A stretch of DNA of 44,975 bases, from NCBI GenBank assembly GCA_031281255.1, contig JAITFR010000206.1, positions 1-44,975 of the forward strand. The letters are read 5' to 3'. Shown here in pieces: positions 1-44,975 of this stretch. How positions within the stretch are numbered: position 1 is the first letter of the stretch; each line of letters opens with the position of its first letter. The DNA is from Oscillospiraceae bacterium. Lineage in GTDB: Bacteria; Bacillota; Clostridia; Oscillospirales; Oscillospiraceae. A program made the position numbers and the translations under genes. The notes under the pieces are model-generated. The model was not told the DNA's origin, did no database searches, and saw nothing but the letters and a program-made list of their open reading frames with translations.

Positions 1-46
1 TGCACTAAACCCTTATTACCGGATGCAGATAATGCTGCCGTCGGGA
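1..46 (+). promoter_or_regulatory. TPP riboswitch (THI element), 3' part only; 5' half lies outside the window
   Basis: ACCCUU-AUUACCGGAUGCAGAUAAUGCUGCCGUCGGGA matches the 3' half of the TPP aptamer consensus (ACCCUU...ACCUGAUCUGGAUAAUGCCAGCGNAGGGA); a thiamine transporter-like gene lies directly downstream. Confidence 0.85.
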
Positions 47-65
47 GTAAGAAAAGGCTGTAAAG

Positions 66-97
66 CACCTCTAATTATAAGAAAGAGGTGTTTTATT
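66..97 (+). terminator. Expression-platform hairpin: CACCTCT/AGAGGTG stem (66-72/84-90) followed by TTTTATT; the 3' arm contains the Shine-Dalgarno AGAGGTG
   Basis: 7-bp perfect inverted repeat directly before ATG at 98; the SD lies within the 3' arm and a short U-rich run follows. Confidence 0.7.
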
Positions 98-979
98 ATG
101 AAAAAAGAAAAAAAGGAAAGAAATTACAAAATCTGGGCTTATGTTATGTTTTATGTTGGACTGATTGGTTCAATATTTGCATTGATATCAATAAGCGCAT
201 CAGAAAGCACATTCCAAGTTGCAGATCAAGTTTTTCGAATTATGAGAGATTTTCTTAGAGAAACTGATCCGGATGCAGTTGGAGCATTAGTTCGTCCCAC
301 ACGCGAATATATCTCACCAATGTCAACAATGGCGATAGTTACATTATCTGTTCTTGTAACGTCAGTATTTCTGTTTTTTATTGGTGGTGGTATATTAATC
401 ACACGCTTTATAAGTAAAAACAAATTGGAGCGTATACAAAAAAGTGATATATCACTTCTGACTTTTACGTCCTTATGTATCGCTCTTGCTGTAGTTCTTT
501 CACAAATCCGCTTATTTCAAATGCCTCAAGGTGGTTCAATCACTGCTTTTAGTATGTTGCCAATTGTTTTAGTAGGTTACTGGTACGGTGCAAAATCCGG
601 TATTTCAGCAGGTATTGTATATGGGCTATTACGATTAATGTTAGGCTCAACAGTATATCATCCTATACAATTTATCTTAGATTATCCAATGGCTTATGCT
701 GCACTCGGTGCATTTTGTATGTTCAGAAGTAAGCGTTTTGGTCTGCAAGCAAGTTATATCGCAGGTGTTGCAGGACGCTTTTTGTGCAGTTTTATAGCAG
801 GTATGGTGTTTTTTGGAGAGTTTGCACCTGTGGGACAACCTGTGTGGATTTACTCTGCTGTGTATCAGTTGACTTATATAGGTCCTGAAGCTGTAGTAAC
901 CTTAATAGTTTTATCCATGCCTCCCGTAATGAACGCCATCGAGCAATTAAGACGTTTAAGGGTTAAAGGTAATTCCTAA
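98..979 (+). CDS. thiT: ECF transporter S component, thiamine transporter ThiT/YuaJ-like, with N-terminal two-TM extension
   Basis: QGGSITAFSMLPIVLVGYWYG...HPIQFILDYPMAYAALG resembles ThiT/YuaJ; TPP riboswitch upstream; ATG at 98 with SD fits better than the ORF start at 23. Confidence 0.8.
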   Translation: MKKEKKERNYKIWAYVMFYVGLIGSIFALISISASESTFQVADQVFRIMRDFLRETDPDAVGALVRPTREYISPMSTMAIVTLSVLVTSVFLFFIGGGILITRFISKNKLERIQKSDISLLTFTSLCIALAVVLSQIRLFQMPQGGSITAFSMLPIVLVGYWYGAKSGISAGIVYGLLRLMLGSTVYHPIQFILDYPMAYAALGAFCMFRSKRFGLQASYIAGVAGRFLCSFIAGMVFFGEFAPVGQPVWIYSAVYQLTYIGPEAVVTLIVLSMPPVMNAIEQLRRLRVKGNS

Positions 980-990
980 TCTCTAGCTAC

Positions 991-1045
991 AAATCACCCG
1001 CCGTCTGCGGACGGCACCCTCTTTACTAAAGAGGGCATGGAGTCC
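991..1045 (+). repeat. Dispersed double-hairpin intergenic repeat, copy 1
   Basis: AAATCACCCGCCGTCTGCGGACGGCACCCTCTTTACTAAAGAGGGCATGGAGTCCC; same layout as copies near 30.6, 32.1, 32.2 and 41.0 kb. Confidence 0.9.
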
Positions 1046-1065
1046 CAATCTCCATATTTCTCGTC

Positions 1066-1098
1066 ATTATTAATTATTAACTATTAATTATTAATTCA
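1066..1098. repeat. Heptamer-period tandem repeat (TTAATTA/TTAACTA/TTAATTA/TTAATTC)
   Basis: Direct reading; overlaps the stop codon of the NUDIX gene. Confidence 0.8.
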
Positions 1099-1635
1099 TA
1101 TAGTTCCTAGCCACTCTTTTGCTTTCATTATGCCGACGATTGTTTTTGCATCTTTGAGTTCGTTTCGCATTATCATAGCGATAACTTCGTCGAAGTCATA
1201 TTGCTCAAGGCTGAGGAGTTCGCCTTCGTCGGGGTGCATTTCACCCTTTTGCAAATCTAATGCTAGATATAAGTACAAAATCTCGCCATTACCACCCGGT
1301 GATGGGTACATCGGACCAAAATCTATGTATCTCCCTGCAATATAACCGGTTTCTTCTGATAACTCTCTAACAGCACATAAGTATGGGTCCTCACCATACT
1401 CTAACTTCCCTGCCGGTATTTCAAGAGTTTCCTCCTGCATGGGATAACGAAATTGCCGTACTAATAGAACTTTTTGCTCATCAGTTATTGCAACAATTCC
1501 CACACCACCTGGATGCTCAACTATCTCACGTTCAGATTTTTTACCATTTGAGAGTTCTACTATATCTCGTCTGATGTTTACAATAATCCCTTCGTAAACA
1601 GTCTTTGATTCTAACTGCTTTTCAAAAAACTTCAT
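1096..1635 (-). CDS. NUDIX hydrolase, ADP-ribose pyrophosphatase-like
   Basis: Nudix box GKLEYGEDPYLCAVRELSEETGY; the ATG giving MKFFEKQ has a better SD than the upstream alternative start. Confidence 0.92.
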   Translation of the reverse strand: MKFFEKQLESKTVYEGIIVNIRRDIVELSNGKKSEREIVEHPGGVGIVAITDEQKVLLVRQFRYPMQEETLEIPAGKLEYGEDPYLCAVRELSEETGYIAGRYIDFGPMYPSPGGNGEILYLYLALDLQKGEMHPDEGELLSLEQYDFDEVIAMIMRNELKDAKTIVGIMKAKEWLGTI

Positions 1636-1729
1636 TCTTCGCAAAATCCTCTCAATATGTATTAATTTTTACGGGCGACCGAGGACGGTCGCCCCTACAC
1701 AAGATTTTTACTTTATTGTCAACATTTAA

Positions 1730-3328
1730 TTACTTTTTATCGCCAAAGCGTTTTATCATCTCAATAATATTATCAATATCAATTGGTTTAGCTAAGTGTC
1801 CATTCATACCACTTTCGAGACATCTTTCTATATCTTCTTTAAATACATTAGCTGTTATAGCGATTATCGGTATAGTTTTTGCTCTTTCAAAATCAAAAGC
1901 ACGGATTGTCCTTGTGGCTTCATATCCATCCATAACAGGCATTTGAACGTCCATCACAATGATATTGTACCGATCGGGATTATCCTTAAATAACTGCACA
2001 GCATCAAAACCGTTTTCTGCAATATCTATGTTTATTTTTGTATCTTCTAGTAACGATATTAGGATAGTTCTGTTGATATCAACATCTTCAGCGAGTAATA
2101 AGTAATAATCTGAGAAATCAGGTGTGCTACTTTCTTTACCGGATTGCTCTTCTTCAAGAAGATGCTCTATATCGTCCGCTTGAGCATGTTCAAGTCTTAC
2201 CTTAAATGTAAAAGTGGTACCTTTATTAATTTCAGATTTTACGGAAATATTTCCATCCATCATTTCAACAATATTTTTTGAAATTGCAAGACCAAGTCCT
2301 GTTCCACCAAATATTCTTGCCGTGTCACTTTGAGCTTGCTCAAACGCAGTAAACAGTCTTTTTATTTGCTCATCATTCATACCGATGCCGGTATCACTAA
2401 CTGAAATACTAATTACACTATGATTCTCATCAATATGTGTTTCCTCCGCTGTAAGCTCAATTTTTCCACCTTCCGGCGTGAACTTTGCAGCATTAGAAAG
2501 CAGATTTGCAATAACTTGTGAAAGTCTAAGCTCATCACTTATATAGTGTTTTCTCATTCCTGACTTAAAGTCAACAACAAAATCTATATCGCCTTCTCTT
2601 ACTTTTTCGACAATAAGAGCACTTGTTAGAGAGAATATTCTTTCTAAGTTAATTGGAGCATACTCAAGCTCAAGCTTCCCGGCTTCTATTTTGGAAAGGT
2701 CGAGTATATCGTTTATAAGTCTTAACAAATGAGTTGATGAGTTTTCGATGTTTGTTAAACAGTCTCTGATTTTTTCGATATCGTCTGATTTTTCTGCAAT
2801 TTTTGACATACCAATAATTGCATTCATCGGGGTGCGTATCTCGTGACTCATGTTAGCAAGGAAGTTACTTTTTGCATTTGTAGCTTCCTCAGCTCGTGCC
2901 AAAGCATCCCCAAGTTTTTCATTACTCTCTTTTAAAAGATTTGCATGATGAGCAAACAATATTTGGTTTTCAATTCGTTTTAATAACAAGGGTGCAGAAA
3001 ATGGCTTAAACATATAGTCTGATGCTCCAAGGCTTAAACCATGAATTTCACTGTTATCATCACTTCTTGCTGTTAAAAATATGACCGGTATTTCTTTATA
3101 ACGAGGGTCTTCTTTTAATTTTGTTATTACCTCATAACCATTCATTTCAGGCATTTCTATATCTAACAAGATTAAATCCGGTATTACATTTTTTTCTAAA
3201 TATGAAAATAGCTTAGCACCTGATGAAGCAGGATAAACCTGGTAATAGGGTTTTAAAATACTCCTGCCTTGATCTAAGTTGGCTTTCACATCATCAACTA
3301 GTATAATTATTTTTCTTTCGTTTTCCAC
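1730..3328 (-). CDS. Hybrid histidine kinase: REC-HisKA-HATPase_c-REC
   Basis: REC1 ILVDDVKAN...LILLDIEMPEMNG; HisKA MSHEIRTPMNAIIG; FGGTGLGLAIS; REC2 IIVMDVQMPVMDG. Confidence 0.95.
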   Translation of the reverse strand: MENERKIIILVDDVKANLDQGRSILKPYYQVYPASSGAKLFSYLEKNVIPDLILLDIEMPEMNGYEVITKLKEDPRYKEIPVIFLTARSDDNSEIHGLSLGASDYMFKPFSAPLLLKRIENQILFAHHANLLKESNEKLGDALARAEEATNAKSNFLANMSHEIRTPMNAIIGMSKIAEKSDDIEKIRDCLTNIENSSTHLLRLINDILDLSKIEAGKLELEYAPINLERIFSLTSALIVEKVREGDIDFVVDFKSGMRKHYISDELRLSQVIANLLSNAAKFTPEGGKIELTAEETHIDENHSVISISVSDTGIGMNDEQIKRLFTAFEQAQSDTARIFGGTGLGLAISKNIVEMMDGNISVKSEINKGTTFTFKVRLEHAQADDIEHLLEEEQSGKESSTPDFSDYYLLLAEDVDINRTILISLLEDTKINIDIAENGFDAVQLFKDNPDRYNIIVMDVQMPVMDGYEATRTIRAFDFERAKTIPIIAITANVFKEDIERCLESGMNGHLAKPIDIDNIIEMIKRFGDKK

Positions 3329-3362
3329 TGTTTTTCTCCATAATAAGTTGGTTGGTTAATTA

Positions 3363-6300
3363 TTAACTGTAATCCTCGATGATAGATTGTAGTTTTTCAT
3401 TAATTTCATCAAAATTACCATCAGCCACATTATCTCTAAGCCACGTAACTAAACCTGTGTCGTTTCTATAAACACATTTGTCTAACTCATGCATAGCAGC
3501 ATCCAAGTCGTCCATATCGTACTTTTCACATGAAGCCATCATCTTTAATAACACATCTTTATCAGGTCTGTCTTTAATTTCTTTTGGATCTCTGTCTTTG
3601 ATTTCATAAAGCATACTTCCAATATCATCTATTAATGAATAAGCTGCTTTAAGGAATAAAACATTGTTAGTTGCTACATACTCATAATTATTATCTGCGG
3701 CTTCTGATTCTAGTTTATCTGCCATATCACCAACAGCATTAGCATATATTCCACGACTGGAACTTTTTAATCCATGGATATCAATAGCATACTCTATTAA
3801 TTTACTGTTGCTTACTTTTTCAATTCTTTTGAGAATTGGTATTGTGTTTGATACATATGAACGTAAAATCCCTAAATATGTAGTTTCGTCACCATATCGG
3901 GAAATACCTCTTTGAATATCTAAACCATCGATTTTCATAGTGGCTAACATTGCACTTATCGCCTCTTGATCATCAGAAGATTCCACACTATACACTTCTT
4001 CTTCATCATCTTTTTTCACCCATTTATGGATTACTTCATCTAGGCGTACAATATCTATCGGTTTTGTAAGAAACGCCTGGAAACCTTCATCTAAGAACAT
4101 TTGTTCACTGCCTACAACTGCATTTGCAGTTAGTGCAACAATGGGTACATTCTTAGTGTATTCTGTGTTTAGCTCACGAATACGCATTGCTGCTTCTATA
4201 CCATCCATTTCCGGCATCATATAATCCATAAATATTGTGTCATACGTTATTTTTTCATTTAACATAGCTTTTATTGCCTCAGCACCACTCTCTACACAGT
4301 CAACTTGCATACTGTATAATCTTAACAATCCCTTTGCAATATCAAGGTTTGTTAGGTTATCATCAACAACAAGAACACGTGCTTTAGGTAGTTGAATTCT
4401 TGAGAATCTAACATTATGGTTTCTCTTTAGATCAGAATAACTAAATTGCTGTAAGCTGCTTACAACTTCCGGACCTATCTTTGTATTAGATAAATATCCT
4501 TGTAAAATCTTAACTGTGAATGTGCTACCCTTACCATACTCACTTTTTACATTTATTGTACCATTCATTAATTCCACGAGATTTTTTGTAATTGAAAGAC
4601 CAAGACCCGTACCTTCAATTTTTGCATTTGACCTGAGGTCCAGTTGAGAGTAGTCTGTAAACAGTTTGTCAATATCCTCTTTTTGTATACCTCTGCCTGT
4701 ATCTTTTACTTGGATTATTAACCAAACTGAATTCTTTTCTTTTGCACAGTTTACGTTAAACTCAACAGTTCCCTCTTTTGTGTACTTTATAGCATTTGAC
4801 AGGAGATTGTTCATTATTTGCTTGATTCTTAACTCGTCACCATAAAGAATAGAGTATAAATCTTCACTAATGTTTAGCTTAAAATTGATTGGTTTTTCGT
4901 TAATGCGTATTATGTTTTGCATGATTGTATCATTTATTAAGCTCGGTACATCATAACAAGCCGGTACAAGCTCCAACTTGCCTGCTTCAATTTTTGAAAT
5001 ATCAAGAATATCGTTAACCAGATTTAGTAGAATAGTACCGGCTGTGTGAATCTTTTCGATGTTAATTCGATCTTCACGGCTGATACCATCACCTTCGAGT
5101 GACAAATCAGACATTCCAATAACTGCATTTAGAGGCGTGCGCATATCGTGGCTCATTCTTGCAAGGAAGTCACTTTTTGCACGGTTTGCTACTTGTGCTT
5201 CTATAAGTGATGATTCTACTTCTTCTTTAAGTCTGATTTGATCTCGCATATCATAAATATATCCGAGCATAATGAACTTATTGTCCCTGTACATACGTGT
5301 CATAGTAAGCTCAACAGGTAATGGTTTTCCATCAGGTGTTAAGTGAATCCACTCAACTTTTATTGTTTCGCCTCTTATAACTCTTTTCATGATTTTTTTA
5401 GCTTTATCAATTGAGTTTTTTCCATCAGGTTGAAGTTCCGGGAAATGTGCTTGTGTACCAAAGAACTTACTATAATATTCTTTTGAAACACCATACATAT
5501 CCAATACAACATCATTACAATCAATGAATGTTAAGTTTTCATCAAATAATGTTAGACCAACAGGAGCATTTTCGAGCATTATTTCAACTTCACGTTTTAG
5601 AAGTTTTTCTTCACGTAAATCACGTGAATATGCTGCAACAACATAATCATCTTTATACAATACACGGACAAGAGTAGATTCAACAGGAACAATAGTTCCG
5701 TCAGAAAGCATATGCGACCATTCAAATACTACACGACCATCTTCAAATGCTTTTTGTAACATTCTGCTGGCTTTTTCCTCTGAGTTTTGTCCATCTGCCT
5801 GATATTCCGGTGTAAACTCAAAAACCCTGTCGATGTATTCTTGTTTGTTTTTTAGTCCAAAAAACTCTACTGTTGCCTGGTTGCAATCAATAATGTTTTG
5901 GTTAGCATCCCAAAGCTCGCAACATAATGGAGTTGAGTCGAGCATAATTCTCATATGGTCTTCTGCAATTTGGAGTTCTTTTTTGAGTCTTAATTCCTCA
6001 CGTAAATCTTGTGTATACGATGCGATAACATAATCATTACCGTATTTTAGTTTTATTAAAGAAACTTTTGCCGGCATCAAAGTGCCATCCATTAATTTAT
6101 ATGTCCAATCGCAATCACATCTACCATTTTTTAATGCTTCTTTAAGATAAACTTTTACTTGATCAACTGATTTTGTTCCGTCAGGTTGGTATTCCGGATA
6201 CAGGTCTTCATATTTCTCAAAGAACTCTTGTTTATCCTTAAATCCTAACAGTCTAAGTGCTTCTTTATTACAATCGATTTTTTCAAAGGTTTTTGCATCA

Positions 6301-7319
6301 AATAACTGGCATGACATTGGGTTTGAGTCGAGCATCAATGCTGTTCGTTCGTTAGCTTCGTTGATTTTGTTTTCCATTTCGTTACGAATGACTGCACTGG
6401 CGTATAAAAAAGCACCGGAACGCATTATCTCAACACAATTTTCATCAAAATACCGTTCATCTTCGTGGTCTTCTAAGAGTGCAAATCCCCAAAACTCATC
6501 ACCAATAAATATTGGCGTTACAAAAACTGACACAATACCGGCTGCTTTTAATACTTTAGTTTCTTCTCCAACAATTAAACTAACCGGACTGTTAACAATT
6601 TCATTGTTGGCTAATTTTTCTCCCCAGTTTGGCGCTACCACAGAGTATGGTATATTCACATATTTTGGATTAGGCTCTGTAGTCCCACCGGCTTCTCTTT
6701 CCCAGCGGTATATTTGTGCAGCTCCTAAACCTCCGTCAGGTAGAGTAAAGTTGCGAAATAGTGAGAACCTATCGATGGCGAATAAATCAGCAACCTGCCA
6801 AATACCATCAGATAGTGTTTTCTCAAATGTTCCGCTGCTTTTTGATATGAGCATAATAGCAGTTTTATTTAAAGCGTTAAGCATGGTTTCACGGTCATTT
6901 TTATCCGTAACATCCATAACAGCACCTGCAACTCTAAGAGGTATACCATCATCATCACGTTGTGTTGTTCCTAAAGCTCGAAAATGTCTATAATTACCAT
7001 TTTTATGCATCAATCTGTATTCAATATCATACGGTGTGTTTCCGGTATGGTCGGATATATGAGCTTCAAATGCATCTAAGACTGTTTTACTTTCGTCCGG
7101 ATGCATACGGCTGCTCCAACTATGAAGAACATCCGGAAAATCATTTTCATCCTTAAAGCCTAACATTTCACGAAACTCATTTGACCACGTAAACTTATTT
7201 TCAGGATTAATAGGGTCGCCACTGACAACATCCATATCCCACAAAGCGATGTTAAGAGCATCGTTTGCAAGCTTGTATTTCATTAAGTCATATTCATATT
7301 TTGATTGTAAATTATCCAT
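3363..7319 (-). CDS. Multi-sensor hybrid histidine kinase: PAS-GAF-PAS-PAS-PAS-HisKA-HATPase_c-REC-Hpt
   Basis: N-terminal PAS_3-like domain, GAF-like segment, three similar PAS repeats each with an (I/F)DCN motif, MSHDMRTPLNAVIG, IEGTGLGLSIT, IFMDYMMPEMDG, Hpt motif IHGLKSSS. Confidence 0.93.
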   Translation of the reverse strand: MDNLQSKYEYDLMKYKLANDALNIALWDMDVVSGDPINPENKFTWSNEFREMLGFKDENDFPDVLHSWSSRMHPDESKTVLDAFEAHISDHTGNTPYDIEYRLMHKNGNYRHFRALGTTQRDDDGIPLRVAGAVMDVTDKNDRETMLNALNKTAIMLISKSSGTFEKTLSDGIWQVADLFAIDRFSLFRNFTLPDGGLGAAQIYRWEREAGGTTEPNPKYVNIPYSVVAPNWGEKLANNEIVNSPVSLIVGEETKVLKAAGIVSVFVTPIFIGDEFWGFALLEDHEDERYFDENCVEIMRSGAFLYASAVIRNEMENKINEANERTALMLDSNPMSCQLFDAKTFEKIDCNKEALRLLGFKDKQEFFEKYEDLYPEYQPDGTKSVDQVKVYLKEALKNGRCDCDWTYKLMDGTLMPAKVSLIKLKYGNDYVIASYTQDLREELRLKKELQIAEDHMRIMLDSTPLCCELWDANQNIIDCNQATVEFFGLKNKQEYIDRVFEFTPEYQADGQNSEEKASRMLQKAFEDGRVVFEWSHMLSDGTIVPVESTLVRVLYKDDYVVAAYSRDLREEKLLKREVEIMLENAPVGLTLFDENLTFIDCNDVVLDMYGVSKEYYSKFFGTQAHFPELQPDGKNSIDKAKKIMKRVIRGETIKVEWIHLTPDGKPLPVELTMTRMYRDNKFIMLGYIYDMRDQIRLKEEVESSLIEAQVANRAKSDFLARMSHDMRTPLNAVIGMSDLSLEGDGISREDRINIEKIHTAGTILLNLVNDILDISKIEAGKLELVPACYDVPSLINDTIMQNIIRINEKPINFKLNISEDLYSILYGDELRIKQIMNNLLSNAIKYTKEGTVEFNVNCAKEKNSVWLIIQVKDTGRGIQKEDIDKLFTDYSQLDLRSNAKIEGTGLGLSITKNLVELMNGTINVKSEYGKGSTFTVKILQGYLSNTKIGPEVVSSLQQFSYSDLKRNHNVRFSRIQLPKARVLVVDDNLTNLDIAKGLLRLYSMQVDCVESGAEAIKAMLNEKITYDTIFMDYMMPEMDGIEAAMRIRELNTEYTKNVPIVALTANAVVGSEQMFLDEGFQAFLTKPIDIVRLDEVIHKWVKKDDEEEVYSVESSDDQEAISAMLATMKIDGLDIQRGISRYGDETTYLGILRSYVSNTIPILKRIEKVSNSKLIEYAIDIHGLKSSSRGIYANAVGDMADKLESEAADNNYEYVATNNVLFLKAAYSLIDDIGSMLYEIKDRDPKEIKDRPDKDVLLKMMASCEKYDMDDLDAAMHELDKCVYRNDTGLVTWLRDNVADGNFDEINEKLQSIIEDYS

Positions 7320-7355
7320 CTTAAACTCCTGTTTCTCGTCTAACCTAATATTATA

Positions 7356-9545
7356 CTAAAAACCAGCTTTAATTGCTACCAGTATATCTCTTGCAGCTTC
7401 ACAGTTAAACTCTGCAAGCTCTTTTGCGGTATTTTCCAGTTTATCATTAATATCATCACCAAAATCAAATCCTAATAACGGTTTTATTAATTCCGCTCCT
7501 TCGTCACTGTCGTAATCGATAACAGCACTTAGTGCTTTTCCAACAGCTTCCTGTAGTTCCTCAATGCTTCCCTTTTCTCTTTTAGAAGTAATTTTATCCG
7601 GGAAAATTATTGATAACTTTTTGTGCAATTCCATTAATTTATTGTAAAAATCCGGGAATAGTTCCTGGCAAATTGTTATATTATTATCTTTTGCTTCTGA
7701 TTCAAGATTATACGCTGTTTCGGATAATTCTTTAGCACCTATTGTTGCCAGCATTGATTTCATAGCATGTACAGAAATTGCAAAGGATTCAATGTTTCCA
7801 TTACTCAGATTATCTTTTAATTTTTCACATTCTTCAGGTATTTTTTTGCAACAAAGCTCAACAGATTCAAAATAAAGCTCTTCAAGGTTAGCAACATTAT
7901 TCATACCAACACTTACATTTATTTCAGAGATTTTTTTAATTTCATCAAGAGTTCTGGGCTTTATCATTAATTCTTCAATAACTGTTTCAGTAGATTTTAC
8001 TTTCACTTCATCTGCAAACCAACGCATTAAAGTAGCTGTCATATCACGCATATCAATTGGTTTAGAAACAAAGTCATTAAAACCATTTGCCATAAAAAAC
8101 TCTCTGGCACCTTGTACCGCATTAGCAGTTAGAGCAATAATTGTTAATTCTTTATATTTACCACCTAACTTACGTATTGCTGCAGTAGCTTCAACGCCAT
8201 CCATCTCCGGCATCATATGGTCCATAAATATTAAATCATAATCAATTCTTTTTATCATTTCAATTGCAGCTCTGCCTGATAAAGCAGTATCTGCATCTAT
8301 GTCTGCTAATCCAAGCAGACCCACAGCAACTCTTAAATTAAACTCATTATCGTCTACAACCAGAACTTTAGCATTTGGTAAAGATAGTTTTTTGTTAGAC
8401 GGCATGGCGGCAGCTTTTACTTTTTCTGCACTTCCTCTAATCAGTGGTATTGTTACTGTAAAAATACTACCCTTACCATAATTACTTTTGACATTAATCG
8501 AACCGTTCATCATCTCAATAAAAGATTGGCAGATTGATAAACCAAGACCTGTACCAACTATTTTTCGATTAATCATTGCGTCAACTTGTGAAAATGCATT
8601 AAATAAGTTTTGAAGATCCTCTTGTTTAATTCCTTTTCCTGTATCAGAAATCTCAAATACCAGATTATCTTTGTCACAAAATACTTTTAAGTGAACACTA
8701 CCTTTTTCTGTAAACTTTACTGCATTACCAAGTACATTTATAATTATTTGCCTAAGTCGTACATCATCTCCAAATAAATAGTGAGGTATGTTTTCATCAA
8801 TATCTAAAATAAACTCAAGCCCTTTTTCTTTTGCAACATAGGTAAACATGGAGTAAACATGGTCAGTAAAAACAAGAAAATCATAATCCACTGGGATTAG
8901 TTCCATTTTTCCGGCTTCAATCTTTGACATATCAAGTAAATCGTTTATGATTGTTAAAAGTGATGTAGCTGAGTGAGTTATGGCATTAACATAGTTAGCC
9001 TGCCGCTCATTTAGACCCTCGTGTGTTAATAATTCCAACATACCTATGATAGCGTTCATAGGTGTTCGTATTTCGTGAGACATACTTGCAAGAAATGATG
9101 ATTTTGAACGATTTGCTGATTCCGCAGTTGCTATTGCTTCCTCTTTGTATTGTATCTGCGTAGTTCTTTCACTTAAAAGTTCTGCAATATCTAAATGTAT
9201 TTTGATCCGGTTTTGAAGAACCGGCACAGAAAAAGGTTTTGCGATAAAATCAACAGCACCAAGCTGGAGTCCACGTGCTTCGGTGGCAGAGTCAGATATA
9301 GCTGTTAAGAATACAACCGGTATATCTGCACGATCTTTATCCGCTTTTAATAATTGTAATGCTTCAAACCCGTTCATTCCGGGCATTTCAATGTCTAACA
9401 GAATTAAATCAGGTTTAGCCTTATCAATCAGCATAAACATTTTTGCGGCTGAAGGTAGAGTTTTTATTCGATACTTTTCTTGAAGTGCTGCTTTTGCCAT
9501 AGCAAGATTTGTATCATTATCATCTACAACAAAAATCGTTTTCAT
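7356..9545 (-). CDS. Hybrid histidine kinase: REC-HisKA-HATPase_c-REC-Hpt
   Basis: LILLDIEMPGMNG; MSHEIRTPMNAIIGM; VGTGLGLSIC; LIFMDHMMPEMDG; Hpt VHAMKSMLATIGAKEL. Confidence 0.95.
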   Translation of the reverse strand: MKTIFVVDDNDTNLAMAKAALQEKYRIKTLPSAAKMFMLIDKAKPDLILLDIEMPGMNGFEALQLLKADKDRADIPVVFLTAISDSATEARGLQLGAVDFIAKPFSVPVLQNRIKIHLDIAELLSERTTQIQYKEEAIATAESANRSKSSFLASMSHEIRTPMNAIIGMLELLTHEGLNERQANYVNAITHSATSLLTIINDLLDMSKIEAGKMELIPVDYDFLVFTDHVYSMFTYVAKEKGLEFILDIDENIPHYLFGDDVRLRQIIINVLGNAVKFTEKGSVHLKVFCDKDNLVFEISDTGKGIKQEDLQNLFNAFSQVDAMINRKIVGTGLGLSICQSFIEMMNGSINVKSNYGKGSIFTVTIPLIRGSAEKVKAAAMPSNKKLSLPNAKVLVVDDNEFNLRVAVGLLGLADIDADTALSGRAAIEMIKRIDYDLIFMDHMMPEMDGVEATAAIRKLGGKYKELTIIALTANAVQGAREFFMANGFNDFVSKPIDMRDMTATLMRWFADEVKVKSTETVIEELMIKPRTLDEIKKISEINVSVGMNNVANLEELYFESVELCCKKIPEECEKLKDNLSNGNIESFAISVHAMKSMLATIGAKELSETAYNLESEAKDNNITICQELFPDFYNKLMELHKKLSIIFPDKITSKREKGSIEELQEAVGKALSAVIDYDSDEGAELIKPLLGFDFGDDINDKLENTAKELAEFNCEAARDILVAIKAGF

Positions 9546-9587
9546 AGTTATCCCCTTGTTGTTTTAATTATGACTATAAACAACTAT

Positions 9588-10538
9588 TTAGTCATAATCG
9601 TAATAAGTGAAGTCCGGCTCTAAATATCTGCCTATACGTTCCAGAAGTTGTGCTTTGTTAACAGGTTTAATGATAAAGTCATTTGCTCCAACTTTTATAG
9701 CTCTTTGTACTGCATCGGTTTTTGAGTTACCTGTTAAGAATATTATCGGTTTTGTTATACCCATGCTTCTTATATTTTCTGCAAGTTCAAAACCGTCCAT
9801 TTCAGGCATTTCAATATCTAAAATAAATAAATCCGGTGTATTGTTTTTTAAGAAGTTAAGGGCTTGTCTCCCACCATTTATGCAGGTTACTCTATATCCT
9901 GAATCTGATAAAAATGATTTGATAGTTGCCAGGAAAAAGCTTGTATCATCAACAGCTAAAACACTATTTCCACCTGTGTTTTCTTCTTTTATTGAGCTTG
10001 CCGTTGCAGATGTTGCTTTTGTTGTTACAGGTGCCGGTTTTGGTTGCTCTGCAACAGGTTTTTCTTCGGCTGCCGGTGCTTCTGTTGTCACTGCTCCAAC
10101 CATTTCTTCTAAAGATTTCTCAGGAGGATTTTCATAAGCTTTTTCTTCTGCATATTCTTTATCACCGGGTTTGTTTTTGTACTCAAGCATTTGCAAATCT
10201 ATGGAGAGCATAGAAATTGATTTTATGATATCAATTGCAAGTGATTGTAATTCATCATGAGCTGCTTCCTCAATCTTAGTAAGTAACGCTGATGTCTTCT
10301 CAGCTAACTCTTTGGCATGTATTTTTTTCATCATGCCATTTATTGTTGTAACTGAACTTTTTAAAGCTCCATGATCCTTTGCTTTAAGTGCATCCTTTAC
10401 TTTAGTTTCCTGCTCGGGAAACTTTTCAGTAAAACTGTGGACATCATCACAGTATGAGTCAAAATGAGCATCCTCTAATTGGCAAATTAATACAGTATCC
10501 AGCACTTGAATTTCCATAAATTGATCTTTACTAAACAT
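9588..10538 (-). CDS. N-terminal Hpt-like (degenerate) domain plus C-terminal REC response regulator
   Basis: C-terminal SVLAVDDTSFF...LFILDIEMPEMDG...PIIFLTG...FIIKPVNK; N-terminus aligns to Hpt around TTINGMMKKIHAKELAEK but lacks canonical HxxK[GS]. Confidence 0.85.
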   Translation of the reverse strand: MFSKDQFMEIQVLDTVLICQLEDAHFDSYCDDVHSFTEKFPEQETKVKDALKAKDHGALKSSVTTINGMMKKIHAKELAEKTSALLTKIEEAAHDELQSLAIDIIKSISMLSIDLQMLEYKNKPGDKEYAEEKAYENPPEKSLEEMVGAVTTEAPAAEEKPVAEQPKPAPVTTKATSATASSIKEENTGGNSVLAVDDTSFFLATIKSFLSDSGYRVTCINGGRQALNFLKNNTPDLFILDIEMPEMDGFELAENIRSMGITKPIIFLTGNSKTDAVQRAIKVGANDFIIKPVNKAQLLERIGRYLEPDFTYYDYD

Positions 10539-10615
10539 AATCTTACCCTACATTTCTTTATATTTTTGTTAGTTAGTTTTATAGTGTTGGTAATCTGTTA
10601 TAACAGTTTGGTTTT

Positions 10616-13606
10616 CTATGGTTTTAATGCTACAAGTAATTGAATTGCTTTTTCATATTCGTAATTATCTATCAAATCTGCCAGTTTATTTAATCCTTCG
10701 ATTTTGTGCAGCTCTTTGACAAAAGTATTTGCACCAAAATCTCCATCTCTAAGTAATGGCTCAATTTTTTCAAGTAATGCAGATAAATCGTCAGTACCTA
10801 TAGCTTTCCCTTTTGGTCTTAGTGCTTCTTCTTCAATCAGTAAGTATTCGAACTCTCTAAGTGCTAACCTTAACTCTCTTTCAAAAGTACTCAGTTGTTT
10901 TTTTGTATAATCATACGGTTCTTTCATTAATGCTTGCTCTAAAGAATACGCAGCAGCTCGTAATTCTTTTTTACCCAGGTAACCGGCACTGCCTTTTATT
11001 GAATGTGCAATCCTACGGGCTGTTAGCATATCATTGTCGTATATTGCGGCACAAAGCTTATCCCATGTATCTTTGTTTTCTTTTACAAATGTAATAGTAG
11101 TTTTCTTAAGCATTTCGTCAATTTTGTCAGAGCGTACTTGTGCACTTTCTGTTCCACCGATTAAGGTTACTTTATTCTTTGGTAAATATTTCTTCATGAC
11201 ACCGCGTAAAATATCGGTATCAATAGGTTTTGCGACAAAATCATTAAAACCATTAGCAAGGAACATATCTTGTGCACTTTTTAATGTGTTTGCAGTTAAT
11301 GCAATAATTGCCAGATTCTGGTATTTATCACCTTCAAGATTTCGTATCTTATGAACAGTTTCAACACCATCCATTTCAGGCATCATATGATCCATAAATA
11401 CCATGTCATAGTCGTTTTGTTGAATGAGTTTTATGGCTTCAAAACCGCTACTGGCAGTATCTGCAACAATGTTCATCAGCTTTAACAAACCAATTGCTAC
11501 CTTTAAGTTAAAATCGTTATCGTCAGTTACTAATACTTTGGCTTCCGGCGCACTTAAAGTTTGTTCTGTAGCATTTTTCTGCATAATTCTTGAGTCTCCC
11601 AGTTTTATAGGAATCGTAACAGTAAATGTAGTTCCGTACCCATAGTCACTGTCAACTGTAATTGTACCATCCATAAGTTCAACATAAGATTTGCTAATTG
11701 ATAAACCAAGACCCATTCCGACTAAGTTTCTATTTTTAACTTTATCGACCTGTTCAAACGGGTTAAATACAATTGCGAGTGATTCTTTTGTAATACCAAT
11801 GCCTGTGTCTTCTATTTTAAATGTTATATTTTCTTCATCACATGTAACAGTAAGACGTATATATCCCTCATCTGTAAACTTCACAGCATTTGAACAAATA
11901 TTTGTTAAAATCTGTCTTAGTCTTACATCGTCGCCAAAAATACAATCGGGTACATCACTAGCCATTTCAAGTTTAAATAATAAGTTTTTATCAAATGCAA
12001 TATATGTAAATACTGAAGAAATATTGTCAATTAGTTGATGTAAACTAAAATCTACAAGAGTTAACTCTGTACTTCTGGTTTCAATTTTTGACATATCCAA
12101 AACATTGTTAATGATTTCAAGTAAAGAGTTTGCAGATATGCTTATGTCTTCAACAAATCTCATTTGTTGTGTCGAAAGGTTTTCATGCTCCAATAGTTCA
12201 AGCATACCAATGATTGCGTTCATCGGGGTTTTGATTTCGTGTGACATACTGGCTAAAAACTCGGATTTTGTACGATTTGTTTCGCTGGCCACATTAATTG
12301 CAGCTTTTAATCGTTCATTTGCTATTATGAAGTTATCATGCTCTATTTTTACATCCTCAACAGATTTTACTATACAGTTTACCGGAATATTTACATTTAG
12401 AGCAATTTTTCTAGCCATGTCATAACAGGTTTCTGAGCCGCAAGCATAACAATCAACACGTCTTGATTCGAAATCCAGTTTACCAAGTTGAATAAAAGCA
12501 TTTTCTATATCTTCATCAGATATTTCAGGTATTGTAATATCTATCGGTTCATATTTTCTTATAAAATCTGATAGATCAAACTTTTTATCATAATCTTTAT
12601 AAAGGTTTTCAAAATAAGCTTTAGGTTGTTTTTCATCGGCTGCCATTCGCTTATCATACATTGCTTTGTCTATTTCGAATATATTTAGCCCTTCAGAGCA
12701 AGCGGTTCCTATATTACAACCATCAACACAGTTAAGCACATCATATATTATCGGTTTTTTATCGTCCGGTAAACTTTTATAATTATTTAGTTTTTCATAA
12801 ACACTATAACCTTCACCTGTTGTTACATGTATTTTTTTATCAATAATGTATTCTATGTTTTCTTTTAACCCGCCGGGCATTGGGAATAGTGAACCTAAGC
12901 TGCTTTCCTCAAGGTCATACGGTGTTTCTTTTTCAGGTAGGTTAATATTATTGTCTTCTAAATATTTATTAAGCTTTGCAAATGTAACATTATACTCTGC
13001 CATTTCAGTGTTAGTATATTCATCAATTTTGGAAATACATGGAGAAAGTAACGCAAACTTATCAGTCGAGTTATTATACTTTCTTTGATATAATGATGTA
13101 CATGCCATCGGGCTTTGTATTGGAGATAAATATTTCAATAAATCATGTTGATATATTTCGCAGTATAGTACTATAGTAGGACATGGTTGTGTTATCAAAG
13201 GTTTAAAGTTTGTTTCGGTTAAATATCTTATATGAGCCCAGATGCAAATATCTGCTCCGACAGAAACATCATATATCATATTTACACCCAGTTCTTTTAA
13301 GTATGTAAATAGTCTTTGGTACTCCGGTATATTAGTACGAATAGCAGGAGCAACTATTAAAGATATTGGTTCTCCTTTAGATAAATCTTCAAAGAAACGC
13401 TCTGTATCGTCTTTATAGTATCTTGCATCATGATGACAAGCAAATATACATCTGCCACACAATATACATTTTTCTTGATCGATTTCAACTTTTATATCAT
13501 CAAAATCATCTTGAAATGTGATATTTGCAAGCTCCATAGGACATTCTCTGACGCATCGATTGCAACCGGTACACAGATTATTATTCGATTTGATTATTTC
13601 TGTCAT
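10616..13606 (-). CDS. 2x[4Fe-4S] ferredoxin + [FeFe]-hydrogenase large-subunit C-terminal-like domain + 4-Cys Fe-S motif + HisKA-HATPase_c-REC-Hpt
   Basis: CTGCNRCVRECP, CILCGRCIFACH; TQPCPTI, LSPCISK, LNCVDGCNIGTAC; DCYACGSETC...C; MSHEIKTPMNAIIG; VFMDHMMPEMDG; Hpt AHSIKGSAGYLG. Confidence 0.92.
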   Translation of the reverse strand: MTEIIKSNNNLCTGCNRCVRECPMELANITFQDDFDDIKVEIDQEKCILCGRCIFACHHDARYYKDDTERFFEDLSKGEPISLIVAPAIRTNIPEYQRLFTYLKELGVNMIYDVSVGADICIWAHIRYLTETNFKPLITQPCPTIVLYCEIYQHDLLKYLSPIQSPMACTSLYQRKYNNSTDKFALLSPCISKIDEYTNTEMAEYNVTFAKLNKYLEDNNINLPEKETPYDLEESSLGSLFPMPGGLKENIEYIIDKKIHVTTGEGYSVYEKLNNYKSLPDDKKPIIYDVLNCVDGCNIGTACSEGLNIFEIDKAMYDKRMAADEKQPKAYFENLYKDYDKKFDLSDFIRKYEPIDITIPEISDEDIENAFIQLGKLDFESRRVDCYACGSETCYDMARKIALNVNIPVNCIVKSVEDVKIEHDNFIIANERLKAAINVASETNRTKSEFLASMSHEIKTPMNAIIGMLELLEHENLSTQQMRFVEDISISANSLLEIINNVLDMSKIETRSTELTLVDFSLHQLIDNISSVFTYIAFDKNLLFKLEMASDVPDCIFGDDVRLRQILTNICSNAVKFTDEGYIRLTVTCDEENITFKIEDTGIGITKESLAIVFNPFEQVDKVKNRNLVGMGLGLSISKSYVELMDGTITVDSDYGYGTTFTVTIPIKLGDSRIMQKNATEQTLSAPEAKVLVTDDNDFNLKVAIGLLKLMNIVADTASSGFEAIKLIQQNDYDMVFMDHMMPEMDGVETVHKIRNLEGDKYQNLAIIALTANTLKSAQDMFLANGFNDFVAKPIDTDILRGVMKKYLPKNKVTLIGGTESAQVRSDKIDEMLKKTTITFVKENKDTWDKLCAAIYDNDMLTARRIAHSIKGSAGYLGKKELRAAAYSLEQALMKEPYDYTKKQLSTFERELRLALREFEYLLIEEEALRPKGKAIGTDDLSALLEKIEPLLRDGDFGANTFVKELHKIEGLNKLADLIDNYEYEKAIQLLVALKP

Positions 13607-13633
13607 AAGCTAATAGTCCATTCATATATGTAT

Positions 13634-14545
13634 TTATAAATCTTCTGCTTTTACAATTCTATTTCTGCCTAATTCTTTGGCTTTGTATAGTGCAAGGTCT
13701 GCTTTTTCGAAGAACTCTTTCATAGGTGTATCTAACTCGGGAACAACACAGTTAATTCCAATACTAACAGTAACACTTGTTTGTGTGTCTTCATCAATAG
13801 GAATTGTCATCTCTTCTATATTAACTCGTATTCTCTCAGCTATTTCCATTGCACCTTCAATTCCTGTATCGGGAAGAAGTACAACAAACTCTTCACCACC
13901 CCAACGTGCAACAAAATCCGCAGCACGGTGAAGTGAATCTATTGTTGTATCTGCAAATGCCTGTAGAGCTACATCACCTTGTTGGTGTCCGTATGTGTCA
14001 TTATAGATTTTGAAAAGGTCTATGTCCATTATTAAGAAGCTAATGGGAATATTTTCACGTATTGCTCTACCCCACTCAGCCTCAAATCTATCTTCAAAAC
14101 CACGTCTGTTGGCAATCTTTGTAAGTGGGTCAATCAGACCTATTCTCTCTATTGTACGCATTTGATCAACAATTCTCATATGCGTTTTTACTCTGGCTTT
14201 AACAATAGCATTGTTAAATGGTTTGGTAATGTAATCAACAGCACCTAAGAAGAAACCTCTTTGCTCATCTTCTGTACTGGACAAGCCTGTGATAAATATT
14301 ACCGGTATATTTGCCGTATCATTACTTGCTTTAAGAGCAGTAATAACTTCAAATCCTGTCATTTCAGGCATCATAACATCAAGGAGTATAAGGTCCGGCT
14401 TTTTTTCTTTCGCCAGTTCCAGAGTTCTTGCTCCGCTTTTTGCAACAAGTATGTTGTAATAAGGAGATAATATACCTGCCAGTATATCTAAGTTCGACTT
14501 TTCATCATCAGTTGTTAGTACCGTAAACTCTTTCTTTTCACTCAT
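13634..14545 (-). CDS. REC-GGDEF diguanylate cyclase
   Basis: LILLDVMMPEMTG; ARWGGEEFVVLLP active site; RAAD five residues before GGEEF matches the inhibitory I-site RxxD. Confidence 0.96.
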   Translation of the reverse strand: MSEKKEFTVLTTDDEKSNLDILAGILSPYYNILVAKSGARTLELAKEKKPDLILLDVMMPEMTGFEVITALKASNDTANIPVIFITGLSSTEDEQRGFFLGAVDYITKPFNNAIVKARVKTHMRIVDQMRTIERIGLIDPLTKIANRRGFEDRFEAEWGRAIRENIPISFLIMDIDLFKIYNDTYGHQQGDVALQAFADTTIDSLHRAADFVARWGGEEFVVLLPDTGIEGAMEIAERIRVNIEEMTIPIDEDTQTSVTVSIGINCVVPELDTPMKEFFEKADLALYKAKELGRNRIVKAEDL

Positions 14546-14575
14546 AATATTGATTTCCTTCTCTTACTTTATAAT

Positions 14576-17500
14576 TTAGATGTTTTCTTTGTATTCATCA
14601 ATAATTTCTGCTGCTTCCATAAAATCACTATGCAATAATTTTTCTGTAATTTTACGGATAAGTTCATTTACAGATTTTGATTTAATTTTTGATTTTAATT
14701 CTTCCATAACAATCTCTGCTTCTCTCTCATCAAAATCTTCACAATAATTTTTTATCTTTGTTAACAATTCTTTAAGTAAATCTTTATCTATCTCTGTACT
14801 ATCTGAATCGTCTCCAACCTCTCCTTCTTTTGGAGTGATTTTATCGACATATTCTTGTAATAATCTTAAGAAGTTTGGTGTTTCTGTTTCAATAATTTCT
14901 TCGTTTTTCTCACGTCCTGTGTGTTCTAATTTTTTTGCAAATGCTGATAGTTCCTTATTTCCAACATTTGCTAATGCACTTTTTAACCCATGTGTATGTA
15001 TAACATAGTTTTGCATAGCTGTTTCACTAAGTGGGAAACCTGCTGCCATTACTTCATTAAGTACACCAAGTGATTTGTTTGCATCTCTTAAAAATGACTC
15101 AAGAATTAATGGATTAGTCGCCGGACTTAAATCCTCTTCTTGAAGTTCTTCTGCCATTTTTCCTGAAACTTTTCTGGCTTCGGCTAATACTTCATCAGTT
15201 TGTTTATCACGTATAAACTTGTTTAATATTGTATTCATACGGTGCATATCTATTGGTTTTGAGATAAAGTCATCAAATCCATTACTAAGAAATACTTCAG
15301 CCTGACCGGCTACTGCATTTGCAGTGAGTGCTACAACCGGTTCATTATATCCTGATTCACGTATGATTTTAGTAGCTTCCATACCATCCATTTCAGGCAT
15401 CATATGGTCCATAAATACAATGTCAAAAACATTTCCGCTTTTAATTCTGTCAATTGCGGCAAATCCACTGCTTGCTGACTCGATTGTTAGACCATATGGT
15501 CTTAAAAGACCTCTTGCAACATATATATTTGTTTCTACGTCGTCAACAATAAGCACTTTTCCATATGGCATATACTCACGGACTACTTGAGCACGTTTAA
15601 GGTGAGCTCTGCTTGATGTCCGGAAGTTATGAAGATTTTCTGCCATTTCTTCACCAAGTAATTCATCTCCAATTTTCTCTTGTGGTATACGTACTGTAAA
15701 TACAGAACCTTTTCCCATTTCGCTAGATACTTCAATTACACCGTTCATCATATGTATAAGATTACGGGTAATACTTAATCCAAGTCCTGTTCCTTCAGTT
15801 GTACGATTTGCTGCGGTGTTAAAACGTGAGTATTCATCAAAGAGTTTTTCTACTTGTTGTTTACTCATTCCTTGCCCTGTATCAGTTACACTAAGAACAA
15901 GTATTATCTCATTGTCCTTATCAGAACTCTCACAAGAAACTGACAGTGTTACAGTCCCTTCTGATGTATACTTAAAACCATTTGATAATAAATTGTTTAA
16001 AATCTGCTTAACACGCAGTTCATCACCGTTTAGCATTGTAGGTAGTTTTTCATCGACTGTCAGTTCAAAGTTGATAGGTTTGCTGCCAATGCGCATCATG
16101 TTAAGCTGTACAGTATCACTTAACGTACTTGCAACTTCATAATTAGATATAATTAGTTCAAACTTACCTGCTTCGATTTTTGATAAATCAAGAATATCAT
16201 TTATAATACTAAGCAACATATTTCCGGATGAGTATATTCGTTCCAGTCCGGTGCGGACATCTTCTGTAATTCTTTCATCTTGTAAATAAATCTCTGTTAT
16301 ACCCAGTATTGCATTCATTGGTGTGCGAATCTCATGACTCATTGTACTTAGGAATGCACTTTTTGCCTGATTGGCAACTGTTGCCTGGTTAAGTGCTTCT
16401 TCAACTTCGTTTTTCATACGGATTTGTTCACGCAAGTCATATATATAACCAAGACCAACATATCCATTTTTGGTTTTCATACGTACCATTGTGACCTCAA
16501 CAGGCATTGGGCTTCCGTCGGGTAAGCTGTGAAGCCAGTCAGTTGTAATTTTTTCACCTTTCATTACACGTCCAATGATATTTAAACATTTTTCTTGAGT
16601 TCTTTCACCATCCGGTTGAAACTCCGGTGAGTGTGCCTCGCTTCCAAAGAAAGTTTCGTAGAACTCTCTTGTAACACCAAACATATCCAGAACCTTATCA
16701 TTACAATCTATATATTTAAAGTTTTCATCAAAGATAGTAAGTCCAACCGGAGCATTATCAAACATGGTTTCAATTTCTTCTTGCATCTGTTTTTGTTCGC
16801 GTAAATCTCGTGTATATCCGGCAACAATATATTTATCATGATATTTAACACGTACCAACGTGATTTCACATGGGATTGGTTCACCATTAAGCAAACAGTG
16901 CATCCATTGCTCCCGAACATATCCATCATCAAATGCCTTCTGAATAATTCTTTTTGCCATTAAATATGAATCCTCACCATCAGGTTGTCTTTTTGGCGAT
17001 AATTCATGAAACAATTCAAGAAACTCCTGCTTACTGGATAACTGGAACATAGATATACATTCTTCACTGACAGATACACATTTTAAACTTTCATCCCACA
17101 TGGTTATTACATACGGACTGGCATCAAATATCTGCTGAATACGTTCATCTTCTTCTCTTTGTATCTCCATAGTTTTAAGATAAAGATTTTGTTCTTGATT
17201 AGCATTATCAGCTTTTATTTTTGCAAACTCAATACGAATCAAAACAATCATTAGCATAACTGCAAGAGTTGCACCTATGCTACTGATGATTATTACCATC
17301 TCATACAGTTCTCTAAAATATTCATGCTCAGGTATTATTATGATTAAGTGCCAACCGTTTTCTAGCTGTCTGCTAAATAAAAATGACCTGACACCTAAAT
17401 GATTGTTTACTATCTGGTATGTTTCATCTGATTCCTCTGATGTAACACCATAAAATAGTTCTTCCTGGAACTCATTTCGTTCATCAGTGTCAACAATATT

Positions 17501-18196
17501 TTCACCGCGAATTGAATCATCGGGGTGTATTAGTATATTAAACTCATTATCAACTAAAAATCCGTATCCATTTTGAGTTATACTTCTATTTACTACTAAA
17601 TCTCTCAAATATCTAATTTGAAAGTTAATACATATTATTGCAGATGGTTCACCATCAGTGTCAAAAAGTAATCGTGCATACGCAATTTCAAGAACTCGTG
17701 TATCTGTTGCAACATAAGGGGTAGTAATTACTATTTCACCGTTTGCTTCCATTGCGGCATAATACCAGGGACGTCTTGTTGGTCTGTAACCGGGACCGGG
17801 TTCCCACCCGGCACCATCATGAAACACACTGTCTTTAATAAAATATCCATATACACTATGGTAGTTAAGAACATTTATACTTTCTCTAAACTCAAGTGAA
17901 GATGCTGTGGACATAAATCCTGTCATTTCTTCGATACTTGCACCATGGTTATACATATATTCTATTTCATTAGAAATAAAGCTTAAAACAATTTTTGGTT
18001 GATTAAGCAGGTTAGTAACAATAACTGCAGTATCATTCATTGTATTGTTGGTATTGTCAAGATTTTTTTCAGTTAGAATACTGTAAACAAAAAAGCTACT
18101 CGCTACAACCATTACTACAAATGAAATCAATACAAGTAATAATTTCGAGATTAACGATTTTCTAAATAAGCCATTACGTGAAAAAAACTTAGTCAC
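14576..18196 (-). CDS. Membrane hybrid histidine kinase: TM-dCache_1-TM-PAS-PAS-HisKA-HATPase_c-REC-Hpt
   Basis: N-terminal TM; YRPTRRPWYYAA dCache motif; second TM before PAS; MSHEIRTPMNAILG; TEGTGLGLSIT; VFMDHMMPEMDG; Hpt THGLKSALANVG. Confidence 0.93.
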   Translation of the reverse strand: MTKFFSRNGLFRKSLISKLLLVLISFVVMVVASSFFVYSILTEKNLDNTNNTMNDTAVIVTNLLNQPKIVLSFISNEIEYMYNHGASIEEMTGFMSTASSLEFRESINVLNYHSVYGYFIKDSVFHDGAGWEPGPGYRPTRRPWYYAAMEANGEIVITTPYVATDTRVLEIAYARLLFDTDGEPSAIICINFQIRYLRDLVVNRSITQNGYGFLVDNEFNILIHPDDSIRGENIVDTDERNEFQEELFYGVTSEESDETYQIVNNHLGVRSFLFSRQLENGWHLIIIIPEHEYFRELYEMVIIISSIGATLAVMLMIVLIRIEFAKIKADNANQEQNLYLKTMEIQREEDERIQQIFDASPYVITMWDESLKCVSVSEECISMFQLSSKQEFLELFHELSPKRQPDGEDSYLMAKRIIQKAFDDGYVREQWMHCLLNGEPIPCEITLVRVKYHDKYIVAGYTRDLREQKQMQEEIETMFDNAPVGLTIFDENFKYIDCNDKVLDMFGVTREFYETFFGSEAHSPEFQPDGERTQEKCLNIIGRVMKGEKITTDWLHSLPDGSPMPVEVTMVRMKTKNGYVGLGYIYDLREQIRMKNEVEEALNQATVANQAKSAFLSTMSHEIRTPMNAILGITEIYLQDERITEDVRTGLERIYSSGNMLLSIINDILDLSKIEAGKFELIISNYEVASTLSDTVQLNMMRIGSKPINFELTVDEKLPTMLNGDELRVKQILNNLLSNGFKYTSEGTVTLSVSCESSDKDNEIILVLSVTDTGQGMSKQQVEKLFDEYSRFNTAANRTTEGTGLGLSITRNLIHMMNGVIEVSSEMGKGSVFTVRIPQEKIGDELLGEEMAENLHNFRTSSRAHLKRAQVVREYMPYGKVLIVDDVETNIYVARGLLRPYGLTIESASSGFAAIDRIKSGNVFDIVFMDHMMPEMDGMEATKIIRESGYNEPVVALTANAVAGQAEVFLSNGFDDFISKPIDMHRMNTILNKFIRDKQTDEVLAEARKVSGKMAEELQEEDLSPATNPLILESFLRDANKSLGVLNEVMAAGFPLSETAMQNYVIHTHGLKSALANVGNKELSAFAKKLEHTGREKNEEIIETETPNFLRLLQEYVDKITPKEGEVGDDSDSTEIDKDLLKELLTKIKNYCEDFDEREAEIVMEELKSKIKSKSVNELIRKITEKLLHSDFMEAAEIIDEYKENI

Positions 18197-18263
18197 ACCT
18201 ACACCTTCATTTCATAAGTGGTCGAATAGTCTAAATATATATTTATTATTTTATCGTTTTATA

Positions 18264-19316
18264 TTAAGCTATTTGTTTTCTTATTTCAGCAAACTTATCT
18301 TTTGCTTTGAAGAAAACCTCTGCAATATTTGGATCGAATTGTGTTCCTGCATTTTCCATAATAATACCTACAGCAACTTCTTCAGAAAATGCTTTTTTGT
18401 ATGGGCGTTCTGATACGAGTGCATCATATACGTCTACTATAGCCATTAGTCTGCCATGTAAAGGAATATCTGTTCCTGCAAGACCTCGCGGATAACCTTT
18501 GCCATCCCAACGCTCATGATGTGACCCTGCAAACAGTCTTGCACTTTCAAGAAACTCAACATCATCTGTGCGTAATGCTATTTGGTCGATTGCATCTTCA
18601 CCTGCTAATGTATGGTTTTTCATAATAGTGAACTCATCGTCTGTTAGTTTTCCGGGTTTGTTTAGAATAACATCAGAAATAGCAATCTTACCAACATCGT
18701 GTAGTCTGGCTGATGATATAACTAAGTCATTGTTAAGTGTACTAAGCTCATCAACATATATTGAGTTTTCTTCCATTTTATCCATTAGTACTTTTAGATA
18801 TGTGGATGTACGTTCGATGTGTCCGCCTGTTCCTTCGTCTCTATTTTCTACCAGGTCTGCAAATCCGAATATAACAGCGTTTTGAAGTTTTTCCAGTTTT
18901 TCTGTTTTTTGATGTAATTGCTCAGTACGTTCACGTATTATTTCGTCAATATCCAGGTGTGTTTTGATACGGTTTAGCATAACCGGCTCAGAGAATGGTT
19001 TTGTTATAAAGTCTACAACGCCCATTTGGAAACCGTTAACTTCTGTTTCAATGTCAGACAGTCCTGTAAGGAATATAACAGGTATATCTACATACTCTTT
19101 TGTCTCTTTAAGTCTTTTTAGAGCAGCAAATCCATCTATCTCAGGCATTACAATATCAAGTAGTATCAAATCGGGCTTAATGTTTGGTAACAATGAGAAC
19201 ATTTTTTCTGCTGATGGGAATGTCATTACTCGATAATCTTCTTGTAATGCTCTTTTCGCCATCATCAAATTAGTATCGCTGTCATCGACTACAAATATTA
19301 TTTTCTTCACCTTCAT
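18264..19316 (-). CDS. REC-HD-GYP cyclic di-GMP phosphodiesterase (RpfG-like)
   Basis: LILLDIVMPEIDG; ARLHDVGKIAI; KNHTLAGEDAI; HHERWDGKGYPRGL. Confidence 0.96.
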   Translation of the reverse strand: MKVKKIIFVVDDSDTNLMMAKRALQEDYRVMTFPSAEKMFSLLPNIKPDLILLDIVMPEIDGFAALKRLKETKEYVDIPVIFLTGLSDIETEVNGFQMGVVDFITKPFSEPVMLNRIKTHLDIDEIIRERTEQLHQKTEKLEKLQNAVIFGFADLVENRDEGTGGHIERTSTYLKVLMDKMEENSIYVDELSTLNNDLVISSARLHDVGKIAISDVILNKPGKLTDDEFTIMKNHTLAGEDAIDQIALRTDDVEFLESARLFAGSHHERWDGKGYPRGLAGTDIPLHGRLMAIVDVYDALVSERPYKKAFSEEVAVGIIMENAGTQFDPNIAEVFFKAKDKFAEIRKQIA

Positions 19317-19365
19317 AATTACACCTCATTATTAATACCGCATTCGTGATATTTCAACATCTATC

Positions 19366-19394
19366 AGAATATCACTTTATAACTATTTTGTAAA
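19366..19394 (-). promoter_or_regulatory. Candidate sigma-A promoter for the signalling cluster (TTTACA-17-TATTCT on the minus strand)
   Basis: TTTACA N17 TATTCT upstream of the HD-GYP gene in the only sizeable gap (about 158 bp) before the cluster. Confidence 0.5.
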
Positions 19395-19474
19395 GTGTTT
19401 TTACATAATAATATGTGTAATACTTTGATATTATATTACAATTCTAGTATAAAATTAGAAATATGTACTTGCAA

Positions 19475-20290
19475 TCAATTATTGCTATAATGAGCAACAT
19501 CAAAAAAATCAACCTGTCCCTCTTTACTTCTCTCTATTTCTATTTTTTCAGCAATATGAGCAGAATTAATATATCGCTTTAACTCTTTTGTAACGTACTT
19601 AGCAACAAGTTCAGTCATTTTTGAAATATCTTTACAGTCACTATCACGGTAATGATTAAAAGCATCGTAATATTCTAATCTATCAGAAAACTTAACATTA
19701 ATAGGTGGAAAGCCTTCTTTCATAAGATCAAAGTTCATTAACAAACGTCCGGTTCTACCATTACCATCAACAAATGGATGAATTGTTTCAAATATCAAAT
19801 GGAACTCTGCAACTCTTTCTATAATGTGCATTTTGTGAAAATTATTATTGTATTTATGCATAAGGTCTTTCATTCTTGAAGACACTTCTTCTGGTGGACA
19901 AGGAGTAAAAAACCCAACATAGTTTTGTAGATTTCTATAATTTCCTCTATCTTCATCTATCCCACTTAAATAAGTTAAATAATGTATCTTTTTTATAACA
20001 TTTTCGTCAAGTGACTTTTTACCCTTTATTATATCTTCAATATAATAATATGCGTCTTTGTGACCAACAGCATCCATGTGGAACTTCAAAGGCTTTCCAT
20101 CAACAGTGAGTCCTTCTTTTATAACTAAATACGTTTCATCATGCGTAAGTGTACTGCCTTCAATAGCGTTAGAATGATAAGTATTATAAATCATAAAATC
20201 TTCAGATAACCTATGCAAAGCACCAGATGATAATGGTCTTAAACTTTTTAGTTCTGTATACAATTTATTAATATGATTAAAATCAGACAT
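19475..20290 (-). CDS. Fic/DOC family protein, probable AMPylase
   Basis: HPFVDGNGRTGRLLMN Fic motif; N-terminal SNAIEG matches the class II inhibitory helix. Confidence 0.93.
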   Translation of the reverse strand: MSDFNHINKLYTELKSLRPLSSGALHRLSEDFMIYNTYHSNAIEGSTLTHDETYLVIKEGLTVDGKPLKFHMDAVGHKDAYYYIEDIIKGKKSLDENVIKKIHYLTYLSGIDEDRGNYRNLQNYVGFFTPCPPEEVSSRMKDLMHKYNNNFHKMHIIERVAEFHLIFETIHPFVDGNGRTGRLLMNFDLMKEGFPPINVKFSDRLEYYDAFNHYRDSDCKDISKMTELVAKYVTKELKRYINSAHIAEKIEIERSKEGQVDFFDVAHYSNN

Positions 20291-20369
20291 ATTACCTACT
20301 TCCTCTTGTTATACATTTTAACAACAACAATCTTTTTAATAAAACCTCGTTTTTGATTTTAATGTAAAT

Positions 20370-20386
20370 CACCTAACGGTTAGGTG
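20370..20386. promoter_or_regulatory. Operator-like palindrome CACCTAAC-G-GTTAGGTG in the divergent Fic/MNT intergenic region
   Basis: Perfect 8-bp arms around 1 nt; resembles TetR-family operators. Confidence 0.5.
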
Positions 20387-20661
20387 GTGAATAATCACAC
20401 TCCTTATGTAGTAAAAAGTACCACAAAAAATAATTAAAGTCAACAATTAGCCAACGTTCATAAGAACTTTAGCCCATTGACAACATTCTAAATAATTATG
20501 AGTAATTACAACAATGCTTCATTTTTTGCATAACATTAAGCAGATAATTCATAATATATGAAATTATCATTTGCAAAATAAGAAAAATGTGATAAGTTAT
20601 CATAAACGACGTGAAAATATGATATTTGCTAAATGATGTGGTGGAGAGGGTGTAAAAGTAT

Positions 20662-20970
20662 ATGGAAGCAATTTATAATGCAATAAAACAAAATCTTTAT
20701 GAAGAGCTACCTGTTGGAATTAAAGAGGTATGGTTATTTGGCTCTTATGCTAGAGGTGAGGAAAGAATTAACAGTGATATAGATATTATGATAGTACATA
20801 ATGATGAAATAAGCTTATATAACGACATCTTACCAGTTACATCTGACATTACGTATAACCTATATAATAAGTATGATATATATTGTTCATTTATATCAAC
20901 AGATGAAGAATCATTTTCTCAATACTGGCCATTATTTAATACAATAAGAAAAGAGGGTTTATTGTTATGA
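20662..20970 (+). CDS. Minimal nucleotidyltransferase (MNT/MntA-like)
   Basis: GSYARGEERINSDIDIMI = GSx10DxD; overlaps the downstream HEPN gene by 4 nt. Confidence 0.88.
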   Translation: MEAIYNAIKQNLYEELPVGIKEVWLFGSYARGEERINSDIDIMIVHNDEISLYNDILPVTSDITYNLYNKYDIYCSFISTDEESFSQYWPLFNTIRKEGLLL

Positions 20971-21470
20971 ATTTTGAAGTTGCAATAGAGTATCTTAGAG
21001 AAGCTGAGGATAGATTAAACGATGCATATACACTATATAAAGCAAATAGTGCAAAAGGAGCAGTAGTAAACTCTTATTACACAGCATTTAACGCAATATC
21101 AGCTGTTTATTTACTTGATCATGATAATCTATTTACTGATCATAGTCAGTTAATTGGTGTATTTAATAAGAAGTATATTTACCAAGAAAAGGCATTTGAA
21201 TATGAAATATCTAAAACAATAAATACTCTTTATTCAATAAGAATAAGTGCAGACTATTTAAACAAAAGAAAAAAACCAATAACTTTAGAGCAAGCATATG
21301 AATCAATATCTAATGCAGAAACAGTATTAAATGATGTAAAAGATTATATTACAGATAGAGCAAAAACACTTAGTATTAGCGACTATAAAAATAGGATTAA
21401 CAATTGGAAAAATAGTATATCTGTTAATACTGTTACTCCAACAAATGAAAAAAGTGAAAAATCACGCTAA
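20967..21470 (+). CDS. HEPN-domain protein partnered with MNT; no clear Rx4-6H RNase motif
   Basis: Helical protein with SYYTAFNAISAVYL and IRISADYL, resembling HEPN PF05168/UPF0332. Confidence 0.75.
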   Translation: MNFEVAIEYLREAEDRLNDAYTLYKANSAKGAVVNSYYTAFNAISAVYLLDHDNLFTDHSQLIGVFNKKYIYQEKAFEYEISKTINTLYSIRISADYLNKRKKPITLEQAYESISNAETVLNDVKDYITDRAKTLSISDYKNRINNWKNSISVNTVTPTNEKSEKSR

Positions 21471-21536
21471 AGGTAATGTCATATATGCAGAGTTTAGTGG
21501 GTATAAGGGTACATGATGTGGTGGAGTGAGGAAAAA

Positions 21537-21947
21537 ATGAGTAATATAATAGAAAAAGATAAAAAAACAGCAATGAGAAATAATGCGTTTACTGCTGCTA
21601 GAGAATTTGCAAAAAAGTGTAACGGTATTTTAGGCGATAATTGCATAAACGTAATTCTGTATGGCTCTTATGCTCGTGGAGATTTTCAAGAATATTCAGA
21701 TGTTGATATAATGATACTAACTAAAGATGGCTTTAAGGTAACATTAAAAATGAAATCGGATATACATTCTTTAGCAAGCAGTTTATATTTTATATATTAT
21801 GCAGATATATCTCCGAGAATAAGAGAAGCTAGTCAATACTATACCCGTAAAAATACATCAGGATATTATATGAACATTGATAAAGAGGGGATAATATTAT
21901 ATGAGCAGAAAGCAATTTTTGCAAAGATGATTATAAGAAAGAGATAG
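21537..21947 (+). CDS. Second nucleotidyltransferase-domain protein
   Basis: GSYARGDFQEYSDVDIMI = GSx10DxD; start placed at ATG 21537 rather than 21513. Confidence 0.82.
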   Translation: MSNIIEKDKKTAMRNNAFTAAREFAKKCNGILGDNCINVILYGSYARGDFQEYSDVDIMILTKDGFKVTLKMKSDIHSLASSLYFIYYADISPRIREASQYYTRKNTSGYYMNIDKEGIILYEQKAIFAKMIIRKR

Positions 21948-22062
21948 ATACGCTAAAGAGCAATACAACTGCACCAAAAGTGACCACAACAGAAAAAGAT
22001 AGTTTTCTATAAAAATTATTGAATATAATACTATAATATAAGAAGCAGTAGAGGTGTAAGTT

Positions 22063-23151
22063 ATGGAAACAGAAAAGACACGTTTTAGATCAACATTTAC
22101 TTATGAAGGTAAACGGCATGAGTGCACTGGAAGTTCTCAAAAAGAAGCAGACCAAAAAGCAGCAATAAAAGAGGATATGCTCAAACGTGGAGAAATTGGT
22201 ATATCCGGTAATATGAAAGTCAGTAAGTGGGCTGATGAGTGGTTAGAGACATATAAGAGACCTGCTGTTGGCGAAGAGCAATACCGCACTTACATAAGTA
22301 TAATAAACAATTGGATTAATCCGACAATAGGCAGTATGTCAGTAAAAAGTGTAAAAACTGTACACTTACAAAAAATAATGAATTCAACTGCTGGTTGTAG
22401 CGGATCACATATAAAGAAAATAAACTCGACATTATATAATATATTCAAAAAAGCTCAGAAATCTAATTTAATAGTACAGAATCCTGCAGAAGAACTTGAA
22501 AAACCTTCCTCAAAAGATGGAGTTCGAAGAAGCATAACTGATAATGAACGTGTAGAAATATTAAAACTTGCAGAAACACACCATGCCGGGTTATGGATTA
22601 AGACTTTGCTATACACTGGCATCAGACCCAACGAGAGCAGGGCTCTTGATTGGAAACACATTGATTTTAAAAAACGTATATTGCATGTAAAAGTAGCAAT
22701 GAAAGCAGGCACAAAAGATATTGATACACCAAAAACAGAATCAGGCATTAGAGATATTCCTATATGTGATGCATTGTATGACGAATTATATAGTACTCAA
22801 GGTTCACCATTTCACCCGGTGTTTACCCACTATAAAACAGGATTAAGGCATACAAAAGCAACAATGGATAGTATGTGGCGTAATTTTAAAAGACAATTAG
22901 ATATAAGCATGGGAGCAAAACTATATAGAAATAAAATTGTATTAACAGCACTTGCTGATGATTTAGTTCCATATTGTTTACGGCATACATTCTGTACAGA
23001 TTTACAAGATGCAGGTATACCAATCAACATTGCAAAATATCTAATGGGTCATTCAAATATATCAATAACAGCAAAAATATATACAGATACAACAGAAAGA
23101 GCATTACAAATAGCAGCAAAAAAAATGAACTGTTTTACTATTGCACAATAA
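22063..23151 (+). CDS. Tyrosine recombinase/integrase
   Basis: LLYTGIRPNESRALDWKHID; YCLRHTFCTDLQDAGI; MGHSNISITAKIYTDTT. Confidence 0.92.
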   Translation: METEKTRFRSTFTYEGKRHECTGSSQKEADQKAAIKEDMLKRGEIGISGNMKVSKWADEWLETYKRPAVGEEQYRTYISIINNWINPTIGSMSVKSVKTVHLQKIMNSTAGCSGSHIKKINSTLYNIFKKAQKSNLIVQNPAEELEKPSSKDGVRRSITDNERVEILKLAETHHAGLWIKTLLYTGIRPNESRALDWKHIDFKKRILHVKVAMKAGTKDIDTPKTESGIRDIPICDALYDELYSTQGSPFHPVFTHYKTGLRHTKATMDSMWRNFKRQLDISMGAKLYRNKIVLTALADDLVPYCLRHTFCTDLQDAGIPINIAKYLMGHSNISITAKIYTDTTERALQIAAKKMNCFTIAQ

Positions 23152-23225
23152 TTAAAAGAAATATACACTTGATTTTAATTTATCATTGATGTATTATTCA
23201 ATTTGCCAATAATTTCTATTATCGT

Positions 23226-23299
23226 GCAGGTGTAGTTTAGTGGTAGAACTCCACCCTTCCAAGGTGGTCGTACGAGTTCGATTCTCGTCACCTGCTCCA
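23226..23299 (+). tRNA. tRNA-Gly (anticodon UCC), CCA encoded
   Basis: Acceptor GCAGGTG/CACCTGC, anticodon stem-loop CCACC-CTTCCAA-GGTGG, T-arm ACGAG-TTCGATT-CTCGT, TCCA end. Confidence 0.96.
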
Positions 23300-23381
23300 C
23301 AACTAATAGAAATTATACAAGCACAAAGTGGAAAGCAATGTGGAAAAGAATGCACTAAGCATTGGAAACACGTAACATAAA

Positions 23382-23430
23382 TGAGCCTTCCAAGCTAGAT
23401 ACGTGGGTTCGATTCCCATCACCTGCTCCA
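23382..23430 (+). pseudogene. 3'-half tRNA-Gly remnant without a 5' half
   Basis: TGAGCCTTCCAAGCT...GTGGGTTCGATTCCCATCACCTGCTCCA: anticodon loop, T-arm and acceptor 3' strand present; no matching 5' acceptor/D-arm upstream. Confidence 0.75.
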
Positions 23431-23440
23431 AACGTAAAAT

Positions 23441-23475
23441 AACTCGTAGTCATTGAAGCTACGAGTTTCTTTGTT
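23441..23475 (+). terminator. Rho-independent terminator downstream of the tRNA region
   Basis: AACTCGTAG-N9-CTACGAGTT followed by a T-rich stretch. Confidence 0.75.
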
Positions 23476-23606
23476 GTTGCTCAAAAACTACAAGATTAGC
23501 TACTAGTGTTTTGTAGCTGTTGTTTGTTTTCCTCGCTCTTTTTCTTACTAATATACTATCTTTTTACTGGACGTTTTTATTGTTACTTTAATTATAACAC
23601 ACTATG

Positions 23607-23957
23607 CTAAGCAAGCAATTTTTCAATTTTTGAAAAGTTAACTTTTAATTCATCTAATTCTTTTTTTGTAAACACAACACACTCATATCTGGCTCTTCGA
23701 CTTTGATTGTAAAGATGATAATACTCATAACTTATTTTATTTAACGGATCTAAGCGAGCAATATATTTTAACCGCTCATTATGTGTTTTAACCTCAATAG
23801 CAGACTTTGATATTTCTTTTTCTGCTAAATGCAAAGCACTATAAAATAAAATTGTTACATACCAATCCCAATATACATCATTTGCTTCAAATACATCATG
23901 ACTTAGTAATTTTATATTATGCTTATACTGTTTTTGATGCTCAGCGGTTAAAGGCAT
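23607..23957 (-). CDS. HEPN-like helical protein
   Basis: DWYVTILFYSALHLAEKEI...THNERLKYI...SRRARYE resembles HEPN-type proteins; 17-nt overlap with the upstream gene. Confidence 0.55.
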   Translation of the reverse strand: MPLTAEHQKQYKHNIKLLSHDVFEANDVYWDWYVTILFYSALHLAEKEISKSAIEVKTHNERLKYIARLDPLNKISYEYYHLYNQSRRARYECVVFTKKELDELKVNFSKIEKLLA

Positions 23958-24504
23958 GCCATTCTTCCTTTGTTATAATAACATTGTAATGCTCTTCGTG
24001 TTTTTCACCTTCACCATTAACCATGAACGAAAAATCACAGTCTACTTTTGAAAGCAAATCCATATAGATTTTCCCATACATAAATATCATTTCACTAGTA
24101 GCAGGTTTTACTATAGCAATAATTTCATTATTTGATTTATCATATATAATTTTTTGAGTAGATGGCATTTCAAAAAGTGTATTTATAAAACTTTTTTCAA
24201 TAGTAGAAAGGTTTTTAAAATAACTTAATGATGGTTGTATTATTTCTAACTGTTCAAGAAACCATTGTATCTTTAGTGCCTTAGATTGTTTTTCATTTAT
24301 TCTACCTATCCATTCTTGAGCAATTCTTCGAGTTTGATATTGATATTTTGATTTTTCAACAACTTGATACATTGCATTTAACAAATTTTTAAAATCATCT
24401 GTCGTTGCATATTTAAGAGCAGATTCCCAATTATTATTAGAAATATTTTTATTTTGTTTTGACACATACAAATTAATAGTTTTCATATCTTTATTTTTCC
24501 TCAT
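23941..24504 (-). CDS. Hypothetical protein, middle gene of an overlapping three-gene module
   Basis: ORF with overlaps on both sides; actual start may be M7 at 24486. Confidence 0.7.
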   Translation of the reverse strand: MRKNKDMKTINLYVSKQNKNISNNNWESALKYATTDDFKNLLNAMYQVVEKSKYQYQTRRIAQEWIGRINEKQSKALKIQWFLEQLEIIQPSLSYFKNLSTIEKSFINTLFEMPSTQKIIYDKSNNEIIAIVKPATSEMIFMYGKIYMDLLSKVDCDFSFMVNGEGEKHEEHYNVIITKEEWHAFNR

Positions 24505-24769
24505 CTGTTAGTGACAATCCATATCCATTATTATATTCATTTTCGTATGCAACTAATGAATCTAATAAAGCACCAAACATCGGTAGTGCTAATTCTATAG
24601 GTATCCGAACTCTTGAGCGAATCTCAATTTCATCAACTTTATCTTCGTTGGTCTCTGCCGTAATTTTTGCAAACTCTATTAGCATGGTTTCTTTGTCACA
24701 TTCAAAGCGTGTTAAATCAACAGCTAACTCATTTTTTGCCGTTTTGCTTTCTATTATTCTTAAATTCAT
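24491..24769 (-). CDS. Small acidic hypothetical protein, first gene of the three-gene module
   Basis: ORF directly upstream of and overlapping the 187-aa ORF; no recognised family. Confidence 0.65.
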   Translation of the reverse strand: MNLRIIESKTAKNELAVDLTRFECDKETMLIEFAKITAETNEDKVDEIEIRSRVRIPIELALPMFGALLDSLVAYENEYNNGYGLSLTDEEK

Positions 24770-24906
24770 AGTATAATACCTCTTAGTATGTATCGGTATT
24801 TTTTCAATTTTCTTGACTGCTACAAGTGCTAAGTAACAACATTATATCAGTACATAATATAAATGCAAGTAATATTCACAATATTCTTATATAGGAGGGC
24901 GTTATT

Positions 24907-25145
24907 ATGAAATTACCAAAAGCAAAAAATCTAGAATCTGGGAGCCAGCACATACAACTACGGCTTGGTGGTGTGAGTTTAAGTATCACAAACAGTACGT
25001 ACCGGCTGTAACTTTACCACAGGTAGTTATTAAAGATGGAAACTGGATAGAGTCGGACGATATCCATAAGTTTTTGACCGCAATTAACGGTGATACATGC
25101 GAAGTGCAAATCTTACTTGCACTCCATGGTCTACACAGATCTGAA
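24907..25145 (+). pseudogene. Degraded tyrosine integrase remnant
   Basis: MKLPKAKNLESGSQHIQLRLGGVSLSIT-stop, then in another frame TLPQVVIKDGNWIESDDIHKFLTAINGDTCEVQILLALHGLHRSEI; resembles the N-terminus and middle of Tn916-type integrases; SD (aggagggcg) retained. Confidence 0.75.
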
Positions 25146-25157
25146 ATAACGACAACG

Positions 25158-26295
25158 TCATGGAAGGACTACGCGAAAGCCTAAGAAGTTAAACGTCTCA
25201 CCTGTAACATCATTTGTAACAGGATTTTGGCTATCCCGATTAGCCGACCGGACATCTTTACCTAAGGAGTTCTGTGCTCCGCCGCGTACCACACGTTCTG
25301 ATCCGTCGTCCGGGCCGGTCGGGTTATTATTTCCGCCTGCATTATCATATGAAGACACAAACCAATCCCAGCACCATTCCCATACATTACCATGCATTTG
25401 ATATAAACCCCAGTTATTAGGGTTAAAGGAACCCACCGGCATTGTTTCTCCACGGAAGTATTGAGGAGGCGGGCTGTCATTGAATTCGGGTGGAGTCAAA
25501 AAATTCGCCTGATCACTTGTTATGGTGGCAGTTCCCCAGTTAAACGGTGTTGTTGTCCCTGCACGGCAGGCGTATTCCCACTGTGCCTCTGTAGGCAGAC
25601 GATAACCGGTAGAGCCGGGAAGCATTATGACATCATCCCACTTAGCAGGATCGGGTACGGGTGTCGAAACCCCACCGGGTTGCTCGGTTGTTCTCGGAAC
25701 ATCTCCCCAATCATCGGGGTCTGTACTGTCCTCAATGCTGTATACCGGAGTTAACCCCCTTAAAATACTCAATCTGTTGCAAAATACAATAGCATCATAC
25801 CAACTTACGTTCTCTACAGGGAAATTGCCTCCCATTTTAAATACTCCGCCCTGTATACCAACCATTTCAATAGACAATACTATGACCTCTATATTTCGCG
25901 TTACGGTATGGTACTGCACTGTGTTATCCGGCGTAAATCTCATCTCGAATACCTGAATCTCTTCAAATCCCACCGATTCTGAGGGCAAAACCCATGAGAA
26001 TGTGCCTGGGATGCTGTTTGTATATGAAGCCAGAGAAATCTCCGAGAGTGTTTGTGCCTGCCAAAAATACACGGCTATTTCAGGCCATGCTACGACGGGG
26101 TTTGTACGACTGACTGTAACCGTACAGGCTGCGGTGAAATCACCATCTATTGTCGTAACCGTGATTATTGCCGTTCCTTCAGAAATACCGGTCACCGAGC
26201 TGTTTTGCTTTTCAAAAATAATAACATATGACAAGTTTCCTAAATTAAGATATATCGCTTTTGGGATTTTGCAGGGTATTGTTAAAGTTTTTGTT
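25158..26295 (-). pseudogene. 5'-truncated protein: partial Ig-like (Big_2) segment plus formylglycine-generating-enzyme/sulfatase-modifying-factor domain
   Basis: VTGISEGTAIITVTTIDGDFTAACTVTV (Big_2 end); MGGNFPVENVSWYDAIVFCNRLS...YRLPTEAQWEYACRAGT...GNVWEWCWDWF...RVVRGGA...FLGFRVVLP; frame opens after a stop at 26296 with no signal peptide, and the ORF-track start is a TTG. Confidence 0.75.
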
Positions 26296-26578
26296 TAAGA
26301 GTTTTACTATATTTTGCGGTTTTTTTGCTATATTAAATCAATCATATCACTATTATTAAAATTATTCAATTGTTATAAACTTTTTTTAGTTTGGCTGTGA
26401 CCCATGTGTGTGTTTAGTAAAATTATTACAAATATTTTACATAATAATGCAAAATACTAGTTGATTTTTACATAAACTTTTGATATATTGTATTAAGTTT
26501 CAATATTGGTAGTGTAAATACTGTGAAAATAAGATTTCTATCGCTACATATAACGATGAATCGAATAGGGATTTAATT

Positions 26579-28453
26579 ATGAAAACTAATAATAATAAAG
26601 CAAAAAGCAAGTTCTCTTTTGTTTATGCGTTATTTTTTCTATCATCAACTGCAATGTTTATTGTAGCAGCAATATTTACTTTTTTAATCAGCGATATGGA
26701 AAGTAAAACAATTGCCAGTATTCAAAACCATTTACTCGTTGCTGCTCAACGTGCTTCTGTTTTCATTCCGGTTGAAGAGCTGGATTTATTCCATACCGTA
26801 GAAGATATGGAAAGACCCGAATGGGATGATGTGCGGGTAAGACTTCAAACATTTGCCGAAGAAAGTCATGTTCTCTACGTGTATTATTGGAGATACATTG
26901 GAGACGGTCTTATACAATATATAATAGATAATGATGATGACCCTGAATATATGGTGACTCCTGAATTAATTTTTGCGCTTGAAGACGACCCATTTACCGA
27001 AGACGCCGTACCTCGAATTATGGCGGGAGAAAGTTGGGTTGCAGATTTGGGTGTTTATACCGAGTCTTGGGATAGCCTTATTTCTGCTGTAGTGCCGGTG
27101 TTTAACGATGATGGTACAATTTATTGTGCAGCCGGAGTTGATTTAAGTGATGAAGTTCTTGTTAATATGCATAATAATATACGAATTGTAAGATATGCAT
27201 TGATAATTTCATTAGTTATTTCAGTTTTATCAGGCTTCTTTGGTATACGCTCCTATAACAAAAAAGCTATTCAAAGTGCTAACGCAAGTTTTTCCAAGAG
27301 TCATTTTCTATCGTCAATGAGCCATGAAATGCGTACACCTTTAAACGCTATAATCGGTATGACAACAATTGGTAAAAGAGCTGAAGACACCGATAGAAAA
27401 AATCGTGCTTTTGGCAAAATTGAAGATGCATCATCTCACCTTCTTGCTGTAATTAACAACATACTTGATATGGCAAAGATTGAAGCTGACAAACTGGAGC
27501 TCTCTCCTGTTGATTTTGATTTTGAGAAAATGCTGCAAAAGATAATTACAGTTGTTAGTTTCCGTTCGGTAGAAAAACAACAAAAATTAACTGTTAATAT
27601 TGACAGCTCTGTGCCGACTTATTTATATGGTGACGATCATCGTTTGTCACAAGTTATAACAAATCTCCTAACAAACGCAGTAAAGTTCACTCCGGAAGGT
27701 GGTGCGATAAGCTTCTCAGCTTCTTTAGTCGGAGAGGTAAACAACGACTGTGAATTACACATTGAAGTAGCTGACACCGGCATAGGAATAGCTCCGGAAC
27801 AGCAACATAAAGTATTTAATATGTTTGAACAAGCCGAAAGCGGAACAACCCGTAAGTATGGTGGTACAGGATTGGGGCTTGTTATCTCTAAGCAAATTGT
27901 TGAATTAATGGGTGGTAAAATCTGGATTGAGTCTGTTTTGGGTCAAGGTTCACGTTTTGTTTTTAATATTAAAATACGACAAAGTGAAAAGAATCACGAA
28001 ATCGCAAACGAACATCATGATACAACTACTCATACCGAAAACATCGGACATAAGAGTAATAAGTTTGCAGATTTTAACCTGTTGATTGTTGAGGATATAG
28101 AAATCAACAGAGAGATTCTGATAGCATTACTGGAAGATACCGGTTTAATAATTGATATTGCTACAAATGGTGAAGAAGCATTAAATATGATTAAAACATC
28201 TCCTGATAAATATGATATTATATTTATGGATGTACAAATGCCTGTAATGGATGGGCTTGAAGCAACTCGACGTATACGTGCCCTGCCGGATCGTGATCGT
28301 GGTAGATTACCCATTATAGCTATGACAGCAAATGTTTTTAGAGACGATATAGAGGATTGTTATAATGCAGGTATGGACGACCATTTAGGCAAACCTCTTG
28401 AAATTGAAAGAATATTTGAAGTTCTACATAATTATTTAGAAGCACGCTTTTAG
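26579..28453 (+). CDS. Membrane hybrid histidine kinase: TM-extracytoplasmic sensor-TM-HisKA-HATPase_c-REC
   Basis: MSHEMRTPLNAIIGM; YGGTGLGLVIS; IIFMDVQMPVMDG; two TM segments flanking about 140 aa. Confidence 0.94.
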   Translation: MKTNNNKAKSKFSFVYALFFLSSTAMFIVAAIFTFLISDMESKTIASIQNHLLVAAQRASVFIPVEELDLFHTVEDMERPEWDDVRVRLQTFAEESHVLYVYYWRYIGDGLIQYIIDNDDDPEYMVTPELIFALEDDPFTEDAVPRIMAGESWVADLGVYTESWDSLISAVVPVFNDDGTIYCAAGVDLSDEVLVNMHNNIRIVRYALIISLVISVLSGFFGIRSYNKKAIQSANASFSKSHFLSSMSHEMRTPLNAIIGMTTIGKRAEDTDRKNRAFGKIEDASSHLLAVINNILDMAKIEADKLELSPVDFDFEKMLQKIITVVSFRSVEKQQKLTVNIDSSVPTYLYGDDHRLSQVITNLLTNAVKFTPEGGAISFSASLVGEVNNDCELHIEVADTGIGIAPEQQHKVFNMFEQAESGTTRKYGGTGLGLVISKQIVELMGGKIWIESVLGQGSRFVFNIKIRQSEKNHEIANEHHDTTTHTENIGHKSNKFADFNLLIVEDIEINREILIALLEDTGLIIDIATNGEEALNMIKTSPDKYDIIFMDVQMPVMDGLEATRRIRALPDRDRGRLPIIAMTANVFRDDIEDCYNAGMDDHLGKPLEIERIFEVLHNYLEARF

Positions 28454-28505
28454 GTGTATTAATTATTTCCAAGTTTTTACACAATATTTTGTATAATACT
28501 GTTGA

Positions 28506-28541
28506 CATCAGCCACTATACATTGTAGTATGTGAGCTGATG
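28506..28541 (+). promoter_or_regulatory. Leader hairpin upstream of the uracil permease gene
   Basis: CATCAGC (28506-28512) pairs with GCTGATG (28535-28541); inner CAC/GTG and ATAC/GTAT also pair; just downstream of TATAAT. Confidence 0.55.
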
Positions 28542-28567
28542 ATTAATTATTTTAGGAGGGCGAATAT

Positions 28568-29929
28568 ATGGCAAACAAGTCAGGTAATTTCTTCTGGGAC
28601 AAAAACGATTTAAAAGACCCAAGTGTAGGGCCCGGAAAACTAACAGTGCTAGGTTTACAGCACACTTTCACCATGTTTGGTGCAACAATTTTAGTACCGA
28701 TTATCCTAAGTAGTGTTGGAATGAATATTTCTGTCGCACTACTTATGGCTGGTGTGTGTACATTGTTATTCCACCTTTTAACAAAAGGCGGAGTGCCGCT
28801 ATTTCTTGGTTCGTCATTTGCATTTATAGCACCTATCATTCTTGCTGCATCTTTACATGGCTTTGAGAATGCACTTGGTGGTATAGTTATTGCCGGATGT
28901 CTTTATGTGGTAATGGCAATAATAGTCTATTTCGTTGGTCCGCATAGAATCCTAAGTTGGTTCCCGCCTATTGTAACCGGTACGATTATTATGGTAATTG
29001 GACTTGTCCTTGCACCTGTGGCAATTGATATGGCAAGTACCGGTGGAACAGGCGAAATAACAGCCACAAATTGGCTACTGGCACTGATGAGCTTTTTAAT
29101 AGTTGTTATAGTCAGTGTTTTTATGAAGGGTTTCTTAAAAGTACTACCGGTTCTAATTAGCATTATCGTTAGCTACATAATCGCAGTTATATTAACAGTC
29201 ACCGGTTTAATACCCAACCTTGTCGATTTTGCTCCGGTAGCAGATGCCGCATGGTTTGGACTACCTGAGTTTACATTTGCAAAATTTGATATTGGTGCAA
29301 TTATGATTATTGCTCCTGTTGCAATATGCACAATGGTTGAGCATATTGGTGACATTATGGCAATCAACAGTATTTGTAACAAGGATTTTATCAAAAAACC
29401 CGGTTTGCACAGAACCCTCCTTGGAGATGGTCTAGCATCATGTTTATCTGCAATGTTTGGTGGCCCTGCAAATACCACATATTCAGAAAACACCGGTGTT
29501 CTTGCTCTCACACGCCAGTTTGATCCAAACATCATGCGTATTGCTGCTGTGTTTGCAATAGCTTTAGGTTTTATACCCAAGCTTGCAGCAGTTATTAGTA
29601 CAATTCCAACACCAATCATCGGTGGTATTTCTATCGTACTCTTTGGAATGATCGCATCTGTTGGAGCACGACTCCTTGTAGATAACAAAGTTAACTTCCA
29701 CAAATCACGAAATCTCATAATTGCAGCAGCAATTCTGGTTATCGGTATTGGTGATGCTTTAATACCAATCGTTATTGGTGATGTAGAGTTCAGTTTGTTT
29801 GGAATGGCACTTGCTGCAATAGTAGGTATTATCTTAAATAAACTCCTACCCGGTGCAGATGATTATAGAAAAAACATTGATGATGCACAAAAAGCAGCCG
29901 AAAATGCAGACATACCGGAGGAAGTATAA
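28568..29929 (+). CDS. uraA: Uracil permease / NCS2 xanthine-uracil transporter
   Basis: GLQHTFTMFGATILVPIIL; GGPANTTYSENTGVLALT; adjacent to upp. Confidence 0.94.
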   Translation: MANKSGNFFWDKNDLKDPSVGPGKLTVLGLQHTFTMFGATILVPIILSSVGMNISVALLMAGVCTLLFHLLTKGGVPLFLGSSFAFIAPIILAASLHGFENALGGIVIAGCLYVVMAIIVYFVGPHRILSWFPPIVTGTIIMVIGLVLAPVAIDMASTGGTGEITATNWLLALMSFLIVVIVSVFMKGFLKVLPVLISIIVSYIIAVILTVTGLIPNLVDFAPVADAAWFGLPEFTFAKFDIGAIMIIAPVAICTMVEHIGDIMAINSICNKDFIKKPGLHRTLLGDGLASCLSAMFGGPANTTYSENTGVLALTRQFDPNIMRIAAVFAIALGFIPKLAAVISTIPTPIIGGISIVLFGMIASVGARLLVDNKVNFHKSRNLIIAAAILVIGIGDALIPIVIGDVEFSLFGMALAAIVGIILNKLLPGADDYRKNIDDAQKAAENADIPEEV

Positions 29930-30556
29930 ATGCCAGTTACAGTATTAACGCACCCGCTTATACAACATAAGCTTACAATCCTTCGTGACATAGAGACTGG
30001 TGTAAAAGTTTTTCGTGAGGTTGTAGGTGAAATGGCAACACTTATGTGTTATGAAGCAATGCGTGAGCTTCCGTTAAAGGATGTAAAGGTTATGACACCT
30101 GTTGCAGAAGCAAATGTAAAAGCACTCGCCGGAAAAAAACTGGCACTCGTACCAATATTACGTGCAGGTCTCGGAATGGTTGATGGGATACTTACGCTTA
30201 TCCCATCAGCTAAGGTAGCACACATCGGTCTATATCGTGACCCTGAAACACTAGAAGCTGTGGAGTATTATTGTAAAATGCCACCCGACATAGCAGAAAG
30301 AGATTGTTTTATACTCGACCCAATGCTCGCTACAGGAAACACAGCAGTTGAGGCTGCACGTTTCTTAAAAGAAGCAGGAGCACGCTCAATTAAGCTTCTA
30401 ACCATTCTATCAGCACCACCCGGTATTGAAAAAATGGATAAAGCTCACCCCGATGTTGATATTATCACCTGTGCTATTGACGGACATCTAAACGACCACG
30501 GGTATATTGTCCCCGGTCTTGGTGACGCAGGTGACAGAATCTTCGGTACGAAGTAA
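29930..30556 (+). CDS. upp: Uracil phosphoribosyltransferase
   Basis: [53 protein letters not shown]. Confidence 0.97.
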
Positions 30557-30613
30557 ATTAGGGAATAGGGAATAGGGAGTAGAAAGTAGAGAGTAGAGAT
30601 TAGAAAGTAGAGG
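30557..30613. repeat. Heptamer-period array (GGGAATA/GGGAGTA and decayed units)
   Basis: TTAGGGAATAGGGAATAGGGAGTAGAAAGTAGAGAGTAGAG starts directly after the upp stop codon. Confidence 0.85.
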
Positions 30614-30715
30614 ACTCTCATGCCCTCTTTAGCAAAGAGGGTGCCCTCCGCAGAGGGCGGGTGATTTGAATCTTGACGATTTGCGAGAATTTCGCTATAT
30701 GCCCTCTTCAGTAAA
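30608..30715 (-). repeat. Dispersed double-hairpin repeat, copy 2 (inverted orientation)
   Basis: Reverse complement differs from 32148-32255 at about 4 of 108 positions by eye. Confidence 0.93.
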
Positions 30716-30777
30716 GCGGATAGAAACCACTAAAAAATACATATACCGAGCGAAAGCACACATAGGATAGAAAATAC

Positions 30778-32118
30778 TTACCTAATAGCGGCTTGTAGAA
30801 CTCTGTTAGCGATTGGAGCAGCAATGCTTGAACCGGTACCGGAGTTTTCTACAATTACTACAAAAGCCAGAGGATGACCCGGGTTTGTTATATAACCGAC
30901 ATACCATGCGTGCGGAAGCCTATCTCCACCTACTTGAGCAGTACCGGTCTTTGCATGAATCTGTAAACCGGGAAAGTTATCACTGTTTTGAATTTCTATC
31001 AAATCACCAAGATCACGAGCAAGTTCCGCACTCATTAGACGTGAGCTTCTATTAGATAAGAACGAAAACAAAGTTGACTTCTTTCGCAATTGAAGCTCAA
31101 CTGCATTACCATCATTTGCAATTGCACTCACAAAACGAAGCATAGTAGCAGGATTAACCAGATTATCGTACTGCCCTATTCCCGACCATGCAAGGTCTGC
31201 CGTATATGGCTCTGCTTTGTCAAAATTGCCAATCATTGTTTGAATACCACCAACTCTGGTTCTACCTGATAAATCATATCGGGCGGTATAATCTGAGAGA
31301 ATGTCTGCACCTAAGTCAAGAGCAAGCTCACAAAACACAATATTACACGAAACACGCATACCACGTACAATATCAATTTCACCGTGAACACTTGGACATG
31401 TTACAGTATCTTCACCAAGATGAATTGCTCCGGTACATACAAAAGTACGCCAAAACACATCTTCAAATGTTTCAATCGCAGCGGCAGCAGTTACTATTTT
31501 AAAAATTGAGCCGGGAGTATATGCCGCTTGAATTGCTCTGTTTAAGAATACCCCTTCTTCATCATCAAGTGTATCTATATGCGGAGGATGAATTGGGTCA
31601 AATGTAGGACTTGAGACCATACAGAGAACTTCACCTGTTTGGTAATTGCTGACAATCACAGTGCCTTTACGACCATCAAGAGCACGCATTGCTTCAACAT
31701 TAAGATTGGAATCTATGCTTAATGCTACAGTATTGCCGGTACCGGCTCTTGAATACAAACCGGTTAGAAAGTTGTACCCTGCCATATTTGGTGCGTAGAC
31801 TCTGAGTGCACCTGTTCCAATATTACCCTCTCTGTCGCCTACAGCATGAAGTGTTGCACGGCGTACATTTGCATCTTCTGCAAATGTACGTCTACCGTCT
31901 GTTACACCTGCAAGTACTACTCCGTTTCTATCGGTAATCATTCCTCTGCTTTGTACTGTGGGATTTAATCTTGATGTAGCCCATTCTCCACCAAAAATTA
32001 GAAAACGACCAATATAAAAGAGCATACCAAGTATTGCTATTGCAACCAGCACAAGTACAGATAATGCTCTTTTATTAATTCTATACATATTGAACTTCTT
32101 TCTACTCTCTAGTAACAA
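30778..32118 (-). CDS. Class B penicillin-binding protein / transpeptidase (PbpA/FtsI-like)
   Basis: PGSIFK (SxxK), SCN (SxN), KTGTAQ; N-terminal TM. Confidence 0.93.
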   Translation of the reverse strand: MLLESRKKFNMYRINKRALSVLVLVAIAILGMLFYIGRFLIFGGEWATSRLNPTVQSRGMITDRNGVVLAGVTDGRRTFAEDANVRRATLHAVGDREGNIGTGALRVYAPNMAGYNFLTGLYSRAGTGNTVALSIDSNLNVEAMRALDGRKGTVIVSNYQTGEVLCMVSSPTFDPIHPPHIDTLDDEEGVFLNRAIQAAYTPGSIFKIVTAAAAIETFEDVFWRTFVCTGAIHLGEDTVTCPSVHGEIDIVRGMRVSCNIVFCELALDLGADILSDYTARYDLSGRTRVGGIQTMIGNFDKAEPYTADLAWSGIGQYDNLVNPATMLRFVSAIANDGNAVELQLRKKSTLFSFLSNRSSRLMSAELARDLGDLIEIQNSDNFPGLQIHAKTGTAQVGGDRLPHAWYVGYITNPGHPLAFVVIVENSGTGSSIAAPIANRVLQAAIR

Positions 32119-32165
32119 ATCACCCGCCCTCTGCGGAGGGCACCCTATTTACTAAAGAGGGCATA
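32105..32165 (+). repeat. Dispersed double-hairpin repeat, copy 3
   Basis: CACCCGCCCTCTGCGGAGGGCACCCTATTTACTAAAGAGGG. Confidence 0.9.
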
Positions 32166-32255
32166 TAGCGAAACTCTCGCAAATCGTCAAGATTCAAATC
32201 ACCCGCCCTCTGCGGAGGGCACCCTCTTTGCTAAAGAGGGCTTGAGAGTCCCCTA
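32166..32255 (+). repeat. Dispersed double-hairpin repeat, copy 4
   Basis: CACCCGCCCTCTGCGGAGGGCACCCTCTTTGCTAAAGAGGG. Confidence 0.93.
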
Positions 32256-32296
32256 CTCCCTATTCCCTGTTCCCTATTCCCTATTCCCTATTCCCT
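32251..32296. repeat. Heptamer tandem array TTCCCTA (about 6 units)
   Basis: CCCTACTCCCTATTCCCTGTTCCCTATTCCCTATTCCCTATTCCCTT; extends into the 3' end of the FHA-FtsW CDS. Confidence 0.95.
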
Positions 32297-34130
32297 TGTT
32301 CTCCAACACCGGGTCTACTCGAGTGTTGTCATCGTCATAACGTCTGTAGATTATTGCCCCACCACCCGAAAACTCCGGACGTTTAGGTATCTTTACTGCA
32401 AAGCTTGCTGCTGCCCGTGTATCAATAGCCTTAAAAAATGCTAACATCCCCCAGCATGATATAAGGCTTGTGCCACCTTTTGAAATAAACGGAAATGTTA
32501 CACCTGTAAACGGTAAGATATCCATAGAACCTAAAACATTTAACATCATTTGAAATACCAACACTGTTGCAGCAGCACAAGCAGCTATAACATAAAATGT
32601 ACTTCGTGCAAACTTTGCTGCTTGTACTGAATATATTGCAAGCACTAATATTGCAACTATAGCTGTTAAAGCAACAATTAATCCTAATTCTTCGCTTAGC
32701 ATAGCAAAAACTATGTCTGAATCCGCTGCAAACACTCGTGGAAATCCCCTTCCTCCTTTTAGCCAACCCTCACCTGCACCAACTCCAAACAAACCTCCGC
32801 TTGCAGCTGCTGACATTGCGCTTGCTTGCTGACGTCCACCGTTAAATGCTGTTTCCCAGGCATTTCCCCATGTGGCAAAGCGTTGTGCTATATGTGGCCG
32901 TGATGCTAAAGCAACAAGTCCTGCAAATCCTGCACCTGCTACGCTTAATATAACTGTCGCAACATCACCACTTCGCAAAAATGCAATAACTAAGAATGTC
33001 ACAAAGAAAATCATAGCAGTTCCAAAATCTGTCATACCTGCTAAAAGTCCCATGCAAATAGCCATTATCGCAACAAAACCAATAAGATTTCTACGTACAA
33101 ACATTCGTTCTAATGTTACAGCACCTGCAAAAATAATTGCTATTTTTACAAACTCACCCGGTTGAAACTGCATTCCTGCAATACTAATCCAACGTATTGC
33201 ACCTAAAGTTTCTTGTCCGAAAATTAAAGTTATCGCAAGTAACAAAGGCCCGATGAGCACAACTGGTCTACGTATCATTTTTGTCCTGTTTAAATCACGT
33301 AAAACCCAGCCAATACCGTAAAATAAAATTAATCCAAATACAATAAACATTATCTGTCGGGTAATTTCATTTGGTGAACCTGATGCAACAATTGACAGTC
33401 CTATTGTTGTGAGAAAAAAACCTATTGATTCAATTTCAAATGCAACTCTGTTCATAGCTCTTGTAGCAAAATAGCAAATCCACATCAATATTATCAAAAT
33501 CAAAAAGCAAAATACAAGAATCGTTGTAGAAGCTTCTTGTGATGCAATATTTAACTGGAAACACAGCAGTATTTGAAACAATGTAATATATACAAGTGTT
33601 AGAGCTTGTTTGAATATCTGCCCCGGTGGAGTGCGGCTTATGGCTTGTTCATATTCATCAGTCATATCCGCAGCCACAAAGGTCATTATTAAACCACCCA
33701 AATCAATTTTATCACCGCTTTTTACTAAAAAACCGTCTTTTCCTTCAACTTTTGTTCCGTTTACCAAAACTCCTGCTTTTGAAGCAACATCATATATATA
33801 CCAATCACCTTTATCATCACGATTTAGTGCCGCATGATTTTTCGATATTGTCGGGTACTCTAAAAAAGCATCAGAAGCACCTGACCTGCCTAAAGTGTTT
33901 TCCCAATAATTAAGATCAATTATATTCCCGTTTAGAAGATGCAGTTGTCCCCATATTTCACCCTCACCTTTTTCAGAAAGAAGTGATCTAATACAACGAA
34001 CAACAATAATTATTGCAAGAACAGGCAGTATAAAACGAATAACTAAAGTGACATACGACAGGATATCGCCGTCGAATCCTGCCGCTGTATCACTTGTATT
34101 GTTAAATAACTCTCTTATCCAATCAAACAT
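32274..34130 (-). CDS. FHA domain fused to FtsW/RodA/SpoVE (SEDS) glycosyltransferase
   Basis: FHA: LGRSGASDAFLEYPTISKNHAALN...VLVNGTKV; SEDS: DFGTAMIFF, SDIVFAMLSEELGLIVA, KGGTSLISCWGMLA. Confidence 0.92.
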   Translation of the reverse strand: MFDWIRELFNNTSDTAAGFDGDILSYVTLVIRFILPVLAIIIVVRCIRSLLSEKGEGEIWGQLHLLNGNIIDLNYWENTLGRSGASDAFLEYPTISKNHAALNRDDKGDWYIYDVASKAGVLVNGTKVEGKDGFLVKSGDKIDLGGLIMTFVAADMTDEYEQAISRTPPGQIFKQALTLVYITLFQILLCFQLNIASQEASTTILVFCFLILIILMWICYFATRAMNRVAFEIESIGFFLTTIGLSIVASGSPNEITRQIMFIVFGLILFYGIGWVLRDLNRTKMIRRPVVLIGPLLLAITLIFGQETLGAIRWISIAGMQFQPGEFVKIAIIFAGAVTLERMFVRRNLIGFVAIMAICMGLLAGMTDFGTAMIFFVTFLVIAFLRSGDVATVILSVAGAGFAGLVALASRPHIAQRFATWGNAWETAFNGGRQQASAMSAAASGGLFGVGAGEGWLKGGRGFPRVFAADSDIVFAMLSEELGLIVALTAIVAILVLAIYSVQAAKFARSTFYVIAACAAATVLVFQMMLNVLGSMDILPFTGVTFPFISKGGTSLISCWGMLAFFKAIDTRAAASFAVKIPKRPEFSGGGAIIYRRYDDDNTRVDPVLENKGIGNRE

Positions 34131-34141
34131 TGGAGTGTTCC

Positions 34142-36193
34142 TTATTCAGACTCTGTCAGATACTTTGACTCCTCAATGATTTTCTCTTGAACCGGTGCCG
34201 GAGCTTCCTGATAACGTTCAAATCTGATTGTAAATGAACCTCTGCCTTGTGTCATTGAGCGTAAGTCAATTGCGTAGCTTGACATTTCTCCCATCGGCAC
34301 TTCTGCTTCAACAACCTGCATTCCCTCTGTGTTAAGATTCATTCCTAATGGACTACCTCGCCTTTTTGATAAATCGCTCATAATGTCACCCATGTATGTA
34401 TCGGGAATTGTAACATTAAGTACGCCAATTGGCTCTAATATAACAGGATTTGCTTGCGGTATTCCCTCTTTGTATGCGATTTGTGCTGCAATCTTAAACG
34501 CAAGCTCTGATGAGTCAACAGAGTGGTATGAGCCGTCAACAAGAGTTGCTTTTAGATAAACCAGTGGATATCCTGCAAGCACTCCACGTTGAATACTCTC
34601 ACGTAAACCTTTTTCAACAGCCGGGAAGAAGTTTCTTGGTACACTTCCTCCAAATACTGTTTCTTCAAATGTTAAATCCTCAGTTTCACCGGGTTCAAAG
34701 TCGATAACAACATCACCAAATTGTCCTGCACCACCTGATTGTTTTTTATGACGTCCACGAACTTGTACTTTTTTGCGGATTTTCTCACGGTATGGTACAC
34801 GAGCTGCTGAAAGCTCAACCTCAACGCCGAACTTGTCTTTTAGCTTTGAGCATAAAACATCAAGTTGAATATCACCTGCACCTGAGAGTACAAGCTGTCT
34901 TGTTTCGGCATTGTTTACAAATGTAAATGTGACGTCTTCTTCACCTAGTCTGGTAAGACCTGTGGCGATTTTGTCTTCTTGACCTTTTGTTTTAGGAGCT
35001 ATTGCTCTTGCGTAACAAGGTGGTGTAAACTCGATTTTCTTAGCTTCAACTCTGTTTTTTGCATCGGATAAGGTATCGTTTGTTTTCGTATCAGAAAGCT
35101 TTGACGCTGCACCAATATCTCCGCAAATAATTTCTTTTGCTTCAACATTTTTCTTTCCTTGCATCTTAAATATGTGACCAATTTTCTCATTATTCCCAGT
35201 TCGCATATTTACTAGCTGCATATCTGATGTAATTTTTCCTGAAAGAACTTTGAAAATACTGAATCTGCCGTATTGGTCAGAAAGTGTTTTAAATACTATT
35301 GCACATGTTGTACCGTTTGGATCAACTTTTAACTCCGCTCCATCATCAGTTTCTTCGTTACGACTAAGTGGTGACGGGAAAAAGTCAGTTATTGCATCAA
35401 GTAACGGAATTGTACCAAGTCCTGATGTTGCACAACCGCAGAATACAGGGAATAATGTTAAATCTTTTAAACCTATTTGTACACCTTTGATTATTTCTGC
35501 TGTTGTATACTCTTCACCAAACTTTTCCATAAGTTCTTCGCATGTTTCTGCTATGCTCTCATTAAATGTTTCATAAATAGTTTCAATTACATCCTTCATA
35601 CCATCAGGTACAGGAATCTCTTTTTGTTTTCCGGCTTCTATAGCATATCCTTTTCGATTAACAAGATCATAAATGCCAATAACTTTTCCTGCTGCATCCT
35701 TCATTGGTATTGTCAGTGGACACACAGAAGAACCATAACGATCACGAAGCGATTTTAGAACAGCATCAAAATCACCATTTTCTTCATCAATTTTTGATAC
35801 ATAAATTGCTCGCGGAAGCTTACTAACAGCCAGTTGCGACCATGCTTTTTCAAAACCGACACTTATTCCGTCTTTGGCTGAACATGCAATAATTCCGGAG
35901 TCTGCAACACGTAAAGCTTCAAGCACCTCTCCTGCAAAATCAAAGAATCCCGGTGTGTCTAATATGTTAATTCTGAAACCCTTATGATCGGTGAATGTAG
36001 CTGATAGATATATAGATATTTGTCGTTTGATTTCTTCTGAATCAGAATCACAAACTGTATTTCCATCGGCTATATTACCAAGTCTATCTGTAGAACCTGT
36101 CAAAAATAGCATACTCTCTGCAAGACTTGTTTTGCCGCTGCTTCCATGTCCAAGTAATGCTATATTGCGGATTTTTTCTGTAGTGTATGACAT
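34142..36193 (-). CDS. Elongation factor G-like GTPase (EF-G paralog)
   Basis: G1 GHGSSGKTS, G3 DTPGFFDF, G4-like SKID, EF-G C-terminal domains. Confidence 0.9.
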   Translation of the reverse strand: MSYTTEKIRNIALLGHGSSGKTSLAESMLFLTGSTDRLGNIADGNTVCDSDSEEIKRQISIYLSATFTDHKGFRINILDTPGFFDFAGEVLEALRVADSGIIACSAKDGISVGFEKAWSQLAVSKLPRAIYVSKIDEENGDFDAVLKSLRDRYGSSVCPLTIPMKDAAGKVIGIYDLVNRKGYAIEAGKQKEIPVPDGMKDVIETIYETFNESIAETCEELMEKFGEEYTTAEIIKGVQIGLKDLTLFPVFCGCATSGLGTIPLLDAITDFFPSPLSRNEETDDGAELKVDPNGTTCAIVFKTLSDQYGRFSIFKVLSGKITSDMQLVNMRTGNNEKIGHIFKMQGKKNVEAKEIICGDIGAASKLSDTKTNDTLSDAKNRVEAKKIEFTPPCYARAIAPKTKGQEDKIATGLTRLGEEDVTFTFVNNAETRQLVLSGAGDIQLDVLCSKLKDKFGVEVELSAARVPYREKIRKKVQVRGRHKKQSGGAGQFGDVVIDFEPGETEDLTFEETVFGGSVPRNFFPAVEKGLRESIQRGVLAGYPLVYLKATLVDGSYHSVDSSELAFKIAAQIAYKEGIPQANPVILEPIGVLNVTIPDTYMGDIMSDLSKRRGSPLGMNLNTEGMQVVEAEVPMGEMSSYAIDLRSMTQGRGSFTIRFERYQEAPAPVQEKIIEESKYLTESE

Positions 36194-36295
36194 TGTTTAT
36201 CCCTCAATTCATTATTCAATAAAAACTATTATAACGCCAAAGAATTATATATCATCAAAAAGCAAAAGTAAAGAAAAGATTATACAAATGCACAA

Positions 36296-36433
36296 ATGCA
36301 TAATTCATAATTCATAATTATTTGGTCATAAGCATAACTTTTAGGCTCTTATTTTTGATGTTAGCAACGCTTTTGTTTAACAATACAGTAAAAACAGTTT
36401 AGTTCATTATGCATTATGAATTATGAATTATTG
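36296..36433. repeat. Inverted heptamer-repeat pair (ATAATTC arrays) flanking about 90 bp; MITE-like
   Basis: Left arm ATGCATAATTCATAATTCATAATTAT (36296-36321); right arm GCATTATGAATTATGAATTATT (from 36411). Confidence 0.7.
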
Positions 36434-36435
36434 CA

Positions 36436-38898
36436 TTACTTTCGTAGTCTTACATATCCGCATACTATCAACACTGTCACAAGCATACATGACATGAAAA
36501 CGATAAGATTACCCGGTGTTGCAGATATGTATGAGTCACTCCAGCACATCAAAAACATCAAAAAAACACCAAGAGCTGCTGAAATTACAGATAAAATTGT
36601 TCCCAGCCAGGATGCTACTCTAAGTAATCTGCCACCTGTAACAGCATCTGCAAGTGGCCCTAAACCCTCTCTAATGAGGATTGAAGCCATTCTTCCCTGT
36701 TTACCGGAATACGGGTCTGAGATAGCATAAGAATCTTTTACAGAAATAAATACAAAACTTTCAAAAGGCACTTTAAACTTTTGACCAACCATTGCAGGTG
36801 TGATGTTAAAATCTCTCATTGCAAAATATAAATCAATACGCCATTTCAACATTGTTATAAGAGCGTTTTGCACTGAGGGTAAAGGTTTATATTCAACAGT
36901 AAACATTGCTATGAGTTCATTATCAACTGCTGTGTATAGAGCATTTTTCATGTTGGCATCATCAGGCACCATTACGCCGATAAGATTCATAAATGCTGCT
37001 GACCCAATTGAAACCTTTTCACCACGTACAACAGCATCTACACCACTTTCCTGGTATTCAAACTTTTCTACTCGTAGTGGGCTCATTCCTTGATTTTTTA
37101 GTACTTCGGTAAATAAAGTAGCAAGACCTGATCCCGATGTAATAATAACACTTGCTGTGTAGCGAATAGCTTTGTCAGATGCGACTCCGTCATAGACTTT
37201 TACACCGCTTAATCTAAGGGTACCGGCCGGGAATAAATCATCATCAGTTACACAAACTCCATCTGTATAGCTGATATCATCCGCTCCACCCCAACCTGCG
37301 ATTGCAGCTCCTGATTTTTTTGAAGCTTTTGCAACTATTGCGTATGGAACAGAAAATGATAATAGAGCAGAAAACGGTGCAGCCGCCGCAAGTAGCGCTG
37401 CCATTATATGAAGCGAGTTCTCAACCACTCCGTTTACCATAACAATCAGAATTGTGAGAAGTAACACTGCAATTAACAAAACCGGTGCCGCATAGCGGTA
37501 AAGATGCTCTGTGATATCCGGTTGCATAAGATTATTATAGAAACCCTCTGTTCTATTGTATGCTTTTTTGAAAACAGACTTGTTGATATCAGTGTTGTAC
37601 TCGGCTTGGGCACCATACGGCTCGGCAGAGCCGGCTGCCGTTTTGAGCGTGTCGGTCATGGCACGGAGTTGGAATCTTTCGCCGTATGTAGCACACACAA
37701 GGGTTATTGCTGAAACCGCACAAAACGGCAGCATAAGTGCTGTGCCACTTATTATGGTGAACGCCGCTGAAACTATCGAAAACACACAAGAGAACAATAC
37801 TAATGTTTCTGCATTTGGTACACCACGTACTAGAAAGTCAACGCCTCTAATTAAGATGTCAACGCACAACATCATTACTATCAGTTGCAAAAGAATAAGT
37901 GTTCCAGCTGTATGTGCCAGACTTGTACCAATTCCAAATGGTACAATCATACCGGCTTCGGCAACCAGCGTTATCAGTAACATCAAGAAGGTTATTGCTG
38001 TTGCAGGCATTAAACGCAACGAAATGGAGTTGCAGGTTTTTGCAAACTTTACTGCCGCATCTTTTAGTCTTGGTTCTTCGTATACTTCCTCTTCAACATA
38101 ATCGTCAGATTGTTCATCGCTTTGGTCGTCAAAAATACTTTGATCAATTATAACAGAACGTTCTTTTTTCTCACCGCCAAGTAACGAATCGTGAATCATT
38201 GTATCTTGTGACATAAAATCAAATGGTTTACGTGATTCACTTGGTACATCTAAAGATTGCTGATTTAATGCAGTATCCTCCATCACTGTTGCAAATGGCA
38301 TAGAAATATCTGGTTTTATATTTTTATGTTCTTCACCATCCAGTGGCGTAATTGTAATCGGAATATCAACAACTTCAGAAAACTCAGGTTCCAAAAAGTC
38401 ATGCTCTGCTTGTTTTAGTTCGGTTTTTACGTGTTCATACAGTTGAGGTTCAGATATATCATCAGAAGAATGTGCTGATGTTGGTATATCCGAGTCTGTG
38501 TATATAGATTCAGAGTCTAAAATGAATATATCGGTTTCATCATCATGATCTGCATCAGGTGATATCTCTGAAGGTGAAAATCTTTGTGCTATTTCATTAT
38601 ATTGTTCAGGAGAGATACTTTGGTTTGCTAATGGTTGTTCATCAAATGAACTCAGAGATTGTTGTGGTTGTTCAACGGTTTGCGATTGTTCCGGTGAAGC
38701 AAATATAGCAGCTTCTCTTAATATTCTTTCAGCTTCAGCTTCGAGTATCTCAGGCGGGGTTCTTTTTTCACCGTTAATAAACGCTGAACCTTTTATCTCT
38801 GCCAGTATTGATTCAAGAGAAAATGAATCAGTATCCTTTTTTGTCTGATCGTTTAAATCTAAATCAAATGAGAAATCATTATTGTTTTCACTTGCCAC
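36436..38898 (-). CDS. P1B-type ATPase-like pseudoenzyme with long disordered acidic N-terminus
   Basis: Heavy-metal ATPase-like core (RGVPNAETLVLF...YGERFQLRA; SALLSFSVPYAIVAKASKKSGAAIAGWGGADDISYTD; VRGEKVSIGSAAFM) without CPC, DKTGT or GDGxND. Confidence 0.7.
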   Translation of the reverse strand: MASENNNDFSFDLDLNDQTKKDTDSFSLESILAEIKGSAFINGEKRTPPEILEAEAERILREAAIFASPEQSQTVEQPQQSLSSFDEQPLANQSISPEQYNEIAQRFSPSEISPDADHDDETDIFILDSESIYTDSDIPTSAHSSDDISEPQLYEHVKTELKQAEHDFLEPEFSEVVDIPITITPLDGEEHKNIKPDISMPFATVMEDTALNQQSLDVPSESRKPFDFMSQDTMIHDSLLGGEKKERSVIIDQSIFDDQSDEQSDDYVEEEVYEEPRLKDAAVKFAKTCNSISLRLMPATAITFLMLLITLVAEAGMIVPFGIGTSLAHTAGTLILLQLIVMMLCVDILIRGVDFLVRGVPNAETLVLFSCVFSIVSAAFTIISGTALMLPFCAVSAITLVCATYGERFQLRAMTDTLKTAAGSAEPYGAQAEYNTDINKSVFKKAYNRTEGFYNNLMQPDITEHLYRYAAPVLLIAVLLLTILIVMVNGVVENSLHIMAALLAAAAPFSALLSFSVPYAIVAKASKKSGAAIAGWGGADDISYTDGVCVTDDDLFPAGTLRLSGVKVYDGVASDKAIRYTASVIITSGSGLATLFTEVLKNQGMSPLRVEKFEYQESGVDAVVRGEKVSIGSAAFMNLIGVMVPDDANMKNALYTAVDNELIAMFTVEYKPLPSVQNALITMLKWRIDLYFAMRDFNITPAMVGQKFKVPFESFVFISVKDSYAISDPYSGKQGRMASILIREGLGPLADAVTGGRLLRVASWLGTILSVISAALGVFLMFLMCWSDSYISATPGNLIVFMSCMLVTVLIVCGYVRLRK

Positions 38899-38902
38899 AA
38901 TT

Positions 38903-39634
38903 TCACCTTCTTTGCCTTACTGCTTCATATAGGAGTAGTGCCGTTGAAACTGATGCGTTGAGTGATTTTAGCTCACCACTCATTGGTATTTTGACTTTAA
39001 AATCACAATTTTCACTAACAAGTCTACCTAGACCTTGACCTTCCGACCCTATAACAAAGGCAACCGGTCCTGTGAGGTCTGTTTCCCAGAGTGTTTGCTC
39101 TCCATCAGGGCTTGCTCCATAAATCCATATACCGGAATCTTTTAGGTCTTTGATTGTTGCTGTTATATTTGTTACTCTTGCTATTTTTATGTGAAATATT
39201 GCTCCGCTTGATGCTTTTGCTACTGTTGCAGTTAATCCTGCACTTCTTCGTTTTGGAATAATTACGCCATGAACACCTGATGCTTCACAAGTTCTTATAA
39301 TCGCTCCAAGATTATGCGGGTCGGAAATCTCATCACATATAACTATAAGTGGAGATTCATTTTTTTGCTTTGCAAATGCAACTATTTCATCAACAGTAGC
39401 ATATTCGGTTTGTGCAATTACTGCTATTACGCCTTGATGTGAGTTTGTTTCACTAAGAGAATCCAGCTTACGTTTATCTGCTTCGACAACAGCTATACCC
39501 AACTCACGAGCTTTGGAAGCTATATGCTTTAGTGTTGTGTCTATCTCACCTTTTGCAAGAAATATTTTATCAATATTAACACCGGCACGAAAAGCTTCTA
39601 TTACAGCATTTTTACCTTCAACAACATTTTCCAT
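38903..39634 (-). CDS. rlmB: 23S rRNA (guanosine-2'-O)-methyltransferase RlmB / TrmH (SPOUT) family
   Basis: GKNAVIEAFRAG; DEISDPHNLGAIIRTCEASG; FVIGSEGQGL; IPMSGELKSLNASVSTALLLYE. Confidence 0.95.
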   Translation of the reverse strand: MENVVEGKNAVIEAFRAGVNIDKIFLAKGEIDTTLKHIASKARELGIAVVEADKRKLDSLSETNSHQGVIAVIAQTEYATVDEIVAFAKQKNESPLIVICDEISDPHNLGAIIRTCEASGVHGVIIPKRRSAGLTATVAKASSGAIFHIKIARVTNITATIKDLKDSGIWIYGASPDGEQTLWETDLTGPVAFVIGSEGQGLGRLVSENCDFKVKIPMSGELKSLNASVSTALLLYEAVRQRR

Positions 39635-40788
39635 CAGAGATAATTCTTTAGAGTGTCAACCATATCGAGTTTTTCCCATGAGAAACCATCTCTTCCAAAA
39701 TGACCGTATGAAGCGGTTGCCCTATAGATTGGTCTTAATAAATCAAGTTTTTCAATAATTTTTGATGGGCGGAAATCGAAGTTTGCTTTTACTATATCTG
39801 CGATTTTTTCATCAGACATAACACCTGTGCCTCTTGTATCAATTAGTATAGAAACAGGTTGAGCAACACCTATTGCATAAGCAAGTTCGATTTGACAAGC
39901 TTTTGCAAGACCTGCAGATACTACGTTTTTAGCGACATAACGTGCCATGTATGCAGCACTGCGGTCAACTTTTGATGGGTCCTTACCGGAAAATGCTCCA
40001 CCACCATGACTTGCATATCCACCATATGTGTCAACAATGATTTTTCGTCCTGTAAGCCCTGAGTCACCTGCCGGACCGCCAATAACAAAACGTCCTGTTG
40101 GATTAACATATATTTTTGTGTCTTTTGTGATTAAATTAGCCGGAATTATTGGTTTTATTACACATTCTGTGATAGCTTCACGTAAATCATCGATTTCAAT
40201 ATCGGGGTCATGCTGTGTTGAAACAACAACTGCGGGAACACTAACAACTCTTTTATTTTCATCATACTCAACTGTAACCTGGCTTTTTCCATCAGGTCTT
40301 ACAAAAGTAAGCTCACCATTTTTTCTGACAGATGCAAGCTTTTTCGTGAGGGCATGAGCATATGATAACGGTGCCGGCATTAGTTCAGGAGTTTCATCAC
40401 ATGCAAAACCAAACATCATTCCCTGGTCGCCTGCACCTTCTTCATTTTTGTCATCGTGTGCATGATTAACTCCCATGGCAATATCCGGGCTTTGCTCATC
40501 AATTGTTGTTAATACTGATGAACCTTGACAATCAAAACCAAGTTCCGGTTTAGTATAACCGATTTCTTTTATTGTATTGCGTACTATGTGTGGGATATCA
40601 ATGTATCCACTGGTTGTAATCTCACCCATAACAAGTACAAGACCTGTGGTGCATATTGTTTCGCATGCAACTCGTGAGTACTTATCACCGGCTAATAATG
40701 CATCGAGGACTGCATCTGATACTTGGTCGCATACCTTATCGGGGTGACCTTCTGTGACTGATTCTGATGTGAATATTCTGTTTGACAT
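39634..40788 (-). CDS. metK: S-adenosylmethionine synthetase
   Basis: [54 protein letters not shown]. Confidence 0.98.
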
Positions 40789-40865
40789 GTTTGATCTCTC
40801 CTTTTGAATTATGAATAATTGTAATTTATTTTTTAAGTTTAACTTTGATAATAATATGTAGTATC

Positions 40866-40952
40866 TGTCATTCTGAACGCAGTGAAGAATCTTTTTTCTC
40901 GCTGTTCTTTATTCTTTATGTTTAAGATCCTTCGCTACGCTCAGGATGACAT
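40866..40952. repeat. Imperfect palindromic dispersed repeat (GTCATTCTGAGCGnAGnGAAGAATCTT type)
   Basis: Left arm TGTCATTCTGAACGCAGTGAAGAATCTT; right arm AAGATCCTTCGCTACGCTCAGGATGACAT. Confidence 0.85.
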
Positions 40953-40960
40953 GGAGTTAA

Positions 40961-41050
40961 ACTCTCGCAAATCGTCAAGATTCAAATCACCCGCCCTCTG
41001 CGGAGGGCACCCTCTTTGCTAAAGAGGGCTTAAGAGTCCCTATTCCCTAA
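40961..41050 (+). repeat. Dispersed double-hairpin repeat, copy 5, plus a short heptamer tail
   Basis: ACTCTCGCAAATCGTCAAGATTCAAATCACCCGCCCTCTGCGGAGGGCACCCTCTTTGCTAAAGAGGGCTTAAGAGTCCCTATTCCCTA. Confidence 0.93.
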
Positions 41051-42403
41051 TGGGATATATTCCTCGTCCAAGGCTATCGCTTTATATGCAGGGCGTATTA
41101 TTTTATTGCTACCCCAATATTCCTCAATTCTATGAGCACACAAACCTGACATCCTTGATACAGCAAAAAGCGGTGTGTTTAATTCTTGTGGTATACCAAG
41201 CATTTGATAAACAAAACCAGAATACATATCTACATTTGCACATATTTTTTCTTTTCTGCCCTTTACTCTCTCAAATGCATCCGGTGCTAATTTTTCTACA
41301 GTTTCCATTAGTTGCAGCTCGTCTTGAAGACCTTTTTCTTTTGCTAATTTCCGTGCAAGTTCTTTTAATATAACTGCTCTCGGATCGGAAATTGTATAAA
41401 CAGCGTGCCCCATACCATAAATCAATTTATCTCCTGCTCCTGCTTCGCCGTTTAATATCTTACAAAGATAATTGACTATTTCATCTTCGTCATTCCAGTC
41501 TTTTACATCTTTTTTGATATAGTCAAACATCTCAACTATATTTTCATTTGCTCCACCATGACGTGGTCCTTTTAGAGAGCCGATAGCAGTTGAGATAGCT
41601 GAATAAATATCAGTACCCGATGATGTGAGTACACGGCAGGCAAATGTAGAGTTATTACCACCGCCATGTTCGGCATGTAATACCATACATAAATCAAGTA
41701 GCTTTGCTTCTTCTTTAGTAAAACTCTTATCATGGCGAACTGAATACAAAAAGTTCTCTGCTGTAGATAATCCCGGTTGCGGTCTATGAAGATAAAGACC
41801 TTCTCCATCGAAATAATGACGTTTTACAGCATAAGAATGAGCTGCAATTATAGGTGTACATGCAAGTAGATGAAATACTCTAAGCAGTTCACGTTCAATA
41901 TCACGTTCATTTGTTTCCGGATATTCGTCAAACGAATAGAGAGCCAAGATACTGCGTGCCATTTTATTCATTATGTTTTTGCTTGGTACAGGTAGAATAA
42001 TTTCTTCAGTAAAGTTTTTTGGCAGCTCACGAAACTCCTCAAGCATATCTATAAATGTTTTAAGTTCTGTTTTGTCAGGTAGTTTTCCAAAAATGAGTAA
42101 GTATGTAGTTTCTTCAAATCCCGGGCGGTCATCTTTTAGGAATCCATTTACAATATCTGCAACATCAATACCACGATAATAAAGTTTTCCCTCCATTGCA
42201 ACCTTTTCACCGTCACGCATATAGTAACCTTGTGTGCTTCCAACTCTGGAAACACCTGCTATAACGCCTGTCCCATCTGCGTTTCTGAGACCTCGTTTAA
42301 TCTCCGGCCCATTGTTGCGTTGCTTATCACTCTTAATTTGTTCTAAGAGTGAAATTGCATTTTCATGTATAAACTCACCGTAGCAGGATTTTTCAGATGA
42401 CAT
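41030..42403 (-). CDS. gltA: Citrate synthase family protein
   Basis: LYYRGIDVADI; HAEHGGGNNSTFACRVLTSSG; GPRHGGANE; MGHAVYTISDPRA; NVDMYSGFVYQMLGIP. Confidence 0.95.
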   Translation of the reverse strand: MSSEKSCYGEFIHENAISLLEQIKSDKQRNNGPEIKRGLRNADGTGVIAGVSRVGSTQGYYMRDGEKVAMEGKLYYRGIDVADIVNGFLKDDRPGFEETTYLLIFGKLPDKTELKTFIDMLEEFRELPKNFTEEIILPVPSKNIMNKMARSILALYSFDEYPETNERDIERELLRVFHLLACTPIIAAHSYAVKRHYFDGEGLYLHRPQPGLSTAENFLYSVRHDKSFTKEEAKLLDLCMVLHAEHGGGNNSTFACRVLTSSGTDIYSAISTAIGSLKGPRHGGANENIVEMFDYIKKDVKDWNDEDEIVNYLCKILNGEAGAGDKLIYGMGHAVYTISDPRAVILKELARKLAKEKGLQDELQLMETVEKLAPDAFERVKGRKEKICANVDMYSGFVYQMLGIPQELNTPLFAVSRMSGLCAHRIEEYWGSNKIIRPAYKAIALDEEYIPLGNRDS

Positions 42404-42497
42404 CCTATTTTGCTTCTCCTTTGTTGCGACTACAAATATCTAATTATTATTTTTACCAAAAGATAATACTACATATTATGCAAAATGTCAAAAATAT

Positions 42498-42526
42498 TTG
42501 ACTGAAACATATTCATTGCGTATACT
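42498..42526 (+). promoter_or_regulatory. Candidate sigma-A promoter for lgt (TTGACT-17-TATACT)
   Basis: Near-consensus boxes with 17-bp spacer; strong SD AAGGAGGTGAT at about 42534. Confidence 0.75.
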
Positions 42527-42550
42527 GTCGTACAAGGAGGTGATATCTTA

Positions 42551-43483
42551 ATGATGATTTTTAATAACCCGACAATAACTTTTCCTCTTTTTGGAGACGG
42601 ATTTGTTTTAAATCTACCAAGTTTTTTCACTATTTTTGGGTTTAACATTTATTATTATGGAGTATTCATAACACTAGGATATGCAGTAGCAACACTTTAT
42701 TTAGTAAAACGAAGAAAACTCTTTGGTTTAACGACTGACAATATAATGGACTTGCTTCTAATAACTGTCCCTTGCGGAATAGTTGGAGCAAGGATTTATT
42801 ATATGTTATTTAATTTTGACCGTTTCTTTGGTCCCGGTCAATGGGGCAATATTTTAGCATTCCGTGATGGTGGGCTTGCTGTATATGGTGGAATAATTGC
42901 TTCTATTATCGTGTTTATTTTATATAGCCGCATAAAGAAAATCCCACTTGGCAATCTTCTTGATGCCGGTGGTTTCGCTTTGCTTATTGGTCAGGCAATA
43001 GGCCGTTGGGGTAACTTTATAAATCGTGAGGCATTTGGTGCTGAAACCGATTTGCCATGGAAAATGGGTTTAACATTTGAAAATAATCAAATAATTAATG
43101 GCGTATTATATGGACGTGGTTCAACATATTATTTCCATCCGACATTTTTGTATGAATCATTATGGTGTGGGCTTGGATTATTACTTATGCACATTTTTTC
43201 AAAAGTTTCTCACACAAAATATCCGGGTCAATACTTTTTGTTCTACGTTACCTGGTACGGTTTTGGAAGGTTTATGATAGAAAGCTTACGAATGGACAGC
43301 TTATTAATACCGGGCACAGATTTACGTGCTTCGCAGTGGCTCGCAGCTCTATCATGCCTGACAGCAATTAGTATTTTAATTATAAATCATTTTAGAAACA
43401 GAGATAAAATTAACGAAATTGAAAGCGTCATAAATAAGTATGTAAAAGAACCTAACGAAGGTAAAAATGAAGAAGAAAAATAA
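42551..43483 (+). CDS. lgt: Prolipoprotein diacylglyceryl transferase
   Basis: YYGVFITLGY; RDGGLAVYGGIIAS; IGQAIGRWGNFINREAFG; HPTFLYES. Confidence 0.96.
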   Translation: MMIFNNPTITFPLFGDGFVLNLPSFFTIFGFNIYYYGVFITLGYAVATLYLVKRRKLFGLTTDNIMDLLLITVPCGIVGARIYYMLFNFDRFFGPGQWGNILAFRDGGLAVYGGIIASIIVFILYSRIKKIPLGNLLDAGGFALLIGQAIGRWGNFINREAFGAETDLPWKMGLTFENNQIINGVLYGRGSTYYFHPTFLYESLWCGLGLLLMHIFSKVSHTKYPGQYFLFYVTWYGFGRFMIESLRMDSLLIPGTDLRASQWLAALSCLTAISILIINHFRNRDKINEIESVINKYVKEPNEGKNEEEK

Positions 43484-43489
43484 TAACTC

Positions 43490-43756
43490 CTAGTGTCTTG
43501 GATTATTACTGACAGTAGCAACAGATTTTGTCATTAATGTCATAAAGTCAATTTTGTGTTGCGGGTCAAAATCGTCAAGCTGTGCAAATAATGCACCTTT
43601 GTCAGTTACAACATACTTAGGTTTAAGGTTGTTTAACATGAGTGCCATTACATTCATTCGACAAAGGTCACAATGACAACAATCTGCTTCTTTAAACCAT
43701 CTGTCAAGATACATCGAAACAGCTTCTTCTGTATAGTTTCTTAATTGCTTATCCAT
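43490..43756 (-). CDS. ComFB-family protein (late competence development protein-like)
   Basis: CCHCDLCRMNVMALMLNNLKPKYVV Cys-rich ComFB-like motif, 88 aa. Confidence 0.82.
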   Translation of the reverse strand: MDKQLRNYTEEAVSMYLDRWFKEADCCHCDLCRMNVMALMLNNLKPKYVVTDKGALFAQLDDFDPQHKIDFMTLMTKSVATVSNNPRH

Positions 43757-43797
43757 ATTAAAAACCCCTTTCTCCTAACTGATTACTTCTATAACTT

Positions 43798-44448
43798 CTA
43801 CGATGCGAGTTCTATAGCTTTTGTAGCGGCAGAACCTGCATCCGGTGTATAACCATCTGCACCAATCTCATCTGCAAACTCTTGTGTAACAGGTGCACCA
43901 CCAATCAGAATCTTCACTTTCCCTTTATATCCTGCTGCGTGAATTGCATCAACTGTGTCTTTAAGTGCTGTCATTGTTGTTGTAAGCAGTGATGATGCTC
44001 CGACTAATTTACAATCGGGGTTTTCTGCCAGTGCATCAACAAACTTTGATGGCGGTACATCAACACCAAGGTCTATAACTTCAAAACCTGCTGATTCAAT
44101 CATAAGTGCGACAAGGTTTTTTCCAATATCGTGTAAATCTCCGGCAACTGTTCCAATAATAAACTTGCCCATTTTTCCTAAACTGTCATTTGTTAAATGA
44201 GGGCGTAAAACTTCAACGCCTTTTTTCATTGTTTTTGCAGCCACCAGCATTTCCGGCACAAAGACTTCATTACGTTGAAACTTTGCTCCTATCACACTCA
44301 TTGCGGCTATCATTCCCTCTTCAAGGATTATATTTGGGTCTTCTCCTGCATCAAGTGCTTCCTGCACAAGTGCTTCTATGAGTTTTACTTTTCCGTTTTC
44401 TACAGTTGTTGCGATTTCAATTATCTTTGACATTGAAGAGCCCTCCAA
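43798..44448 (-). CDS. Corrinoid protein (B12-binding methyltransferase partner)
   Basis: GDLHDIGKNLVALMIESAGFEVIDLGVDVP = DxHxxG cobalamin-binding motif. Confidence 0.95.
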   Translation of the reverse strand: MEGSSMSKIIEIATTVENGKVKLIEALVQEALDAGEDPNIILEEGMIAAMSVIGAKFQRNEVFVPEMLVAAKTMKKGVEVLRPHLTNDSLGKMGKFIIGTVAGDLHDIGKNLVALMIESAGFEVIDLGVDVPPSKFVDALAENPDCKLVGASSLLTTTMTALKDTVDAIHAAGYKGKVKILIGGAPVTQEFADEIGADGYTPDAGSAATKAIELAS

Positions 44449-44540
44449 AAAGTTATTTTGCTGCGTAAATTAGTTAATATTCATTATATCATGGTTTTGC
44501 ACAAAAGCAATTAGATTTGTGTAAGGTATTTCTGCTAATT

Positions 44541-44576
44541 ACTACTCCCTACTCCCTACTCCCTACTCCCTACTTT
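44541..44576. repeat. Heptamer tandem array CTCCCTA
   Basis: ACTACTCCCTACTCCCTACTCCCTACTCCCTACTTTC; 8 nt from the downstream stop codon. Confidence 0.93.
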
Positions 44577-44583
44577 CTTTAGA

Positions 44584-44975
44584 TCACTTCCCACCGAAAA
44601 CACCTTCGCGATATGCAGATATGTATTCGGCGCAATAATCATCATTGCCTAACATTGCATCTGTTGCGTATATTATACCTCTGAGGTCACCGCAAAGTGG
44701 GTCTAACACAGCACTATTTAGACCGGCTTGCATAACAAGCGGAATAAAAGCCTGGTTTACAAGACGTCTTGCAGGCAATTGATATGAGATATTTGAAACA
44801 CCGCCTGAAATGTAAACATTTGGGTATGTTTTTCTTATATGCTTAATTAAATCCAACAACATGAAGATACCTTCACCATCATCAGTTGTGCATAAAACCT
44901 CTATTAACGGGTCAATGTGTATACGATTGTCAGCTATACCAAACTCCGCTGCTTTTTTCATAATTCTGTCAAGAA
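44584..44975 (-). CDS. Pterin-binding methyltetrahydrofolate:corrinoid methyltransferase-like protein, truncated by the window edge
   Basis: IHIDPLIEVLCT...GGVSNISYQLPARRLVNQAFIPLVMQAGLNSAVLDP; adjacent corrinoid gene. Confidence 0.85.
   Translation of the reverse strand, partial: LDRIMKKAAEFGIADNRIHIDPLIEVLCTTDDGEGIFMLLDLIKHIRKTYPNVYISGGVSNISYQLPARRLVNQAFIPLVMQAGLNSAVLDPLCGDLRGIIYATDAMLGNDDYCAEYISAYREGVFGGK

Follow-up and report, generated by a model that had tools for sequence, protein, structure and literature searches.

A [FeFe]-hydrogenase-like domain that continues in the same chain into a hybrid histidine kinase raises the question of what such a protein senses and what its signal controls. 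The gene lies in a 44,975-nucleotide stretch of DNA from an Oscillospiraceae bacterium (contig JAITFR010000206.1), the whole of which is referred to here as the window. The reading preferred here, with a probability of about 0.5, is that of a cytoplasmic, soluble sensor kinase in which a divergent [FeFe]-hydrogenase has been retuned to sensing and feeds an H2- or redox-gated phosphorelay controlling c-di-GMP.

Sensor Kinase Gene and Domain Layout

In the ORF reading, the sensor kinase spans positions 10616–13606 of the minus strand, begins with ATG, and encodes 996 amino acids (aa), and all features below lie on the same strand. Two ferredoxin-type 4Fe-4S motifs (aa 10–61; 13424–13579; C12, 15, 18, 22 and C47, 50, 53, 57), matched by two Fer4 domains in Pfam at aa ∼10–61, precede a [FeFe]-hydrogenase H-domain (aa 81–300; 12707–13366) with L1, L2, and L3 motifs of TQPCP, SPCISK, and VLNCVDGCNIG, which Pfam recognizes as Fe_hyd_lg_C (E = 2e-24; 87 bits against a cut-off of 22). 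A C-terminal 4Fe-4S motif, Cx2Cx4Cx16C, of the kind described in PMC8163306 follows at aa 386–411 (12374–12451; C386, C389, C394, and C411 in the residue check), where a PF04060-like FeS match at aa 385–404 is weak (16 bits, below the cut-off of 23). Beyond a linker (aa 411–447; 12266–12376), the kinase half comprises HisKA (DHp; aa 447–510; 12077–12268), HATPase_c (aa 558–667; 11606–11935), a receiver domain (REC; aa 691–801; 11204–11536), and Hpt (aa 839–897; 10916–11092), each above the Pfam cut-off, and the hybrid-kinase residues are all present (phospho-acceptor H456 in HisKA, D739 in REC, and H868 in Hpt). A Pfam search of the ORF found no PAS domain. The preliminary description had proposed the same order of two 4Fe-4S motifs, hydrogenase-like domain, four-cysteine motif, HisKA, REC, and Hpt, with which Pfam and the residue check agree, and its positions for C142, C190, C293, C297, C386–C411, and H456 are all exact.

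The ORF is a real gene, neither a chance reading frame nor a decaying one. Its closest ortholog (L042) is 81% identical and syntenic, and the whole-gene dN/dS between the two is 0.08, which rules out a frameshift, a pseudogene, or a chance ORF at 10616–13606; the values for the sensor and kinase parts are 0.04–0.07 and 0.06, respectively.

Hydrogenase Fold and Active-Site Residues

When aa 1–426 were compared with the PDB by sequence, [FeFe]-hydrogenases ranked first (CbA5H, 5e-17; CpI, ∼1e-16), and a profile of 27 relatives raised the hydrogenase match to 4e-30. The hydrogenase fold claimed in the preliminary description is borne out by an AlphaFold model of aa 1–520 (mean pLDDT 78; pTM 0.72; low-confidence stretches at aa 234–245 and 298–315), for which [FeFe]-hydrogenases were 50 of 50 among the Foldseek matches listed (E 6e-16, probability 1.00), with TM-scores of ∼0.5 as computed with the appended kinase helices included. 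A single predicted helix, aa 409–472, begins at about C411, the last cluster cysteine, runs through the linker, bears H456, and so links the C-terminal cluster domain to the DHp domain.

Residue equivalences to CpI were taken from PDB alignments, and conservation was scored across 44 aligned family members. The cubane ligands C142, C190, C293, and C297 (CpI C300, C355, C499, and C503) are invariant in all 44, as are the equivalents of CpI A230, P231, P324, K358, and E361, and the equivalent of S323 is kept in 43. The proton-relay C299 of CpI is proline in every member (P141 in the sensor kinase), so that the retention of the cubane cysteines together with the loss of the relay cysteine, first noted in this one protein, holds for all 44 relatives. 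Likewise, M497 is replaced by Leu in 44/44 (L291 in the sensor kinase) and M353 by Ser in 39/44 (S188), E279 by His, Tyr, or Gln, and E282 mostly by His or Tyr. With C299P and the replacement of E279 and E282, the canonical proton path is lost in the family; C121 and H125, which are mostly conserved, are candidates for an altered path. A further cysteine, C169 (in SPMAC; window positions 13100–13102), is invariant in 44/44 and close in sequence to the equivalents of CpI S323–Q325, and may have a cluster or redox role.

Relatives and Known Sensory Hydrogenases

A contig scan of genomes found 28 sensor loci, all in metagenome-assembled genomes (MAGs), from Oscillospiraceae, other Clostridia, Treponema, Coriobacteriia, Holophagales, and others. 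Several sample codes among these relatives (Emb289, Nt197, and Lab288) match those used in MAG studies of higher-termite guts (PMC7024585), and the habitat of the relatives suggests that the source bacterium also comes from a termite gut. In a tree of 70 H-domains, whose references were local PAS-type and stand-alone proteins rather than TmHydS and TamHydS themselves, the sensor family forms one clade (support 100/100), separate from the local groups A and B, the PAS-type (C-like), and the stand-alone (D-like) proteins. Nearly all of the hybrid kinases group in a single subclade of 27 rows (support 100/99), within which the frame of one member (L065) ends after the sensor. This subclade is made up of termite-gut bacteria of several phyla, with Treponema, Oscillospiraceae, Coriobacteriia, and others interleaved, a pattern that horizontal transfer would be expected to leave in such a tree. 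Kinase fusion also occurs in other lineages, as in a kinase-fused H-domain from elsewhere in the class (L134, not in the tree).

Outside the hybrid-kinase subclade, the output is usually a soluble MCP signaling domain (L017, L020, L022, L059, and L061, among others) and once GGDEF-EAL, and PAS/GAF-kinases are further outputs on the same sensor. The sensor module was found in 20 of 392 genomes of the class, most sampled ones being MCP-fused. Such varied outputs on one sensor mark it as a portable input module, and its presence on chemoreceptors, kinases, and GGDEF-EAL makes one input comparable across outputs. The GGDEF-EAL fusion (L026:202-2868) is possibly a direct H2/redox-controlled c-di-GMP enzyme. 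One Oscillospiraceae MAG has two H-domain kinases ∼7 kb apart (L069:3-2747 and L069:9734-12976), the first with a divergent L1 motif, NQSCPA. H-domain sensor/transducer proteins have reportedly also been described from the same habitat by Ballor et al. in 2012 (Microb Ecol 63:282; title cited in PMC4070709), as hydrogen sensors of termite-gut treponemes.

Among characterized proteins, TamHydS (group D/M2e; PMC8163306, PMC13104023) shares with the sensor kinase the two 4Fe-4S motifs, the H-domain, and Cx2Cx4Cx16C, and the loss of C299, M353S, and M497L are common to both (PMC8163306). TamHydS stands alone with no output domain, whereas the sensor kinase has one in cis, and group D-like local proteins such as L002 of the same genome form a clade apart. 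TmHydS (group C/M2f; PMC10055695) resembles the sensor kinase in cluster layout, C-terminal cluster motif, and altered C299, M353, and M497, but differs in its PAS domain and in M353G and M497S; the PAS-type relatives (L029–L041) fall outside the sensor-kinase clade in the tree. The earlier comparison with HydS-type sensory hydrogenases is therefore apt for the cluster layout, the modified motifs, the lost C299, and the extra C-terminal cluster motif (PMC8163306), but not for the placement of the protein, which belongs to a clade of its own (100/100) that is neither PAS-type C-like nor D and has many MCP-linked members.

Some hydrogenase activity, though low, survives in TamHydS and TmHydS even where residues of the proton path are lost (PMC8163306, PMC10055695). 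By analogy, the sensor kinase could be an active hydrogenase with a kinase attached to report its turnover, or mainly an enzyme, but this has only a slight chance of being correct given C299P in all members, the replaced E279 and E282, a gene run in which Pfam found no partner electron-transfer subunit, and a signaling output on every full-length family protein scanned.

The HydDB classification (PMC5037454) includes a chemotactic, MCP-linked group C2 and a histidine kinase-linked group C1, both putative, which are, like the sensor clade, H-domain proteins proposed to sense H2 via MCPs or histidine kinases; the sensor clade probably falls in C1/C2. Pro at position 299 is found in ∼10% of HydDB group C (PMC10055695) and throughout the sensor clade, and the direct HisKA-HATPase-REC-Hpt fusion is not described in the HydDB paper (PMC5037454). 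In Hydrogenedentota, according to the accessible part of PMC11406978, BfuT proteins of group C3 carry a histidine kinase domain and group C1 proteins an HATPase, likewise with the kinase in cis; the former are linked to bfuABC, H-cluster motifs were hardly found by the authors in the latter, and that part makes no mention of a c-di-GMP operon for either. The same part of PMC11406978, with HydDB C1 (PMC5037454), rules out a first-ever H-domain/kinase fusion, and the sensor kinase represents a variation on a type already known, probably C1/C2.

H-Cluster Maturases and the Nature of the Input

The host genome (G000, 74% complete) encodes a group A HydA and a stand-alone group D-like HydS in addition to the sensor kinase, but the maturase check proposed in the preliminary description went against a canonical route to the H-cluster: in family searches, HydE and HydG were absent from this genome and HydF had no match above the cut-off, and five congeners (G008, G112, G177, G227, and G267; 90–98% complete) had no HydE, HydF, or HydG. 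The same searches detected the maturases in Thermotoga maritima and in four further members of the family, which served as positive controls. HydG occurs in only 56 of 301 genomes of the family; among its 189 high-quality genomes, 140 have a group A HydA and only 32 have HydG, so that at least 108 of the 140 have HydA without HydG. The HydA proteins of maturase-less genomes include several with fully canonical TSCCP/MPC/ACxGGC motifs. Precedents are on record, R. rubrum and Entamoeba being known cases of HydA without HydEFG (PMC4967309), and our search found no publications on HydA-bearing gut Oscillospiraceae that lack HydEFG. These HydEFG-less bacteria either build H-clusters another way or have H-domain proteins that work without the [2Fe] site, which makes H-cluster assembly without canonical maturases a testable question in gut lineages.

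The HydA of the host genome itself (contig C120, L001/L114; L114:4198-5958) reads TSCSPGW, with Ser for the second Cys of TSCCP. A broken H-cluster was considered for it and dropped, the solved A. woodii HydA1 (7q4v) having the same motif. At this locus, HydA is accompanied by the group D-like HydS, itself stand-alone, and by a gene for an ATPase-like protein, an arrangement like that around TamHydS.

Sensing of H2 through a complete H-cluster is plausible for the sensor kinase and yet placed in doubt by the missing HydE, HydF, and HydG. The main rival, which we hold tentatively possible, is that the H-domain contains its [4Fe-4S] cubane and no [2Fe] site, with the kinase responding to redox state at the ferredoxin level or to damage of the clusters, as a redox (or O2/NO) sensor. 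A cubane-only H-domain would parallel the H-domain proteins of the Nar1/NARF type. The absence of maturases from the host and its five congeners, the scarcity of HydG in the family, and the family-specific, invariant C169 near the pocket in sequence speak for it. Set against these are the group A HydA proteins kept by the same genomes, several fully canonical, by which an H-cluster route may exist, and the relatives of the sensor kinase in HydG-bearing genomes, comprising most Treponema MAGs with the sensor (full-length HydG in 7/10 and a fragment in an eighth) and some others. The pocket itself was also compared: a relaxation in HydG-less genomes, which would favor a cubane-only sensor, was not found, and pocket residues are alike in relatives from HydG-bearing and HydG-less genomes and those contacting the [2Fe] site in CpI stay invariant even in the latter.

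Gene Neighborhood and Proposed Signaling

The sensor kinase is the fourth of eight signaling genes in a row on the minus strand (1730–19316; gaps of 27–77 bp), which encode five kinases with REC domains, a REC-GGDEF, a REC-HD-GYP, and a REC protein. Upstream, a REC-GGDEF diguanylate cyclase (13634–14545; GGEEF, RxxD I-site) ends 27 bp from the sensor kinase, preceded by a dCache-PAS hybrid histidine kinase with REC (14576–18196; Hpt just below the Pfam cut-off) and a REC-HD-GYP protein of the c-di-GMP phosphodiesterase type (18264–19316; HHE..DGKGYP). Downstream, Pfam assigns a 316-aa REC protein with no domain in its N-terminal part (9588–10538), a REC-HisKA-HATPase-REC-Hpt hybrid kinase (7356–9545), a PAS hybrid histidine kinase with REC (3363–7319), and a HisKA-HATPase kinase with two REC domains (1730–3328). 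The closest relative (L042) keeps this operon-like eight-gene run in synteny, and in no fewer than 12 distinct loci the sensor kinase has a REC-GGDEF or REC-HD-GYP gene as its neighbor, a raw count from kinase-rich genomes.

Eight consecutive same-strand signaling genes could also mean that the kinase mainly answers partner kinases of the array (the dCache/PAS hybrids) and that its H-domain is a vestigial structural part; this has the slimmest chance of the readings weighed, as purifying selection acts equally on the H-domain (dN/dS 0.07) and the kinase (0.06), and the pocket of the former is invariant across phyla.

Under the preferred reading of an H2- or redox-gated phosphorelay, a change in H2 or redox state would be registered at the H-cluster and the [4Fe-4S] chain, clusters that are presumably occupied. 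To our knowledge, no mechanism of signal transduction is known for sensory [FeFe]-hydrogenases, TmHydS and TamHydS being without an output enzyme in cis. In TamHydS, H2 does not reduce the C-terminal cluster yet alters secondary structure (PMC13104023), which makes a simple redox relay through this cluster doubtful and favors a conformational step. A change in the H-domain may thus shift the C-terminal [4Fe-4S] domain and twist the helix continuous with DHp, gating phosphorylation of H456; since a single soluble chain holds both sensor and kinase, with one predicted helix between them, H2/redox gating could be readable as autophosphorylation. The standard order in hybrid kinases is from the HisKA histidine to the REC aspartate, the Hpt histidine, and a free receiver. 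Phosphate would accordingly be relayed from H456 through D739 and H868 to receivers encoded in the same operon, with the adjacent REC-GGDEF and REC-HD-GYP as the most probable targets, and c-di-GMP would in this way be set by H2 or redox state. The preliminary proposal of an H2 or redox sensor coupled in cis to a phosphorelay and to c-di-GMP thus stands in the fusion and in the c-di-GMP neighbors that recur in relatives, and is weakened, as regards H2 at an H-cluster, by the missing HydE, HydF, and HydG. A more far-reaching form, in which an H-cluster is held in a HydEFG-less lineage and H2 sets c-di-GMP directly via the one-protein phosphorelay, we regard as rather unlikely; if true, it would imply that the [2Fe] subsite is made or acquired by a route not yet known.

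Plasmid carriage of the sensor kinase was considered and set aside, the only match being weak and at the level of the kinase. A Fic/DOC domain protein lies beside the signaling array at 19475–20290.
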